From NCBI RefSeq assembly GCF_008630495.1, contig NZ_VWOJ01000001.1:186001-250000 (forward strand): DNA of 64,000 nt. Reading direction: 5' to 3'. A program made the translations under genes and the position numbers. Under the pieces are notes generated by a model. The model was not told the DNA's origin. It ran no database searches and saw nothing but the letters and a program-made list of their open reading frames with translations. The DNA is from Alkalicaulis satelles (GTDB taxonomy: Bacteria; Pseudomonadota; Alphaproteobacteria; Caulobacterales; Maricaulaceae). Of the stretch, positions 1 through 64,000 are shown in pieces; positions within the stretch are counted from its first letter, which is position 1, and each line of letters starts with the position of its first letter.

Positions 1-215
1 CCCAGCGTGGCGTAGAAGACCGCGAACATGGTTCCGCCCAGCAGCGCAAGCTGGGTGTCGCTTAAGGCAAGATCGGCGCGGATGTCTTCTTGCAGCACCG
101 CAAAGAGCTGGCGGTCCATGAAATTGATCAGATAGACCACGCCCAGCATGAAAAGGGCGGTCCACGCGCTGTTCGCAGGCGAATCCACCTGGGGCGCGGC
201 GGTCGTCTCTGTCAT
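1..215 (-). CDS. MFS transporter, N-terminal part (cut by window edge)
   Basis: The frame starts at an ATG at 215 and runs leftward off the window, giving about 71 residues. It has a short polar N-terminus, then a hydrophobic first helix followed by the motif NFMDRQLFAVL, and a second segment beginning LSDTQLALLGG. This pattern of a helix ending in a D-R pair, followed by a loop and LxLLGG, is typical of major facilitator superfamily transporters of the spinster-like/sugar-phosphate type. The substrate cannot be told from this fragment. The 97 bp to the stop of the downstream-lying murL-like gene holds nothing obvious beyond a possible promoter for this gene. Confidence 0.7.
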   Translation of the reverse strand, partial: MTETTAAPQVDSPANSAWTALFMLGVVYLINFMDRQLFAVLQEDIRADLALSDTQLALLGGTMFAVFYATL

Positions 216-312
216 GTCAGCGGCTCCGGGCCGTGGAAGGTGGGAAGTCAGGACACCGGACAAAACTTGACTGCGCCGCCCATCATGGCAAGGCGCGGTT
301 CATGACGAAACA

Positions 313-1656
313 TTAAGCATTCATCGCTGCGGCGACCCGGGCGGGCATGCGGTGCTCGCTGCGCGCATCCAGCGCCCCGGCGAACGCGGCTTCCAGCTCG
401 CCAAGCTCCCAGCGCTTTGAAAGCGCGTCGCGCACGCCCGCCACGACAGCCGCGTCCGACCATGCCGAATCCGCAGACAGGTGCAGGAAGGCGGCGGCCA
501 CCTCGCGCGTTTCGCCCACGCACTCCCAGGGTTTGGCGCCTGTCAGCCCGGCGATATCCAACCCATGGGCGAGATTGGCCGGATCGTGCAGGGGGCTGCC
601 TTGAAACACGGTTTCATGGCGGCCTGGCGCCAGCCAGCAGGCCATCAGGACGCTCGTGTAGACGCATTTGGAGCACGTCCCGCACCAGCGCTGGCCATCC
701 GCGAGCGCGGCCTCTCCGGCGAAGACGAAATTGCGGTTGCAGCTGGCGAATACGTCCAGCGCATGCGGCGCGCGGCGGGCGAGATAATGGGCGGTCCACA
801 ATTCGCTCACCGGACGCAAGACGGAGAAATACTCCAGTCCCGCTCCCGCAGCCTGGAAGGCGGCGCGCAGCGCGTCCTCGAACGCCAGCGATTTGGAGAA
901 TTGATGGTTCACCTCATGGCCCTCAGGCGTCATCAGGGTGGGTTCGCTGGCCGCGCGCTCATTGGCGAACGCCACCCAGTCCTGGCCCGAAGCCGCGGCA
1001 TGCAGAGCCAGCAGGCACGAATTGATCCCGGTGATGGGGATATGGCCGTTGAGCGCCTCGCCCGACCGCGACAGGGCGATGAGGCGCGGATCGATGGTGC
1101 GGGTCATCAGGGTCAGCAGCGCGCCGGCCATGGCCTGCAGGCGCGCGCCGACGCGATTCGACAGGATGACGCTGATCAGCTCGGTTTGCGCCCCGGCGGC
1201 TTCGAGCATGGCGCGGGCCACATGGCTGTCCTTGCCCCCGCCAAAGGCGCACACGGCGCGGGGATGCGCAGGTTCGCCGGAGGGCGCGGCGGGCGCATCG
1301 GCCAGATCCGGCCCCGTGATCTCCAGCGCCGGCGGGTAGGGCAGGGCGTTGCGCACATAAAACTCGCCAAGGCCCGGCCCGTAAGCCAGCCCCGCCAGAT
1401 GGCGCGCGGCGCCGGTCAGGCCGGTCTCCACCTGCACCCGCCCGGCAGGCGCGGCCTTGTAATAGCTGGTGCCGATCAGGATCGCCGCCAGCGTCAGGAG
1501 CCGGTCACGCACATCCGCCTCCAGCCCCGCCAGCGGGGCGTGGGGCGCAAAGCGCACCGCCTCCTCGAACCGTCCGAAGCGCGGGCACTCAAAAGCAAAA
1601 CGCACCGCATTGGCCTCAGGGTCCAGATGCGGCGCCAGGATGCGAAATTCACTCAT
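313..1656 (-). CDS. murL: UDP-MurNAc-L-Ala-L-Glu epimerase (MurL-like)
   Basis: 447 residues. A PP-loop-like GGGKDS sits at residues 139-144 inside CAFGGGKDSHV, and a cysteine cluster CGTCSKC lies in the C-terminal third. A family of about 450 residues with an N-terminal domain, a GGGKDS nucleotide-binding motif and a conserved Cys-rich segment matches MurL. MurL inverts the terminal L-Glu of UDP-MurNAc-L-Ala-L-Glu to D-Glu with ATP cleaved to AMP, and together with MurD2 replaces the usual glutamate racemase route in peptidoglycan synthesis. The identification rests on remembered family features, not an alignment; a general PP-loop ATPase is the alternative. The gene stands alone on the minus strand. 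Confidence 0.68.
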   Translation of the reverse strand: MSEFRILAPHLDPEANAVRFAFECPRFGRFEEAVRFAPHAPLAGLEADVRDRLLTLAAILIGTSYYKAAPAGRVQVETGLTGAARHLAGLAYGPGLGEFYVRNALPYPPALEITGPDLADAPAAPSGEPAHPRAVCAFGGGKDSHVARAMLEAAGAQTELISVILSNRVGARLQAMAGALLTLMTRTIDPRLIALSRSGEALNGHIPITGINSCLLALHAAASGQDWVAFANERAASEPTLMTPEGHEVNHQFSKSLAFEDALRAAFQAAGAGLEYFSVLRPVSELWTAHYLARRAPHALDVFASCNRNFVFAGEAALADGQRWCGTCSKCVYTSVLMACWLAPGRHETVFQGSPLHDPANLAHGLDIAGLTGAKPWECVGETREVAAAFLHLSADSAWSDAAVVAGVRDALSKRWELGELEAAFAGALDARSEHRMPARVAAAMNA

Positions 1657-1756
1657 TCAGCCAAGGCTCCGGCAGGCATGCCGCGCGAGTGTAGGGTGAT
1701 GCGCACAAGCAAGCTATGGCGCGGGGCGGTTGGGAGAAAGATTGAATGCAACACCC

Positions 1757-1776
1757 CGAACCCTTGCAAGGGTTCG
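1757..1776. repeat. Perfect 20-bp palindrome (hairpin) at the start of the repeat block
   Basis: CGAACCCTTG is followed directly by its reverse complement CAAGGGTTCG. The same arms, with GCAA or GTAA between them, recur inside each 91-bp repeat unit at 1861-1878 and 1952-1969. This looks like a more diverged, outer copy of the same hairpin family. It lies in the non-coding stretch between murL and tRNA-Leu. Confidence 0.8.
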
Positions 1777-1822
1777 CACCCGGCTACACCGGAGCGAAGC
1801 CCCGGCTTCGCCGAGGCGAGAG

Positions 1823-2004
1823 CGCGAAGACCCGGACGGGTCTGAGCACAGGGAAACAACCGAACCCGCAAGGGTTCGAGAGCGCGACCGCGCGCCCGCA
1901 GCGTTAGCGAGGACGCGAAGACCCGGACGGGTCTGAGCACAGGGAAACAACCGAACCCGTAAGGGTTCGAGAGCGCGACCGCGCGCCCGCAGCGTTAGCG
2001 AGGA
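1823..2004. repeat. Tandem direct repeat, two 91-bp units rich in hairpins
   Basis: Unit 1 is 1823-1913 and unit 2 is 1914-2004. They differ at a single base (C at 1869, T at 1960). Each unit carries two short stem-loops: GACCCG-GA-CGGGTC (1829-1842 and 1920-1933) and CGAACCC-GCAA/GTAA-GGGTTCG (1861-1878 and 1952-1969). The block begins about 33 bp beyond the CCA end of tRNA-Leu on the same strand, so it would be transcribed as the tRNA trailer. Weak open frames cross it on both strands, but their translation is Arg-rich and repeats with the DNA, so I do not call a gene. The rest of 1657-2037 shows only GC-rich, hairpin-forming sequence related to the repeat. Confidence 0.85.
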
Positions 2005-2037
2005 CCGACCGAGCGGAGCGAGGAAGGACAGGAAAAA

Positions 2038-2126
2038 TGGTGCGGGCGGCCGGAATCGAACCGGCACGGAGGTTGCCCTCCAACGGATTTTAAGTCCGGT
2101 GCGTCTACCAGTTCCGCCACGCCCGC
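2038..2126 (-). tRNA. tRNA-Leu (anticodon TAA)
   Basis: Read on the minus strand, the acceptor arm GCGGGCG pairs with CGCCCGC near the 3' end. The D-arm GGCGGAACTGGTAGACGC is typical of leucine tRNA. The anticodon loop CTTAAAA gives TAA. A long variable arm (TTGGAGGGCAACCTCC) and the T-arm GGTTCGATTCC follow. The CCA end is encoded at 2040-2038. Length is 89 nt. Confidence 0.96.
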
Positions 2127-2266
2127 GCGCCTCAATCGTTATACGCGCCCGGCGGTCAGGCCAAGGGGGAGATGCGCCCTGCAAGGCGCGCCGGTTTCGT
2201 CTGGCGGGCGAAGCTGCGGAGCGCTAGCATCGTGTGAGGCGAAATCCGGTCAGCGAGTGCGCGAAC

Positions 2267-2965
2267 ATGACGGGCGTATCCGACATCCCCCAGGAGCCGC
2301 ATTATCACGGCCATCGTGACCGCTTGCGCGCGCGCTTTGCTGAGACCGGCGGGGAGGGGCTGGCCGATTATGAATTGCTGGAGCTGGCCCTGTTCCGCTC
2401 CATTCCGCGCCGGGATGTGAAACCGCTGGCCAAGGCCCTGCTGGCGCGCTTTGGCGATCTGGCCCGGGTGTGCGCAGCGTCACCAGACCAGCTCACCGAG
2501 GTGAGGGGCGTATCTGAAAAGACCGCGCTGGATCTCAAGCTCATCCAGGTGCTGGCCGTGCGCATGGCGCGCGAGCAGGTGACGGGCCGGCCTTTGATCT
2601 CGTCCTGGTCGGCGCTGCTGGATTATCTGCGCGCGGCGCTGGCGCACGCCACCACCGAGGAATTCCGGGTCCTGTTCCTGGACAAGAAGAACCGGCTAGT
2701 GGCCGACGAGTTCCAGGCGCGCGGCACGGTTGATCACGCCCCGGTCTATCCGCGCGAGATCGTCAAGCGGGCGCTGGCGCTGGATTCCAGCGCCATCATC
2801 CTGGTCCATAATCACCCCAGCGGCGATCCCACGCCGTCACGCGCCGATATCGACATGACCAAGCGCATCTGCGAGGCGGGCAAGCCGTTCGATATCGTGG
2901 TCCATGATCACATCGTGATCGGGCGCGAACGCACGGCGAGCTTCAAGGCGCTGGGTCTGCTGTAG
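2267..2965 (+). CDS. radC: RadC family protein (JAB/MPN domain)
   Basis: 232 residues from the ATG at 2267; a GTG at 2234 is in frame, but the family normally begins just before the YHGHRDRL motif, which favours the ATG. There is an N-terminal helix-hairpin-helix region (residues 45-95, RFGDLARVCAASPDQL then GVSEKTA). A C-terminal JAB metalloprotease-like domain has H181, H183 and D194 in VHNHPSGDPTPSRAD, preceded by a conserved LFLDKKN strand. The biochemical role of RadC is unsettled; the old link to recombinational repair has not held up. Its last 23 bp overlap the end of the convergent antiporter gene. Confidence 0.93.
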   Translation: MTGVSDIPQEPHYHGHRDRLRARFAETGGEGLADYELLELALFRSIPRRDVKPLAKALLARFGDLARVCAASPDQLTEVRGVSEKTALDLKLIQVLAVRMAREQVTGRPLISSWSALLDYLRAALAHATTEEFRVLFLDKKNRLVADEFQARGTVDHAPVYPREIVKRALALDSSAIILVHNHPSGDPTPSRADIDMTKRICEAGKPFDIVVHDHIVIGRERTASFKALGLL

Positions 2966-4652
2966 CGGGCAGGGGCGCCGGGCGGGCGCCGGCATGGGCC
3001 TCGTGCACGTCGGCCAGCCAGCGGGCGATGGCGGCTTCCTCGACACCGGCGAAGCGCAGCACGGCCAGGGCGAAATCCACGCCCTCCGGCTGGCCTCGTG
3101 TGATCACGGCGATCATGCCCAGTTCTTCATGGGCGGCTTTTTCCTCGGGCGTGCGCACCGCCACGATGCGCTGAAGGTCGGGATAGGTGGCGTTGATATA
3201 GGGCGTGATTTCTTTCGATATTTCATAGCGCGACTGGCCCAGCGCGAGCGCCCGCGCGCGCGTCACCCCCACCGCCGTCATCAGGCGCACATCGCTGGGA
3301 TCGCCGAACGTCATGTCATATCCGTCGGCGGTGGCGGACAGGAAGCGGTCAGCGTCAAACTCAATCGCCACAAATGGAATCTTGAAGCGGGTCAGCGCGT
3401 CCATGGCCAGGCGCCCGGCTGGCGTCGCGGCAAACACCAGGATGGGACGCTGGGCCTCGGGATCGGCGGCGGGCGTCGAGGGGGCGGCCTTGGCCTGGGC
3501 CAGCTTGCGCGCGAGCTTCATGCCCAGGGCTGTCCAGGCCGGGGTGAGGGCCAGCGACAGGGCGCTGGCGGCCACCAGAACGCCTGCAGCCTGCGGCCCC
3601 AGCGCGTTGGCGACGCCGGGCAGGGCGAGCAGGACGAGGCCAAACTCCGAGCCCTGCGCGGTGACGAAGGCCAGTTGCGTGGCGCCCGGACGGCTCCAGC
3701 CCGAAGCCAGCGCTGCGATGAAGGTCAGGATCGTCTTGCCCAGAATCAGCGCCGCGATGGCCAGTGCGATCCAGGGCGCCTGGGCGGCGATATCGCGCCA
3801 GTCCAGGCCCATGCCCACGGTGATGAAGAAAAAGCCCAGCAGCAGCGCGCCGAACGGGCGGGCCTCGGTTTTGACCACCGTGCGGTAGGGGGTTTCGGCC
3901 ACGATCACGCCGGCCAGAAACGCGCCCAGCGTCAGCGACAGGCCCAGCGCTCCGGTCGCGGCGGCTGTGGCCAGCACCAGAAGCAAGGCGGCGGCGGTGA
4001 ACACCTCGGCCATATTGGTGCGCGCCAGCAGGGCCAGGGCCGGACGCGCGGCGAAGCGTCCGATCAGAACCGCGGCGAGGGCGGCTGCGAACGCCTTGGC
4101 GGCGGCTTCGGCCAGGGCCAGGCCCAGCGGCCCCGATCCGTCCAGCGAGACAGCGAACACCAGAAGGAAAATGCCCGCCACATCCTGGAACACCAGAAGC
4201 GCGGTGGAGGAGCGGCCCAGCGGGCAGGTGGCGATGCCGCGTTCAGCCAGCGTCGCCGTCACCACGGCGGTGGCCGAGATGCCTGCGCCCAGTCCGATCA
4301 CCAGCGCTACGGGCCAGTCCAGCCCGAAAAATCTGGCCGCCAGTGTGAACCCTGCGCCGCAGATCAGCATCTGCAAGGGGCCCAGAACCACCAGATCGCG
4401 CCCGCTTTCGCGGATAGTGCGCGAGGAGAAACCCAGCCCGATCTCGAACAGAAGGAAGGCCACCCCCAGCTGGGCCAGAAGGGCGGTCGTGGCGTTCAGC
4501 GGCGCCAGACCCAGCGCGTTGGGGCCGATCAGGACGCCCGCCGCAATGAAGGCCACGATGGGCGAAAGCCGCAAGGCGCGGGCGATCAGGATGCACGCCA
4601 GCCCCACCGCCAGAAGGGTGACAGCAGGCAGAATGGCGAGGGCTTCGTTCAT
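2943..4652 (-). CDS. Monovalent cation:proton antiporter-2 family (KefB/KefC-like)
   Basis: 569 residues from the ATG at 4652 (MNEALAILPAV). The frame stays open to 4763 but that would run into queF, so the internal start is preferred. Roughly twelve hydrophobic segments fill residues 1-385, including GVLIGPNALGL and LLLFGFFFITVGMGLD-like membrane motifs of CPA2 exchangers. A cytoplasmic RCK/TrkA-N nucleotide-binding domain follows (about residues 405-530, starting PILVFAATPAGRLAMDAL). It is predicted to exchange K+ or Na+ for H+ in the inner membrane under nucleotide or glutathione-adduct control. The stop overlaps the 3' end of radC on the opposite strand. Confidence 0.88.
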   Translation of the reverse strand: MNEALAILPAVTLLAVGLACILIARALRLSPIVAFIAAGVLIGPNALGLAPLNATTALLAQLGVAFLLFEIGLGFSSRTIRESGRDLVVLGPLQMLICGAGFTLAARFFGLDWPVALVIGLGAGISATAVVTATLAERGIATCPLGRSSTALLVFQDVAGIFLLVFAVSLDGSGPLGLALAEAAAKAFAAALAAVLIGRFAARPALALLARTNMAEVFTAAALLLVLATAAATGALGLSLTLGAFLAGVIVAETPYRTVVKTEARPFGALLLGFFFITVGMGLDWRDIAAQAPWIALAIAALILGKTILTFIAALASGWSRPGATQLAFVTAQGSEFGLVLLALPGVANALGPQAAGVLVAASALSLALTPAWTALGMKLARKLAQAKAAPSTPAADPEAQRPILVFAATPAGRLAMDALTRFKIPFVAIEFDADRFLSATADGYDMTFGDPSDVRLMTAVGVTRARALALGQSRYEISKEITPYINATYPDLQRIVAVRTPEEKAAHEELGMIAVITRGQPEGVDFALAVLRFAGVEEAAIARWLADVHEAHAGARPAPLPATADPAP

Positions 4653-4761
4653 GCTGAGATCAGCCAATCTGGCGCCAAAAACGGCCCGTATGGCGCCAAG
4701 ATAAGCAGTTTTGATGTGAACGCCATTGCCGATGCGTGGTCCCGGCGTTACATGCGCGGCC

Positions 4762-5226
4762 ATGACCGATGCGCGCTATGAGAAACTTGAACAGCTGGGC
4801 TCCGCCGGCGCGGCGCCGCAGCGTCCCGAGGACGCGGTTCTGGAGCGGGTGGAGAATCCGGCCCGGGACGGCGATTACCTGATCCGCTTCACCTGTCCGG
4901 AATTCACCTCGATCTGCCCGGTGACCGGCCAGCCCGATTTCGCCCATATCGTGATCGATTACGCGCCCGGCCCGTGGATCGTGGAATCCAAATCGCTCAA
5001 GCTCTTCCTGCAGAGCTTCCGCAATCATGGCGCGTTTCACGAGGCGTGCACCACCATGATCGGCCAGAGGCTGGTCGATGCGCTGGCGCCCAAATGGCTG
5101 CGCATTGGCGGCTACTGGTATCCGCGCGGAGGCATCCCCATCGACGTGTTCGCCCAGTGGGGCGAAGCCCCCAAGGGCCTGTGGATTCCCGACCAGGGTG
5201 TGGCCCCCTATCGCGGGCGGGGGTGA
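4762..5226 (+). CDS. queF: NADPH-dependent preQ0 (7-cyano-7-deazaguanine) reductase
   Basis: 154 residues, the short unimodular QueF type. The nucleophile is C52 in [13 protein letters not shown] with D59 nearby, and the NADPH-binding motif ESKSLKLF starts at E75. It reduces the nitrile of preQ0 to the aminomethyl group of preQ1, the last free-base step of queuosine synthesis before tRNA insertion. The ATG at 4762 is in the same frame as an earlier ATG at 4726, but the family begins with a short polar leader, which fits 4762. It is divergent from the CPA2 gene with about 110 bp between them. Confidence 0.95.
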
Positions 5227-5265
5227 GCGCTCCTTCCGGCATGTGACAGGCCTGCCTGATTAAAT

Positions 5266-5281
5266 GTCAGGTTTTCTTGAC
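5266..5281. promoter_or_regulatory. Operator-like dyad 1 (GTCA-N8-TGAC)
   Basis: GTCA at 5266-5269 and TGAC at 5278-5281 form an inverted repeat with an 8-bp spacer. It has the same architecture as the second dyad at 5292-5311, centred 28 bp downstream. It lies upstream of the three-gene XRE operon and covers the -35 hexamer. It is a likely binding site for the HTH protein encoded at the end of that operon, but that assignment is inferred. Confidence 0.55.
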
Positions 5282-5305
5282 GGGTGCGCATATGTCAGGT
5301 ATGCA
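5277..5305 (+). promoter_or_regulatory. Probable sigma-70 promoter of the XRE operon
   Basis: TTGACG at 5277-5282 is followed by a 17-bp spacer and TATGCA at 5300-5305. The -35 box is close to consensus; the -10 box matches weakly. Both boxes are overlapped by the two GTCA/TGAC dyads, which would fit repression. Confidence 0.5.
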
Positions 5306-5311
5306 TGACAT
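5292..5311. promoter_or_regulatory. Operator-like dyad 2 (ATGTCA-N8-TGACAT)
   Basis: ATGTCA at 5292-5297 and TGACAT at 5306-5311 form a perfect 6-bp-arm inverted repeat with 8 bp between. It overlaps the putative -10 region. It is the stronger of two similar dyads upstream of the XRE operon. Confidence 0.6.
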
Positions 5312-5337
5312 ACAGTCAAGCTAACCTGATGGAGGTA

Positions 5338-5427
5338 ATGATGGCGGACCGGACGAGACAGGTGACGGGGTTATGGTGGGGCGCGCAGGCGCTGGCGGCG
5401 GCTTTTGTGCGGGAGGCGCGCGCATGA
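5338..5427 (+). CDS. 29-residue small protein or leader, translationally coupled to the next gene
   Basis: An ATG at 5338 with a strong ribosome binding site (GGAGG at 5331-5335) opens a 29-codon frame: MMADRTRQVTGLWWGAQALA, then AAFVREARA. It ends in TGA at 5425-5427, overlapping the ATG of the following membrane-protein gene as ATGA. The central part is mildly hydrophobic (GLWWGAQALAAAFV), so it could be a small membrane-associated peptide or simply a leader that delivers ribosomes to the next start. The ribosome binding site belongs to this frame and not to the next gene, which is the main support for its being translated. Confidence 0.55.
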   Translation: MMADRTRQVTGLWWGAQALAAAFVREARA

Positions 5428-5810
5428 CACCCGCAGCCAAACGCTATTCGATGCGCTTTATTGCGCTGATGATGATCTACAGCCTGGCGGTGGTGGGCGT
5501 GACCTATTTCTTGCGCCAGCTTGATCCGTCAGGCCCGGTGCGGGTGATGCTGGCGCTGGCGCCGGTGCTGCCGGCCCTGCTGGCCTTGCGCGAATTCATC
5601 ATCTTCTGGCGCGCCATGGACGAGGTGCAGGCGCGCATCCACGCCGAATCGCTCCTGATTGCGGCAGGGGTGGTGAGCTTCGCCAGCTTCAGCTGGGGGT
5701 TCCTGGAAAGCTGGGCCGATGCGCCGGCCATCTCCGTGATTTATGTCCTGCCGGCTATGGCGCTGGTGTGGGGCGTGGCGGTGATCTTCGTGTCGAGGCG
5801 CTTCAAATGA
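5424..5810 (+). CDS. Small integral membrane protein of an XRE-linked operon
   Basis: 128 residues. Four hydrophobic segments are visible, at about residues 9-27 (MRFIALMMIYSLAVVGVTYF), 38-55 (VMLALAPVLPALLALREF), 72-92 (ESLLIAAGVVSFASFSWGF) and 102-122 (VIYVLPAMALVWGVAVIFV), with an RRFK C-terminus. There is no recognisable catalytic motif. The start overlaps the preceding 29-codon frame (ATGA) and the stop overlaps the XRE gene (ATGA), so all three are coupled. Pairs of a small membrane protein with a short XRE regulator of this kind are common in bacteria, but the function is unknown. Confidence 0.8.
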   Translation: MTPAAKRYSMRFIALMMIYSLAVVGVTYFLRQLDPSGPVRVMLALAPVLPALLALREFIIFWRAMDEVQARIHAESLLIAAGVVSFASFSWGFLESWADAPAISVIYVLPAMALVWGVAVIFVSRRFK

Positions 5811-6001
5811 AGAACCGGATCCACGTCCTGCGCGCGGAGCAGCGCTGGAGCCAGGCCGAGCTGGGCGAGCGGGTCGGCGTGTCGCGTCAGGCGATCAACG
5901 CGGTGGAGACGGGCAAGCATGATCCCTCACTGGCGCTGGCCTTCAAGATCGCCGAGGCGTTCGGGTTGCGCATCGAGGATATCTTCGACCCTCACGGATA
6001 A
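5807..6001 (+). CDS. XRE-family HTH transcriptional regulator (minimal)
   Basis: 64 residues, essentially a lone Cro/CI helix-turn-helix: WSQAELGERVGVSRQAINAVE (residues 15-35) and a C-terminal AFKIAEAFGLRIEDIFD, as in the YozG-like short regulators. It overlaps the membrane-protein gene by four bases. The paired TGTCA/TGACA dyads in the operon promoter make autoregulation likely. A dyad lies just after the stop at 6022-6056. Confidence 0.9.
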   Translation: MKNRIHVLRAEQRWSQAELGERVGVSRQAINAVETGKHDPSLALAFKIAEAFGLRIEDIFDPHG

Positions 6002-6021
6002 CCCCCTGAAACACCATCACT

Positions 6022-6056
6022 CTGCGTTCATCTGGCAAAACGCCGGGTGAACGCAG
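6022..6056 (+). terminator. Stem-loop after the XRE operon
   Basis: CTGCGTTCA at 6022-6030 pairs perfectly with TGAACGCAG at 6048-6056, with a 17-nt loop. No U-run follows, so it may be a weak or Rho-assisted terminator, or a regulatory dyad for the curlin gene starting at 6146. Confidence 0.4.
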
Positions 6057-6145
6057 CGCTCTGCAGGCGTTCAGACGGCGCGATGCAGTCTCCTGATCAC
6101 TGGCGGACGCCACAGCCGCCGGGATGAAACCAGAGGAGACTGACC

Positions 6146-6658
6146 ATGCTGAACAAACTCATGATCGCCACGGGGCTGAGCCTGACCATGCTGGCGGGAA
6201 CCGTGTCGGCGGCCGAAGCCCAGCAACGCAATCGCGTGAACATCAACCAGGCCGGCTACGCCAACGAATTGTCCGCGCGCCAGGTGGGCCCGCAGCACCG
6301 GCTCTATATCGAACAACGCGGCGCCTACAACTACGTCCAGACCATCCAGGACGGGGCGCGCAACGGCGTCACCGTGGGCCAGGCGGGCTACGCCAACAGC
6401 GCCTACGCTGACCAGCTGGGCCGCAACAACACCGCCGTGATCGGCCAGGAGGGCAATTATAACAATGCCGGCGCGATCCAGACCGGAACCAATAACACGG
6501 CGGGTGTCGCCCAGATCGGGTCCGGCCATAGCGCCGCCACCAACCAGACCGGCGCCAATAATTCGCTGGGCGTGATCCAGGTCGGCTCCGGCCAGCGCGC
6601 CAATGTGCGCCAGTCCGGTAATGGCAATGTGGCCCTGGTGATCCAGGGCAGCCACTAG
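6146..6658 (+). CDS. Curlin-repeat protein (CsgA/CsgB-like amyloid subunit)
   Basis: 170 residues. The signal peptide is MLNKLMIATGLSLTMLAGTV, with likely cleavage after SAAEA. The remainder is made of about seven curlin-type repeats with the pattern QxGxxNxAxxxQ, for example INQAGYANELSARQVG, VGQAGYANSAYADQLG, IGQEGNYNNAGAIQTG and VAQIGSGHSAATNQTG. Spacing of Gln and Asn is regular, as in amyloid beta-solenoid strands. The protein is expected to be secreted and to polymerise into extracellular fibres. A ribosome binding site (AGAGGAG) precedes the ATG. A CsgH-like gene follows. No csgG, csgE or csgF lies in the window, so the secretion channel must be elsewhere if this is a true curli subunit. 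Confidence 0.87.
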   Translation: MLNKLMIATGLSLTMLAGTVSAAEAQQRNRVNINQAGYANELSARQVGPQHRLYIEQRGAYNYVQTIQDGARNGVTVGQAGYANSAYADQLGRNNTAVIGQEGNYNNAGAIQTGTNNTAGVAQIGSGHSAATNQTGANNSLGVIQVGSGQRANVRQSGNGNVALVIQGSH

Positions 6659-6701
6659 GGGCTGGCCCCTCAAGGCGAGGGTCTGGTTCCCCGGCGACAC
6701 G

Positions 6702-6729
6702 GGGGCGGGCGCCAAAGTCCGCCCGCCCC
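6702..6729 (+). promoter_or_regulatory. Strong GC hairpin between the curlin and CsgH-like genes
   Basis: GGGGCGGGCG (6702-6711) pairs with CGCCCGCCCC (6720-6729) around an 8-nt loop. All stem pairs are G-C. No U-run follows, so it is more likely an mRNA-stabilising or partial-attenuation structure that sets the ratio of fibre subunit to chaperone than a full terminator. Confidence 0.5.
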
Positions 6730-6766
6730 TGGCTCGCCCCTCAGTGATCGTGAAAGGAGATCGGTC

Positions 6767-7258
6767 ATGACCGCATTTTTGAAGAAAACCGCTCTGATGC
6801 TGGCTGCTGGCGCAACGGCGCTCGCCGCTGCGGCGGGCGCGGCCTCCGCCAACCCGGCCCAGGCCTGCTGGCTTGAAGTGGGCAGTGGACGCTCGCATGG
6901 CGTCCTGCAGGCCTATGCCGCACCGCGCCTTGCAGGCTCGTTCGAGCTGCGCGTGCGTCAGGATGGCGGCAATGGCGAGCTTGTGGCCGAGCAGTCTGGC
7001 ACGTTCTCGCCGTATAATTTCTGGCCCACCAATCTCTCGCGCGTGGTCGTGGGCGCCAACGCCCTGCGCCCCCACCAGCCGGATTTCTGGACCAATGCGT
7101 GGGCGGCCCGTCCGGGCACCACGATCATCGCCAGCTCAAACGACCGGCGCGCCGCGCCCGGCGCCCTGCCGGTCCAGGCTTACGGCTTCCGTGCGGACCT
7201 GCGGGTCTATGACACGTCAGGCCGCCTGATCTGCAGCCAGCGCGAATACTGGCGCTAG
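6767..7258 (+). CDS. CsgH-like curli assembly inhibitor/chaperone
   Basis: 163 residues with a signal peptide ending near ASANPAQA. The mature part begins with a cysteine (CWLEV) and ends with a second one (RLICSQREYW), which could form a disulfide across a beta-sandwich. The central segment FELRVRQDGGNGELVAEQSG resembles the CsgH core, in which an alternating strand is followed by G-x-x-x-QSGxF. CsgH proteins keep alphaproteobacterial curlin from polymerising early in the periplasm. AAAGGAG lies 7 bp upstream of the ATG. The gene is 108 bp downstream of the curlin-repeat gene, which supports the role. Confidence 0.7.
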   Translation: MTAFLKKTALMLAAGATALAAAAGAASANPAQACWLEVGSGRSHGVLQAYAAPRLAGSFELRVRQDGGNGELVAEQSGTFSPYNFWPTNLSRVVVGANALRPHQPDFWTNAWAARPGTTIIASSNDRRAAPGALPVQAYGFRADLRVYDTSGRLICSQREYWR

Positions 7259-7289
7259 GGGCGATGAAACGCTCACGACGGCCTGTGCT

Positions 7290-7319
7290 CCCATCCTGAA
7301 CGTTCAGGCTCAGGATGGG
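7290..7319. terminator. Inverted repeat between convergent genes
   Basis: CCCATCCTGA (7290-7299) pairs perfectly with TCAGGATGGG (7310-7319), with a 10-nt loop. It lies between the CsgH-like gene and the convergent LOG-family gene and includes the latter's stop codon. There is no U-run on either side, so terminator function is likely but not certain. Confidence 0.5.
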
Positions 7320-7888
7320 GCGCGGGCTCCGGCATTGGCGGCGGATGCTTCCGCCGTCATCGCCGTCAGGGTATTGAGCGCAGATTGCGGATCGTGATGA
7401 AAGCTCAGCCCTTCCAGCACCCCGGCGTCGGCGAATCCGGCCTCGCCCACATGGGCCAGCAGCGCCTCCAGCGGCGACCAGAAATCCGCGCCGACAAAAG
7501 CAGCGGGCTTGGCGTGCAGGCTGTGCTGGCGCTGCATGATCATGTCGAACACTTCCTCCAGCGTGCCCGCACCGCCAGGCAGGATCAGAAAAGCGTCCGC
7601 CTCCGACATCAGCATCGCCTTGCGTGAGGCCAGTGTGGCGGTGATGCGCAGCTCCACGCCCTCCTGGGCGCCTTCCAGCGGGATCAGGAATTCAGGGATG
7701 ACGCCCAGCACCTGCCCGCCCTCGGCCAGCGCGGCGCGCGCGGCCTCACCCATCAGGCCGTTCTCGGCGCCGCCATAGACCAGGCGCAGGCCCGCGCGCG
7801 CGATCAGACGCCCCGTTTCGCGCGCCAGACCGGTGAAGGCGGGGTCGCGACCTGCGCCCGAACCGCAGAACAGGCAGATACTCCGCAT
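7310..7888 (-). CDS. LOG-family protein (putative nucleoside 5'-monophosphate phosphoribohydrolase)
   Basis: 192 residues from the ATG at 7888, preceded by GATGAGGCGAAA, which supplies a ribosome binding site; an in-frame ATG at 7912 lacks one. The Rossmann-like start is ICLFCGSGAG, the pair R89-K90 is in ASRKAM, and the family signature PGGAGTLEE is at residues 104-112. These residues define the TIGR00730/LOG family, formerly mis-named lysine decarboxylase, which cleaves ribose-5-phosphate from cytokinin-type or other nucleotides. The bacterial substrate here is unknown. Confidence 0.9.
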   Translation of the reverse strand: MRSICLFCGSGAGRDPAFTGLARETGRLIARAGLRLVYGGAENGLMGEAARAALAEGGQVLGVIPEFLIPLEGAQEGVELRITATLASRKAMLMSEADAFLILPGGAGTLEEVFDMIMQRQHSLHAKPAAFVGADFWSPLEALLAHVGEAGFADAGVLEGLSFHHDPQSALNTLTAMTAEASAANAGARAPS

Positions 7889-8026
7889 TTTCGCCTCATC
7901 ACGCTGCATCATGGCCTTGAGCGCGCTTTCTTTCGCGCGACGGCGCAGTTAAGCATTAGCAATGGGGGCGGACTGGCGCGAGCCTTGCTTGCCGCTCAGG
8001 TCATCCGCCCTGTCAGGAGACGGCAC

Positions 8027-9001
8027 ATGGCCGCCACGCGTACATTTGTGATCTGCATCATCCTGTTCATCGCCGCGATAGCGGCGGCGGCGGCGTTTAT
8101 CGTCATGCGCCCGGCGCCCGCCCCCGCGCCAGCTGATCCTGACACGGTCACGACGCCCGTCGAGACGTCCGCGCCTGTCTCGTCGCTGACGGCGCCCACA
8201 TTCGACATTGTGCGCGTCGACCCGCGCGGCACGGCGGTGCTGGCCGGACGCGGCGCGCCGGGATCGCGCGTGACGCTGATGTCGGGTGAGCGAGAGATCG
8301 CCACGGTGGAGATCGATGCGGCGGGCGAATGGGTGATGATCGTGGACCGCCCCCTGCCGGCGGGCTCCGTGGAGCTGTCCTTGATCATGGTGACGCCCGA
8401 TGGCCAGGAAGTGCGCTCCGACCAGGTGGTGGTGGTCTCCGTGCCTGAAAGCCGCGACCGCACCCCGCTTGTGGTGCTGGGCCGGCCCGGCGAGGCCAGC
8501 CGCGTGCTGCAAAGCCCGTTCGACGGCGTGTCCATGGGCCCGCTGAGCCTTGAAACGGTGGATTATGACGAGAGCGGCTCGGTGATTTTCTCCGGCCGGG
8601 CCGAACCCGGGACTACGGTGCGTGTCATCGCCGACGGGCAGATGGTCGGTGAAACCCGCGCCGGCGCCAATGGCCGCTGGAGCGTGCAGGCGGGCCGGGA
8701 TTTCGCGCCGGGCGTCTATGATTTGCAGATCGACCAGATCGATGAAGACGGGCGGGTGACCGCCGTGATCGCGCTGCCCTTCGAGCGCGCCAGCGCCGAG
8801 GACGCCCTGTCTGCGCGCGAGGCGGGCCGTGTGATCGTCCAGCCGGGCAACTCGCTGTGGCGCATCGCGCGCCGGCTGTATGGCGACGGCATCCAGTACA
8901 CCGTGATCTATCAGGCCAATCGTGACCAGATCCGCGATCCGGACCTGATTTATCCCGGTCAGGTGTTTGCCACGCCATCCTCCAACGGCGCGGACGGCTG
9001 A
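8027..9001 (+). CDS. LysM-domain protein with Ig-like repeats, membrane-anchored
   Basis: 324 residues. AGGAGA precedes the ATG at 8027. A single N-terminal membrane helix (FVICIILFIAAIAAAAAFIV) is followed by a proline/alanine linker (APAPAPADPD). Two bacterial Ig-like modules follow, at about residues 55-145 and 175-250, each with G.GAPGSRVTL / GRAEPGTTVRV signatures. A C-terminal LysM domain is at about 268-318 (VQPGNSLWRIARRLYGDGIQYTVIYQAN). LysM binds peptidoglycan, so the protein should sit in the periplasm attached to both inner membrane and wall. Similar proteins are widespread in alphaproteobacteria without a defined role. Confidence 0.88.
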   Translation: MAATRTFVICIILFIAAIAAAAAFIVMRPAPAPAPADPDTVTTPVETSAPVSSLTAPTFDIVRVDPRGTAVLAGRGAPGSRVTLMSGEREIATVEIDAAGEWVMIVDRPLPAGSVELSLIMVTPDGQEVRSDQVVVVSVPESRDRTPLVVLGRPGEASRVLQSPFDGVSMGPLSLETVDYDESGSVIFSGRAEPGTTVRVIADGQMVGETRAGANGRWSVQAGRDFAPGVYDLQIDQIDEDGRVTAVIALPFERASAEDALSAREAGRVIVQPGNSLWRIARRLYGDGIQYTVIYQANRDQIRDPDLIYPGQVFATPSSNGADG

Positions 9002-9043
9002 TCGCATCTGGCCGGATGGCCTGCGGCGCCCTAACTAGGTCGC

Positions 9044-10909
9044 ATGTCTCCGCCTCCTTCTCACGATCCCCTGGATGGTCCGGCCCCTGAAGGACGCCTC
9101 TCCGAGGCGCTGGCCCGGCTGTGGGCGATCATGTCCGGACCGGACATGGCGCGTTGGCGTTTCCGGATGGCGGTGGCCTTCGCCATCACTTTGCTGGCCA
9201 AGGGTTTTTCCGTGGCGGCGCCAGTGGCGTTCGGAGAGGGGATCAACATCCTCAGCCGCGGGCTCAATCTCGAAGGCGGCCCGCCGGCCGGCGCGTTCTG
9301 GGCTGCGGGCGGGCTGATCATCGCTTATGGCCTGCTGCGCTTCGCCGCCACAGGCGTGCCGCAATTGCGCGACGCGCTGTTCTCGCCGGTCTCCAACGAC
9401 GCCCAGCGCCTGACCGCCGTACAGGCCTACGCCCATGTGCAGTCGCTCTCGCTGACCTATCACCAGACCCGGCGCACGGGCGCAGTCAACAAGGTGATCG
9501 ACCGCGGCGCCAACGCCGTGGACTATCTGTTGCGATTCCTGGTGTTCAACATCCTGCCCGCCCTGGCCGAGCTGCTGCTCGCCGCCGCCGTGGCTGCGGT
9601 GCTGTATGGCTGGGAGTTCTCGGTGATCATCGTCACGGCGGTGGTCTCCTACGCTTTCATCACCTTCCAGATGACCCAGTGGCGCGTGAAGATCCGGCGC
9701 CAGATGAACGAGGCCGACACCGAGGTGAATGCCCGCTCGGTGGATGCGCTGACCAATTTCGAGACGGTCAAGGCCTTCGCCGCCGAGGTGCGCGAGGCCG
9801 GGCGCTTTGACGAGGCCAAGACCCGCTACGCCAAGGCGGCGGTCAAGTCCGAGCAGAGCCTGGCCGCCCTTAACGCCGCCCAGGCCGCGATCATGAATGG
9901 CGGGCTTCTGGCCGTCGCGCTGCTGGGCGTGTGGATGGCGCTGCAGGGGCGTCTGGAGGTGGGCGATATCGCGGCGCTGACCCTGATGCTGATGCAGGTC
10001 TATCAGCCGCTGAACATCCTGGGCTGGGCCTATCGCGAGATCAAACAGGCCAGCGTCGATCTCGAGCGCCTGTTCCAGGTGCTGCGCCTGAAGCCCGAAG
10101 TGGCCGACAAGCCTGGCGCAGCGGCGCTGGACATCACTGGCGGGGCGGTGCGCTTCAGCGGTGTGAGCTTCGCCCATGACGGCCGTGATCGCTCGGTGGA
10201 GGCGATTGATCTCGACATCCCGGCGGGCGCGTTTATCGGCTTCGCCGGCCCCTCGGGGGCGGGCAAGTCCACCCTGCTGCGCCTTTTGTTCCGTTTCTAC
10301 GATCCGTCCACCGGGCGCATCGAGATTGACGGGCAGAATATCGCCGATGTGACCCAGGCCTCGCTGCGCGGCCAGCTGGGCCTCGTCCCGCAGGACGTGG
10401 TGCTGTTCAACACCAGCTTGCGCGAGAACCTGCTCTATGGCCGCCCCGACGCGGACGAGGCGGCGTTGTGGGACGCCGTGACGCGCGCGCGGCTCAAGGC
10501 CTTCGTGGACTCGCTGCCGCTGGGGCTTGAGACCCGGGTGGGCGAGCGCGGGCTGAAGTTGTCGGGTGGGGAGAAGCAGCGCGTTGGCCTGGCCCGCGCC
10601 ATCCTGAGAGACCCGCCCATCCTGATCCTCGACGAGGCGACCTCGGCGCTTGATTCGCGCACCGAAGCCGAGGTGCAGGCCGCCATCGCCGAAGCCGTGC
10701 GCGGGCGCACCACGCTCGCCGTGGCGCACCGTCTGTCCACCATCGCGCGCGCCGACCGGCTGGTGATTCTCGATGGCGGGCGCATCGCCGAGACCGGAAC
10801 CCACGCCGAACTGCTCGCGCGCGGCGGGCTTTACGCGTCCATGTGGGCCGCCCAGATCGAGGCGGGCGAAGCGGCGCCGGCGGTCCTTGCGCCTGCGCCC
10901 TCGGTCTGA
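9044..10909 (+). CDS. ABC transporter, Atm1 family (fused membrane and ATPase domains)
   Basis: 621 residues. A six-helix exporter domain fills residues 40-340 and an ATPase domain runs from about 365 to the end. Walker A GPSGAGKST is at 402-410, the signature LSGGEKQR is near 506, and Walker B with D-loop ILDEATSALD is near 528. NFETVKAFAAE and LNAAQAAIMNGGL resemble the conserved Atm1 segments that line the glutathione-binding pocket. Atm1-type exporters move glutathione conjugates or glutathione polysulfides out of the cytoplasm and support Fe-S or metal homeostasis. It stands between a LysM protein and an RND pair, all on the plus strand. Confidence 0.88.
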   Translation: MSPPPSHDPLDGPAPEGRLSEALARLWAIMSGPDMARWRFRMAVAFAITLLAKGFSVAAPVAFGEGINILSRGLNLEGGPPAGAFWAAGGLIIAYGLLRFAATGVPQLRDALFSPVSNDAQRLTAVQAYAHVQSLSLTYHQTRRTGAVNKVIDRGANAVDYLLRFLVFNILPALAELLLAAAVAAVLYGWEFSVIIVTAVVSYAFITFQMTQWRVKIRRQMNEADTEVNARSVDALTNFETVKAFAAEVREAGRFDEAKTRYAKAAVKSEQSLAALNAAQAAIMNGGLLAVALLGVWMALQGRLEVGDIAALTLMLMQVYQPLNILGWAYREIKQASVDLERLFQVLRLKPEVADKPGAAALDITGGAVRFSGVSFAHDGRDRSVEAIDLDIPAGAFIGFAGPSGAGKSTLLRLLFRFYDPSTGRIEIDGQNIADVTQASLRGQLGLVPQDVVLFNTSLRENLLYGRPDADEAALWDAVTRARLKAFVDSLPLGLETRVGERGLKLSGGEKQRVGLARAILRDPPILILDEATSALDSRTEAEVQAAIAEAVRGRTTLAVAHRLSTIARADRLVILDGGRIAETGTHAELLARGGLYASMWAAQIEAGEAAPAVLAPAPSV

Positions 10910-10930
10910 CCGGGCGGCCAAGGGATTGGT

Positions 10931-10956
10931 CTGACAGCCTATCTGGCTTATGTCAG
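10931..10956. promoter_or_regulatory. Dyad upstream of the RND operon
   Basis: CTGACA (10931-10936) and TGTCAG (10951-10956) form an inverted repeat with 14 bp between. It lies 29 bp before the adaptor start codon, in the only space available for a promoter after the ABC transporter gene. It may be a regulator site. Confidence 0.3.
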
Positions 10957-10984
10957 TGGGGATCAGACACGAAAGACACACCTC

Positions 10985-12055
10985 TTGATCCAGCCAGCAC
11001 ACATTCTGGTTTTGGCGCTGAGCGGGTTCGCGCTGATGGTTCTGGCCGCTTGCGGCGGCGCTGCGCCGGACAGCCAGGACGCGTCCGGGGCGGGGGAGAG
11101 CTTCCGTCATCCCGCCGCCGCCGCCGAGATCACCCGGCGCGATCTGTCGCGCCAGTTTTCAGCCTCCGCCCGGGTGGAGGCCTACGCCCATTCGCGCCTG
11201 GCGGCGCGCACGGCGGGCACGGTCGCAGAGGTGCTGGCCGAAGCCGGGGATCTGGTGGAGGCGGGCGCGGTGCTGGCCCGGCTCGACATGCGCGAGCAGC
11301 GCGCAGAGCTGGCGCGCACCGAGGCGCGCCGCGCCCAGGCCCAGTCAAATTATCAGCGCAGCGCCACCCTGCATGAGCGCGGGCTTCTGGCCGCCGAGGC
11401 CTATGAGCGCGCCCGCGCCGATCGCGACGTGCTGGCGCGCGAGGCCGATCTGTGGCGCACGCGCATCGCCTTTGGCGAGATCACCGCGCCCATGGACGCC
11501 ATGATCACCGCCCGCCACATCGAGGTGGGCGAGGGGGTGCAGGCGCTCGACGGCCTGTTCGAGCTGACCCGGACCGATCTTCTGGTGGTGCGCCTGGGCG
11601 TGTCGGAGCTTGATGTGGCGTTCCTTGAGACCGGACAGGACATTCCGGTGCATCTCGATGCGCTGCCCGGCGCGCCTTTGCCCGCAACCGTGCGGCGCAT
11701 ATTCCCGCTGGCCGATCCGTCGAGCCGGCTGGTGACAGTGGAGCTGGCCTTGCCGGAAGACAGTTGGGCGCGCGGCGCGCGCCCCGGCTTTCTGGCGCGC
11801 GTGCGCCTGGCCATTGATCCGCGTCCCGATGTGCTCGCCGCACCGGCGGCGGGCATCGCGCAGGACAATGGCGCCGACTATGTCTTCGTTATCGCCGATA
11901 ACCGTCTTGAACAGCGGGTGATCGAACGCGGGGTGACGCGCGGCGACTGGACCGAAATTATATCCGGCCTGGAAGAGGGCGAAGTGGTGCTGGCCACCAA
12001 TCCGGCCGAGCTGGCCGAGGGTCAGTCGGTGCGCATTGTCGGATGGAGAGGCTGA
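10985..12055 (+). CDS. RND efflux periplasmic adaptor lipoprotein
   Basis: 356 residues from a TTG start, chosen because it gives a proper lipoprotein signal (LALSGFALMVLAAC, lipobox LAAC at about residue 23); the only nearby ATG, at 11036, would cut the signal off. Domain order is that of membrane fusion proteins: a barrel-sandwich strand (ASARVEAYAHSRLAARTAGTV), a short coiled-coil hairpin (about 95-140, EQRAELARTEARRAQAQSNY), the second lipoyl half (GEITAPMDAMITAR), then beta-barrel and membrane-proximal domains. It links the inner-membrane pump encoded next to an outer-membrane channel such as the TolC encoded 5 kb downstream. The stop codon shares one base with the pump start. Confidence 0.9.
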   Translation: MIQPAHILVLALSGFALMVLAACGGAAPDSQDASGAGESFRHPAAAAEITRRDLSRQFSASARVEAYAHSRLAARTAGTVAEVLAEAGDLVEAGAVLARLDMREQRAELARTEARRAQAQSNYQRSATLHERGLLAAEAYERARADRDVLAREADLWRTRIAFGEITAPMDAMITARHIEVGEGVQALDGLFELTRTDLLVVRLGVSELDVAFLETGQDIPVHLDALPGAPLPATVRRIFPLADPSSRLVTVELALPEDSWARGARPGFLARVRLAIDPRPDVLAAPAAGIAQDNGADYVFVIADNRLEQRVIERGVTRGDWTEIISGLEEGEVVLATNPAELAEGQSVRIVGWRG

Positions 12056-15000
12056 TGGCGGAAGGAGGCGCGCCGCGCACAGGCCTGGCCGGTCACGCCA
12101 TACGCCGGCCCGTGGGCACGTTGGCCATCGCCTCGGTGGTGTTCGTGCTGGGCCTGTTCTTCCTGAACCGTTTGCCCATCGATCTGCTGCCGCGCATCGA
12201 ATATCCGATGATCACCGTGACGGTGAATTATCCCGGCGCTGCGCCCGAGGTGATGGAGCAGCAGGTCACACGGGTGCTGGAGAGCACGCTGGCGGCGACG
12301 GAAAACCTGATCCGCATCGACAGCCGCGCCTCGGAAGGGCGCACCAATGTCAATCTGCACTTTGATTACGGGACCAATCTGGACATCGCGCTGCAGGACG
12401 CCTCGCGCTATCTGGAGCTGGCGCGCACGCGCCTGCCGCCCGATATCGATCCGCCGCGCATCTACAAGCGCGATCCCAGCCAGCGCCCGGTCTGGACAGC
12501 CGGTTTCAGCTCGCCGGTGCGCGCCCAGGTGGACGTCAATGACTGGGTGGAGCGCGCCCTCGCGCCGCAATTGCTGGCCGTCCAGGGTGTATCGGGCGTG
12601 GAGGCGGCGGGCGGGCAGCAGCGCGAAATCCAGGTTCTGGTCGATCAGGAGCGCCTGGCCTCCTACGGGCTGACGCTGGGCGATCTCAACCGCGTGCTGG
12701 CGGCGGAGAATGTGGATATCGCCGCCGGCTGGGTGACGTCGGACACGTTCGACGTGATGGCCAAGACCGACGGGCTGTTCACCTCGGCCGAAGATATCGC
12801 CAACGTGCTGGTCACCCTGCCAGGCGGCGATGGCGCACGCATTCGTCTGTCGGAGCTGGCCGAGGTGCGCGACACGTATCGCGAACAACGCCTGTTCGCC
12901 CGTATGAACGGCGCGCCGGCGGTGCAGGTGTCGATCTTCAAACTGCCCGGCGCCAATACGGTCGAGGTGATTGACGGGGTCAACACCGTGATCGCCAGCC
13001 TGGAGCGCTCGGGCTTCTTTCCCGACGACATCACCTATGAGGTGATCGGAGACCAGGCCTTCTTCATCCGCAGCTCTGTGACGGCCGTGGGCGCTGCGGC
13101 CATACTGGGCGGGGTGTTGTCCATGCTGTTCGTGCTGCTCTTCCTGGGCAGCCTGCGGCGCAGCTTTGTGATCGGGCTCTCCATCCCCATCGCGCTGATG
13201 GCCACCTTCGCCCTGATGGGCATGGGCGGACTGACGCTCAACATCGTCTCTCTGGGCGGGCTGGCGCTGGGGGTCGGGCTGTTGCTCGACAACGCCATCG
13301 TGATGCTGGAGAACATTCATCGCCACCGCAAGGAGCTGGGCAAGTCGGCTGAAGACGCCGCCCATGACGGTGCGGGCGAGGTCAGCGGCGCGATCATCGC
13401 GGGCACGCTGACCAATCTGGCCGCCGTGATTCCCTTCCTGCTGATCACCGGCCTGATGGCGCTGATCTTCCGTGAACTGATCATCACCATTTCTTTCGCC
13501 ATCATCGCCACCCTGGCCGCGGCGCTCACGGTCACGCCCATGCTGGCCATGCTGGTCAGCCGCGTGGGGTTCGAGAGCCGGTTTGACCGCTCCTTCCTGA
13601 TCCGCGGCGTGGATCGCGGCGTGATCAGGCTGCGGCGGGCCTACAAAAAGACCCTGGTGCGCCTGCTGCGCTGGCGCTTTGCGGTGGTTGCGGGCGCGCT
13701 GGCCGCTTTCGCCGGCGCGATCTGGCTGTCGGGGGAGCTGGGCAGCGAGTTCCTGCCCCAGGTCGATGACGGTCAGGTCTCGGTGGGGCTGAGCCTGCCG
13801 CCCGGCACGCCCCCGGAAGTGACCAATACCGCCGCCGGGCGCATGGAGGCGGTGCTGGCGGCTGACCCGCACGTGGTGTCCATGTTCACCCTGTCAGGCG
13901 GGCATCTGGGCGGCGGTATTGTCAATGAGCGCCCCGGCACGGCGCGGATGAGCGTCCAGCTGACCGATCTGCGCGACCGCCCGAATGTCAGCGCCGGACA
14001 GTGGGTGGCCGATATGCAGCGCCAGCTGGAAGCGCTGGATATTCCAGGCGGGCGCATATGGGTCTCGCCGCCGCGCATTGGCGGGCTGCAGTTCGGCGGA
14101 TCGGGTGATGATTTGTCGATATCGGTCACGGGCGAGGATCTGGAGGCCTCGCGGCGCTTCGCCCGCGCGCTGGCGGCGCGCTTGCAGGGCATTCCCGGGC
14201 TCGAAGGCGTGGAGGTGGGGCGCGAGGATGAAAGCCCTCTGATGCGCATCCGCATCGATCCTGAACGCGCGGCGGCATTGGGCTTGCGCACCTCGGAGAT
14301 TGGCGAGGCGGTGCGCTGGGCCGTGGACGGCGCCACCCCGACCCGCTTCATGAGCGGGGCCCTTGAATATGATGTGCGCGTGCGCCTGCCGCGCGCCGAC
14401 ACCCGCGACGCCGGGACGCTGGGCAATCTTCTGGTGTTCCGCCAGGAGGGCGGGCCGGTGGCGCTGCGTGAAGTGGCCGACATCACGCTGGGGGCCGGGC
14501 CGGCCCATATCGAGCGCGACAACCAGAACCGCGTGGTGCGCGTGAACGGTACGGCCAATACCGAGATCTCCGACCTTGGCGCCATCATGGCCGAGGTGGA
14601 GGCGCGCATTGCGCAGATGGACGTGCCTGACGGGATCGGTCTGGTGTTCGAGGGTCAGTGGCGCACTATAGAGGACACCAATCGCGAGCTGGTGACGGTG
14701 ATCTTGCTGGCGCTGTTTCTCGTCTTCGTGGTGCTCGCAGTGCAGTATGAGCGCCTGTCCAATCCGCTGGTGATCCTGTCCACAGCACCCATGGCGCTGA
14801 TCGGCGTTGTGCTGGCGCTGTATCTGACCGGCACGCCGGTTTCGGCGCCGGTGATGATCGGAGCCATCTTGCTGATCGGCATCGCTGTCAACAACGCCAT
14901 CTTGCTGGTGGAATATATTGAAAAGGGCCGGCGCGGCGGACGGCTTGGGCCGGGGCGGGCGATTGTTTCAGCGGGCGGGGCGCGCTTGCGCCCGGTGATC

Positions 15001-15225
15001 ATGACCACCGCGACCACGGTGCTGGGCATGACGCCCCTGGCCATTGGCGCCGGACCGGGCGGAGAGATCATGCAGCCCCTGGCGCTCGCCGTGGTCGGCG
15101 GACTGCTGGTTTCGATGGTGCTGACTCTGCTGGTGGCGCCGTGCCTCTACGCCATCGTCGACCGCGCTGCGCGCCGGATGGCGGGCTGGATCAGCGCCGG
15201 CGTGACGGGTCAGCCGCGCGGATAG
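12055..15225 (+). CDS. RND efflux pump, inner-membrane subunit (AcrB/MexB-type, HAE family)
   Basis: 1056 residues. The start at 12055 is coupled to the adaptor stop as TGATG and preceded by GGAGAGG; an ATG at 12043 is in frame and less well placed. There are two tandem halves, each with a first helix, a large periplasmic loop and five further helices. The N-terminus RRPVGTLAIASVVFVLG and the PGAAPEVMEQQV segment are typical. The helix 4 motif reads GLLLDNAIVMLEN: the first proton-relay aspartate is kept, but the second is Asn, a common variant in this superfamily. The substrate is not predictable. Energy comes from the proton gradient. Confidence 0.93.
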   Translation: MAEGGAPRTGLAGHAIRRPVGTLAIASVVFVLGLFFLNRLPIDLLPRIEYPMITVTVNYPGAAPEVMEQQVTRVLESTLAATENLIRIDSRASEGRTNVNLHFDYGTNLDIALQDASRYLELARTRLPPDIDPPRIYKRDPSQRPVWTAGFSSPVRAQVDVNDWVERALAPQLLAVQGVSGVEAAGGQQREIQVLVDQERLASYGLTLGDLNRVLAAENVDIAAGWVTSDTFDVMAKTDGLFTSAEDIANVLVTLPGGDGARIRLSELAEVRDTYREQRLFARMNGAPAVQVSIFKLPGANTVEVIDGVNTVIASLERSGFFPDDITYEVIGDQAFFIRSSVTAVGAAAILGGVLSMLFVLLFLGSLRRSFVIGLSIPIALMATFALMGMGGLTLNIVSLGGLALGVGLLLDNAIVMLENIHRHRKELGKSAEDAAHDGAGEVSGAIIAGTLTNLAAVIPFLLITGLMALIFRELIITISFAIIATLAAALTVTPMLAMLVSRVGFESRFDRSFLIRGVDRGVIRLRRAYKKTLVRLLRWRFAVVAGALAAFAGAIWLSGELGSEFLPQVDDGQVSVGLSLPPGTPPEVTNTAAGRMEAVLAADPHVVSMFTLSGGHLGGGIVNERPGTARMSVQLTDLRDRPNVSAGQWVADMQRQLEALDIPGGRIWVSPPRIGGLQFGGSGDDLSISVTGEDLEASRRFARALAARLQGIPGLEGVEVGREDESPLMRIRIDPERAAALGLRTSEIGEAVRWAVDGATPTRFMSGALEYDVRVRLPRADTRDAGTLGNLLVFRQEGGPVALREVADITLGAGPAHIERDNQNRVVRVNGTANTEISDLGAIMAEVEARIAQMDVPDGIGLVFEGQWRTIEDTNRELVTVILLALFLVFVVLAVQYERLSNPLVILSTAPMALIGVVLALYLTGTPVSAPVMIGAILLIGIAVNNAILLVEYIEKGRRGGRLGPGRAIVSAGGARLRPVIMTTATTVLGMTPLAIGAGPGGEIMQPLALAVVGGLLVSMVLTLLVAPCLYAIVDRAARRMAGWISAGVTGQPRG

Positions 15226-15278
15226 ACGCAGGCGGCGCATGACCGGACCAGCCTAATTGGCGATGTCTGAGAGAGAAG

Positions 15279-15354
15279 TGGCTCCCCGGGCCGGACTCGA
15301 ACCAGCGACCGATCGATTAACAGTCGATTGCTCTACCAACTGAGCTACCGGGGA
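15279..15354 (-). tRNA. tRNA-Asn (anticodon GTT)
   Basis: On the minus strand TCCCCGG pairs with CCGGGGA. The D-arm is TAGCTCAGTTGGTAGAGCA, the anticodon arm ATCGA-CTGTTAA-TCGAT gives anticodon GTT, and the T-arm contains GGTTCGAGTCC. CCA is encoded at 15281-15279. Length is 76 nt. Confidence 0.97.
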
Positions 15355-15452
15355 ACGCGCCGCCGTGTGGCGGAGGCAGGTCTTTAGCAATGCCGCGGCC
15401 CCCGTGCAAGCCGCTCGCGGCGCCGCAAGTGCAGCCCGGATCACCGGCGCAC

Positions 15453-15483
15453 AAAAAAAGTCGGGAGCCGAAGGGGCTCCCGA
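15453..15483 (-). terminator. Intrinsic terminator with no evident gene upstream
   Basis: On the minus strand TCGGGAGCC (15483-15475) pairs with GGCTCCCGA (15469-15461) around a 5-nt loop, and a run of seven T residues follows (15459-15453). The orientation only makes sense for leftward transcription, yet the nearest leftward gene upstream is tRNA-Cys, 580 bp away beyond a rightward gene. The rest of 15355-15681 holds two GTTAAC hexamers (15549-15554, 15566-15571) and no convincing open frame. Confidence 0.75.
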
Positions 15484-15600
15484 AAAGGCTTTGGGTGGAT
15501 GGTGGGGTGTCTTCGAGGGAAGACCCGTAAAGGAATACAGAATCACCGGTTAACATCCCCCTAACGTTAACGCGTCGTGTTCACGCTAACGCCAGAGAGA
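15484..15600 (-). ncRNA. Candidate small RNA ending at the 15453-15483 terminator
   Basis: A strong leftward intrinsic terminator lies in an otherwise gene-free stretch. The sequence just before it on the minus strand contains C-rich, potentially single-stranded motifs (CACCCCACCATCCACCC) of the sort used by riboregulators to pair with ribosome binding sites. No clear promoter was found, so the 5' boundary is arbitrary. The alternative is a distant terminator for tRNA-Cys. Confidence 0.3.
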
Positions 15601-15681
15601 TTGCGCGAAGCCTGACGCTGTCACACAATGGCGCCGACGATGGCGGACCCGGCGTCAGACCGGAGCATGAAGGAGGAGACG

Positions 15682-16038
15682 ATGGCCAGGAAGGCTGATA
15701 CCTATGGCGAGTTCTGGCCTTATTATCTGCGCGAGCACGCGCTGGCGCCCACGCGCTATTTCCATTACGCGGGCACGGTGCTGGCCACGTCGGCGCTGAT
15801 CTTTGCGCTGGCCACCCAGACCTGGTGGGCGCTGATCCTGTTTCCGCTGTTCGGCTATGGCTTCGCCTGGGTCAGCCACGCCTTCATCGAACGCAACAAG
15901 CCGGCCACGTTCGATCATCCGCTGTGGTCGCTGATCAGTGATTATCGCATGACCTTCCTGGCCTTCACCGGCCAGCTGCGCCGCCATCTGGTGGAAGCGG
16001 GCGTGATCGATCATCCCCAGGCGCGCCCGGCGCAATAG
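15682..16038 (+). CDS. DUF962/Mpo1-like membrane protein
   Basis: 118 residues from the ATG at 15682, which has an excellent ribosome binding site (AAGGAGGAG); two earlier in-frame ATGs (15628, 15667) do not. The DUF962 hallmarks are present: YYLREHALAPTRYFHYAGT near the N-terminus, then two membrane segments, and a SHAFIERNKPATFDHPLWS motif near the C-terminus. The fungal relative Mpo1 is a dioxygenase that removes one carbon from 2-hydroxy fatty acids, using conserved histidines. Whether the bacterial protein has that activity is unknown. Confidence 0.88.
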   Translation: MARKADTYGEFWPYYLREHALAPTRYFHYAGTVLATSALIFALATQTWWALILFPLFGYGFAWVSHAFIERNKPATFDHPLWSLISDYRMTFLAFTGQLRRHLVEAGVIDHPQARPAQ

Positions 16039-16063
16039 TCATCAGCCGAAAGGGAAGGGGCTC

Positions 16064-16137
16064 TGGAGGCGCCACCCGGAATCGAACCGGGGTACAAGGA
16101 TTTGCAGTCCTCTGCGTCACCACTCCGCCATGGCGCC
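16064..16137 (-). tRNA. tRNA-Cys (anticodon GCA)
   Basis: On the minus strand GGCGCCA opens the acceptor arm and pairs with TGGCGCC. The anticodon arm AGGA-CTGCAAA-TCCT gives GCA. The T-arm holds GGTTCGATTCC. CCA is encoded at 16066-16064. Length is 74 nt. Confidence 0.97.
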
Positions 16138-16308
16138 GCCCTGAGCGAAGCTTTCTCATAGCCAAGGCGCGCCCGGCCTGCAACGCGCTTGACTGCGCGT
16201 GGCTGCACCGATGCGCAGCCCCGCCTTGCCGCAGGCGAAAGGCGCGGGATATAAGCCGCCATTCGTATCCTCTTCCGGAACTGCCGGATCAGCCACAAGG
16301 TCGCGCCC

Positions 16309-16962
16309 GTGTTTGATTTCACCCAGGCCCGCCTCGCCATGGTCAACAGCCAGGTGCGCCCCAGCGATGTCACCGATACGCGCCTTCAGGACGCCATGGC
16401 CGTGGTGGCGCGCGAGCGCTTCGTGCCCAAGGCCCAGGCCGCGCGCGCCTATGCCGATGCCGAGATACGGCTCAATAATGGCCGCGCCCTGCTGCGCCCG
16501 CGTGATTTCTCCAAGCTGGTGCAGGCTGCAGGGGTGAAGCCGGGCGATGTGGTGCTCGATATCGCCTGCGGGCTGGGCTATTCCACCGCCGTTCTGGCGC
16601 GCATGGCCGAGACGGTGGTGGGCCTGGAAGATGACGCGGCGCTGGCGGCGAAGGCGGGCGACCGGCTGGCTGAAGCCGGCGCCGACAATGCGGTGGTGGT
16701 CGACGGCCCGCTGGACAAGGGCGTGCCCGGGCAGGGCCCGTTCAATGTGATCGTGGTCAATGGCGCGGTCTCCACAGTGCCGGAGGCCTGGCTGGACCAG
16801 CTGGCCGATGGCGGACGCCTCGCAGTGATCGTGCGCGAGGGCGAAGTGGGCCGGGCGCGAATTTACACCCGCGCCGGACAGGCCGTGGGCGAGCGGGCTG
16901 TGTTTGACGCCGCGCCGCCCTATCTGCCGGGCTTCGAACCCGCGCCGGGTTTTGTGTTCTAG
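16309..16962 (+). CDS. Protein-L-isoaspartate O-methyltransferase family protein
   Basis: 217 residues from a GTG start (MFDFTQARLAMVNSQVRP, the usual opening of the family in alphaproteobacteria). The SAM-binding motif I is VLDIACGLGYSTAVLARM at about residues 82-99. The family repairs isoaspartyl residues with S-adenosylmethionine, but this tolC-linked branch is shorter and more diverged than classical Pcm, so its substrate is uncertain. The order pcm-like, tolC, popZ is conserved in Caulobacter relatives. Confidence 0.87.
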   Translation: MFDFTQARLAMVNSQVRPSDVTDTRLQDAMAVVARERFVPKAQAARAYADAEIRLNNGRALLRPRDFSKLVQAAGVKPGDVVLDIACGLGYSTAVLARMAETVVGLEDDAALAAKAGDRLAEAGADNAVVVDGPLDKGVPGQGPFNVIVVNGAVSTVPEAWLDQLADGGRLAVIVREGEVGRARIYTRAGQAVGERAVFDAAPPYLPGFEPAPGFVF

Positions 16963-17013
16963 GCGCGTATCATTTGCCGTGGCGTGTATCACACGCTCGC
17001 CAAAATTTAATGA

Positions 17014-17030
17014 AGTGAACACTGTTCACT
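17014..17030. promoter_or_regulatory. Perfect 17-bp palindrome upstream of tolC
   Basis: AGTGAACA, a single central C, then TGTTCACT. The arms are perfectly symmetric. Size and form match operators bound by TetR-family efflux regulators. It lies 70 bp before the tolC start codon. No tetR gene is in the window. Confidence 0.6.
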
Positions 17031-17101
17031 CGCCCGCCGGGACTGTATCTGGTGTATGCCCGGGTACAAGTTATCGCTGCGGACAAGGACGTGAGGGCGC
17101 C

Positions 17102-18448
17102 ATGAAGTACTGGATTACAGCGGCACTGGCTGCGGGGCTTATGGCGGGCGGGGCGCAGGTTCACGCCCAGTCGCTGGAGGAAACCCTGTCGGCGGCCTAC
17201 CGCTCCAACCCCCAGCTCCAGGCCGAGCGCGCGCGCTTGCGTCAGAGTGCGGAGGGCGTGGTGCAGGCCCGCTCGGTCCAGCTGCCGCAGCTTTCGGCCA
17301 GCGGGACGTTGAGCGAATCGGAAACCTGGGGCGCCAGCCCTGTGGGCGGTAATGCGGGTTCGAGCAGTGTGGGCGCTTCGCTGAGCCAGCCCATCTATCG
17401 TGGCGGACGCACGCGCGGATCCATCAATGCGGCCCAGGCCCGCTTCGAGGCCGGGCGCGAGCGCCTGCGCGCGGTGGAGCAGGGCGTGCTGCTTGATGCG
17501 GTTTCGGCCCACGCCAATGTCACGCGCGACCAGCAGATCGTGGGCATCCGCTCCAATAATGTCGAGGTGCTGGCCGAGCAGCTGCGCGCGGCGCGCGACC
17601 GCTTCGAGGTGGGTGAGATCACCCGCACGGACGTGGCTCAGGCCGAAGCGCGCCTATCTGGCGCGCGCGCCCAGCTTTCAGCGGCCCAGGCGGCGCTGGC
17701 CGCTTCGCGCGCCGCATACGCGCGTGTGACGGGCATTGACCCGGTCGAGCCTGATTCGGTGAGCCCGGCGGATGCGGTGCCTGATGCGCTGGATGGGGCG
17801 CTGGGGACGGCGCTGGACAATAATCCCGACCTGCGGGCGGTTGAATTCAACGAGATCGCCGCGCGCGAAAATATCCGTGTGGCCCGCGGCGCCATGCTGC
17901 CGGAAGTCTCGTTAAGCGCCTCGGTCAATGAAGGCCGGGATTCGGCGTTTTCCGGCCAGGCCCGCGGTTCGGCCCAGGTGCAGGCGCGCGTGAGCGTGCC
18001 GATCTTCACCGGCGGTCTGAACCAGTCGCGCGTGCGCGAGGCGCAAGCCTCGGCCGACGAGGCGCGCCTGTCGGGCCTGACCGCGCGCCGGCAGGTGGTT
18101 GAGTCGGTGACCAATGCCTGGAACACCTATCTGGCCGCCCAGGCTGTGATCGAATCCAGCCGCGAGGCGGTGCGCGCCAACGAAATCGCGTTTGAAGGCG
18201 TGGAGCAGGAGGCCTTTGTGGGGCTTCGCACCACGCTGGACGTGCTCAACGCCGAGCAGGAATTGCTCAATTCGCGCCTGGAGCTGGTGCGCGCCGAGCG
18301 TGATCTGGCGGTGGCCAGCTACAGCCTGCTGCAGACCCTGGGCATGCTCAGCGCGCGCGATCTTCAGCTGGCGGTGGCGGCGGATGAGGATATCGGCGCC
18401 GACAGCCGGACGCGGTGGCCTAACTTCAGCTTAATTCCCTGGAACTAA
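17102..18448 (+). CDS. tolC: TolC-family outer-membrane efflux/secretion channel
   Basis: 448 residues. The signal peptide is MKYWITAALAAGLMAGGAQV with cleavage near VHAQS. There are two structural repeats typical of outer-membrane efflux proteins: each starts with a helical stretch (ETLSAAYRSNPQLQAERARL; LGTALDNNPDLRAVEFNEIA) and contains beta strands such as VGASLSQPIYRGG and VQARVSVPIFTGG. Three copies would form a trans-periplasmic tunnel that can serve RND pumps, including the one encoded at 10985-15225, or type I secretion. GTGAGGG precedes the ATG. A perfect palindrome sits upstream. Confidence 0.94.
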   Translation: MKYWITAALAAGLMAGGAQVHAQSLEETLSAAYRSNPQLQAERARLRQSAEGVVQARSVQLPQLSASGTLSESETWGASPVGGNAGSSSVGASLSQPIYRGGRTRGSINAAQARFEAGRERLRAVEQGVLLDAVSAHANVTRDQQIVGIRSNNVEVLAEQLRAARDRFEVGEITRTDVAQAEARLSGARAQLSAAQAALAASRAAYARVTGIDPVEPDSVSPADAVPDALDGALGTALDNNPDLRAVEFNEIAARENIRVARGAMLPEVSLSASVNEGRDSAFSGQARGSAQVQARVSVPIFTGGLNQSRVREAQASADEARLSGLTARRQVVESVTNAWNTYLAAQAVIESSREAVRANEIAFEGVEQEAFVGLRTTLDVLNAEQELLNSRLELVRAERDLAVASYSLLQTLGMLSARDLQLAVAADEDIGADSRTRWPNFSLIPWN

Positions 18449-18540
18449 CACTGTGACGGCGTCCCCAAGCTGGACAGGGGCGTATGGTCGCGCGTAGGTT
18501 TGCGCCGACCGTTTCCCCTCGACGGAACAAGGATACCGCC

Positions 18541-19200
18541 ATGGCTCAGGACACCGCCGAACAAGAACCGACAATGGAGGAGATTCTCGCCTCCATCCGC
18601 CGGATCATCAATGAGGACGAAGAGGAAAAGCCGGCTGCTGAAACGGCCGAGACCGCCTCCGAGCCCGAACCGGCGCCTGAGATGGAAGCTGAGCCTGAAG
18701 CGGCCATGGAAGCTGAGCCCGCTCCCGAGCCGGAGCCCGCGCCTGTGGTTGACCCTGCGCCGGAGCCCCAGCCGGATTTCGAGGACGATGTGCTCGAACT
18801 GACCGACCGGGTCGAGGATGATGCGGTTGCCGGCGGCACGGCGCCGCTGGCCGTGTCCGACGATCTCATGATCGTGGACCGCGAGGACGAGCCTGAACCC
18901 GAAGCCGAACCTGAGCCCGCGCCAGAGCCTGCGCCGGTGCAGGCGGCCGCCCCCGAGCCTGCGCCCGGGCCGGAAGACGACTCACTGCTGGATGAGGCGC
19001 CGGCCAGCGCGGCGTCGAGCATGTTCGCGGCGCTGTCTGAAAATCTGCGTGTGTCCTCCGAGCAGGGCCAGACGCTGGAGGGCATTGTGCGCGAACTGAT
19101 GCGGCCCATGCTCAAGCAGTGGCTGGACGAGAACCTGCCGGCCATCGTGGAAGAAAAGGTCCAGGCGGAAGTGGACCGGATCGCACGCCGGCGCCGCTAG
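18541..19200 (+). CDS. popZ: Polar organising protein PopZ (DUF2497)
   Basis: 219 residues. The conserved N-terminal helix EPTMEEILASIRRIINEDE is at about residues 9-27. A long Pro/Glu/Ala-rich disordered stretch follows, at about 28-150 (for example PEPEPAPVVDPAPEPQPDF). The C-terminal helical oligomerisation region starts LEGIVRELMRPMLKQWLDE and ends in a basic RRRR. This is the three-part layout of Caulobacter PopZ, which self-assembles at cell poles, anchors the ParB-bound chromosome origin and recruits polar signalling proteins. Position after tolC also matches Caulobacterales. A strong terminator follows the stop. Confidence 0.93.
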   Translation: MAQDTAEQEPTMEEILASIRRIINEDEEEKPAAETAETASEPEPAPEMEAEPEAAMEAEPAPEPEPAPVVDPAPEPQPDFEDDVLELTDRVEDDAVAGGTAPLAVSDDLMIVDREDEPEPEAEPEPAPEPAPVQAAAPEPAPGPEDDSLLDEAPASAASSMFAALSENLRVSSEQGQTLEGIVRELMRPMLKQWLDENLPAIVEEKVQAEVDRIARRRR

Positions 19201-19222
19201 AGCCCTCCGGCCTCACATATTC

Positions 19223-19255
19223 AAAACCCCGGACCGCAGGGTCCGGGGTTTTTTT
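19223..19255. terminator. Bidirectional intrinsic terminator after popZ
   Basis: AAAACCCCGGACC (from 19223) and its complement GGTCCGGGGTT (from 19240) form a GC-rich stem with a 4-nt loop, followed by seven T residues. The A-run on the left would serve as a T-run for the convergent MaoC-like gene ending at 19281. Confidence 0.92.
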
Positions 19256-19280
19256 GTTGCGCGGGATATGGAGAAGCCGG

Positions 19281-19733
19281 TCAACCGGTCACCACCAGGC
19301 TCAGCCAGCGCGCGGCCAGGGCCGGCGCTGGCGCATTCTCGATCTCCACCTCGGCGTCGTGAGACAGCTGGATCTGACCCGGCTTGCGCTGCTCCACGGC
19401 CGCCAGTGTGAACTTGCCCCGGATGCGTGCGCCCACGGGCACAGGGCTGAGAAAGCGCACCTTGTCGAAGCCGTAATTGATGCCGATGGCCTTTTGCGGA
19501 AAGGCCGGCATGCATTGAGCGGCGAAATGGCTGAGCATGGACAGGGTCAGAAATCCATGGGCGATGGGGCCGCCGAACGGCGTCTCGGCCTTGGCCCGCT
19601 CGGGGTCCACATGGATGAACTGATGGTCCAGGGTGATGTCAGCGAACGCGTTGACCCGGCCCTGATCGATCAGGAGCCAGTCCGATGTGCGCGTTTCGCC
19701 GATGCGTGATTTGTATTCATCTATCAGGGTCAT
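19281..19733 (-). CDS. MaoC-like dehydratase / NodN-type hot-dog protein
   Basis: 150 residues from the ATG at 19733 (MTLIDEYKSRIGETRTSDW). The hydratase-2 motif is FADITLDHQFIHVDPERA, with the catalytic Asp/His pair, followed by TPFGGPIAHGFLTLS, characteristic of the (R)-specific enoyl-CoA hydratase/NodN group. It likely hydrates an enoyl-CoA in fatty-acid or polyhydroxyalkanoate metabolism; the exact substrate is open. It is a single gene convergent with popZ. Confidence 0.9.
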   Translation of the reverse strand: MTLIDEYKSRIGETRTSDWLLIDQGRVNAFADITLDHQFIHVDPERAKAETPFGGPIAHGFLTLSMLSHFAAQCMPAFPQKAIGINYGFDKVRFLSPVPVGARIRGKFTLAAVEQRKPGQIQLSHDAEVEIENAPAPALAARWLSLVVTG

Positions 19734-19856
19734 GCGCGCCAGTTGAGCCCTACCGGTGCGCGCCGTCAAGCCGGGCTTGTCCGTACAGGCTGGCCATGTC
19801 AGCGTTACAGCGCGCATCCCGTCGCGGGCGCGCCCGGTTCCGTCATGAGGCGAAGC

Positions 19857-20189
19857 GTGACCCATCCAGACCAAGCCTTGCCTGTGCTCGATCGCGCTCA
19901 TCTGCGCCGCTATAGCGGCGGGGATGCGGCGCTGGAGGCAGAGCTGTTTGCGCTTTTGGAATCCCAGATGGGGGCTTGTCTTGCGGCGATGAAAGCTGCC
20001 GATGATGACGAGGCTTGGCGCCGGGCGGCCCATACGCTCAAGGGCGCATCCCGCGGCGTGGGCGCCATGGCGCTGGGCGAGGCGTGCGCCAGGGCGGAGG
20101 ACCAGCCTCGTGATGGTCAGGCGCTGGCGCAGGTGGAAAAGGCGGCGGGCGCTGTGAGCCGTGAAATCGCGGCGCTCCGGGGCGGGTGA
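19857..20189 (+). CDS. Histidine phosphotransfer (HPt) domain protein
   Basis: 110 residues from a GTG at 19857, which is preceded by GAGGCGAAGC; an ATG at 19845 is in frame but lacks a ribosome binding site. The whole protein is one HPt four-helix bundle with the phospho-accepting H59 in AAHTLKGASRGVGA. It would relay phosphate between a hybrid histidine kinase and a response regulator, but no two-component partner lies in the window, so its pathway is unknown. It is convergent with the chorismate mutase gene, 7 bp apart. Confidence 0.87.
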   Translation: MTHPDQALPVLDRAHLRRYSGGDAALEAELFALLESQMGACLAAMKAADDDEAWRRAAHTLKGASRGVGAMALGEACARAEDQPRDGQALAQVEKAAGAVSREIAALRGG

Positions 20190-20196
20190 GGGCGCG

Positions 20197-20547
20197 TCAG
20201 CTGCGGGTGCGGTCGAACACGCTCATTTCATGGGCGATGGAGCGCTCCACCAGTTCGCGCCAGACCGGCTGGGTGAGGGCGGCGGGCGCACCCGCCGCTT
20301 CGGCGGCCTGGCGGACCTTTTCCAGCACGTCGGCGATACGCGCCTCGTCGCGCACCGCGTCCCGGTCCGGCTTGATGCGCGCGGCAGCTTCCATATAGCG
20401 CGTGCGTTCGGCGATCAGGGCGACCAGCGCCCGGTCCAGCCGGTCCACGCCGTCACGCACCTCATTCATGTCCTGACAGGCCTCGGGCGCGGTGCGCGCG
20501 GCCAGATCGTCCAGGTCCAGTCCAAGGGGCGGCAAGTGATGTGTCAT
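20197..20547 (-). CDS. Chorismate mutase, AroQ class (PchB-like)
   Basis: 116 residues. The all-helical AroQ fold has the conserved pattern DMNEVRDGVDRLDRALVALI, followed by ERTRYMEAAARIKPDR and RDEARIADVL, which carry the Arg and Lys side chains that hold chorismate. It converts chorismate to prephenate for Phe/Tyr synthesis. The PchB-like subset can also have isochorismate pyruvate-lyase activity, but nothing nearby suggests siderophore synthesis. Confidence 0.9.
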   Translation of the reverse strand: MTHHLPPLGLDLDDLAARTAPEACQDMNEVRDGVDRLDRALVALIAERTRYMEAAARIKPDRDAVRDEARIADVLEKVRQAAEAAGAPAALTQPVWRELVERSIAHEMSVFDRTRS

Positions 20548-20622
20548 GGCGCAGGGTTATAGGCTGGCGCGCGGCCCGGCCCAAGGGTTTGCGGCGCCGC
20601 AGGGGCGCCAAACCAGGCCGCG

Positions 20623-21798
20623 CTATCGCGCCAGCTCCTTCATGGCGCGGTCCACGCCCTGGGGGGTGAGGGGGAACATGCGCTGGGGGCCGATGATCTC
20701 GCGTATCAGCTGGACCGAATAGGTGTGCGGCCACCAGCTTTCCGGCGTGGGATTGAGCCAGACCATATGGGGATAGGTCTCCGCGATGCGGCGCAGCCAG
20801 ACCCCGCCGGCCTCCTCGTTCCAGTGCTCCACCGAACCGCCCGGATGGGTGATCTCTGTGGGCGACATGGCCGCATCGCCCACGAACACCACCTTGTAAT
20901 CGGCCGGATAGGTGCGGATCAGCTCGCTGACCGGCACGCCCTCCTGGCGCCGGCGCCGGTTGGACCGCCAGACCGCCTCATAGGGGCAGTTGTGGAAGTA
21001 GAAATATTCGAGATTCTTGAACACCGAACGCGCCGCGGAGAACAGGCGCTCGGTCAGGTCGATATAGGGATCCATGGACCCGCCCACATCGAAAAACACC
21101 AGCACCTTGATGGCGTTGCGCCGCTCGGGGCGCATCTTCACGTCCAGATGACCCTGGCGGGCGGTGGCGTCGATCGTGCCGGCGATGTCCAGCTCCTCCT
21201 CCGCGCCCTCGCGCGCAAACCGGCGCAGGCGCCGCAAGGCGACTTTCAGGTTGCGCGTGCCCAGCTCGCGCTCGCTATCAAGGTCCTTGAAGCGGCGGTT
21301 CTCCCAGACCTTCACCGCCTGCTTGTTGCGCGACTGGCCGCCAATGCGCACGCCCGCCGGGTTCCAGCCCGAATGGCCATAGGGGCTTGTTCCGCCTGTT
21401 CCGATCCATTTATTGCCGCCCTCATGGCGCTTGGACTGTTCCTTCAGGCGCTCGCGCAGGGTCTCCATCAGGGCGTCGAAATCCATCGCCTCGATGGCCG
21501 CCTTGTCCTCTTCGGACAGGTGGCGCATCAGCTCGGCGCGCAGCCAGTCCTCGGGCACGTCCTCGGCCTTGAACAGATCGCCCAGCGCCTCCACGCCCTC
21601 AAAGAAATGGGCGAACACCTTGTCGAACTTGTCGAAATGGCGCTCGTCCTTGACCAGGGCGGCGCGGCTGACGGCGTAGAAGCTGTCGATATCGGTATCG
21701 ATGGCGCCCTTGGACAGGGCTTCAAGCAGGGTGAGGTATTCCCGGGTGGAGACCGGGATTTTCGCCATGCGAAGCTCGGTGAAGAAGCGGTGGAACAT
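20623..21798 (-). CDS. VWA-domain protein, CoxE-like
   Basis: 391 residues. The N-terminal helical half starts MFHRFFTELRMAKIPVSTRE. The C-terminal von Willebrand A domain is at about 225-390, with a MIDAS-like motif in VLVFFDVGGSMDPYID. The DxGxS form is usual in this CoxE-like branch. It lies 18 bp after the stop of a MoxR-type ATPase on the same strand. MoxR/VWA pairs act as chaperones that insert cofactors or remodel protein complexes; the client here is unknown. Confidence 0.9.
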   Translation of the reverse strand: MFHRFFTELRMAKIPVSTREYLTLLEALSKGAIDTDIDSFYAVSRAALVKDERHFDKFDKVFAHFFEGVEALGDLFKAEDVPEDWLRAELMRHLSEEDKAAIEAMDFDALMETLRERLKEQSKRHEGGNKWIGTGGTSPYGHSGWNPAGVRIGGQSRNKQAVKVWENRRFKDLDSERELGTRNLKVALRRLRRFAREGAEEELDIAGTIDATARQGHLDVKMRPERRNAIKVLVFFDVGGSMDPYIDLTERLFSAARSVFKNLEYFYFHNCPYEAVWRSNRRRRQEGVPVSELIRTYPADYKVVFVGDAAMSPTEITHPGGSVEHWNEEAGGVWLRRIAETYPHMVWLNPTPESWWPHTYSVQLIREIIGPQRMFPLTPQGVDRAMKELAR

Positions 21799-21816
21799 GG
21801 GCGCGGCCCTGACCGC

Positions 21817-22662
21817 TCACCCGCCGTCGCGCCGGGCCATGAAGGCCAGGCGCTCAAACAGCTGCACGTCCTGCTCGTTCTTCAGGAGCGCGCCGTGCAT
21901 GGGCGGGATCAGCTTGCGCGGATCGCGCTCGCGCAGCACCGCCGGGTCCACATCCTCGGCCAGCAACAGCTTGAGCCAGTCCAGCAATTCCGAGGTGGAG
22001 GGCTTTTTCTTCAGGCCCGGCACGGTGCGCAGTTCAAAGAACGCGCCCAGCGCTTCGGACAGCAGCCGGCCCTTGAGGTCGGGGAAGTGGACCTTGACGA
22101 TCTGCTCCATCGTCTCCTCGTCGGGAAACGCGATGAAGTGGAAGAAGCACCGGCGCAGGAAGGCGTCGGGCAGCTCCTTTTCGTTATTGGATGTGATGAT
22201 GACAATGGGGCGCTGCTGCGCGCGGATGGTCTCGCCGGTCTCGTAGACATGGAACTCCATCCGGTCGAGTTCCTGCAGGAGATCGTTGGGGAACTCGATA
22301 TCGGCCTTGTCGATCTCGTCGATCAGCAGCACCGGGCGCTCGGGCGCGGTGAAGGCCTCCCACAGCTTGCCCTTGCGGATATAGTTGCGCACGTCATGGA
22401 CCTTGTCCGAGCCCAGCTGGGAATCGCGCAGGCGCGCCACCGCATCGTATTCATAGAGCCCCTGATGGGCCTTGGTGGTGGACTTGATATGCCACTCCAG
22501 CAAGGGCGCGCCGAGCGCTTCGGCCACCTGGCGGGCCAGCTCGGTCTTGCCGGTGCCCGGCTCGCCCTTCACCAGGAGCGGACGCTCCAGAATGATGGCG
22601 GCGTTGACCGCCGCAGCCAGTTCCTCGGTGGCCACATAGGCCTTGGTGCCTTCAAAACGCAT
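21817..22662 (-). CDS. MoxR-family AAA+ ATPase
   Basis: 281 residues from the ATG at 22662 (MRFEGTKAYVATEEL, the usual opening); an in-frame GTG at 22692 is possible. Walker A GEPGTGKT is at 33-40, Walker B VLLIDEID at 111-118, and sensor 1 ITSNNEKELPDAFLRRC follows. It forms a bicistronic unit with the VWA protein downstream. It is expected to use ATP to remodel a partner complex in the cytoplasm. Confidence 0.93.
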   Translation of the reverse strand: MRFEGTKAYVATEELAAAVNAAIILERPLLVKGEPGTGKTELARQVAEALGAPLLEWHIKSTTKAHQGLYEYDAVARLRDSQLGSDKVHDVRNYIRKGKLWEAFTAPERPVLLIDEIDKADIEFPNDLLQELDRMEFHVYETGETIRAQQRPIVIITSNNEKELPDAFLRRCFFHFIAFPDEETMEQIVKVHFPDLKGRLLSEALGAFFELRTVPGLKKKPSTSELLDWLKLLLAEDVDPAVLRERDPRKLIPPMHGALLKNEQDVQLFERLAFMARRDGG

Positions 22663-22778
22663 TGTGAAATCAAGCCTGCCAACTGTGTTCACTCAGACCG
22701 GCCATAGTGAAGCGCGCCATGCCGGCATGCAACCGACAGGCGCGCCTGGAATGCACCCACACCGTGGAGGGGTGAGTT

Positions 22779-23168
22779 TTACTCCGGCTGGAAACCGGGC
22801 GTCATGATGAAGGCGTTCAGCTTGTTGCCGTCCAGATCGCGGAAATAGGCCGCATAGAAGCCCTCGCCCCGCGGTCCGGGCGGGCCCTCGCACGTCCCGC
22901 CCTGATCCAGGGCGATCTGGTAGAGCCGGTCCACCTGCGTCTCGTCGCGGGCGGCCAGAGCCACCATCACCCCATTGCCTACCGTGGCCGGCTGGCCGTC
23001 ATAGGGCAGGGTCAGGCCGATGCCCGCCGCCTGTCCGTCCGCCCTGGCCCAGGCGATAAAGCTGTCGCTCTCCATCATGCGCGGCGTGTCGAGTTCTTTC
23101 GCCAGCGCGTCGTAGAACGGCGCCGCGCGTTGCAGGTCGCGCGTGCCGACAGTCACATACCCAATCAT
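22779..23168 (-). CDS. VOC-family (glyoxalase-like) protein
   Basis: 129 residues from the ATG at 23168, preceded by AAGGGAG. A single pair of beta-alpha-beta-beta-beta modules begins MIGYVTVGTRDLQRAAPFYD and ends YAAYFRDLDGNKLNAFI, the standard layout of the lactoylglutathione lyase/bleomycin-resistance fold. The metal ligands cannot be assigned with certainty. Substrate unknown. Confidence 0.88.
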   Translation of the reverse strand: MIGYVTVGTRDLQRAAPFYDALAKELDTPRMMESDSFIAWARADGQAAGIGLTLPYDGQPATVGNGVMVALAARDETQVDRLYQIALDQGGTCEGPPGPRGEGFYAAYFRDLDGNKLNAFIMTPGFQPE

Positions 23169-23243
23169 TGAAATATTCTCCCTTTGTTCCAGGATGATCA
23201 CCATGGCGCCGGATGAGGGAGCTGGCAAGCGGGAATCACGTCG

Positions 23244-24242
23244 TCAGGGGCAGCTGTTTGCGAAGCGGGCGATATACGCCTCCATGGGCTGAAGTCCCAT
23301 CTGCGCTCGGCGTTCATCAAGCCCGGCCTCGTCCTGAATCGGGCGGGCCGTCCACTGTCCGTCCACGCAAGAGCCTCGCGTGCCATAGATTTGCGGCTGG
23401 CCCATGTTGACCAGAACCCTGTCGAACAACAAGGCGAATTCGCTCTGACGAATGTCGCCTTCACGGGCCAGAGGCTCGATCAGGGTGAGCGCCTGGCGCT
23501 GAAACTCCGGGTCATGATCAGCGTGCTGGGCGATTACCCAGGCGGCTTGGGCTGCTGTGGACCCATGGTCAGTGATTGTGAACCAGCGGCCCGCGCGGAC
23601 ATGTGTGGCCAGCCATGGCGTGTTATCGCGATCCGTTGTGCAGACCAGGTGCATATTGGCGGTCATCAGCAGGGATCGGGCGCCAGGAGAGGCCTGCCCG
23701 TTTGTGAAAGCTCCGAACAGGCCGCGCGCATACTGGTCTCTGGCTGCGCGTATCAGAAGTTCACGCAAGACCGGGTCGTTTTCCTGTTCCGCCGCGTTGA
23801 TAAAGTAGCCCCAGGCGGTGTCGGCCTCCCGCGGGGCATCCATAAGATTGGCGTGGGCCTCATGCCATTGCGTGATAAGGGGCATGGCCTCGGCGCGCGC
23901 CTCGGCGTGGTCAGCGGCGTTTTCGCCTTGTCCGCTGAACTGGCGCGCTGCTGATAGACGGATCAACTCCGCCGGCTGACACCCGATGATCTGATCGGTG
24001 TCTTCTGGCAGATTGCGATCAGCGCGCACCCGGGCCGCATAGGCTTGAGCTCGCGCAAGCGTCTCCGCCTCGAAGGCCTCGTAGAGCGCCTGCTGCTCCT
24101 CATCCCCAAAACGCCAGGCCTCCAGCCCGCTCTCCCAGAAGGCCAGCTCGCCCGAAGCGATGGCCTCAATGCGCGTCTCAACAGGCTCAGGCAGGGATGC
24201 AGCGGGGGTCAAGGCCAGAACAGCGATCACAAGGGCATGCAT
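23244..24242 (-). CDS. Secreted protein with a DUF6624-like C-terminus
   Basis: 332 residues. A short signal peptide (MHALVIAVLALTPAASLP) is followed by a helical region with QQALYEAFEAETLARAQAYA. The C-terminal 110 residues contain DHDPEFQRQALTLIEPLARE, LLFDRVLVNMGQPQIYGTRG and DERRAQMGLQPMEAYI. The sequence LxDRVxVNxGxPQxYGT with a later RRxxxGL is the pattern I associate with DUF6624. Function unknown. Codon choice looks slightly less GC-biased than neighbouring genes. Confidence 0.6.
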   Translation of the reverse strand: MHALVIAVLALTPAASLPEPVETRIEAIASGELAFWESGLEAWRFGDEEQQALYEAFEAETLARAQAYAARVRADRNLPEDTDQIIGCQPAELIRLSAARQFSGQGENAADHAEARAEAMPLITQWHEAHANLMDAPREADTAWGYFINAAEQENDPVLRELLIRAARDQYARGLFGAFTNGQASPGARSLLMTANMHLVCTTDRDNTPWLATHVRAGRWFTITDHGSTAAQAAWVIAQHADHDPEFQRQALTLIEPLAREGDIRQSEFALLFDRVLVNMGQPQIYGTRGSCVDGQWTARPIQDEAGLDERRAQMGLQPMEAYIARFANSCP

Positions 24243-24409
24243 GACGGCCTCCGCATATGGCTGGGTGGGGAAAACCGTACTGCATTATGATTGAGTTGCA
24301 AGCGTGGGGGCAGGTGCGCCAGCCTGTGGACAGGCGGCGCCGGCGCGTGACGGCGGCGCGTCTTGGCGGCACACTGCCAGGCCAGCCACCAGCGAATCAG
24401 GCGGTTCCC

Positions 24410-25252
24410 ATGGTCCTTGCCGAAACTCAGTCCAGCCTCGTTCCCCCGCACGGCGTTGAAGCGGCCTATCTTGATCTGCTGCGCGAGATCATGGAGCAGG
24501 GCGAGGATCAGAGCGACCGCACGGGTACCGGCGTGCGCGCCGTGTTCGGGCGCCAGATCCGCTGCGATCTGGCCGACGGCTTTCCCCTGCTGACCACCAA
24601 GAAAGTGCATTTCAAATCCATCGCGGTGGAGCTCCTCTGGTTCATCAAGGGGATGACCAATGTGCGCTGGCTGCAGGAGCGCGGGGTGAGCATCTGGGAC
24701 GAGTGGGCCGATGAGCACGGCGAGCTGGGCCCCGTCTATGGCAAGCAGTGGCGGCGCTGGACCGGTCCGGACGGGCGCCAGATCGACCAGCTGGCCGATC
24801 TCGTCGCGGCGATCAGTTCAACGCCCGACAGCCGGCGCCTGGTGCTGTCGGCCTGGAACCCGGCGGACGTGCCGTCCATGGCGCTGCCGCCCTGCCACAC
24901 CCTGTTCCAGTTCCGCGTGCTGGGCGGGCGCCTGCACCTGCAGCTCTACCAGCGCAGCGCAGACATGTTCCTGGGCGTGCCGTTCAATATCGCCAGCTAT
25001 GCGCTGTTGCTGGCCATGACCGCGCAGGCCACCGGCTATGAGCCAGGCGAATATGTCCACACGTTTGGCGACGCGCACATCTACTCAAACCATACCGATC
25101 AGGTGCGCGAGCAGCTCTCGCGCGCGCCCCGGCCCCTGCCGCGGCTGAAGCTCGACCCGTCGGTCACCGACCTGTTCGCGTTTGAATACGAGCACATCGC
25201 GCTGGAGGGCTATGACCCCCATCCGCGCATCGCCGCGCCGGTGGCCGTATGA
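24410..25252 (+). CDS. thyA: Thymidylate synthase
   Basis: 280 residues from the ATG at 24410. The catalytic nucleophile is C162 in [10 protein letters not shown]. Folate and dUMP binding segments are [40 protein letters not shown] and HIYSNH. It methylates dUMP to dTMP with methylene-tetrahydrofolate. The first 16 residues are a family-variable extension. The stop overlaps the ATG of folA (ATGA), so the enzyme that makes dihydrofolate is coupled to the one that recycles it. Confidence 0.97.
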
Positions 25253-25755
25253 CCCCCATCGCCCTCGTGGTCGCCGTGGCGCGCAATGGCGTCATCGGGC
25301 GGGACGGGGATTTGCCCTGGCGAATCCCGTCTGATCTGAAGCATTTCAAGGCGGTCACGCTGGGCAAGCCGGTGGTGATGGGGCGGCGCACCTGGGACAG
25401 CCTGCCGCGCAAGCCCCTGCCGGGGCGGGTCAATATCGTGGTCAGCCGCTCGCTTCCTGATGTGGAGGGCGCGCGCGTGGCGCGTGATCTGGACGCGGCG
25501 CTGGCGCTGGCTGATGAAGTGGCGCGGCGCGAGGGGGCTGAGGAAATCTGCGTCATTGGCGGCGCCCAGATCTACGCGGCCTGTCTTGCCAAAGCCGCCC
25601 GTCTCTATCTGACTGAGGTCGATCTGGAGCCTCAGGGCGATGCGCTGTTTCCCACGCTCGATCCCGCCCATTGGCGCGAGGCGTCAGCGCAGCGTTTCGA
25701 TCCGGCGCCGGGCGATGAGGCTGGTTTCACCGCCCGGATTCTGGAGCGCCGCTGA
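25249..25755 (+). CDS. folA: Dihydrofolate reductase
   Basis: 168 residues. Conserved segments are [28 protein letters not shown] with the acidic Asp in the substrate pocket, [12 protein letters not shown], the Rossmann-like NIVVSRSL and the C-terminal [10 protein letters not shown]. It reduces dihydrofolate produced by ThyA. It is translationally coupled to thyA through a four-base overlap. Confidence 0.97.
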
Positions 25756-25890
25756 GGCGCCAAACTGCGGCCCGTTGCCCGCCCGGCACCGGTTTCTCTT
25801 GAACCGGGCCGTGTGAACGTTCAGATACTCCCTCGACAGCGCAGCCCATCGGGCGCGCAGCGGTTTCACGCCAGGAGACGGGAAACAGGA

Positions 25891-27039
25891 ATGCCCTGGA
25901 ACAATAATACAGGCGGCGGCGGCGGTCCGTGGGGATCGGCCGGCGGCGGCGGAGGCAATAACAATCCCTGGGGCGGGCGCGGCCAGAACGGGCCCGGCCG
26001 CAGACCCGAGCCGGACATGGAAGATGCGGTTCGCAAATTCCAGGACTGGCTGGGCGGGCTGTTCGGCGGGCGCGGCGGCGGCAGCGGCGGGCTTGCGGGC
26101 CTTCTGATCGTCGCAGCCCTGTTTGTCTGGGTCGCGGTCCCGGGCAATTTCTACTACTTCGTCGGCGCCGAGCAGCGCGGCGTGGTGCTGCGCTTTGGCG
26201 AGTATAACCGCACCGAACTGCCGGGCCTGCGCCTGAAAATGCCCTTCCCGGTGGAGACGGTTGAGCTGCCTGCGGTGACTACGGTCAACGAGGTGGTGGT
26301 GGGCCGCACCCCGCAGGAAAGCCTGATGCTGACCCGCGACGAGAATATCGTGGACATCACCTTCACGGTGCAGTGGCGCGTTGATCTGGCTTATCCCGAA
26401 GGCGTGCGCGACTTCCTGTTCAATGTCCGCGATCCCGAAGGCATGGTGAAGGCCGTGGCCGAAAGCGCCATGCGCGAGGTTGTCGGCACCAATGACCTGC
26501 AGCCGATCATCACCCAGGCCCGCGCCGAGGTGGGCCGCCGGGCGCGCGATATTCTGCAAACCACGCTGAACAATTACACTGCAGGCATCCAGATCCTGGA
26601 AGTCCAGCTGCAGGACGCCACCCCCCCGGCCACCGTGATTGACGCCTTCCGCGACGTGGACGCGGCCCGTCAGGACCGCGCCAGGCTGGAGCTGGAAGCG
26701 CGCGCCTACGCCAACCGCATCATCCCCGAGGCGCGCGGTGAAGCGGCCCGCATTGACGAGCAGGCCCGCGGCTATCGCGAACGGGTGATCGCCGAGGCGG
26801 ACGGCCAGGCCGACCGCTTCAACTCGATCTTCGCTGAGTACCAGCAGGCCCGCGACGTGACCCGCCGGCGTATGTTCCTGGAGACCATGGAGCAGGTGCT
26901 GGGCCGGTCCGAACTCATCATCCTCGAACAGGACGGCGGCGCAGTGCCTTATCTGCCGCTTGACCGTCTGGGACAGAACAGGGGCCGGGCGCCCCAGAGC
27001 AGCGCGGTTCAGTCGCGCGGCAATCAGGGAGGCCAGTAA
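25891..27039 (+). CDS. hflK: HflK, FtsH-protease modulator
   Basis: 382 residues from the ATG at 25891. A long Gly/Asn-rich cytoplasmic N-terminus (NNNTGGGGGPWGSAGGGG) precedes one membrane helix at about residues 71-90. An SPFH/band-7 domain follows (RGVVLRFGEYNRTELPGLRL), then coiled-coil helices (ARGEAARIDEQARGYRERVI). HflK and HflC form a periplasmic cage around FtsH hexamers and restrain its proteolysis of membrane proteins. The start of hflC lies 6 bp after the stop. Confidence 0.95.
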   Translation: MPWNNNTGGGGGPWGSAGGGGGNNNPWGGRGQNGPGRRPEPDMEDAVRKFQDWLGGLFGGRGGGSGGLAGLLIVAALFVWVAVPGNFYYFVGAEQRGVVLRFGEYNRTELPGLRLKMPFPVETVELPAVTTVNEVVVGRTPQESLMLTRDENIVDITFTVQWRVDLAYPEGVRDFLFNVRDPEGMVKAVAESAMREVVGTNDLQPIITQARAEVGRRARDILQTTLNNYTAGIQILEVQLQDATPPATVIDAFRDVDAARQDRARLELEARAYANRIIPEARGEAARIDEQARGYRERVIAEADGQADRFNSIFAEYQQARDVTRRRMFLETMEQVLGRSELIILEQDGGAVPYLPLDRLGQNRGRAPQSSAVQSRGNQGGQ

Positions 27040-27045
27040 GCCGCC

Positions 27046-27954
27046 ATGCGCACTGTGATTTACGCCCTTATCGGCGTCGTCATCCTGGGCGTTATCGTCC
27101 TGATGAATTCCATCTATATCGTCTCGGAGCGTCAGCAGGCCCTGGTGCTGCGCTTTGGCGAGCCCATGGCCGTGGTCAACGCCATCGTGGACCCCGACGA
27201 GCCGCGGCCCAGCGAGGCGGGGCTGCATTTCCGCACGCCCTTCATCACCACCGTCACCTTCTTCGACAAGCGGAACCTGGAGTTTGACACCCCGCCGTCT
27301 GAAATCCTGGCCTCTGACCAGGAGCGGATCGTGGTGGACGCCTTCCTGCGCTACCGCGTGGTCAATCCGCTGCGGGTGTTCCAGACCGTGCGTGACGAGA
27401 CGGGCCTGCGCCAGCGTCTGCGCTCGATCATGGATGACTCGGTGCGTGGCGTGATCGCCTCGCTGCCCTCGTCCGAGATCATCTCCGGCCAGCGGGCCGA
27501 CCTCATGGAGCGCATCCGGGTCGCCGTGGAAACCCAGGCGCGCAATCAGGATCTCGGGATCGAGATCATCGATGCGCGCATCAAGCGGGCTGACCTGCCC
27601 CAGCAGATCGCCAACCAGGTATTCGAGCGCATGCGCGCCGAGCGTCAGCAGGAAGCCGCCCAGATCCGCGCCGAGGGCGAACAGCGCTCGCGCGAAATCC
27701 GGGCCGATGCAGACCGCCAGGTGGAGGTGATTCTGGCCAATGCCCGTGCCGAATCCGAGCGCATACGCGGTGAAGGCGATGGCGAGCGCAACCGCATCTT
27801 CGCCGCCGCCTTTAACCAGGATCCGGACTTCTTCGATTTCTATCGCAGCATGATCGCCTATGAGACCGCGCTGCGCGACGGCACGCCGATCATCGTGCCG
27901 GCGGACTCGGAGTTCTTCCGCTACTTCCGCAGCGAGAGAGGGTCACCGCGCTAG
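27046..27954 (+). CDS. hflC: HflC, FtsH-protease modulator
   Basis: 302 residues. One N-terminal membrane helix (VIYALIGVVILGVIVLMNSI) is followed by a band-7 domain starting IVSERQQALVLRFGE and a coiled-coil region (EAAQIRAEGEQRSREIRADA). It is the obligate partner of HflK, encoded just upstream. The C-terminus DSEFFRYFRSE is typical. Confidence 0.95.
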   Translation: MRTVIYALIGVVILGVIVLMNSIYIVSERQQALVLRFGEPMAVVNAIVDPDEPRPSEAGLHFRTPFITTVTFFDKRNLEFDTPPSEILASDQERIVVDAFLRYRVVNPLRVFQTVRDETGLRQRLRSIMDDSVRGVIASLPSSEIISGQRADLMERIRVAVETQARNQDLGIEIIDARIKRADLPQQIANQVFERMRAERQQEAAQIRAEGEQRSREIRADADRQVEVILANARAESERIRGEGDGERNRIFAAAFNQDPDFFDFYRSMIAYETALRDGTPIIVPADSEFFRYFRSERGSPR

Positions 27955-28024
27955 AGGCGCTCAGGCGGCCGCCGTTTAGAACCGCAAAGCCGGTTCCCCG
28001 TTTTGCGGCGAAAGGCGACAGGCG

Positions 28025-28216
28025 ATGGAATGGCTGCTGATCGGGCTTGGCGTGGCGCTCGTCCTTGAGGGCGTGTGCTACGCCGCCGCCCCGGGCGCCA
28101 TGCAGCGCATGGCGGCCCTGATCGGTGAAGCCAGACCCTCCCATTTGCGCACCGCGGGGCTGTTCGCCGTGGCCGTTGGCGTGTTCATTGTCGCGCTTGT
28201 GACCGGGCGCGCCTGA
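28025..28216 (+). CDS. DUF2065 small membrane protein (YjeT-like)
   Basis: 63 residues with two hydrophobic helices (LLIGLGVALVLEGVCYAA and TAGLFAVAVGVFIVALVTG). Length, topology and position directly after hflC match the DUF2065/YjeT family, which is commonly linked to hflKC. No molecular function is known. Confidence 0.88.
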   Translation: MEWLLIGLGVALVLEGVCYAAAPGAMQRMAALIGEARPSHLRTAGLFAVAVGVFIVALVTGRA

Positions 28217-28285
28217 GAGCGCCCCTTGGCGCAACCGGGCCGGGCGCGTTAAGTCTTGCAGCGGTCCAGCCCGCCGGAGCCCGCC

Positions 28286-29683
28286 ATGCGCCTGTTCGCC
28301 TTCGCCGCCATGTGTTTCGCGCTTGTCATGAGCGGGCAGGGCGGGGCGTGGGCCCAGCCCCGGGAGGGCTTTGCCGACCTCAATGACCGGCTGAGCCCGG
28401 CTGTGGTCAATATCGCCACAGCCCAGAGGGTCGGGCCGCGCGACGGCCTGCCGGTGTTCCCGCCGGGTTCGCCGCTGGAGCGGTTCAACGACATGCTGGG
28501 CGAAGGCCCGCGCATGGCGCGCTCTCTGGGGTCGGGTTTCATCATCGACCCTGAGGGGCTGGTGGTGACCAATAACCATGTCATCGAGGATGCGGACGCG
28601 GTTGAGGTGGTGCTCCAGGACGGCCGGGTGCTGGCCGCCGAGATCATCGGGCGCGACCCGGCCACCGATCTGGCCGTCCTGCGTGTGGAGGCGGGCGAGG
28701 GCTTGCCCTATGTGCCCTTCGGCGACAGCGATGGCGCACGCGTGGGCGACTGGGTGGTGGCCATCGGCAATCCGTTTGGCTTGGGCGGTTCGCTGACCGT
28801 GGGCGTGATCAGCGCGCGCGGGCGCGATATCGGCGGCCAGTACGACGATTATCTGCAGAGCGATGTGTCCATCAACCGGGGCAATTCGGGCGGCCCGCTG
28901 TTCAATCTGGATGGCGAGGTCATCGGGGTGAACACCGCCATTTTCTCGCCCACCGGGGCCAGCGTAGGCATCTCGTTTTCCGTGCCCAGCGCAGTGGCCC
29001 GGCCCGTGGTGGACCAGCTCATCAGCTTTGGCGAGACCCGCCGGGGCTGGCTGGGCGTGAATGTGCAGCCCGTCACCGCCGACATGGCCCGCGCCATGGG
29101 GCTGTCATCGGCGCGCGGCGCCGTTGTTACGCGTATCGACCCGGATGGTCCCGCCGCCGAGGCCGAGCTTCAGCCTGGTGACGTGATCCTGGCGATTGGC
29201 GGGCGCGCCGTGGCCGATGACCGGCGCCTGACCCGGATCGTGGCCGAGACCGAACCTGAGTCCCGCGTGGCGCTGGAGGTGTTCCGCAGAGGCGAGAGCC
29301 TGACCCTCAACGTGACCATCGCCCGCCTGCAGGAGCGCGCAGCGCCGGCGCGTCCGGGCGGGCAGGGCGCGCCCGAACGCGAGCCGCGCGCGCCGGCCAG
29401 CGCCAGCGTGTTCGGCCTGACGCTCGCCCCCATCACCGACGCCCTGCGCCGGCAATACCGCATCCATCCCGACGCCGATGGCCTGGTGGTGACCGAGGTG
29501 GACCCCGACAGCGACGCCTCGGGCAAGGTGCGCGTGGGCGACGTGCTCGAGGAGATCGCCTGGACGCGGGTGGAGGGGCTGGAGCAGGCGCGCGAGCTGG
29601 CCGAGACGGCGCGTGCGGGCGGGCCGGTCCTGGTCACTCTCAACCGTCAGGGCCAGTATCTCCTGCAGACCCTGCGCGGGTGA
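28286..29683 (+). CDS. Periplasmic Do/DegP-family serine endoprotease
   Basis: 465 residues from the ATG at 28286. The signal peptide ends near GAWAQ. The trypsin-like triad is visible: H98 in VTNNHVI, D128 in ATDLAV and S201 in NRGNSGGP. Two PDZ domains follow, at about 250-345 and 370-460 (GWLGVNVQPVT; VFGLTLAPITD). It degrades or refolds misfolded periplasmic proteins. Being downstream of hflKC places envelope quality-control genes together, as in other alphaproteobacteria. The TGA overlaps the GTG of miaA. Confidence 0.94.
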   Translation: MRLFAFAAMCFALVMSGQGGAWAQPREGFADLNDRLSPAVVNIATAQRVGPRDGLPVFPPGSPLERFNDMLGEGPRMARSLGSGFIIDPEGLVVTNNHVIEDADAVEVVLQDGRVLAAEIIGRDPATDLAVLRVEAGEGLPYVPFGDSDGARVGDWVVAIGNPFGLGGSLTVGVISARGRDIGGQYDDYLQSDVSINRGNSGGPLFNLDGEVIGVNTAIFSPTGASVGISFSVPSAVARPVVDQLISFGETRRGWLGVNVQPVTADMARAMGLSSARGAVVTRIDPDGPAAEAELQPGDVILAIGGRAVADDRRLTRIVAETEPESRVALEVFRRGESLTLNVTIARLQERAAPARPGGQGAPEREPRAPASASVFGLTLAPITDALRRQYRIHPDADGLVVTEVDPDSDASGKVRVGDVLEEIAWTRVEGLEQARELAETARAGGPVLVTLNRQGQYLLQTLRG

Positions 29684-30627
29684 GCGCGCCGCGCGACATG
29701 CTCTTGCTCGGCGGCCCGACCGCCTCGGGCAAGACCGCGCTCGCCCTGCACGCCGCGCGACGGCTGAACGCCGAGATCATCAACGCTGATTCCATGCAGG
29801 TCTATGACGGGCTGGCTGTCCTGACCGCGCGGCCCTCGGCCGAGGAGCTGGCTGCAGCGCCCCATCACCTGTTCGGCGTGATCGACCCGTCAGAGCGGTG
29901 CTCCGCAGGGCGCTGGGCGCGTCTGGCGCTGGAGGTGATCGGCGATATTCGCAGCCGGGGCCGCCGGATCATTCTGGCCGGCGGCACGGGGCTGTATTTC
30001 AAGGCGCTTCTGGACGGGCTGGCGCCGGTTCCCGACATTCCCGCAGATATCGCCGCCGATGTGCAGGCGCTGGCCGATGAGGGCGGGCTTGAAGCCCTGC
30101 GCGCAGGGGCTGAAGCGCTTGATCCTGAGGGCGCAGCGCGGGTGAAGCCGGGCGACCGCCAGCGTCTGATGCGCCTGATCGCCGTGGCGCGCACGGCCGG
30201 GCGGCCCTTGTCCGAGTTGCAGGCGGACACCCGCCCGCTGATCGATCCGGCGCGCGTTCTGGGCGTGGCGATCCTGCCGGACCGCGCCGCGCTTTATGCG
30301 CGCATTGAAGCGCGCTTTGACGCCATGATGGCGGCGGGCGCTCTGGATGAAGCGCGGGCGCTGGCGGCACGGGGTCTGGCGGCGGATTTGCCGGCCATGA
30401 AGGCGGTGGGCCTGCCGCCGCTTCTGGACCATCTGGGCGGGCAGGTCTCGCTGGACGCGGCGATCGAGACCGCCAAGCGGGACTCACGGCGCTACGCCAA
30501 GCGCCAATACACCTGGTTTTCCAACCAGCACCCGGACTGGGCGCGCATCACCCGGCTTGACCTGGAAGGCGCGCGCGCCGAGCTTGACGCCCTTCTGGAG
30601 GCCGGCTTCGAAGGAGCACAGCCATGA
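29680..30627 (+). CDS. miaA: tRNA dimethylallyltransferase
   Basis: 315 residues from a GTG overlapping the preceding stop (GTGA); an ATG at 29698 is also possible. The P-loop is GGPTASGKTALA, followed by INADSMQVYDGL and GGTGLYFKALLDG. The C-terminal helices include KRDSRRYAKRQYTWF, which grips the tRNA. It adds a dimethylallyl group to A37 of tRNAs reading U-starting codons. It is coupled to the next gene by an ATGA overlap. Confidence 0.96.
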   Translation: MSAPRDMLLLGGPTASGKTALALHAARRLNAEIINADSMQVYDGLAVLTARPSAEELAAAPHHLFGVIDPSERCSAGRWARLALEVIGDIRSRGRRIILAGGTGLYFKALLDGLAPVPDIPADIAADVQALADEGGLEALRAGAEALDPEGAARVKPGDRQRLMRLIAVARTAGRPLSELQADTRPLIDPARVLGVAILPDRAALYARIEARFDAMMAAGALDEARALAARGLAADLPAMKAVGLPPLLDHLGGQVSLDAAIETAKRDSRRYAKRQYTWFSNQHPDWARITRLDLEGARAELDALLEAGFEGAQP

Positions 30628-31616
30628 GCGCGGTTCTGTACCAGGCCGATATCGATCTGGCGCCGGTGCGCACGCGCACGCTGGCCATTATCGGCTATGG
30701 CAATCATGGCCGCTCCCATGCGCTCAATCTGCGCGATATGGGCGTGGAGCGCGTCATCGTCGCCCTGCGCGAGGGCTCGCCCAATCGCGCGCGCGCTGAA
30801 GCCGACGGCTTCGAGGTCACGGGGCTTTCCGAGGCGGCTGTGCGGGCCGATGCGGTGTCATTGCTGGCCGCCGACGAGGCTCATGGCGAGATCTGGCGCA
30901 CTCATATCGCGCCCAACCGCAAGCCGGGTCAGGCTTTGATCCTGTGCCACGGATTTTCCATCGAATATGGACTGATCAATCCGCCTGCAGACGCCGATGT
31001 GGTTCTGGCCGCGGCCAAGGGGCCGGGCGGGGCGGTGCGCGAGGCGTTTGAACGCGGCGGCGGGCTTCTGGGCTTCTGGGCGGTGCATCAGGACGCCAGC
31101 GGCGGGGCGCGCGATCTGGCTTTGGCCTATCTCGCCGCGCTGGGCTGCGGGCGGGCGGGCATACGCCAGACCAGTTTCCGCGAAGAGGCGCTGGCCGATA
31201 TTCTCGGCGAGCAGGCCGTGCTGGTGGGCGGGGTCTGCGCGCTGGCCCGCGAGGGGTTTGAAACCTTGTTGCGCGCCGGCATCAGACCTGAGATGGCCTA
31301 TATCGATACGGTCCATGAAATCAAATACATCGCCGATCTTATCCATACGCGTGGCATGGCCGGCATGTATGAGGCCATCTCCGACACCGCCGAGTTCGGC
31401 GCCCATGAGGTGGAAGGCGCGATCCGTGAGGCGGTGCGCCCGGTGTTCGAGGCGGTGGCCGCCGATGTGATCTCGGGCGACTTCGCCCGGCGCTGGGTCG
31501 CGGACTATGAAGCGGGCCGCAAATCCCTTATGGCCCGGCGGCGCGCGGCGGCGGATCATCCTGTGGAGGCGGCCGGGGCTGATATTCGCGCGGGCTCTGC
31601 GCGCCGCACGCCGTGA
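30624..31616 (+). CDS. Divergent ketol-acid reductoisomerase-like protein
   Basis: 330 residues, colinear with class I KARI. The NADPH-binding loop is IIGYGNHGRSHALNLRD, where standard IlvC has GYGSQGHAHALNL. KGPGG, VHQDASG and the metal-site helix ADILGEQAVL (D192, E196) are present. In the second metal segment the sequence is MAYIDTVHEIKYI: the first ligand, normally Glu, is Asp (D228), while E232 is kept. S253 lies in AISDTAEFG. It lies between miaA and a VTT-domain membrane-protein gene, away from ilvI/ilvH. It is probably a paralogue with altered substrate or lower KARI activity, but it could be the only IlvC of the strain. Confidence 0.75.
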   Translation: MSAVLYQADIDLAPVRTRTLAIIGYGNHGRSHALNLRDMGVERVIVALREGSPNRARAEADGFEVTGLSEAAVRADAVSLLAADEAHGEIWRTHIAPNRKPGQALILCHGFSIEYGLINPPADADVVLAAAKGPGGAVREAFERGGGLLGFWAVHQDASGGARDLALAYLAALGCGRAGIRQTSFREEALADILGEQAVLVGGVCALAREGFETLLRAGIRPEMAYIDTVHEIKYIADLIHTRGMAGMYEAISDTAEFGAHEVEGAIREAVRPVFEAVAADVISGDFARRWVADYEAGRKSLMARRRAAADHPVEAAGADIRAGSARRTP

Positions 31617-31664
31617 CGGCGCCGGGCTTGCAGGCGCTGACCCAGGACGCCAGGACGTGACCGC

Positions 31665-32426
31665 ATGCAGCTGGACCATGTGATCCGCTATTTTTCCAAC
31701 ATGGACGCCCGCGCGGTGCGCGCGGTGGTGATCTCCCTTGCCCTGTTCGTGATGGTCGCAGCCATGTTTCTCATCGGGCGCAGCGGGCTTGTGGACGCTG
31801 ATATGCTCGACCAGTGGCTCGGCGCAGCCGCGCGTCACTGGTATTACGCCCTTCCGGTGGCTATCGCGGCCTTCACCGTGCTGGCCTATGTCGGCGCGCC
31901 CCAGTTTGCGCTGATCGCCGCGTGCGTGCTGGCTTTCGGACCCTGGACCGGATCGGCCTATGCCTGGATCGCGACCATGGTCTCGGCGCTCATCACGTTC
32001 TACACGGGCCGCTTCGCAGGCGCGGACGTGGTGCGCCGCTATGGCGGGCGGACCATCAACCGCATTTCCGAATTTGTCGGACGCAATGGATTCTGGGCCA
32101 GCCTGATCATCCGCAACGTGCCCAGCGGGCCGTTCATCATGGTCAATATGGCCGCAGGCGTGTCGCGCATGAGCGTGATCGCGTTTTCCGCCGGCACCGC
32201 CATCGGAATCATCCCGAAAATCGCCCTGGTGGCGTTCGCCGGGCGCGGCATGATTGAGCTGGCGGGCGGAGGCAGCTTGTGGCTCGCAGCCTCTGCGCTG
32301 CTGGCCGCGCTGGGGTGGCTGGGCGCGATGCTGTTTGCGCGGCGCTGGCTGTCTGGCCCTGCTGAGGCTGATGAGGGCGATGCGCTTGCAAATAAGGACG
32401 GAGCGTCGCACAAGGGACACAGTTGA
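31665..32426 (+). CDS. VTT-domain membrane protein (TVP38/TMEM64, DedA-like)
   Basis: 253 residues with about six hydrophobic segments. The domain contains AYVGAPQFALIAACVLAFGPW, then YAWIATMVSALITFYTGRF and the family signature FWASLIIRNVPSGPFIMVNM. VTT proteins are inner-membrane lipid scramblase/flippase candidates; undecaprenyl-phosphate or phospholipid transport has been shown for some. It lies just upstream of mreB, so a role in envelope lipid supply is plausible but not shown. Confidence 0.85.
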   Translation: MQLDHVIRYFSNMDARAVRAVVISLALFVMVAAMFLIGRSGLVDADMLDQWLGAAARHWYYALPVAIAAFTVLAYVGAPQFALIAACVLAFGPWTGSAYAWIATMVSALITFYTGRFAGADVVRRYGGRTINRISEFVGRNGFWASLIIRNVPSGPFIMVNMAAGVSRMSVIAFSAGTAIGIIPKIALVAFAGRGMIELAGGGSLWLAASALLAALGWLGAMLFARRWLSGPAEADEGDALANKDGASHKGHS

Positions 32427-33524
<1,098 letters not shown>

Positions 33525-33553
33525 TCCCCGTACGTGGCAGGCGAGGGTGAGGA

Positions 33554-34498
33554 TTGGCGCAGCACAGGTCCGCTCGATGGCAGGGTGATGACGGGGTGCG
33601 CTTTGCGCCGGCCCTGACCGGCGCCTGTATCATCATCGCCATCGTCCTGACCTTTCTCGACCGTCCCGACGCCCGCCTGGAGCCGCTGGCGGCTATGCGC
33701 GCCGCGTTCAATGATCTGGCCGCCCCGGTGCTGGAACTGGCCGCCCGCCCGTTGCGCGGCGTGGCCAATACCGGCCCCTGGTGGCGCAATCAGCTGGAAC
33801 TGGCCGAGGAAAACCGCGAGCTGCGCCTGCGGGCGTCCGAGCTGCGCGCCTGGCGCGATGTGGCCTTGTCGCTGCAGGAGCGCAATGCGCGCTATCGCGA
33901 AGCGCTCAATCTCCAGGCGCCAGCCGGCGCCGAGCGCATTACTGCGTGGACGGTGGCCGACCGCTCCAACGCTTTCGTGCAATCCCGGCTGGTGGGGGCG
34001 GGCGCCGATGCCGGCGTCCGGACCGGCTATCCCGCCGTCAATATCTACGGCCTGATCGGGCGCACCGTAGAGGTGGGCCGCACCTCTTCACGGGTGCTCC
34101 TGCTGACCGATCTCAACAGCCGGGTGGCGGTGATGGCTGACCGCTCCAATGCCCGCGCATTGCTGCTGGGGGACAATACGGACTATCCCCGGCTCGACTT
34201 TCTCAGCCATGACCCGGACCTTTTGGAGGGCGACCGCATCGTCACATCGGGCGATGACAATGTGCTGCCGCGCGGCCTGCCTGTGGGGCAGGCCTTCCTG
34301 GACCGTGAGGGCCGCTGGCGCGTTGCGCTCTACAGTGACGCGGCGCCGCTGGATCTGGTCTGGATCTGGCCGTTTGACGCGGTGGCTGACCCGGAAGCCG
34401 AACCTGTAGCCATCCCGGCCTTGCCCGAAACCTTGCCGGACAGTGTGACCGGGACGCCGGACCAACCGGCAGCGCCAGATACGGAGACGGGACAATGA
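33554..34498 (+). CDS. mreC: Rod-shape-determining protein MreC
   Basis: 314 residues from a TTG start preceded by GAGGGTGAGGA. One membrane helix (ALTGACIIIAIVLTFL) is followed by a short coiled coil (LAEENRELRLRASELRAWRD) and two beta-barrel domains (ITAWTVADRSNAFVQSRLVG and RIVTSGDDNVLPRGLPVG). A Pro-rich tail closes the protein. It is a periplasmic scaffold linking MreB/MreD to PBP2. The stop overlaps the mreD start. Confidence 0.95.
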   Translation: MAQHRSARWQGDDGVRFAPALTGACIIIAIVLTFLDRPDARLEPLAAMRAAFNDLAAPVLELAARPLRGVANTGPWWRNQLELAEENRELRLRASELRAWRDVALSLQERNARYREALNLQAPAGAERITAWTVADRSNAFVQSRLVGAGADAGVRTGYPAVNIYGLIGRTVEVGRTSSRVLLLTDLNSRVAVMADRSNARALLLGDNTDYPRLDFLSHDPDLLEGDRIVTSGDDNVLPRGLPVGQAFLDREGRWRVALYSDAAPLDLVWIWPFDAVADPEAEPVAIPALPETLPDSVTGTPDQPAAPDTETGQ

Positions 34499-35022
34499 TG
34501 GGCGCGGCGCGCGACAGGGAGGCCTTGTGGCCGTCCGTGACAGCCTACGTGCTGACCCTGGGGTTTGCGCTGGTGCTCTACAGTGCGCCTTCCAGCGTGG
34601 GCGGCCTGCCGGATCTGACGCCCTCCTGGCCGCTGATCGTCCTGTTTATCTGGTCGGTGCGCCGTCCCTGGTTCGTCTCACCGCCGGTCATTCTGCTGGT
34701 CGGGCTCTTGCAGGATCTGATCAGCGGCGGGGTGCTGGGGGTGTGGGCGCTGGCCTATCTGGCCGCCTTCGCCCTGGCCCGGCCGCGCAGCGAGGAGGGA
34801 AGCGCCGATTTCGGCCCGCTGGTCGTCCGTTTCGCCATTTTGTGCGCGATCGCCTACGCTCTGAGCTGGGGCGCGGGATCGGCGGCCATTGGCGCCTGGG
34901 CTGGCGTGGCGCCATTGATAACCGAGGCGATCATGACCATCCTTGTGTTCCCGGTCCTTGGATGGCTGTTTGCCAGACGTAAAGACCGCTCGGCCATGTT
35001 CAATTCGGGGCGCGGCGGTTAG
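34495..35022 (+). CDS. mreD: Rod-shape-determining protein MreD
   Basis: 175 residues with five to six hydrophobic helices; the family segment VGLLQDLISGGVLGVWALAY is clear. The ATG at 34495 overlaps the mreC stop (ATGA). It is an inner-membrane partner of MreC in the elongation complex. Confidence 0.93.
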   Translation: MMGAARDREALWPSVTAYVLTLGFALVLYSAPSSVGGLPDLTPSWPLIVLFIWSVRRPWFVSPPVILLVGLLQDLISGGVLGVWALAYLAAFALARPRSEEGSADFGPLVVRFAILCAIAYALSWGAGSAAIGAWAGVAPLITEAIMTILVFPVLGWLFARRKDRSAMFNSGRGG

Positions 35023-35065
35023 GCCGCGCTTCCAGGAACGTCCAGACCAAGAGGCCCGCCGGCGC

Positions 35066-36943
35066 ATGCGGCGCGACAAACAGGAAACCCAGGCCCAGTT
35101 CAACCGGCGCGTCCTCCTCCTGGGCGGCGCGGGCGCACTGATGTTTGGCGGTCTGGGCGCACAGCTCTATTCGCTGCAGATCCTGGAGCAGGAGCGCTAC
35201 CGCACCCTGTCGGACAGCAATCAGTTCAGCTTCCGCCTGCAGCCGCCCGTGCGCGGGCGCATTCTGGACCGCGCCGGCGAGGCGCTGGCGGAGAACCGCG
35301 ACAACTACCGCCTTTTCATCGTGCCCGAGCAGGCCGGCGATCCGGCGCGCGCGCTGGCGCGGCTGGCGCGGCATTTGCCGATCACCGAGGCGCGCATGGA
35401 GCGCCTGCTGGCCCAGATTTCACGCACGCCCCGCTTCCAGCCGGTGACGGTGGCCGAGGATCTCGACTGGGAGACCTTCGCGCGCATCAATCTGCATCTG
35501 CCCGAACTGCCCGGCATCCTGCCCGATGTGGGCGAGGTGCGCACCTATCCCCACGCCCAGACCATGTCGCATGTCACCGGCTATGTGCAGGTGGCGCCGC
35601 CCGAGATGGCGCGCGGAGACCGGCTATTGCTGCATCCGGGCTTTCGCATCGGACGCACGGGCGCCGAGATCGCCAATGAGAACAAGCTGCGCGGGTCGGC
35701 CGGCCAGCTGAAGGTGGAGGTCAACGCCTTTGGCCGGGTGATCCGCGAACTGCCCGAGCAATCCATCCCCTCGCGTCCGGGTTCTGACGTGCATCTGAGC
35801 ATTGATCTGCGCGCCCAGCGCGTGGCCATGCAGGCCCTGGGTCAGGAGGCGGCGGCGGCGGTGGCGCTGGACATGGTCAATGGCGAGATCCTGGTGCTGG
35901 CCTCAACGCCGGGCTTTGACCCCAATGCTTTCGTGCTGGGCATTGGCCAGTCCGAGTTCAACGCCCTGAACAACAACCCCTACCGGCCGCTGTTCAACAA
36001 GGCGACCACCGGGCTTTACGCCCCGGCCTCCACCATCAAGGGCCTGATCTCCATGGCGGCGCTGGAGCACGGGGTGATCAACCCGTCCGAGCGCATCCAT
36101 TGTACAGGCCGGGTCCAGCTGGGTAACCGCACCTTCCATTGCTGGCGGCGGGAAGGGCACGGCCATGTGCACATGCATGACGCCATGAAGGTGTCTTGCG
36201 ACACGTATTATTACGAGGTGGCGCGCCGTCTGGGCATTGAGCGCATCCGCGAGACAGCGCTGCGCTGCGGGCTGGGGCAATTGTTCGATATCGGCATGCC
36301 CATACCCGAGCGCGCCTCCGGCCTGGTGCCGAGCGCGGCCTGGAAGCGGGCCCGGCGCGGCCAGCCCTGGACCACGGGCGATACCTTCAATACCGGCATC
36401 GGGCAGGGCTATATGTTGAGTTCGCCGCTGCAACTGGCGGTCATGACCGCACGGCTGGCCACAGGCAAGGCGGTGACGCCCACCCTGCAATTGCGTCCTC
36501 CAGGCTTTGAATTTGAATCCCTGGGCTTCGCCGCGCACAATCTGGAAACCGTTCACCGCGCCATGAGCGGGGTGGTCAATGAGCCGGGCGGAACCGCCTA
36601 CTGGACGCTGCGTCCGGGGCTGGGCGTCGAGGGCGCGCGCATGTGCGGCAAGACCGGCACGGCCCAGGTCTATTCCATCTCGCCTGAAGAGCGCGCGCGT
36701 GGCGTGCGCAATCAGGAAGACCTGCCCTGGCGGCTGCGCAATCACGGCCTGTTCATCGGCTACGCTCCGGAGGACAATCCGCGTTACGCCGTGGCCATCG
36801 TGGTCGAGCACGGCATGGGCGGCACCCGTACTGCGGCGCGCCCGGCGCGCGACATACTGCGTGATCTGGTGTCGCGTGATCCGGCTTCGCGGGAGACCGG
36901 CCCGCTGGCGGCGCTGACGGCGCTGTCCAGAGAGGGGGGCTGA
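35066..36943 (+). CDS. mrdA: Penicillin-binding protein 2 (elongation transpeptidase)
   Basis: 625 residues from the ATG at 35066. An N-terminal membrane anchor (RVLLLGGAGALMFGGLGAQL) is followed by a pedestal domain (PVRGRILDRAGEALAENRDNY) and the transpeptidase domain. The active-site serine is S322 in ASTIK with K325; S377-C-D379 replaces the usual SxN, as in many PBP2; and KTG is at 529-531. It crosslinks new peptidoglycan strands made by RodA during lateral growth. It lies 43 bp after mreD and 3 bp before rodA. Confidence 0.96.
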   Translation: MRRDKQETQAQFNRRVLLLGGAGALMFGGLGAQLYSLQILEQERYRTLSDSNQFSFRLQPPVRGRILDRAGEALAENRDNYRLFIVPEQAGDPARALARLARHLPITEARMERLLAQISRTPRFQPVTVAEDLDWETFARINLHLPELPGILPDVGEVRTYPHAQTMSHVTGYVQVAPPEMARGDRLLLHPGFRIGRTGAEIANENKLRGSAGQLKVEVNAFGRVIRELPEQSIPSRPGSDVHLSIDLRAQRVAMQALGQEAAAAVALDMVNGEILVLASTPGFDPNAFVLGIGQSEFNALNNNPYRPLFNKATTGLYAPASTIKGLISMAALEHGVINPSERIHCTGRVQLGNRTFHCWRREGHGHVHMHDAMKVSCDTYYYEVARRLGIERIRETALRCGLGQLFDIGMPIPERASGLVPSAAWKRARRGQPWTTGDTFNTGIGQGYMLSSPLQLAVMTARLATGKAVTPTLQLRPPGFEFESLGFAAHNLETVHRAMSGVVNEPGGTAYWTLRPGLGVEGARMCGKTGTAQVYSISPEERARGVRNQEDLPWRLRNHGLFIGYAPEDNPRYAVAIVVEHGMGGTRTAARPARDILRDLVSRDPASRETGPLAALTALSREGG

Positions 36944-36946
36944 GCC

Positions 36947-38092
36947 ATGGGTGTCTTTGCCCAGAGCGTGCCGCGCACCCTTCGCGAGAAGCTCTACGAG
37001 ATCAACTGGGCCTTCGTCTTGCTGATCATCCTGATCGGCCTCATCGGCGTGGGCATGCTGTATTCGGTGGAGGGCGGGGCCTGGGACCCGTACGCCTCAC
37101 GCCATTCAGTGCGCTTCGCGGCCGGACTGGCGGTGATGCTGGGGGTGGCGCTGGCGCCGCCGCGATTCTGGATGGGCGTGGCCTATCCGGCTTATCTGGG
37201 CGCTCTGATCCTGCTGGTGGGGGTGGAGCTGTTCGGCGTCACGGCCATGGGCGCCAAGCGCTGGCTTGAGATCGGCCCGATCCGCATGCAGCCGTCTGAA
37301 ATCATGAAGATCGCGCTCGTTCTGGCGCTGGCGCGTTATTATCACGACCTGCCCCAGGACCGGGTGTCGAGCCTGGCCGGCCTGATCCTTCCCCTGTTGA
37401 TGATCGCTGCGCCGGTGCTTCTGGTCTCGCGCCAGCCCGATCTTGGCACCTCGGTGCTGATCGGGGCGACGGGGATGATCATGGTGTTTCTGGCGGGCTT
37501 GTCCTGGCGGATCATCGGCGTGGGCGCCGTGTTCGGCGCGGCGGGCGCCTGGGCCGTCCTGACCTATGCGCTCAAGGATTATCAGCGCGAGCGTATTTTC
37601 ACCTTCCTGGATCCTGAATCCGACCCTCTGGGTTCGGGCTATCAGATCCTCCAGTCCAAGATCGCGCTGGGATCGGGCGGTCTGACGGGCAAGGGATATA
37701 TGCAAGGCAGCCAGGCTCACCTCAATTATCTGCCCGAAAAACAGACCGATTTCATCTTCACCATGCTGGGTGAGGAGTTCGGCTTTTTCGGCTGCATGGT
37801 AGTGTTGGGGCTGTATGCGATATTGCTGGCCAATTGCGTCATGATCGCGGGCGCGTGCAGGTCCGCCTTCCACCGCCTTGTGGTGATGGGGGTGGCGTCC
37901 ACCTTCGCCTTCTATGTGTTCATCAATGCGGGCATGGTGATGGGGCTGTTCCCGGTGGTGGGCGTGCCCTTGCCCATGATCTCCTATGGCGGATCGGTGA
38001 TGCTGACCGTGCTGTTCGGTCTCGGCCTGATTCTGGGCGCCCACGTGCACCGCGGCGCCGAGCCGCCCAAGGGGGCCGGCCTGTTCGGCTGA
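36947..38092 (+). CDS. rodA: Rod-shape SEDS glycosyltransferase RodA
   Basis: 381 residues, about ten membrane helices. SEDS hallmarks are GAKRWLEIGPIRMQPSEIMKI, the RQPDLGTS loop, and FPVVGVPLPMISYGGS near the C-terminus. It polymerises lipid II glycan strands for the elongasome with PBP2, encoded just upstream. Confidence 0.97.
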   Translation: MGVFAQSVPRTLREKLYEINWAFVLLIILIGLIGVGMLYSVEGGAWDPYASRHSVRFAAGLAVMLGVALAPPRFWMGVAYPAYLGALILLVGVELFGVTAMGAKRWLEIGPIRMQPSEIMKIALVLALARYYHDLPQDRVSSLAGLILPLLMIAAPVLLVSRQPDLGTSVLIGATGMIMVFLAGLSWRIIGVGAVFGAAGAWAVLTYALKDYQRERIFTFLDPESDPLGSGYQILQSKIALGSGGLTGKGYMQGSQAHLNYLPEKQTDFIFTMLGEEFGFFGCMVVLGLYAILLANCVMIAGACRSAFHRLVVMGVASTFAFYVFINAGMVMGLFPVVGVPLPMISYGGSVMLTVLFGLGLILGAHVHRGAEPPKGAGLFG

Positions 38093-38237
38093 AGCTTCCG
38101 GCGCCCTGGCCAGCTTGACCCCGCGCGCCTGATCGCCCACCTTTCCGCGCCAGAAAGCCCCGCAGCAGCGGGGGAATCAGACACACGGCGCGGCGCGTGA
38201 CACACGCTGGACGCCAGCGCCAGAGGGGGAGACGGCG

Positions 38238-39611
38238 ATGGCCGGCAGCGGCGGGACGATCACCTGGAATACGCGTTTCGGTTTTCTGATGGCGGCCATC
38301 GGCTCGTCCGTCGGCCTGGGCAATTTCTGGCGCTTTCCCTATATGGCGGGCGAAAACGGCGGGTCGGCCTTCGTGCTGATCTATCTGGCCTGCGTGGCGC
38401 TGATCGCCTTTCCCATCCTGATCGCCGAGCTGTCCGTGGGCCGTCACGCCCGGCGTTCGGCCGTGGGCTCCACGCGCAAGATGGCGTTCGATGCAGGCGC
38501 TTCGGAGATGTGGTCCATCGCCGGCTGGGTCGCCATGGCCGGCGGGGTGATGATCTTGTGCTTCTACTCGGTGGTGGCCGGGTGGGTGGCCGCCTACGTG
38601 TTCCAGATGGCGTCAGGCGCTTTCGTCAACGCCGAGCCCGAGGCGGTGGCCTCCGCTTTTGGGACGCTGGTGGGCGACACGTCCACCGTGATCGGCTGGC
38701 ACACCCTGTTCATGGCCGTGACCATCACCATTGTGTGTTTTGGCGTCACCAAGGGTATTGAGCGCGCCGTCACCATTTTGATGCCGATCTTCTTCCTGAT
38801 GCTGGTGGGCCTGGTGGTCTATGCAGGCGTGACCGGGGATATGGGCGCGGCGCTGACTTACCTGTTCACGCCCGATTTCAGCGAGGTGACAGGGCAGACC
38901 GTGATCGCGGCCCTGGGCCAGGCCTTCTTCTCCATCGGGGTGGGCTCGGCGATCATGATCACTTACGGCTCCTATCTCAGACGTGATGACAATCTGCCCC
39001 AGTCGGCGGGGATCATCACCGGCGCCGACGCCATGGTGGCGATCATTGCGGGTCTGGCTATCTTCCCCTTCGTGTTCGCTTTCGGCCTGGACCCGGCGGC
39101 GGGCGCGGGCCTGTTCTTTGAGACCCTGCCTTCGGTCTTCGCCCAGATGCCTGGCGGGCAGTGGCTGGGCACGGCCTTCTTCGCCCTGGCCTTCATCGCC
39201 GCCCTGACCAGCTCGATCTCGCTTTTGCAGGTGATCGTCTCGTTCGGTGAGGAACATACCGACTTTGGACGGGTCGGCTCGTCGCTGTTCTTCGGCGCCA
39301 TCATCTTCATGTTCGGCGTGGGCGCGGCCTTCTCGGTGGACGGCTTCTTCGACGTGCTCGACAAGGTGTCGGGCAATATCCTGCTGCCGCTGGGCGGATT
39401 GCTGATTGCTGTGTTCACCGGTTGGGTGGTGTCCAAGCAGCTCATGCTGACCGAGCTCAACCAGGCCAGCGCGGCCTTCTTCGCCTACTGGCGCTTCACC
39501 ATCCGCTGGCTGGCGCCGGTGGCGGTGGCCCTGATCATCCTTGTGGGGCTGGCCGACATGGCCGATATCAGCCTGCCTTACTTCGGAGAGCCGGAGGTGG
39601 CCACAGACTGA
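38238..39611 (+). CDS. Sodium-dependent transporter, neurotransmitter:sodium symporter family
   Basis: 457 residues with about eleven to twelve membrane helices. Helix 1 has the Na+- and substrate-binding unwound motif GSSVGLGNFWRFPYMAGENG; helix 6 has FFSIGVGSAIMITYGSY. A ribosome binding site (GGGGGAG) precedes the ATG. Bacterial relatives take up amino acids such as leucine, tyrosine or tryptophan with sodium. The dependence on sodium fits a marine or saline habitat. A strong terminator follows. Confidence 0.94.
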   Translation: MAGSGGTITWNTRFGFLMAAIGSSVGLGNFWRFPYMAGENGGSAFVLIYLACVALIAFPILIAELSVGRHARRSAVGSTRKMAFDAGASEMWSIAGWVAMAGGVMILCFYSVVAGWVAAYVFQMASGAFVNAEPEAVASAFGTLVGDTSTVIGWHTLFMAVTITIVCFGVTKGIERAVTILMPIFFLMLVGLVVYAGVTGDMGAALTYLFTPDFSEVTGQTVIAALGQAFFSIGVGSAIMITYGSYLRRDDNLPQSAGIITGADAMVAIIAGLAIFPFVFAFGLDPAAGAGLFFETLPSVFAQMPGGQWLGTAFFALAFIAALTSSISLLQVIVSFGEEHTDFGRVGSSLFFGAIIFMFGVGAAFSVDGFFDVLDKVSGNILLPLGGLLIAVFTGWVVSKQLMLTELNQASAAFFAYWRFTIRWLAPVAVALIILVGLADMADISLPYFGEPEVATD

Positions 39612-39632
39612 CCGCGGGCTCACGCCAGCACA

Positions 39633-39666
39633 AAAAACCCCGGCGCAGGTCTGCGCCGGGGTTTTT
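39633..39666. terminator. Bidirectional intrinsic terminator between the NSS and SleB-like genes
   Basis: AAAAACCCCGGCGCAG (39633-39648) pairs perfectly with CTGCGCCGGGGTTTTT (39651-39666) around a 2-nt loop. The A- and T-runs give U-tracts in both directions, matching the convergent genes on either side. Confidence 0.95.
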
Positions 39667-39687
39667 ATTGATTGCTTGTTTAAGGGC

Positions 39688-40440
39688 TCAGAGCTCGCGT
39701 TCGCTGAGCAGGCGGCGCTCTGACAGATTGGGCTCGCGGTAGAAAATATGGGCGCCGATGCGCCGGGTCTGGACCAGCGAGCTGTTCCAGTACGGGTCTA
39801 CCGCAATCGTGTGGAAATGGGTCGCGGACCGGGTCACCGGACGGGCGAAGCCCATCAGGGCGTGATCGGCCACCAGCTCGGCCCGGCGCCAGGAGCGGCC
39901 ATAGGGCGCGCGCTCCAGCGAGCCGTCGCAGGTGAAGGAGAACTGGCAGCCCGTGACGCGGTCAGCGCCTTCAAACACCACGCCGCAGATCGTGTCCGGC
40001 CAGGCGCGGTGACGCACCCGGTTGAGCACCACTTCGGCCACGGCCAGCTGGCCGGCGAAGCTTTCCCCGCGCGCCTCATAGAACACCGCCTCGGCCAGGC
40101 ACTGGCGCTCGCGCGCGTTCATGCGGGCCGATTGCAGGTGTCCGGCGTCAAACGTGCGCAGGTCATCGAGCGAACGGGTCAGCACAAAGGCGCCCTGATC
40201 GGCGTCCGGATGGATGGTGAAGGCCGCGAACACCAGCGGCTGCGGCGCGTCCCAGTCATGGGTGTCGCCCGCTTCGAGATAGGCGGCGGCCAGGGCGCGC
40301 CAGACGGCAGCCTCGTCCTGCTCGCGCGCGCGCTCGGGCGCCAGGGCCACAGCCCCGGCCACCAGCGCGAAAGCGCATACAGCGCCCGCGCTTTGCAGCG
40401 CGATCCGCGAACGGCGCATCAGGTTTTTGGCGGCCAGCAT
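39688..40440 (-). CDS. Cell-wall hydrolase, SleB family (Hydrolase_2)
   Basis: 250 residues. An N-terminal membrane or signal helix (SAGAVCAFALVAGAVALAP) is followed by a variable region. The catalytic domain begins at about residue 112: CLAEAVFYEARGESFAGQLA with the catalytic Glu at 117 and VAEVVLNRVRHRAWPDTICG, then GCQFSFTCDG. These enzymes cleave peptidoglycan glycan strands, and in non-sporulating alphaproteobacteria they act in wall remodelling. GGAGG lies 5 bp before the ATG. The 40441-40671 gap upstream contains only weak dyads and a 13-codon frame. Confidence 0.9.
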   Translation of the reverse strand: MLAAKNLMRRSRIALQSAGAVCAFALVAGAVALAPERAREQDEAAVWRALAAAYLEAGDTHDWDAPQPLVFAAFTIHPDADQGAFVLTRSLDDLRTFDAGHLQSARMNARERQCLAEAVFYEARGESFAGQLAVAEVVLNRVRHRAWPDTICGVVFEGADRVTGCQFSFTCDGSLERAPYGRSWRRAELVADHALMGFARPVTRSATHFHTIAVDPYWNSSLVQTRRIGAHIFYREPNLSERRLLSEREL

Positions 40441-40671
40441 GCAGCCTCCGTGAATGGCGCCCGGCGTGCGGGTTCGCGTGAATGCGAATCAGCGCCGGAC
40501 GTCGCCTTGTCATCGAGAGTGTCAGTGACAACTCTTTGCAAGGAATGAACCATGAAACGAGCAGGTATGCCGCTCAAGGGCCGCGGTCAATAGTGGGAAG
40601 GTGGGGCGAAAATTGGGCAGCTCTTGTGCGCTGCGGCAATAACGCCCCAAGTCCCCAGCCAGTCAAAGCGA

Positions 40672-43338
<2,667 letters not shown>

Positions 43339-43379
43339 CTCAAGGCCTCACCACGCAAGTCACAGCCGGTCCGGGCGTT

Positions 43380-45773
43380 TCAGCCCTCCAGCCGGGAGAA
43401 GTCCGCCACAGCGTCCGCCGCTGCGCGAATCCGGGACAAAAGCAATAATCTGTTGCGGCGCACAATAGGGTCTTTGTCGTTCACGACAACCGCCTCGAAG
43501 AAAGCGTCCACGGGTTCGCGCAAACGGGCGAGGGCGGCCATGGCCGATTCGAAGTCCTCGTCGCCCAGCGCTTTCGCAGCGACCGCTTCGGCCGCCTGGA
43601 TTTCGCTGATCAGAGCGCGCTCTTCCGGCGCGGCGGCGGTTTTCGCGATGGCGATGAGCAGGGCGGCGGACGGGCTTTCGGAAAGGTCTCCCCCCTCCGT
43701 CTGGCGCTGCGCGCCAGCCACCTCCCCCGCAGGCGGGGGAGGAAAACCGTCCGAAGCGCCGGCATTCTTTCCTCCCCCGTTTACGGGGGAGGTGTCCCGG
43801 GCCCCGCCCGGGACGGAGGGGGGAAGCGCTTCAGCGATCGCTGCGCTCAGATCAAACCCCTTCTTCTCCTCCGCCGACAGGATATTGGCCGTGCGCCGGT
43901 AACCGGCCAGCAGCGCCGCGCCGTCGGGCGTGTCGAGGAAGGCCTGCAGCGCGCGCGACTTGTTGGTGACGCGCACCAGATCGTCATCGCCCAGTGCAAA
44001 CACCGCGTCGATCACGTCATGGCGAATGCCTTCGTCCTTCAGGTGGACCTTCAGGCGGTCGGCGAAGAAGGCGAGAATTCCAGCATCGATCTGCTCAAAT
44101 ACATAGAATTTCTTTTGTTCTTCAGTGAGTAAAGTCGGCCTCGGCACCGCCCCCATTTGACGATTGGCTTCTTCACCATCGATCTCACCGCTTTGATACT
44201 TCCTGCTGATGCTATCGGAAATTCTGTCAAATCGTACAAGCTCGACACGACGCCTGAGCCACAGGACATGTTCGGGAAGGATATCCTTAAGTGAAACTGT
44301 AATGTTCGAAGCCAAAAGCACCCGAATAACTCCCAACGCTGCCCGCCGCAGCGCAAACGGGTCCTTCGATCCCGTCGGCTTTTCATCAATCGCCCAGAAG
44401 CCCACCAGCGTGTCGAGCTTGTCGGCGAGCGCCACGGCGGCGCTGACCGGCGCGGTGGGGACGGCGTCGGAAGGGCCTTGCGGCTTGTAGTGATCGCGGA
44501 TGGCGTCGGCGATGTGCGGGTCCATCCCGGCGTCGAGCGCCAGATACCGGCCCATCACGCCTTGCAGCTCGGGAAACTCATAGACCATCTGGCTGACCAG
44601 ATCGGCCTTGGCCAGGCGTGCGGCGGTTTCGGCCAGGTCCGGGTCGGCGCCCACGGCCGGCGCCAGCTCGCGCGCCAGCGCGGCGATGCGTTCTTTCTTG
44701 TCGGCCATCGTGCCAAGTTGATCGTGGAACGTCACCTTGGACAGCTCTTGCGCCATGGCGTCGAGGCCCTTGGCGCGGTCGAGGTCCCAGAAATGGCGGG
44801 CGTCGGACAGGCGCGCCGAGAGCACGCGCGCATTGCCCGCAGCGATGGCCGCGCCGCCATCGGGGGCGGTCTGGTTGGCGAGCGTCACGAATTTGGGCGC
44901 CAGCGCGCCGGATTTGGGATCGCGCACCGCGAAATATTTCTGGTGCGTCTTCATGGTCAGGGTGATGACCTCGGGCGGCAGGTCCAGGAAGGCCGGGTCC
45001 ATATCGCCCAGCACGGCAAACGGATGCTCCACAAGCCCCGTCACCTCTTCGAGCAGGCCCTCATCCTCCATCAGTTCAAGGCCGGCGTTCGCGCAGATAT
45101 CGCGCGCACCGGCCAGGATCGCCTCGCGCCGTTCGGCGCGGGTGGGGAGGACACCATTGGCTTTGAGCTTGGCGGCGTAATCGGCGAAGGAGGAGACTTC
45201 AAACGGGCCATTGCCATGGATGCGGTGGCCTTCGGTGATGTTGGCGGCGGTCAGGCCGAAGACTTCAGCCGGGATGATCTGTCCGTCCAGAAGGCAGATC
45301 AGCCGGTGCAGCGGGCGCACCCAGCGCTGGGCGCGTTCGCCCTCGCCGAACTTCATGGATTTGGGCCAGGGGAAATTGCGCGCGATGTCGGGCAGGGCGG
45401 CTTTGATGACATCGGCCGTCTCGCGCCCGGGCGTCTCGATCACGGCGATATAGAACGCGCCCTTCTTGTCCTCGCGCACCTCGCAGGCGTCGAGGCTCGC
45501 CAGCCCCGCCCCGCGCAGGAAGCCTTGCAGCGCCTGTTCGGGCGCATCGGTGCGCGGGCCCTTGCGCTCCTCGCGCACGGCGTCGGTCTTGAGCGGCAGG
45601 CCATTGATCACAAGGCCCAGGCGGCGCGGGCCGGAAAAGGTTTCAAGGGAGTCCCAGCCCAGCCCCGCGCCTTTGAGCGCATCGCCCATCAGGCGCGCCA
45701 GATCAGCCTCGGCCCGCGCCTGCATGCGCGCGGGGATTTCCTCGCAGAAAAATTCGATCAGAAGCTCAGCCAC
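43380..45773 (-). CDS. glyS: Glycine-tRNA ligase beta subunit, with an in-frame palindromic insertion
   Basis: 797 residues, longer than the usual ~690-700. The N-terminal LLIEFFCEEIPARMQ, central TMKTHQKYFAV and HFWDLDRAKGLDAM, and the HD region LSDARHFWD all match GlyS. The C-terminal anticodon-binding helices (REPVDAFFEAVVVNDKDP) are intact. Two oddities: residues about 651-695 are low-complexity (LPPSVPGGARD...TEGG) and are encoded by a nest of palindromes at 43690-43823; residues about 477-562 come from a clearly AT-richer stretch (44090-44345) unlike its surroundings. The frame remains open through both. It joins GlyQ in the alpha2beta2 synthetase and carries the tRNA-binding part. Confidence 0.95.
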   Translation of the reverse strand: MAELLIEFFCEEIPARMQARAEADLARLMGDALKGAGLGWDSLETFSGPRRLGLVINGLPLKTDAVREERKGPRTDAPEQALQGFLRGAGLASLDACEVREDKKGAFYIAVIETPGRETADVIKAALPDIARNFPWPKSMKFGEGERAQRWVRPLHRLICLLDGQIIPAEVFGLTAANITEGHRIHGNGPFEVSSFADYAAKLKANGVLPTRAERREAILAGARDICANAGLELMEDEGLLEEVTGLVEHPFAVLGDMDPAFLDLPPEVITLTMKTHQKYFAVRDPKSGALAPKFVTLANQTAPDGGAAIAAGNARVLSARLSDARHFWDLDRAKGLDAMAQELSKVTFHDQLGTMADKKERIAALARELAPAVGADPDLAETAARLAKADLVSQMVYEFPELQGVMGRYLALDAGMDPHIADAIRDHYKPQGPSDAVPTAPVSAAVALADKLDTLVGFWAIDEKPTGSKDPFALRRAALGVIRVLLASNITVSLKDILPEHVLWLRRRVELVRFDRISDSISRKYQSGEIDGEEANRQMGAVPRPTLLTEEQKKFYVFEQIDAGILAFFADRLKVHLKDEGIRHDVIDAVFALGDDDLVRVTNKSRALQAFLDTPDGAALLAGYRRTANILSAEEKKGFDLSAAIAEALPPSVPGGARDTSPVNGGGKNAGASDGFPPPPAGEVAGAQRQTEGGDLSESPSAALLIAIAKTAAAPEERALISEIQAAEAVAAKALGDEDFESAMAALARLREPVDAFFEAVVVNDKDPIVRRNRLLLLSRIRAAADAVADFSRLEG
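43690..43823. repeat. Palindromic repeat element inside glyS
   Basis: Outer arms of 12 bp (CCCCCCTCCGTC at 43690-43701 and GACGGAGGGGGG at 43812-43823) are perfect inverted repeats. Nested between them are four further stem-loops: TGGCGC/GCGCCA (43702-43716), CCTCCCCCGC/GCGGGGGAGG (43721-43742), CCTCCCCCGT/ACGGGGGAGG (43771-43792) and TCCCGGGC/GCCCGGGA (43795-43813). The two CCTCCCCC hairpins are near-copies of each other. The form recalls dispersed palindromic elements known from alphaproteobacterial genomes; here it is read through in frame as about 45 residues. Confidence 0.85.
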
Positions 45774-45785
45774 GCGTCCGGTCCG

Positions 45786-46382
45786 TCAGGTGTTGGCCGC
45801 CTGCATGCGCGCATAGGCGGGGCGCGCGTGCAGCCGGTCGATATAGCGGTCAATGGACGAGTTTTCGCCCATCAGCTTGAAATGCTTCAGCCAGCCCAGC
45901 GCCCCGCCGATCAATATGTCAGCGGCGCTGAAATTGTCGCCCAGGATATAGTCTCCGCTGGCCAGCTGGCGCTCGACCAGGGACAGCACCGTCTCCCAGT
46001 CGCCCCAGCCGACCATGCGCGGATCCAGCTCCAGGCCTTGCGATTTGGTGATGATGGCCGGCTCCAGAACGCCGGGGCGGAACACCGACCAGTAGAGATA
46101 ATCACCGCGCAACGGGTCATCGATGGCGGGCGCCAGGCCTGCCTCGGGGAAGGCGTCGGCGAGATAGAGCGAGATGGCGGCCATCTCGGTCAGCGTCTTG
46201 TTCTTGTGGCGGATGGCCGGAACCTTGCCCGCCGGGTTCACGGCCAGAAAGTCAGGCTCGCGCGTGGCGCCGCCGAACACATCGACCTTGCGCAGCTCGT
46301 AAGGCGCGCCCAGCTCCTCCACCAGCCACACCGTGCCGGTGGAGCGGGTATTGGGGCCATGCCAGACGATAAGGTCGCTCAT
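45786..46382 (-). CDS. Glutathione S-transferase family protein
   Basis: 198 residues. The thioredoxin-like N-terminal domain starts [20 protein letters not shown] and holds the glutathione-gamma-glutamyl motif NPAGKVPAI followed by LTEMAAISLYLAD; the all-helical C-terminal domain ends FSAADILIGGALGWLKH with the N-capping Asp. The catalytic residue is Ser/Thr-like in the NTRSTG loop. The start codon shares one base with the glyQ stop (TGATG), and glyS starts 12 bp after its end, so it is embedded in the glycyl-tRNA synthetase operon. Substrate unknown. Confidence 0.93.
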   Translation of the reverse strand: MSDLIVWHGPNTRSTGTVWLVEELGAPYELRKVDVFGGATREPDFLAVNPAGKVPAIRHKNKTLTEMAAISLYLADAFPEAGLAPAIDDPLRGDYLYWSVFRPGVLEPAIITKSQGLELDPRMVGWGDWETVLSLVERQLASGDYILGDNFSAADILIGGALGWLKHFKLMGENSSIDRYIDRLHARPAYARMQAANT

Positions 46383-47263
46383 CACGCCGCCTCGCGCTTT
46401 TGCTGGTCCACCCAGGCGCTGGCGCAGCCCTTTGCCAGCTCGCGCACCCGCGCGATCCAGCTGGCGCGTTCGGCCACGGATATCGCGCCGCGGGCATCGA
46501 CCAGATTGAACAGATGGGACGCCTTCAGGCACCAGTCATAGGCGGGCAGGGGCAGGGGCGTCTCCAGCGAGAGCAGGGCCATGCACTGTTTCTCGGCGCC
46601 CTTGAACCACTCGATCAGCATGTCCACATCGGCATGCTCGAAATTGAAGGCCGAGTGCTGGCGCTCGTTTTCCAGGAACACGTCGCCATAGCTGAGCCCG
46701 GCGCCGTTGAAGTCGAGATCGTAGACGTTCTCCACGCCCTGCACATACATGGCCAGGCGCTCCAGCCCGTAGGTCAGCTCGCCCGAGACCAGCTCCACAT
46801 CGAGGCCGCCGACCTGCTGGAAGTAAGTGAACTGGCTCACCTCCATGCCGTCGCACCAGACCTCCCAGCCCAGCCCCCAGGCGCCCACGGTGGGGTTCTC
46901 CCAGTCATCCTCCACAAAGCGCACATCATGGAGCTTGCGGTCGATACCGATGGCGTCCAGCGAGCCCAGATAGAGGTCCTGAATATCGGCCGGGCAGGGC
47001 TTCAGAAGCACCTGATATTGGTAATAGTGCTGCAGCCGGTTGGGGTTCTCCCCGTAGCGCCCGTCGCCGGGACGGCGCGAGGGCTGCACATAGGCCGCCC
47101 GCCACGGCTTCGGCCCCAGCGAGCGCAACGTGGTGGCCGGATGCAGCGTGCCGGCGCCCACCTCCACGTCATAGGGCTGGAGAATGGCGCAGCCCTGGTC
47201 GGCCCAGTAACGGTGCAGGGTCAGGATCAGGTCCTGAAACGAGGGCGCTGTGCGGGCGGTCAT
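46382..47263 (-). CDS. glyQ: Glycine-tRNA ligase alpha subunit
   Basis: 293 residues from the ATG at 47263 ([20 protein letters not shown]). Class II synthetase motifs are visible: [38 protein letters not shown] and [12 protein letters not shown]. It is the catalytic alpha subunit that makes glycyl-adenylate and works only with GlyS. Downstream genes are gst and glyS, both closely spaced. Confidence 0.97.
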
Positions 47264-47335
47264 GGCGTGTCCGGGGCGGGCTTGGAAGACAGGCAGGCGA
47301 GTGCGGCGCGACACTAGGCCCGCACCGGGGCTCAA

Positions 47336-47521
47336 TCAAGAACGCGGGTCTGCGCCTTTTCCGCCCGTTTCATCGCGGTCTTGACCGTCCTGCTGCAGGC
47401 GGCGCTCCACCGCCTTGCGCGCGGCGTCCTCGGCCTTGCCCGTGAGGCGTTTGGCGCGCGGGCGCAAGAGCACGAACAGCACCCCGGCGGCGATGACGAG
47501 GATGAGGGTGAGCTCCAGCAT
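47336..47521 (-). CDS. Small single-pass membrane protein
   Basis: 61 residues. One N-terminal hydrophobic helix (LTLILVIAAGVLFVLL) is followed by a basic, then acidic, hydrophilic tail with AEDAARKAVERRLQQDG. Its ATG immediately follows the pyrD stop codon with no spacing, and it ends 72 bp before glyQ, so it is part of the same leftward operon. No family recognised. Confidence 0.75.
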   Translation of the reverse strand: MLELTLILVIAAGVLFVLLRPRAKRLTGKAEDAARKAVERRLQQDGQDRDETGGKGADPRS

Positions 47522-48556
47522 CTATGCGTCCACGCCCACCGCGTCCGACAGCCGGGCGAAGCCGTCGCGTTTTAGGAGGGCGGCAAGGCCGTCGCGGATG
47601 CGCACGGCCAGGCCCGGCCCCTGATAGATGAGGGCGGTGTAGAGCTGGACCGCGCTGGCGCCGGCGCGGATCTTCTCATAGGCCGCCTCAGCGCTGTCGA
47701 TCCCGCCCACGCCTATGATCGGCAAGGCGCCGCCTGAACGCTTGTGAAAAGCGCGCACGAGCGCAGTGGAGCGGCTTTTAAGCGGCGCGCCGGACAGCCC
47801 GCCGGTCTCGCCCCTGTGGCGGCTCTTGAGCGTGTCAGGGCGCGCCAGCGTGGTGTTGGAGACAATGAGGCCTGACAATCGGTGGCGCAGGGCCGCCTCG
47901 GTGATCATGGCGACATCATCGTCTTCCAGGTCCGGCGCCACTTTCAGAAACACCGGCTCGGCCCAGCGCGCGTCATTGATGCGCTGTAGCAGATCATCAA
48001 GCGCGTCAGCCCCCTGCAGATCGCGCAGGCCCGGCGTGTTGGGCGAGGAGATATTGAGGGTGAAGAAGTCCGCCAGCCCGGACAGGGACTTCAGAAGGAT
48101 GGCGTAATCGCCTGCGCGGTCTTCAGAATCCTTGTTGGCGCCCAGATTGACGCCCACCACGCCCGCCCGGCCCTGACGGGCTTCCAGCCGGGCCTTCACC
48201 GCGTCGAGGCCCTCATTATTGAAGCCCATGCGGTTGATCACCGCCTTGTCGGCGCGCAGGCGGAACAGGCGCGGGGCGGGATTGCCAGCCTGGGGCCGGG
48301 GGGTCACCCCGCCCACCTCCACAAAGCCGAAACCGGCGGCCAGCAGCGCGTCGGGAACCTCGGCATTCTTGTCAAACCCGGCCGCCAGCCCCACCGGATG
48401 GGGCAGCTCCAGTCCCGCCAGCGCGCACGCCAGCGCCGGGTCCGGCGCGGTATTCACCTTGGGCCCGAGCCCTCTGGCCAGCGCGTCCAGCGCGGCGCGA
48501 TGCGCGCGCTCGGACGGCAGCAGCGTCATCAGTCGGGCGGCGGCGCCGGTGATCAT
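47522..48556 (-). CDS. pyrD: Dihydroorotate dehydrogenase (quinone), class 2
   Basis: 344 residues from the ATG at 48556. It has the class 2 membrane-associating N-terminal helices, then PVGLAAGFDKNAEVPDALLA, INRMGFNNEG, the catalytic base region LNISSPNTPGLRDLQ with Ser, LIVSNTTL and the FMN phosphate loops GVGGIDSAEAAYEKIRAGAS. It oxidises dihydroorotate to orotate and passes electrons to ubiquinone in the inner membrane. The start overlaps the DUF952 stop (ATGA). Confidence 0.97.
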   Translation of the reverse strand: MITGAAARLMTLLPSERAHRAALDALARGLGPKVNTAPDPALACALAGLELPHPVGLAAGFDKNAEVPDALLAAGFGFVEVGGVTPRPQAGNPAPRLFRLRADKAVINRMGFNNEGLDAVKARLEARQGRAGVVGVNLGANKDSEDRAGDYAILLKSLSGLADFFTLNISSPNTPGLRDLQGADALDDLLQRINDARWAEPVFLKVAPDLEDDDVAMITEAALRHRLSGLIVSNTTLARPDTLKSRHRGETGGLSGAPLKSRSTALVRAFHKRSGGALPIIGVGGIDSAEAAYEKIRAGASAVQLYTALIYQGPGLAVRIRDGLAALLKRDGFARLSDAVGVDA

Positions 48557-48903
48557 GGGCACAGCTCCTGGGGCAGGCGCCAGCCGTCCTGGCCGCGGGT
48601 GATCAGATGAACCGCGCGCACCGCGCTGAAGGGCAGGGGGCCGTAAATATGCTGGAACAACTCGCCGCCGCGCGAGGCTTCCCATTTCAGCGTCCCGCCC
48701 AGCGCCCCTGCGTCAATCACCGCAACGGCCAGGCGCTGGTGGTCCGCGTAATGGGCTTCCAGCGTGCCGGCCAGCTGGGCCAGGCTGGAAGCATGGATGA
48801 AGCCGTCTGCCCGGTCATGGGCCTCGCCCTCATAGGCGCCGGAGACGGAGGCTGCGGCCAGGGCGCCCGGTTCGGCGATGCGGTAGATCAGGGTCTCGCT
48901 CAT
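48553..48903 (-). CDS. DUF952 domain protein
   Basis: 116 residues. The family pattern is clear: IYRIAEPGALAAASVSGAYE, DRADGFIHASSLAQLAGTLE and GELFQHIYGPLPFSAV with a conserved histidine. It is often upstream of pyrD in alphaproteobacteria, as here, and overlaps it by four bases. Function unknown; ADP-ribosyltransferase-like fold membership has been suggested for the family. Confidence 0.9.
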   Translation of the reverse strand: MSETLIYRIAEPGALAAASVSGAYEGEAHDRADGFIHASSLAQLAGTLEAHYADHQRLAVAVIDAGALGGTLKWEASRGGELFQHIYGPLPFSAVRAVHLITRGQDGWRLPQELCP

Positions 48904-48995
48904 GGACCATGGCGGTACGGCGCCAGAGCAGCGCAGGCAAGGGCCAAGCGCGCCGCGCCCCGCCTCCTGATCCGATTACGGTCCGTGATGTGCGC

Positions 48996-49024
48996 TTGGA
49001 AAAGGAAAATAGTCCTGCTATGCA
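48996..49024 (+). promoter_or_regulatory. Probable promoter of the S24 regulator gene
   Basis: TTGGAA (48996-49001), a 17-bp spacer, then TATGCA (49019-49024). The -10 box is the same hexamer as in the promoter proposed at 5300-5305. It overlaps a palindrome. Confidence 0.45.
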
Positions 49025-49026
49025 GG
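49014..49026. promoter_or_regulatory. Palindrome over the -10 region of the S24 regulator gene
   Basis: CCTGC-TAT-GCAGG, perfectly symmetric, straddles the putative -10 box 28 bp before the start codon. It is a candidate autoregulatory operator. Confidence 0.45.
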
Positions 49027-49053
49027 GGTTCTGTTCTCCGCACGGGGGAAGGC

Positions 49054-49680
49054 ATGCTCACCCATTCCCAGATCTGGCGCGGCGTTGACCGGCTGGCCGA
49101 GCGCACGGGCCTGAGCCCGTCCGGACTGGCGCGTCAGGCAGGCCTGGATCCCACCACCTTCAACCCGTCCAAGCGTATCAGCGCCGACGGGACCAAGCTG
49201 CGCTGGCCCTCCACCGAAAGCATCGCCAAGGCGCTGGCGGCGGCGCGTCTGGGATTTGAGGATTTCGCCGCTCTGGCCGCGGGGGCGGCGGGGGGGCGCT
49301 CGGTGCCCCTGATCGGTTTCGCCCAGGCGGGCAGTCACGGCTATTTCGACGATGCGGGTTTTCCCGTAGGCGCGGGCTGGGAAGAGGTGCGCTTTCCGGG
49401 CGTCGATGACGAGGACGCCTATGCGCTGGAGATTGCAGGCGACTCCATGGCGCCGGTCTATCGTGATGGCGACCGTATCGTGGTCGCCCCCCACGCCGCG
49501 CCCCGGCGCGGCGACCGGGTGGTGGTCAAGACCCGGTCGGGCGAGGTGATGGCCAAGGAGCTGGGCCGGGTGACCAATCAGAGCGTGGAGCTCGTCTCGC
49601 TCAACCCGGCCTATGACAACCGGGTGCTGGACACCGCCGACATCGTGTGGATGGCGCGCATCGTCTGGGCCAGCCAGTAG
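49054..49680 (+). CDS. LexA/CI-like transcriptional regulator with S24 peptidase domain
   Basis: 208 residues from the ATG at 49054, preceded by GGGGGAAGG. The N-terminal helix-turn-helix is TGLSPSGLARQAGLDPTTFN. A linker contains an Ala-Gly pair (AQAG at 90-93) in the position where LexA-type proteins are cut. The C-terminal serine/lysine peptidase domain has S131 in AGDSMAPVY and K159 in RVVVKTRSGE. Such proteins repress genes until self-cleavage, usually triggered by RecA; whether this one responds to DNA damage is unknown. No phage genes surround it. Confidence 0.88.
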   Translation: MLTHSQIWRGVDRLAERTGLSPSGLARQAGLDPTTFNPSKRISADGTKLRWPSTESIAKALAAARLGFEDFAALAAGAAGGRSVPLIGFAQAGSHGYFDDAGFPVGAGWEEVRFPGVDDEDAYALEIAGDSMAPVYRDGDRIVVAPHAAPRRGDRVVVKTRSGEVMAKELGRVTNQSVELVSLNPAYDNRVLDTADIVWMARIVWASQ

Positions 49681-49683
49681 GCT

Positions 49684-50427
49684 TTAGTCCTCCACTCCCA
49701 GCCGGAACAGGGAATCGTCCCAGCTCTCGCCGGTGGTGAAGGCGGTCCAGTGGACCTCGTTGGCTTTCACGCCATTGTAATAGAGGCGCACGCGGCCGGG
49801 CTGGACAAAGCCGCCGGGCGTGTTGGCGTAGAAATCCGAATAGAGGCGCTCGTGCCAGCCGCGCGGCGTGTCGAAGCCCACCCGCACGATGGCGAAATCG
49901 TCCTGACGGATGGAGAAGATCGTGGCGCTGCCCGCCGGATCATTCAGGCGCACGGTGTAGGCGAGCTGGGCATCCACCAGATCATCGGGCAGGCGGTCAA
50001 TCGTCCAGCCCGCGTCAAACGCGTGGCGGATGGCGCCGAAGCCGAAATTGGAGGCCCACTCGTCCGACCCGGCCTCGACCGGGCCGTCCTGATTGTAGGA
50101 GCGCTCGCCGTCCCAGGCGAGCTGGAACACGATCTCGCCCTCCCGGAACGCCTCGATGCGCACCCGCCCGCTGGCCTGGCGCGCATCGGGCTTGTCGCTC
50201 TCATACACCCGCCACATGCGGTAGGGCTCATAGCGCACGAAGTCCGCTCCCCCGCGCCAGAACAGGCCATAGCCTTCCATGTAGAGCGAGCCGGGATCGC
50301 GCCAGGCTTCGCCGCCCGCCGCCTCATGGGCGCGCGCCACGATCTCGGAACCGGTAAGCAAGTCAGGCGCCGCCATGGCGGGCGGGGAGGCGGCCAGAGC
50401 CAGGCTGGCGAGCAGGGGGATCAGCAT
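49684..50427 (-). CDS. Secreted protein of unknown function
   Basis: 247 residues from the ATG at 50427, preceded by CGGAGAG. The signal peptide is MLIPLLASLALAASPPAM with cleavage near MAAPD. After LLTGSEIVARAHEAAGGEAW comes a beta-rich domain (SLYMEGYGLFWRGG, VRLNDPAGSATIFSI, GRVRLYYNGVKANEVHWTAF). The overall layout recalls periplasmic LolA/RseB-type lipid- or lipoprotein-sensing folds, but I see no decisive motif and do not assign a function. Confidence 0.7.
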   Translation of the reverse strand: MLIPLLASLALAASPPAMAAPDLLTGSEIVARAHEAAGGEAWRDPGSLYMEGYGLFWRGGADFVRYEPYRMWRVYESDKPDARQASGRVRIEAFREGEIVFQLAWDGERSYNQDGPVEAGSDEWASNFGFGAIRHAFDAGWTIDRLPDDLVDAQLAYTVRLNDPAGSATIFSIRQDDFAIVRVGFDTPRGWHERLYSDFYANTPGGFVQPGRVRLYYNGVKANEVHWTAFTTGESWDDSLFRLGVED

Positions 50428-50584
50428 GGATGTCTCTCCGGAGTGTTCTCGGCCTTCAGACAAAACGCAGGTCATGACTTGCGCACCGGCGCAGCGTAAA
50501 TGGTATATCAATTAAACGGGCCGTGGCGAGCCCGGCTGGTGCTTGGTTCGGCGCGAAACCGCGCCGGTAGAGAAAGGTCTGATC

Positions 50585-51466
50585 ATGAAGCTGTTGCGCG
50601 CCGCCACCTTGACCGTCGCCGATCTGGACGCCGCCGAGGCGCTCTATCGCGATTATCTGGACTATTCCACGGTGTCGCGCGGGACGCTGGGGGCCGATCT
50701 GGCCGCCAGTTTCGCAGCGCCCAAATCGGCGGATGCGCGCAGCCTGGTGATGGCGCCGGCCTCGGGCGCGGAGATCTATCTGCGCCTGGTCGAGCAGCCG
50801 CCCGTGCCGGGCTACAAGCCGCTGACCACCTATGGATGGAACTCCATCGAGATCTGCGTCCAGGACGTGCTGGCCGCCCATGAGCGCATCAAGCCCTCGC
50901 CGTTCGAGGTGATTGGTCCGCCGCGCGAGATCGAGGGCCTGCCTGCGATTTATCCCATGCAGATGAAGGGGCCGGATGGCGAGATCGTCTATCTCACCCA
51001 GATCCGCGATGACCTGCCGGCCTATGACCTGCCGCGCGCCACCGCGCCCATCGACCGGTTGTTCATCCTGGTGATCGGCTGTTCGGACATGCACGCCAGC
51101 CTGAAATGGTTCGATGACACGCTGGGCTTCGAGACGGGGCGGGTGATGGAGATCGAGTATCACATGCTGGCCGACGCCTTCGGCACGCCGCGCAACGAGC
51201 TGCACACCATCTCCACCGGCATTCATGGCCGCGACGTGTTCCTGGAGCTCGACCAGTATCCGCCCGCCGCCACCGTGCGCCCCCAGCATGAGGGCATGCT
51301 GGTCCCGGGCTGCTGCGTGGGCAGCTTCCTGCATCCCGATTTCGACTCGATCCAGGGCGAGTGGGTCACCGCCCCCAAAGTGCGCGACGGCGCGCCCTAT
51401 AACGGCAAGCGCTCGGGAACCTTGCGCGGCCCGGACGGCCTGCTGGTGGAGATGATCGAGCTTTAG
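50585..51466 (+). CDS. Two-domain VOC-family protein
   Basis: 293 residues from the ATG at 50585, with AGAAAGG upstream. There are two VOC modules: residues 1-140 (LLRAATLTVADLDAAEALYR ... GPDGEIVYLTQI) and 150-293 (RLFILVIGCSDMHASLKWF ... GPDGLLVEMIEL). Duplicated VOC modules occur in ring-cleavage dioxygenases and in glyoxalase-like enzymes. Metal ligands are not obvious in both halves, so the reaction is not assigned. Single gene. Confidence 0.85.
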   Translation: MKLLRAATLTVADLDAAEALYRDYLDYSTVSRGTLGADLAASFAAPKSADARSLVMAPASGAEIYLRLVEQPPVPGYKPLTTYGWNSIEICVQDVLAAHERIKPSPFEVIGPPREIEGLPAIYPMQMKGPDGEIVYLTQIRDDLPAYDLPRATAPIDRLFILVIGCSDMHASLKWFDDTLGFETGRVMEIEYHMLADAFGTPRNELHTISTGIHGRDVFLELDQYPPAATVRPQHEGMLVPGCCVGSFLHPDFDSIQGEWVTAPKVRDGAPYNGKRSGTLRGPDGLLVEMIEL

Positions 51467-51531
51467 TACCGGCTGCGCCTTGCAGCTTTGGGCGGGCGTG
51501 GCCATAATTCAATCCTGAAAGGGAGTGAATT

Positions 51532-52116
51532 ATGGCGCCAGCCTCAAATCTCACGCTGCGCGAAGCCGCCGTGCTGGCTGGCGTGCCGGGCGGTGATGTG
51601 GCCAAGGCCATCGAGCACAAGGTGATCAGGCCCGCACAAGGCGCAGCGCGCATGAAGGGTGGCCAGACGCGTTATGTATCGGCCCATGATGTGGCCTATT
51701 TTGCTGCGATCCGACGGGCGGGGCTCGCCGATCTGCCTGTGCGCCACAAGAAGCGGATCGCCAGCCGGCTGAGGGCGATGGGGCCGGTGCTGGCGCCGGT
51801 TGAAGTGGCCGAAGGCCTTATCCTTGATGTGGACCGGCTGGCGGCGGCCAGCTATGTGGCGGCGCTCAATTATGCGCGCCTGCGCGATGACTGGATCATC
51901 AGCGACCCTGACATTCTGGGCGGGCTGCCCGTGATCCGGGGCACGCGCCTGTCGGTTTATGCGCTCGCGGGGCGGCTGTCTGATGGTGAAACGCTGGACG
52001 AGCTGACGGGTGATTACCCGGATATCCCGCGCGAGGCCTTTGAAGCGGCGCAGATTTTCGCCCGCACCCACCCGCGCCGCGGTCCCCGCGCGCGCCGCGC
52101 GCCGGGCGCGCGCTGA
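51532..52116 (+). CDS. DUF433 antitoxin with N-terminal HTH
   Basis: 194 residues. A MerR-like N-terminal part (LTLREAAVLAGVPGGDVAKA and GQTRYVSAHDVAYFAAIRR) is fused to a C-terminal DUF433 domain (IISDPDILGGLPVIRGTRLS, then GETLDELTGDYPDIPREAFE). DUF433 proteins are antitoxins of PIN-like DUF5615 toxins, one of which is encoded next. AAAGGGAG lies upstream of the ATG. The tail is Arg/Pro rich. Confidence 0.87.
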   Translation: MAPASNLTLREAAVLAGVPGGDVAKAIEHKVIRPAQGAARMKGGQTRYVSAHDVAYFAAIRRAGLADLPVRHKKRIASRLRAMGPVLAPVEVAEGLILDVDRLAAASYVAALNYARLRDDWIISDPDILGGLPVIRGTRLSVYALAGRLSDGETLDELTGDYPDIPREAFEAAQIFARTHPRRGPRARRAPGAR

Positions 52117-52132
52117 GCCGGGCGCGGGGGCT

Positions 52133-52513
52133 TTGCGCCTGTTCATAGACGAGTGTCTGCCACCCAGGCTGGCGCGGGCGATCAACGCTGAGGGACTGGG
52201 TTACGCCATCCATCCGCTGGATCAGGGCGGGCGCGGGCAGCGCGATGACGAGGTGCTGGCGCGCGCTCTGGCCGAAGACCTGGTCATCGTGACAGAAAAC
52301 GCCCGTGATTTCCGCAAGCTGGTTGGCCGGACGACGCTCCATCCCGGCCTGATCATCCTGCCCAATCTCGGCTATCAAGGCGCCAGGGATCTGCTGGATC
52401 AGGCGATGAGATTTCTGTCGGCGAATGGCGATCCCATGAGCGTCATGATCAATCACGTGTTGGAGATCAGCCGCGACGGGGAGATCGTTTTCTACCGTCT
52501 GCCTGCGCACTAA
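52133..52513 (+). CDS. DUF5615 PIN-like toxin
   Basis: 126 residues from a TTG at 52133, chosen because the family starts with LRLFIDECLPPRLARAI right after it and no ATG or GTG is nearby in frame. PIN-like acidic residues are visible: D in FIDE and D in IVTENARDFRKLV. It is a predicted Mg2+-dependent RNase neutralised by the DUF433 partner 16 bp upstream. It ends by overlapping the stop of msrB on the other strand. Confidence 0.85.
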   Translation: MRLFIDECLPPRLARAINAEGLGYAIHPLDQGGRGQRDDEVLARALAEDLVIVTENARDFRKLVGRTTLHPGLIILPNLGYQGARDLLDQAMRFLSANGDPMSVMINHVLEISRDGEIVFYRLPAH

Positions 52514-53037
52514 CCCTGCGCGGGCCGGGGCACGAAGTTCAGGGCCAGGCCGTTATTGCACCAGCGCTGGCCGGTGGGGCGGGGGCCGTCCTCGAAGACA
52601 TGACCCTGATGGCCGCCGCAGCGCGCGCAGTGATACTCGGTGCGCGGGGTCCATAGCCGCCAGTCGATCTTGGTGTTGAGCGCGCCCTCAATGGGCGCCC
52701 AGAAGCTCGGCCAGCCCGTGCCGCTCTCATATTTCGCGGCCGAGGAAAACAGCGGCAGGGCGCAGCCCGCGCACACATAAATCCCGTCGCGGGTTTCCCG
52801 GTTGAGCGGGCTGGAGCCCGGGCGCTCCGTGCCCTCGCGGCGCAGTATGCGGAACTGGTCCGGGGTCAGGCGCTCGCGCCATTGGGCCTCGGTGAGGGCG
52901 GCGTAATCGATGGTTTCGGCGCCCCAGGGCGTGATGTCCGGGTGTTCAAACAGGTCAGGGTCATCGCGCCGGGCCCAGGCGGGCGCGGCGGCGGTGATCA
53001 GGCCAAGGCCGGCAAACACGGATCGGCGGGTCAGCAT
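52510..53037 (-). CDS. msrB: Peptide-methionine (R)-S-oxide reductase, Tat-exported
   Basis: 175 residues. A twin-arginine signal (TRRSVFAGLGLITAAAPAWA) indicates export folded to the periplasm. Zinc is held by C89/C92 (VCAGC) and C137/C140 (CARCGGH). The catalytic cysteine is C160 in GQRWCNNGLAL, a slight change from the usual RYCIN. It reduces methionine-R-sulfoxide in proteins; a periplasmic form would repair envelope proteins. Confidence 0.94.
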   Translation of the reverse strand: MLTRRSVFAGLGLITAAAPAWARRDDPDLFEHPDITPWGAETIDYAALTEAQWRERLTPDQFRILRREGTERPGSSPLNRETRDGIYVCAGCALPLFSSAAKYESGTGWPSFWAPIEGALNTKIDWRLWTPRTEYHCARCGGHQGHVFEDGPRPTGQRWCNNGLALNFVPRPAQG

Positions 53038-53127
53038 GGCGGCGCGCTCCTCAAAGCCCCAAAGCCCCGTCCCATGATCTATTCCGCACGAGCGGCCCGG
53101 CCAGTGACAGCCCGGATCGGCGCCAGT

Positions 53128-54963
53128 TCATGGCATGCAGGCAGTCTCGGGCGTCACGCGTTCAAGCATCCATGACGCGATGCGCGCTTCAGCGGCATGT
53201 CCGGCAGGATGATCTGATCCGCGCCATTCATGGGGCAGGCCATCAAATATGAGGGCGGTGACCTCTGCCCCGTTGCGGGACAAAATCGCCCTCCAAGCCT
53301 GAAGGTCATCGGGCGACGTGACACGGTCGTGCGAGCCGGCCCGGATCAGGACCGGCATGCCCTCCAGCCGCCCTTGCAACGGTGGATCAAGCGCAAGATA
53401 GGCTGTCAGGGATTCATCTAACGTCCCGCCTCGCAAGGGAGGAGAGCCGGCATCAGCGCCTGCGATGCGGTCGGGTGCGTGTGCAGCGGCCGCCAATACC
53501 AGAGCGCCTCCAAAACTGCCGCCCGTGATCAAGGTTGAGGACGGCGCGGCCAAGCCCGCTTCATGGAAATGCCTGATTACGCCTAGCAAATCCTCAATCG
53601 TGCGCCAGCGGTCGGATTCTCCCAATGCCGCCCATTCAGCGCCGAAGGCGCCATCACCCCGCACATGGGCGATGGCCACGCGTCCGCCATTTTCGATCCA
53701 CTGGCGTTCTGCGCCAAACAAGGGCCTTGGCTGGCTGGGCGCGCCGTACCCCCCGTAAACATGGACCAGAAGCGGGGCGCATGGGTCAGAGGCTGGCTCC
53801 AAGGGCTCGAACAAGGTGTAGGGAATGGCTTGTCCATCAGCGCTTTGGGCTCGTCCGGAGCTCGTCCGGACCTCAAACCAGCTGGGTTGCAGGGCGAGAT
53901 CGTGAATGAACGTTTCGCCGTCACGGATTTCCAGATGAATCCAGCGCCGGTCTCCGGCGGGCGCCTGGGCGCTGAGACCAACACCGGAAAAGCCTGCAAG
54001 CACCTCGAATTGGAGGTGAACGCCCTGTGGGGCGCCGCCAACCTTTGAAAAGGCGCCGCCTGGTTCGGCAGGTGCGCTGTAGAGCACGGACGCGCCATCC
54101 TCCCAGCGGATCATGAACAGGCGCCCGTCGCCTCCAAGGCTCAGGGCCGGGGTCTGGCGGTCCGGGGTCAAGGGCGCAAAATGGATGATCTCGCTGTCCT
54201 CGCAGCCGTTGGTGATGCAGTGACCAGGCATAAGGCCAAATGTGGCGGCATCCCCGCCGGGATTGGCGTCGAACAGGACGCGGCCTTCATGGGAGGCGAA
54301 AACCGGACCAGCCGGCAAATCAACAGGCCGCGGACCGCTAAAGGGATCGAAAAGCGTCCAGTTGATCGAGTCCGCCTCGATCTCCTGAACCAGAACGTGG
54401 CCGGCGCCCCGCGACAGGGCGAACAGGCCGGTTTGTGTTGCAGCCGTCTCGTAAAGTCTCAGGCCTGTATGGGGCGCCCAGTTCGCGGGACCCGAGCGCA
54501 TGACCATGCTGAGCGAGGCGGACAGGGACTGACACGCACGCGTTCCGCAGGGGCCAGGCCTGTCAAACAGCACCCGGCCGGGCGAGAGGAGCAGAGCAGT
54601 TGTGTCTGTCAGGGGTGCGATCCGGGTCTGTGGATAATACCCACGCCGGATCAGAAGGTGTGCGTGCATCCCCTGCCTGCGGTCGAAGCCGGCCAGGCGT
54701 CCGCGTGTGGTATCAAACACATGGCTGATGCCGGCGAATCCCCATGAGCAATCAGGCGCGCCACAGGTCACGCGGGCAAGACGCCAGTCTTCCGGCGCCC
54801 CTTCGGTGAGGGGCGTCAGATCGAGGCGCGCTGGTGTGTCGCCGCTCCAGACCAACTCGAGTCCTTGACGGGACAGCGCTGCCTCCCCGCCCGCGACGGG
54901 GATGAGGGGGGCATCGCTCAGCTCAAATACAAGAGCCGCAAAAACAAGTGCTGCTAGGGTCAA
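53128..54963 (-). CDS. S9 family serine peptidase (prolyl-oligopeptidase-like), secreted
   Basis: 611 residues. There is an N-terminal hydrophobic leader (MTLAALVFAALVFELSDAPL). Beta-propeller-like repeats lie over about 30-380. The alpha/beta-hydrolase domain is at about 400-600: HVYGGYGAPSQP, the oxyanion region, the nucleophile in ITGGSFGGALVLAA, the acid Asp in AGSHDRVTSP and the His in FDGLPHEW. The catalytic triad is complete. It is expected to cleave short peptides in the periplasm. Codon use appears a little less GC-rich than neighbouring genes. Confidence 0.87.
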   Translation of the reverse strand: MTLAALVFAALVFELSDAPLIPVAGGEAALSRQGLELVWSGDTPARLDLTPLTEGAPEDWRLARVTCGAPDCSWGFAGISHVFDTTRGRLAGFDRRQGMHAHLLIRRGYYPQTRIAPLTDTTALLLSPGRVLFDRPGPCGTRACQSLSASLSMVMRSGPANWAPHTGLRLYETAATQTGLFALSRGAGHVLVQEIEADSINWTLFDPFSGPRPVDLPAGPVFASHEGRVLFDANPGGDAATFGLMPGHCITNGCEDSEIIHFAPLTPDRQTPALSLGGDGRLFMIRWEDGASVLYSAPAEPGGAFSKVGGAPQGVHLQFEVLAGFSGVGLSAQAPAGDRRWIHLEIRDGETFIHDLALQPSWFEVRTSSGRAQSADGQAIPYTLFEPLEPASDPCAPLLVHVYGGYGAPSQPRPLFGAERQWIENGGRVAIAHVRGDGAFGAEWAALGESDRWRTIEDLLGVIRHFHEAGLAAPSSTLITGGSFGGALVLAAAAHAPDRIAGADAGSPPLRGGTLDESLTAYLALDPPLQGRLEGMPVLIRAGSHDRVTSPDDLQAWRAILSRNGAEVTALIFDGLPHEWRGSDHPAGHAAEARIASWMLERVTPETACMP

Positions 54964-55071
54964 GGACGCGCGCCCGCTTTGCTGGCGGCCTGAGACGTCA
55001 GTCTCAGGTCCTGATTTGTATGATCAGGCAAACACACATCGTGCGCAATCCCCGGGCGCGCCGGTATCGCC

Positions 55072-57141
55072 CTAGCGGCGTTTCCTGGCGCCCGGTTCGG
55101 GGTCTTCGTCCTTGGGATCCATGCTGGCCAGCAGGTCGCGCCAGCGCCAGCCGGGATCGCGTCCGCCCGGGCTCTGGCTGCCCTCTCGTTCCGCCTCTGC
55201 GGCGTCATCGTCATCCTCATCCGCATCGCGATGGGCGTCCTCGCGGCCGTCCTTTGCGGCGCGTGCGGCGGATGGGCGGCGGTCTTCAGGGTCAGAGGCT
55301 GGCGCCCCGTCATCTGCGTCCTCATCGCCGCGCGGGCTGCGCGCTTTGGCGCGCGGTTCGCCGCTGCGCCGGGCGCTGAGCGGGTCGGGCAGTTCATTGA
55401 CGGGCAGATCGATGGGTTTGCGTCCGCCCGCCACCGAGCCCATGCGCAGGATGAAATCGGACAGCAATTCGTAATTCTGGCGGATGCGGGCCTGGAACTG
55501 GGCGTCGATTTCGCGGGCGTTGTCGCTGGCCTCGGCGGCGGTCTGTGTCAGGCGCTCCAGCCCGTCCGACAGGGCGCGCTCGATGGCTTCGGCGCTGCCG
55601 CGCGCCGCATCGGGGGCCGATTCCAGACGCCGGCGCAGCTCGGCCAGCTGGCGCTCCACCCGCTCGGTCTCGGCGCGCGAGGCTTCCAGCGTGTCGGCGA
55701 GCCGTTTGCGCACGGCTTCAGAGGCGGTCTCGGCGGCGTGGGCAGCTTTTTCGGTGAGCACCTCGGCTTCCTTGAGCCGCGCCTGGAAGGCGTCGTCAGA
55801 GCGTCGTGCGGCTTCAAATCCGGCCTCGCTCACACGCTCCAGCGCGGCTTCGGCGGCGCCGGCCTGGGCGTCCAGGCTCGCCTTGGCCGCTTCGGCGGTT
55901 TCGCGCGCCGCTTCAGCCGCCTCGCGCAGGCGTTTCAGGGCGGAGTCCTGGGCGCGGGCGGCGGACTCGCTTTCCTTGCGCACCAGATCGGCCAGGGTCT
56001 CGGCGCGCTTCAGGGCGGCCTCTACAGCGCTTTCGAACACCTCGCCGGATTTTTCCGCCGCGGCCTTGAGCGTATCGGCGCCGCCGCGCGCGGTGCGGGT
56101 CATGGTTTCCAGCTCGGCCTTGTGGAAGTCCAGCGAGGCGGCGATCTTCTCCTGCTCCTTGCGCAGGACCTCGCTGGCCTCGCCCAGACGCTCGCGGTGC
56201 TTGAGATAGGCCGCCTCCAGCCCTTCGCTGCGGGCTTTCAGGGCGTCGGCCATGTCGCGCAGCTCGGTGGAGCGGGCGTCCAGCGAAAGGGTGACCCGGT
56301 TGCTCGCATCCTCCACGCTCTCGCCGGCGGACTTGAGGCGGTCTGCGCCCGCGCGGATGCGTTTTTCACCGTCAGCGGCGCGCGATTCGGCCAGTTCTGC
56401 GGCGGCGGCCACCATTTTCGACTGGTCCTGGATGGCCGCGGCGATGAGGGCGGCCTTGTCATCCAGGCTTTCAGAGACGTCAGACAGCTTCTGGCGCTCC
56501 GAGCGCAAGGAGTCCACCAGCGATTCGGCGCGCTCGCGCGCCTTGCCCGAGCTGTCCTCCAGGCTGTCAGCGTGATGGGTGATCACCTCTTCCATGGCCG
56601 CCAGGCGCGCCAGCGCGCTTTCCATGGCTGCGTTGACCCGGTCGATCTGCATGGAGATGGCGTCGGCCAGACGGGCCGTGTCGGCCTCGGCATGACCCGA
56701 AGGCGCGGCCAGGCGCGCGACCGCCAGATCCAGGCGCCGGGCCCGGGCGCCGGCGCGCGCCACTTCGCGGCCCAGAAGGCCGGCGAGAACGAACAAAAGG
56801 GCAGGCGCGACGGCGAACACGGACAGGCCCGCCAATTGCGCCGGGGTCAGCGCCGCCAGATCGGTATAGCCGGCCAGATACGCCCCGGCGCCGCCCAGCC
56901 AGAGCAGGCCGAAGGCCGTGCCCAGAAACGCCAGCCATCCTCCGCCGCGTGCGGGCGGGATGTCGGCGGGCGCAGGAGGCGCGCTGACATCGGTCGAGGC
57001 GGACGCCGCTGACAGGGCGCCGCCGCTGGCTTCGGCAATCTCAAGGGCGTGAGCATCCGGCGCAGTGTGTGCCGGTTTGTCTTTTGATTTCAGGTCTTTG
57101 GCGGCCATTGCGCCCCGCGGTTTCAAAGCTGTGCGCGCCAT
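55072..57141 (-). CDS. Large membrane-anchored coiled-coil protein, TipN-like polarity factor
   Basis: 689 residues from the ATG at 57141; an ATG at 57108 is an alternative and neither has a clear ribosome binding site. A basic N-terminus and an acidic/Ala stretch are followed by two membrane helices at about 65-88 (WLAFLGTAFGLLWLGGAGAY) and 99-122 (LSVFAVAPALLFVLAGLLG), then some 400 residues of almost unbroken Ala/Glu/Arg heptad-type coiled coil (for example LDAQAGAAEAALERVSEAGF). The tail is disordered and highly charged (DADEDDDDAAEAEREG). Architecture and lineage match Caulobacter TipN, which marks the new pole. The assignment rests on layout, not sequence identity. Confidence 0.6.
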   Translation of the reverse strand: MARTALKPRGAMAAKDLKSKDKPAHTAPDAHALEIAEASGGALSAASASTDVSAPPAPADIPPARGGGWLAFLGTAFGLLWLGGAGAYLAGYTDLAALTPAQLAGLSVFAVAPALLFVLAGLLGREVARAGARARRLDLAVARLAAPSGHAEADTARLADAISMQIDRVNAAMESALARLAAMEEVITHHADSLEDSSGKARERAESLVDSLRSERQKLSDVSESLDDKAALIAAAIQDQSKMVAAAAELAESRAADGEKRIRAGADRLKSAGESVEDASNRVTLSLDARSTELRDMADALKARSEGLEAAYLKHRERLGEASEVLRKEQEKIAASLDFHKAELETMTRTARGGADTLKAAAEKSGEVFESAVEAALKRAETLADLVRKESESAARAQDSALKRLREAAEAARETAEAAKASLDAQAGAAEAALERVSEAGFEAARRSDDAFQARLKEAEVLTEKAAHAAETASEAVRKRLADTLEASRAETERVERQLAELRRRLESAPDAARGSAEAIERALSDGLERLTQTAAEASDNAREIDAQFQARIRQNYELLSDFILRMGSVAGGRKPIDLPVNELPDPLSARRSGEPRAKARSPRGDEDADDGAPASDPEDRRPSAARAAKDGREDAHRDADEDDDDAAEAEREGSQSPGGRDPGWRWRDLLASMDPKDEDPEPGARKRR

Positions 57142-57209
57142 GCGCACGGTTCGCGTCCGGACGGAACCGGACGCTGTGCGACTCTGTTTTAGGCCTTGCG
57201 GGCTTGGAG

Positions 57210-57458
57210 TTAAAGCACAGGAAGCGTTGCGCTGATGCGCCGGGGCTCGCACTCGCGCGTGATGGCGCGCCAGCGGGCGTCCTGACCGGCCTGGTTCACG
57301 GCAGGCTCCATGGCGAACGGGGGGGCCTCAGTGCTGTAATGGGCGGCGGGTTCAAACCGCACGGGCGGACAGTCGCTGTCGTCGCGCTCATAGGTCAGGC
57401 CCAGCACGGCTAGAATGGCCGCAACCAGGATATGCAACAGATCGATGAGGAGAGACAT
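57210..57458 (-). CDS. Small protein with N-terminal membrane helix
   Basis: 82 residues from the ATG at 57458, preceded by AAAGGATGA. One hydrophobic helix (LIDLLHILVAAILAVLGLTY) is followed by a soluble part with one cysteine pair (SDCPPVRFEP and TRECEPRRI). It is upstream of the TipN-like gene on the same strand, about 70 bp away, so co-transcription is possible. No family recognised. Confidence 0.6.
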   Translation of the reverse strand: MSLLIDLLHILVAAILAVLGLTYERDDSDCPPVRFEPAAHYSTEAPPFAMEPAVNQAGQDARWRAITRECEPRRISATLPVL

Positions 57459-57640
57459 GGGCGTCATCCTTTCGAGTCTGGCCCTTATGCGGGCGCGCAT
57501 ACGCGCTGACAAGGCGGAACCGTCTCACAAAGCGGTGAATTCTTGGTAATCTTCCGCCAAGGCTCCTATCAAAGCGTTGCATGAAGGCGCAGAACCCGAC
57601 AGCGTGAGCGTCAGGTCAGGATGTTGAACAGGGGGCAGGG

Positions 57641-58858
57641 ATGAGCATCACAGCAGCGCCGGTGGCGGCGAAAGACCGGTTTGAAAGCCTGGACGTGCTG
57701 CGCGGGATCGCGGTGCTGGGCATTTTGATGGTCAATGTCCAGGCGTTCGCCATGGTGTTCACCGCCTATCAGAACCCGCCCTCCCATATGGATTTCACCG
57801 GCGCCAACCAGACCGCCTGGTTCTTCCAGCACGTCTTTTTCGAGATGAAATTCATCACCTTGTTCTCCGCCATGTTCGGTGCGGGTATCGTATTGATGGT
57901 GGGTGACGGGCCGGACAGCTCCACCAAAGTCCACTATCGCCGCATGCTGTGGCTGCTCGCATTCGGGCTGGTGCACGCCTATGCGCTGTGGTTCGGCGAC
58001 ATCCTGTTCACTTATGCGCTGGCGGGCATGATCGTGGTGCTGTTCCGCAGGATGAGCGTGGGCAAGCTGGTGTTCTGGGGCCTGTTCTGGACCGCGCTGA
58101 CAGGGCTTTTGATGCTGGCCATGTTCGGCAGTTTCGCCCTCCTGCCGGAAGGCATGGGCGCGGAAGATGTAAACATGGCCCTTGGCGCCGAGGCGCTGGC
58201 CAGCCAGGTGGCGGCCTATCAGGCCGGCTGGCTGGACAGCCGGGGCTATAACGCCCTTGGAGCCATCATAGGCCAGCTTGGCGCACTGGCGTTCGCCGGG
58301 CGCATAATCGGTGTGATGTTCATCGGCATGGCGCTGTTCAAGAGCGGCTTTCTGCTCGCGAAATGGTCTGCCGGGCGCTACTTCATCTACGCCCTGATCG
58401 GCCTGGGACTTGGCCTGCCGCTGGTCTGGTGGGGCGCGGAGCATGCGCTGGCCACCGGGTTCGCGCTGGGCGGGATGTGGGTGCACACCACCACCAATTA
58501 TGTGGGTTCGCTGCTGATGGCGTTCGGCTACGCCGCCCTGGTGATGCTGGCCTGCAAGGCGCCCTGGATGGCGATCATACGCGCGCCGTTCCGGGCTGCG
58601 GGCCGCATGGCCTTCACCAATTATCTCACCCAGTCCATCGTCATGGTGTTCATCTTCGTAGGCCCGCCGGGCCTGGGCCTGTACGGCACGATGGAGCGCG
58701 TCGAACAGGTCCAGCTGGTGATCGCCGTATGGATCGCCCAGCTCATCGTCTCCGTGCTGTGGCTGCAGGTCTTCCGATACGGGCCGTTTGAATGGCTGTG
58801 GCGGGCGCTGACCTACGGCAAGCTGCATCCGATCCTGAAGGAGCGGGCGGCGGCGTGA
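57641..58858 (+). CDS. DUF418 membrane protein (YeiB-like)
   Basis: 405 residues with about nine to ten hydrophobic segments. The N-terminal signature ESLDVLRGIAVLGILMVNVQ and the C-terminal DUF418 part (AAGRMAFTNYLTQSIVMVFI, PFEWLWRALTYGK) are clear. The family is related to acyltransferase-3/OpgC-like membrane proteins. Its function is not established. The stop overlaps the GTG of the next gene. Confidence 0.92.
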   Translation: MSITAAPVAAKDRFESLDVLRGIAVLGILMVNVQAFAMVFTAYQNPPSHMDFTGANQTAWFFQHVFFEMKFITLFSAMFGAGIVLMVGDGPDSSTKVHYRRMLWLLAFGLVHAYALWFGDILFTYALAGMIVVLFRRMSVGKLVFWGLFWTALTGLLMLAMFGSFALLPEGMGAEDVNMALGAEALASQVAAYQAGWLDSRGYNALGAIIGQLGALAFAGRIIGVMFIGMALFKSGFLLAKWSAGRYFIYALIGLGLGLPLVWWGAEHALATGFALGGMWVHTTTNYVGSLLMAFGYAALVMLACKAPWMAIIRAPFRAAGRMAFTNYLTQSIVMVFIFVGPPGLGLYGTMERVEQVQLVIAVWIAQLIVSVLWLQVFRYGPFEWLWRALTYGKLHPILKERAAA

Positions 58859-59253
58859 ACGGGGCGGGCGTTTCGGACGGCGATCTGATCGCGGTCTACG
58901 GCCTGCTTCGCGCCGGGCAGAGCGGGTTCGCCCGCTTTGGCCTGGCCGGCGCGTTCGAGGCGCGTGGCCCCTGCCTGATCCCCGGCCTTCTTTATGATCT
59001 GGGCGATTATCCCGGTCTCACCGGCGGGCCGGGCCAGGTGCGCGGCGAGCTGTTCGCGGTGCGTGATGCGCAGGTCATGCCCAGACTGGATGCGTTTGAG
59101 GACTATTGGCCCGGCGACAAGGCGCGCACGCGCTATGAGCGCCGCCGGCTTAGGCTTGTGGAGCCTGAAGGGCTGGAGGCCTGGGTCTATATCTGGGTGC
59201 GTCCGCTCACCGGCGCGCGCGCGATCGCTTCAGGCGACTGGCTGGCGCGCTGA
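58855..59253 (+). CDS. Gamma-glutamylcyclotransferase (GGCT/AIG2-like) family protein
   Basis: 132 residues from a GTG overlapping the DUF418 stop (GTGA). The GGCT fold signature is VYGLLRAGQSG, followed by the loop GLLYDLGDYPGL and the acid-bearing PRLDAFEDYWPGD with the conserved Glu. It cyclises gamma-glutamyl dipeptides, or breaks down glutathione in related families; the substrate is not defined. It is convergent with maiA, 4 bp apart. Confidence 0.85.
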   Translation: MNGAGVSDGDLIAVYGLLRAGQSGFARFGLAGAFEARGPCLIPGLLYDLGDYPGLTGGPGQVRGELFAVRDAQVMPRLDAFEDYWPGDKARTRYERRRLRLVEPEGLEAWVYIWVRPLTGARAIASGDWLAR

Positions 59254-59257
59254 TGGG

Positions 59258-59902
59258 TCAAACCGCATCGGGCTGAAGCTCAGGCGCGGCGGCGGCCAGT
59301 TCGGGCAGGGCGCGCGCGGCTTCATCAGCGGCGACAAGGCGCGGGAACGCCGCCAGGTCCACGCCGAAGCGGCGCGCATTGAACATTTGCGGCAACAGAT
59401 AAATCTCCGCCAGCGACGGGCCGTCGCCGAAGATGAACCCGCCTTGCCCGCCTGCGTCCGCGGCCAGGACTTCAAGCGCCGTGAAACCGGTTTCGATCCA
59501 GTGACGCGCCCAGGCCGTGGCGCCGTCCTGGTCGGCGCCGTGATCGGCGCGCAGCTTCTTCATCACCCGCAGGTTCTGGATGGGATGGATGTCGCAGCCA
59601 ATGGCGGCGGCGAAGGCGCGCACCCGGGCGCGCTGATAGGGATCGGCGGGCAGGAGCGGGCGCTCTGGCCAGGTTTCCTCGATCCATTCGATGATCGCCG
59701 GGCTTTGCGTCAGGATGCGCCCGTCCGCTTCCAGCGCCGGAACCAGGCCTTGCGGATTGCGCGCCAGATAGCTGGCCGCGCGCTGGCCGCCATCGACCAG
59801 ATTCACCACTGCGGTCTCGTAAGCCAGGCCCTTCCAGTTCAGCGCCAGGCGCACCCGGTAGCTGGTGCCGGAGCGGAAATAGCCGTGGAGAACAAGCTTC
59901 AT
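59258..59902 (-). CDS. maiA: Maleylacetoacetate isomerase (zeta-class GST)
   Basis: 214 residues. The zeta-class active-site loop is FRSGTSYRVRLALNWKGL (usual SSCSYRVR), then NPQGLVPALEADG and the helical domain with IGCDIHPIQNLRVMKKL. It isomerises maleylacetoacetate to fumarylacetoacetate in tyrosine breakdown. It is divergent from hppD, the earlier enzyme of the same pathway, with 138 bp between them that hold a candidate operator. Confidence 0.93.
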   Translation of the reverse strand: MKLVLHGYFRSGTSYRVRLALNWKGLAYETAVVNLVDGGQRAASYLARNPQGLVPALEADGRILTQSPAIIEWIEETWPERPLLPADPYQRARVRAFAAAIGCDIHPIQNLRVMKKLRADHGADQDGATAWARHWIETGFTALEVLAADAGGQGGFIFGDGPSLAEIYLLPQMFNARRFGVDLAAFPRLVAADEAARALPELAAAAPELQPDAV

Positions 59903-59933
59903 GACGGGCGCTCCTGCGCGAACGGGGTGAAAT

Positions 59934-59951
59934 TAGTTGCAAATGATACTA
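59934..59951. promoter_or_regulatory. Candidate operator in the maiA/hppD divergent promoter
   Basis: TAGT at 59934-59937 and ACTA at 59948-59951 form a dyad with 10 bp between, in the only AT-rich stretch of the intergenic region. A MarR-family regulator encoded after hppD is the natural candidate to bind it. Confidence 0.4.
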
Positions 59952-60040
59952 TTCTGCCTGATGACGATGCACGCGGCGCCGGGCTGATTTCAAGCCCTTC
60001 AGGCGGCGCGCGCCACACCCATATGCAAAGGAGCTGCGCC

Positions 60041-61108
60041 ATGGCTGACCTGTTCGAGAACCCGCTGGGCACGGACGGTTTCGAGTTCGTCGAGTTCACC
60101 AGCCCCGAGCCGGAAAAGCTCGAAGCGCTCTTCACCACGCTGGGCTTCACCCCTGTCAGCCGCCACAAGAGCCGCGACATCACCCGCTGGGCCCAGGGCG
60201 ACATCACTTTCCTGGTCAATCGCGAGACCACCGGCCAGGCCGCCGAGTTCCGCGCCAAGCACGGCCCCAGCGCCAACGCCATGGCGTTCCGGGTGCGCGA
60301 TGCGAAGAAAGCCTATGGCGAGGCCATCGCCCGCGGCGCCGAGCCGTTCGGCGAGGGCGTGTGGGCCGATGGCGATCAGGTTCCGGCCCTGCGCGGCATT
60401 GGCGGTTCGGTGCTCTATCTGGTCGACCAGTATGGCGATGCGAACATCTATGACGGCGTGTTCGAGCCCCTGCCGGGCGCTGCGGACACAAAAGGCGTCG
60501 GCCTGGAAGTGCTCGATCACCTGACCCACAACGTCCATAACGGCAATATGGACACCTGGGCGGGCTTTTATGAGCGCGTCTTCAATTTCCGCGAAATCCG
60601 CTATTTCGACATTAAGGGCCAGCATACCGGCCTGTTGTCGCGGGCCATGACCGGCCCGTGCGGCAAGCTGCGCATCCCGCTCAACGAGAGCTCGGACGAC
60701 CAGTCCCAGATCGCCGAATACCTGCGCGAATACAATGGCGAGGGCATCCAGCACATCGCCCTGACCACGCCGGACATCTATGACACGGTGGAAAAGCTGC
60801 GCGCCGCCGGGCTGGAATTCCAGTCCACGCCCCAGACCTATTACGAGCTGGTGGACGAGCGCGTGCCCGGCCATGGCGAAGATCTCGAACGGCTGAAGAA
60901 GAACAATATCCTGGTCGATGGCGACCCGGAGAAGGGCGACGGCCTGCTGTTGCAGATCTTCACCACCACCAATATCGGCCCGATCTTCTTCGAGATCATC
61001 CAGCGCAAGGGCAATGAGGGCTTTGGCGAGGGCAATTTCAAAGCCCTGTTTGAATCCATCGAGCTCGACCAGATCCGGCGCGGCGTGATCAAGACCGCCA
61101 GCGCCTGA
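60041..61108 (+). CDS. hppD: 4-Hydroxyphenylpyruvate dioxygenase
   Basis: 355 residues from the ATG at 60041, with AAAGGAG upstream. The Fe(II) facial triad is complete: H160 in VLDHLTHNV, H238 in IQHIALTT and E318 in FFEIIQRKG. The Gln/Asn/Phe-lined pocket near the C-terminus (FKALFESIELDQIRRG) is typical. It converts 4-hydroxyphenylpyruvate to homogentisate. The product route leads, through homogentisate dioxygenase (not in the window), to the substrate of MaiA. A MarR gene follows 14 bp later. Confidence 0.97.
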   Translation: MADLFENPLGTDGFEFVEFTSPEPEKLEALFTTLGFTPVSRHKSRDITRWAQGDITFLVNRETTGQAAEFRAKHGPSANAMAFRVRDAKKAYGEAIARGAEPFGEGVWADGDQVPALRGIGGSVLYLVDQYGDANIYDGVFEPLPGAADTKGVGLEVLDHLTHNVHNGNMDTWAGFYERVFNFREIRYFDIKGQHTGLLSRAMTGPCGKLRIPLNESSDDQSQIAEYLREYNGEGIQHIALTTPDIYDTVEKLRAAGLEFQSTPQTYYELVDERVPGHGEDLERLKKNNILVDGDPEKGDGLLLQIFTTTNIGPIFFEIIQRKGNEGFGEGNFKALFESIELDQIRRGVIKTASA

Positions 61109-61122
61109 GGGGCGCGCGTGTG

Positions 61123-61611
61123 ATGGCCCGCGACGGCGCCCGGCCCGGCTCCCGCCCCGCTGCTGCGGGGCGGTTGAGGCTGGCCGATTATCTGCCCTAC
61201 CGCCTGTCGGTGGCGTCCAACCGGGCGTCGGGCCTGATTGCGCGCGCCTATCAGGCCCGCTTCGGGCTGTCGATCCAGGAATGGCGGGTGATCGCGGTGC
61301 TGGGCGAAGGCGCGCCGCGCACGGCCCAGGGCGTGTGCGAGGCCACCGCCATGGACAAGGTGACCGTCAGCCGGGCCATCCGGGCGCTGGACGCGCGCGA
61401 GCTGGTGCGGCGCAGCGCCAATGAACACGACCGGCGCGCCAGCGATGTGACGCTGACGCCCGAGGGCGAGGCGATCTATGCCGAGGTCGCCCCGCTGGCC
61501 CTGCGCTATGAGGCCGCTTTGCTGGAAGGCTTCAGCCCGGACGAGCGCGCCCGGCTCATGGCCCTGTTGTCCAAGCTGGAAGCGCGGCTGGACGCGGGCG
61601 GGTTCGGGTGA
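61123..61611 (+). CDS. MarR-family transcriptional regulator
   Basis: 162 residues from the ATG at 61123; a GTG at 61120 is adjacent. Winged-helix features are YQARFGLSIQEWRVIAVLGE, the recognition helix MDKVTVSRAIRALDARELV, and the wing NEHDRRASDVTLTPEG. It probably responds to an aromatic acid and controls hppD and maiA, given its position and the dyad at 59934-59951; that target is inferred. Confidence 0.9.
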   Translation: MARDGARPGSRPAAAGRLRLADYLPYRLSVASNRASGLIARAYQARFGLSIQEWRVIAVLGEGAPRTAQGVCEATAMDKVTVSRAIRALDARELVRRSANEHDRRASDVTLTPEGEAIYAEVAPLALRYEAALLEGFSPDERARLMALLSKLEARLDAGGFG

Positions 61612-61741
61612 AGTCGAGCCAAGTCGCGCCGATCTGATCACGCAATACTCATCCTGCGGCATTTTTGACCCTGGTCTTGGCTTTTCACGCCGGGCGCCCA
61701 CATCCATGAGCACAGACATTCTGGATGCAGGAGGCACGATC

Positions 61742-62404
61742 ATGAACCCGCACGCTGACCTCGATCTGGGCGCCCGCCGGACGCCGGAGGGCGTGCGCGA
61801 CCGGATCGCCCTGTCCATGGTGCGCTTCATGCGCTTTTTCGCCGACCTGTTCTTCCGCAAGCGCTATGGCCACCGGGCGGTGGTGCTGGAGACGGTGGCG
61901 GCGGTGCCGGGCATGGTGGGCGGGCTGCTCCAGCATCTCAAATGCCTGCGCCATATCCGCGACGACCAGGGCTGGATCCGCGAGCTTCTTGACGAGGCCG
62001 AGAACGAGCGCATGCACCTGATGACCTTTGTCAGGATCGCGCAGCCCAGCGTCGTCGAGCGCGGCATGATCATGATTGCGCAGGCGATTTTCTATAACGC
62101 CTATTTCTTCCTCTACCTGTTTGCGCCGCGCACGGCCCACCGCTTCGTGGCCTATCTCGAAGAGGAGGCGGTGATCAGCTACACCCAGTATCTCAACGCC
62201 ATCGATGCGGGCGCGATCGAGAATGTGGCTGCGCCGGCCATTGCCCGTGATTACTGGAAGCTGGCCGAGGATGCGCGCCTGCGCGATGTGGTGATCGAGG
62301 TGCGCGCTGACGAGGCCCGCCACCGCGACGCCAATCACGGCTTCGCCGATCAGCTCACCCGATCACGCAATCCGGTCAGCGCCGGAGCGCAGGGGCGGGG
62401 ATAA
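61742..62404 (+). CDS. aox: Alternative oxidase (diiron ubiquinol oxidase)
   Basis: 220 residues from the ATG at 61742, preceded by GGAGG; an ATG at 61706 is in frame but lacks this. All four diiron ligand motifs are present: LET with E50, NERMHL with E89 and H92, LEEEA near E141, and RADEARHRD with E191 and H194. It oxidises ubiquinol with oxygen without pumping protons, giving a cyanide- and nitric-oxide-resistant branch of respiration. It is peripheral to the inner membrane. Confidence 0.94.
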   Translation: MNPHADLDLGARRTPEGVRDRIALSMVRFMRFFADLFFRKRYGHRAVVLETVAAVPGMVGGLLQHLKCLRHIRDDQGWIRELLDEAENERMHLMTFVRIAQPSVVERGMIMIAQAIFYNAYFFLYLFAPRTAHRFVAYLEEEAVISYTQYLNAIDAGAIENVAAPAIARDYWKLAEDARLRDVVIEVRADEARHRDANHGFADQLTRSRNPVSAGAQGRG

Positions 62405-62467
62405 GGCGCCGGGCGCTGTAAAGCGGGGACAGCCGTAAGATAACCTGCGCGCGCCAGCGCCGTTCGG

Positions 62468-62839
62468 TCAGCCATGCGGCTCGCCGGCGGCGCGCGCGAA
62501 CGCCGCCTCGATGCGGCGCGCTTCGGCCTCGGAGGTCAGGCGCTCCTCGGCGCGCGCATCCAGGGCGGAGCGGGTGCGGTCGGCGGCCAGTTCGGTCATG
62601 GCGCCGGCGAAGCTCGCCAGAGAGCGGCCGACGGCGCACAGCTCGCCATGGTCGGCGCACAGGCCGCTGGCGGCCATCTCTCCGGTCCCGGAAGCAGCCT
62701 CGGCCGCCTCGCGGGCCGGGGTGGAGAGGATGGCGCGGGCTTCGCGGGCGAAGGCGCCGTCTTCAGGCGCAGTGAAGCCGGCCGGCGCGAACGCGGCGAC
62801 CACGGCGATCCAGAATGCGGCCCTGATGATGAAAAGCAT
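62468..62839 (-). CDS. Small membrane or secreted protein, DUF5330-like
   Basis: 123 residues from the ATG at 62839, with GAGGCGAGC upstream. An N-terminal hydrophobic helix (MLFIIRAAFWIAVVAAFAPA) precedes a region with a CADHGELCAVGRSLASFA motif that suggests a small disulfide-bonded element. The layout (helix plus C-x6-C plus helix) resembles DUF5330 proteins of alphaproteobacteria. Function unknown. Confidence 0.55.
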   Translation of the reverse strand: MLFIIRAAFWIAVVAAFAPAGFTAPEDGAFAREARAILSTPAREAAEAASGTGEMAASGLCADHGELCAVGRSLASFAGAMTELAADRTRSALDARAEERLTSEAEARRIEAAFARAAGEPHG

Positions 62840-63021
62840 GCTCGCCTCATCGCACTTGCCCAATCCAAGCAAGAACGAGGCTAACCCGGACAAGCGCCAT
62901 ATATCCAGCGCTTCCACGCCAATGGGTAAACGAGGCATTAAGCGTGAAAGGGCAATATGAATCAGGTGTTAACTGCGGGCCTGAACCTGTTTCAGACTGG
63001 CACGCAAAGGCCGGGCAGGGC

Positions 63022-64000
63022 TCAGTTCGAGACCGTGATATGGTCGAGATTGCGGCGCTGGCGCTGGGCGGTGCTCAGGCACTGGGCCACGTCATTGAGC
63101 GCATGGGCAGCGATGCAGAAGCTGTCCTCATAGCGGAAGCTGCCCGCCGCGATGCATTGCTGCAGCATCAGGCGCGACCACTCGATGCAGCGCTCCACCG
63201 CCGGTTCGGAGAGCAGCGTGTCCAGCGCGCTCATATCGCCGCTCTCGATGGATTGCAGGGCGGCCACGGCCAGGAAGCGGCCCACCCGGCGCTCGTCCGG
63301 GGTGATCTGGCGTTCGCCCACGCTCACCGACAACTCGGGCAGGTCAGGCAGATTGGCCGGGCGCTCGGCGAACATGGACACCGCTGAGCCCATCCGCCCG
63401 CTGCGGCGCAGGCGCGGTTCGCCCTCTGCCTCCTCGCCGGAGCGGCGGAAGCGGGCCTGCAGGCGGGTATGGGCGGTGTTGAGCGCCTCATTGCGCTCGC
63501 GCCGGTCGCGCTCGCGGCGCATGGCCCAGGCCTGGCGCTGGAGGCTGTAGGATTCCTGGCGGTAGCGCTCGCCCACCTGGCGCATATGCGCCACGTCTTC
63601 CTCAATGGCGCCCACCACGCTGTCCTGGGCCAGATCAGCGCCCATGAAGCCGGTGACGAAGATCGGATCATGCATCAGCGCCGCGCGCGCGGTCTCCATG
63701 CCGTAATAATCGGCCACGGCGCGCACCGCGTCGATAAACTCGGGATGCTGGGCGGCCACCAGGGCGGCGTAGGCGATCTGGGCGTCCACCAGCCGGTCGC
63801 CCTGGTAATAGGCGGCCAGCGAGTCCATCACCGCGTCGAGATCATGGCCCGAGCGCAGTTCGCGCAGGCCTGCCCGGTTCACATCCTGATGGAAGGCGGC
63901 ATAGACCTCGGCTGTTTGCGTCAGCGGCGAGGACGGCGGCGCGTCAAGCGCCAGCACCGGGGCGCTGGCGGGCGCTTCAGCGGGCGGTTCCTCATCGTCG
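63022..64000 (-). CDS. Protein of unknown function, C-terminal part (cut by window edge)
   Basis: The frame is open from the right edge of the window (acidic/Pro-rich DDEEPPAEAPASAP leading into a GTG at 63957) and runs to a stop at 63022, so the protein starts beyond 64000. The visible 325 residues are largely helical (QTAEVYAAFHQDVNRAG; ERYRQESYSLQRQAWAMRRE) with a basic middle section, and the last 60 residues contain three cysteines (ERCIEWS, LQQCIAAG, FCIAAHAL). No domain recognised. Confidence 0.7.
   Translation of the reverse strand, partial: DDEEPPAEAPASAPVLALDAPPSSPLTQTAEVYAAFHQDVNRAGLRELRSGHDLDAVMDSLAAYYQGDRLVDAQIAYAALVAAQHPEFIDAVRAVADYYGMETARAALMHDPIFVTGFMGADLAQDSVVGAIEEDVAHMRQVGERYRQESYSLQRQAWAMRRERDRRERNEALNTAHTRLQARFRRSGEEAEGEPRLRRSGRMGSAVSMFAERPANLPDLPELSVSVGERQITPDERRVGRFLAVAALQSIESGDMSALDTLLSEPAVERCIEWSRLMLQQCIAAGSFRYEDSFCIAAHALNDVAQCLSTAQRQRRNLDHITVSN

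Follow-up and report, generated by a model that had tools for sequence, protein, structure and literature searches.

What kind of element is the array of short palindromes that stands in the trailer of a tRNA-Leu gene of Alkalicaulis satelles, and how did it come to be there? The array lies near the start of the window, by which we mean the whole 64,000-nucleotide stretch analysed here (bases 186001-250000 of contig 1, in a 2.89-Mb genome of 8 contigs). An initial annotation of the window had proposed a recent duplication or gene conversion, with possible roles in trailer processing or termination, as a small RNA, or as an integration spot. Our analysis leaves that interpretation partly supported, and places the array in a wider family of repeats.

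Layout of the array

The features of the array are given below in window coordinates.

2038-2126, minus strand: tRNA-Leu(taa), i.e. tRNA-Leu(UAA), host of the array (ARAGORN and Rfam RF00005)
2033-2037, minus strand: T-run, TTTTT on the tRNA strand, immediately 3' of the CCA (sequence)
1952-2031, minus strand: unit 1, match to covariance model R1, 94.9 bits (G000:C1:187952-188031)
1861-1940, minus strand: unit 2, R1 match, 96 bits (G000:C1:187861-187940)
1757-1849, minus strand: third, diverged unit with a longer GC-rich module, R1 match, 29 bits
1914-2004, unstranded: 91-bp tandem copy, tRNA-proximal, one mismatch against the other copy
1823-1913, unstranded: 91-bp tandem copy, tRNA-distal, one mismatch against the other copy
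1952-1969, minus strand: hairpin H3 of unit 1, 7-bp stem, followed by GTTGTTT on the tRNA strand (fold; family covariation)
1861-1878, minus strand: hairpin H3 of unit 2, followed by GTTGTTT (fold; family covariation)
1919-1934, unstranded: hairpin H1 of unit 2, 6-bp stem (sequence)
1828-1843, unstranded: hairpin H1, second copy (sequence; 91-bp self-comparison)
1757-1776, unstranded: perfect 20-bp palindrome that closes the array (sequence)

The initial annotation was right that two 91-bp copies, 1823-1913 and 1914-2004, differ by one mismatch, which self-comparison at a 91-bp shift places as a C/T difference in a hairpin loop; an alternative register, 1816-1906/1907-1997, gives 3 mismatches between copies. 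Each copy does hold two short hairpins, AGACCC-ggac-GGGTCT (1828-1843 and 1919-1934) and CGAACCC-4nt-GGGTTCG (1861-1878 and 1952-1969), and the repeats do begin 33 bp past the CCA of tRNA-Leu, the spacer being bases 2005-2037. The outer palindrome at 1757-1776 had been called degenerate; it is a palindrome, but a perfect one of 20 bp. What had been missed is that the array comprises two full units and a third, diverged one, whose GC-rich module recurs (by eye) behind units in other genomes of the genus. The order in the transcript is CCA, T-run, unit 1, unit 2, the diverged third unit and the end palindrome.

Folding of the 281-nt trailer is more stable than that of every one of 200 dinucleotide-shuffled versions, whichever strand is read (z -5.3 and -5.2), as is expected of palindromes. 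At the Rfam gathering score the trailer has no match and only the 3 tRNAs of the window reach that level, which rules out a known Rfam family for the trailer. In its full length the 91-bp unit is confined to this array within the window genome. Two protein-coding frames lie nearby: a 447-aa open frame downstream of tRNA-Leu on its strand (window 316-1656, minus), with no Pfam match at 0.001, and a RadC protein gene (window 2267-2962, plus) that neighbours the array.

A family of related units in Maricaulaceae

The unit of about 80 nt consists of hairpin H1, a conserved core tCCTCGCTnAnGCTGCGGGCG, hairpin H2 and hairpin H3. A BLAST search with the 281-nt trailer gave relatives in 14 of 15 genomes of the genus, the window's own included, a range that the initial annotation had not seen; the exception, G004, is a 1.7-Mb assembly. 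For alignment A1, 8 of 42 unique units were dropped at the outset for an irregular H1 or H3, and long-form units were excluded by a text filter; alignment A2 holds 13 units. The covariance model R1 has 80 positions and was built from 13 units, of which 10 are from tRNA trailers, 2 from behind protein genes and 1 from a context that is unknown.

R1 matches were found in 50 of 137 genomes of the family (Maricaulaceae), representing 8 of 19 genera. In an order-wide draw of 398 genomes, 54 match at an E-value of 1e-5 or better, 16 of them outside the family, and the best E-value is 1.8e-10 outside against 1.8e-24 inside. The genomes outside mostly have one or two matches, with 10 in G442. The exact core pattern occurs in 19 stretches from named genomes; its hosts include Woodsholea maritima, Hyphobacterium indicum and Oceanicaulis sp. 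HTCC2633, as well as Oceanicaulis and Glycocaulis MAGs, an alphaproteobacterial MAG and a Maricaulaceae isolate. Among the open-access PMC papers listed for this subject, none reports such repeats in this lineage, as judged by title or the start of the abstract; the phrase 'tRNA-linked repeats' leads to PMC8144298 and an editorial, neither on this lineage by title. The available part of a survey of stem-loop families in 40 genomes does not mention Caulobacter (PMC2267715).

In two genomes of genus g8 (loci L227 and L236), we see a conserved non-coding sequence directly upstream of the unit and on its strand, 151 nt long in L227. It has a terminal stem GTGTGCGC..GCGCACAC, followed by TTTTC and then the unit, and a 6S-like shape by eye; at the gathering score it has no Rfam match, with one sub-threshold match on the other strand.

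Units lie behind tRNA genes, in the direction of the tRNA

Placement was assessed for the 150 best-scoring R1 hits of a larger total, which form 123 clusters, all scanned with ARAGORN. Among these best-scoring sites, 69 of 123 have a tRNA gene no more than 300 nt upstream on their own strand, against about 0.29 expected by area under random placement, a bias to be read with the caveat that 10 of the 13 training units of R1 came from tRNA trailers and that the sites are the best-scoring ones of this model. The nominal p of about 1e-146 is only indicative, since sites in related genomes are not independent. The distance is narrow: 51 of the 69 start within 20 nt of the tRNA end (two overlap the tRNA slightly), and 43 start 5-10 nt past it. 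A further 4 of the 123 sites lie behind tRNA 3' ends uncalled by ARAGORN and recognised by eye, the one in L199 being a weak Rfam tRNA (29.7 bits), and 50 are away from tRNAs. As for other geometries within 300 nt, one site is upstream of a tRNA on the same strand and none is antisense. By genus, tRNA sites make up 46/78 in g1 (plus 3 uncalled ends), 13/19 in g8, 4/4 in g15, 3/13 in g19 (plus 1 uncalled end), 2/8 in g6 and 1/1 in g13; the tRNA link is therefore weak in g6 and g19.

A second count used the 47 R1 hits at an E-value of 0.01 or better in three genomes, placed by hand against tRNA lists. By this count 38 occupy tRNA sense trailers, another lies past an uncalled tRNA end, and the remaining 8 have other locations. 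Of these 8, two weak ones (G000:C2:707000 and G010:C1:3032977) are on the opposite strand at most 300 nt from a tRNA-Val 3' end, so the orientation rule is strong but not absolute. At tRNA-Val(gac), weak trailer units face an opposite-strand weak unit in both genomes (G000:C2:707000-707195 and G010:C1:3032790-3033056).

Away from tRNAs, the upstream gene reads toward the unit at 26 of 34 sites whose strand could be called by a codon-usage score (p=0.003); the 34 come from 48 sites at which ARAGORN calls no tRNA, a set that still contains the four uncalled ends, and 4 of the 26 sense sites concern what is by eye one orthologous gene. In this set of 48, compiled without 7 of the 123 clusters (all 7 are in the 123-site tRNA count), 13 sites begin no more than 15 nt past the stop codon of an open frame that is 100 codons or longer. 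Taken together, the tRNA bias and the sense sites behind genes indicate that the family settles at 3' ends, strongly preferring those of tRNA genes.

The special tie to tRNA genes suspected from the window is thus borne out by the 69 of 123 sites, and the genome search that had been proposed returns diverged relatives elsewhere, in non-random places. The initial annotation had named absence elsewhere with no transcript, and random location in relatives, as the outcome that would leave only a local duplication; that outcome is not what we see, because the unit is present elsewhere and is not randomly placed in relatives. An isolated or chance local duplication is ruled out by the relatives in 14 of 15 genus genomes and the preferential placement in tRNA trailers.

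Paired stems without an RNA-strand signature

Pairing statistics were taken from 139 aligned hits from 100 of 115 loci, in an alignment that leans toward the structure. Stem cells are paired in 97.0% of cases, and in at most 46.4% when partners are slid by one to three columns. Double-change cells number 202, against 53 in shuffles; the number of base pairs that show any double change says less (8, where shuffles give 6.6, and 35 of 500 shuffles reach that value). Pairing kept at the RNA level on one strand would put G-U far above A-C. In the unit stems the ratio of G-U to A-C is 22:17, compared to 51:2 in our control, the acceptor and T stems of tRNAs from two of these genomes; the two ratios differ (Fisher 3e-6, on related rows). 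As G-U is in no excess over A-C, selection on a folded RNA does not follow from these stems. The data speak for palindromes that are kept, or repeatedly remade, at the DNA level, with room for a weak RNA role. Features tied to one strand are present as well: 98 of 139 R1 hits have a T-rich stretch (at least 4 T in 6) in the 16 nt upstream of the unit, as do 7.6% of random places.

Turnover and tandem expansion

Five tRNAs were compared between the window genome (G000) and G010, and only tRNA-Phe gave an alignable downstream flank. Its trailer is empty in the window genome and holds about 200 bp with two units in G010, before the same downstream flank, a filled/empty pair in which gain and loss are indistinguishable. 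In G011 this flank lies beyond a diverged unit (by eye). Behind tRNA-Leu(UAA) in 14 genomes, a unit of at least 49 bits is present in 8, a weak trace (17-19 bits) in 2, and no R1 hit in 4. Copy number had been suggested as a point of comparison among relatives, and clear units in these trailers do vary, from 1 to 3. Behind tRNA-Leu(UAG) of G011, another species, there are seven units with 85-bp spacing, five of them with equal scores. The varying unit number and the seven-unit array suggest that the 91-bp pair in the window most likely arose by recent expansion on the spot, within an array that was already there, in agreement with the recent local duplication proposed at the outset.

The tRNA-Leu(UAA) gene itself is split in three genomes of the genus, at L287 (G004:C49:2800-4900), L288 (G001:C1:488500-492500) and L284 (G002). 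The gene in G004 has a 253-nt insert (ARAGORN) and a group I intron match just under the cut-off (49.8 of 50 bits); a weaker group I intron match (43.2 bits) adjoins the tRNA-Leu 5' half in G001, and the insert in G002 is of about 1037 nt.

Traces of tRNA 3' ends

Of 135 distinct units, 15 have a CCA whose last base lies exactly 24 nt past H3; the next-best position in the 45 nt scanned has 6. In several of these units the CCA at +24 closes a tRNA-like 3' end, made up of 7 acceptor-like nt, a discriminator and the CCA, then T or G; examples are L169, L174, L114, L157 and L182. For the 14 CCA words that lie 18-28 nt after H3 and have an assigned tRNA, the preceding 8 nt resemble the unit's own tRNA (4.14 against 3.30 shuffled, p=0.005, in a test devised after the pattern was seen). 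When 68 tRNA trailers were compared with the final 11 nt of their tRNAs, the own trailer gave no better match than swapped ones. With own equal to swapped, and the CCA at +24 confined to a subset, a general tRNA-end duplication in all trailers is ruled out. Among the 68 only L174 matches in full, with an exact copy of the final 11 tRNA nucleotides behind its unit. For the window array, the last 30 nt of tRNA-Leu and the trailer share no exact word longer than 6 nt, and the best match is 11 of 19.

At L150 (G010:C1:1106500-1110000), a unit stands behind a tRNA 3' end that lacks its 5' part, next to a gene for a tyrosine integrase (PF00589, 3.3e-15), and an island may have split the tRNA from its trailer repeat. 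L288 has an integrase-like gene and a ClpP gene beside tRNA-Leu 5' halves; in the former, the SAM-like domain is over and the catalytic domain just under the cut-off. The same genome, G001, has a tRNA-Leu 3' half with a unit array about 22-23 kb from these 5' halves. About 280 bp from this tRNA-Leu 3' half, L089 (G001:C1:466295-469463) carries an open frame (2008-2931, plus) with an ABC-three-component C-terminal domain (PF20279, 2.5e-38).

Comparison with known repeats

The tRNA-linked repeats (TLRs) of E. coli (Egan and Landy 1978; Rudd 1999, as described in PMC8144298) are the closest in placement and tandem habit. That account counts 22 of them at ten loci. Each carries 18-19 bp from the end of the tRNA or rRNA upstream, and until the paper's own work on rrA, rrB and rrF no function was known; most are still without one (PMC8144298). 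Like TLRs, which by that description lie immediately behind tRNA or rRNA genes, the units here directly follow tRNA genes, with one to several per locus and several loci per genome; placement directly downstream on the same strand is seen in the window and at the 69 of 123 best-scoring sites. The likeness extends in part to the tRNA end: in 15 of 135 units a CCA stands at a constant distance from H3, in several of them within a word that looks like a tRNA end, and at L174 the end of the tRNA is repeated exactly. Unlike the TLRs of that description, the window array lacks the 18-19 bp of tRNA-end identity at the 3' end of the repeat, which is also not general in the family; and the units have one core across different tRNAs and genera, and occur behind protein genes too. 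As the tRNA-end identity that defines TLRs is missing, we do not file the window array as a TLR member.

REP and BIME elements are short intergenic palindromes that form mosaics and tandem arrays, dispersed in one lineage; in REP, a GTAG or GGAG tetranucleotide precedes the palindrome, and the family Y1_Tnp (PF01797) includes the REP-associated transposases. The units here are likewise short intergenic palindromes in many copies and in tandem arrays within one lineage, but differ in their strong bias to the sense trailers of tRNAs. The tetranucleotides are rare in units (GTAG in 5 and GGAG in 3 of 139). PF01797 was found in 0 of 15 genus genomes by a search that was positive in 5 of 14 controls, E. 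coli and Caulobacter included, which rules out a REP with its transposase.

Caulobacter CIR elements, structured intergenic repeats of about 110 bp that carry GANTC (Chen and Shapiro 2003; PMC2229807), are on that description similar in being structured intergenic repeats of alphaproteobacteria. Identity with CIR is ruled out, as only 5 of 139 units have GANTC and none occurs in the window array (1757-2037). The leuZ 3' external transcribed spacer is a tRNA-Leu trailer with a hairpin terminator at its end, and pairs with a known small RNA (PMC6191717). As far as that account goes, the window array resembles it in being a tRNA-Leu trailer with hairpins that may act as terminators. What sets the leuZ spacer apart is that it acts by pairing with a known small RNA.

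Alternative explanations

The narrow, sense placement behind the CCA (43 of 69 sites at 5-10 nt) and the 13 of 48 other sites directly behind a stop codon could mean that units are functional 3'-end cassettes, i.e. intrinsic or Rho-assisted terminators and processing barriers selected behind tRNAs, other stable RNAs and some mRNAs. Each window unit has H3 plus a T-run, and both H3 with TTGTTT score as terminator-like on the tRNA strand, a weak signal (2 against a shuffle mean of 1.1). A T-rich stretch (at least 4 T in 6) comes no more than 12 nt behind H3 in 35 of 139 hits, where the background is 5.4%. In G000 and G010, 4 of the 9 trailers with a unit contain a terminator-like hairpin with T, as do 5 of the 72 without; the presence of a unit is judged here by the core pattern, which misses weak units such as those of tRNA-Val. 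YC dimers are more frequent where a unit is present (18.8 per 90 nt, other trailers 14.8; p=0.002), but C-over-G skew does not differ from other trailers in these two genomes (p=0.20), giving mixed support to the Rho reading. Selection of this kind is also hard to square with stems that lack the RNA-strand signature (22:17, with tRNAs at 51:2), with the 72 of 81 trailers of G000 and G010 that have no unit by the core-pattern test, and with unit presence that varies between orthologous trailers; we regard such cassettes as a possible but rather doubtful explanation. That the array is the source of a regulatory small RNA or sponge we hold to be very improbable. The trailer does fold better than all 200 shuffles, and the leuZ trailer (PMC6191717) and the TLRs rrA, rrB and rrF (PMC8144298) offer precedents, but the trailer has no Rfam match at the gathering score, the stems show no RNA-strand signature, and arrays at the same tRNA differ between species.

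Traces of tRNA ends bear on the reading of the repeats as what is left of elements that had inserted at the 3' ends of tRNAs, with att-type duplications. Four units do lie behind tRNA 3' ends uncalled by ARAGORN, one of them, at L150, adjoining a Phage_integrase gene; the CCA at +24 in 15 of 135 units, the 14 words that resemble their own tRNA end (p=0.005) and the exact 11-nt repeat at L174 point the same way. They are countered by the 68 trailers that match their own tRNA end no better than swapped ones, by a window that shares at most a 6-nt word with its tRNA end, and by the units behind protein genes. An integration scar is accordingly improbable in our view, and of the integration spot first suggested the sites at uncalled ends stand, one beside a tyrosine integrase, against the lack of tRNA-end duplication in most trailers. 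An origin that we consider unlikely, though still worth setting out, is a palindromic element directed at tRNA 3' ends and moving without a REP transposase. It would enter in the sense direction behind the CCA at the T-rich junction, possibly via an RNA or pre-tRNA intermediate or by recombination with the transcribed trailer; trailers would be its breeding ground, its palindromes would be kept at the DNA level, and some units would have captured a tRNA-like 3' end with CCA.

Discussion

The position, the orientation bias, the taxonomic range, the stems kept through double changes, one filled/empty trailer and the varying unit number are all direct observations. The array is probably a local member of a new, lineage-specific family of modular palindromic repeats, analogous to TLRs, that was dispersed and then expanded in tandem. 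In such a family, the unit of about 80 nt would settle in a tRNA trailer in the direction of the tRNA, most frequently 5-10 nt past the CCA; sites directly after a stop codon would be rarer. Units would be gained and lost; we found no transposase, recombinase or target-site duplication tied to the unit, the mobiliser search covering PF01797 in the 15 genus genomes. They could then multiply in tandem by slippage or unequal crossing-over, and the 91-bp pair seen here may have arisen in this way. Transcribed as part of pre-tRNA-Leu, the array would form its trailer and be trimmed off, and the ends formed by H3 and the T-run probably cause weak transcription termination or act as an exonuclease barrier. 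With such an effect, the trailer would be a tolerated, perhaps mildly useful, niche.

E. coli tRNA-linked repeats were first described in 1978 according to PMC8144298. A second, alphaproteobacterial family of tRNA-linked repeats, with one core across tRNAs, a strong sense bias and a filled/empty site among close relatives, would make the origin of such repeats testable. The comparison of G-U with A-C as a test of strand symmetry, with tRNAs as control, is a simple gauge of whether a hairpin is kept as RNA or as DNA. In short, it becomes a testable question whether repeats persist in tRNA trailers because selection keeps them there, for termination or 3' maturation, or because their mode of spread targets the 3' ends of tRNAs.
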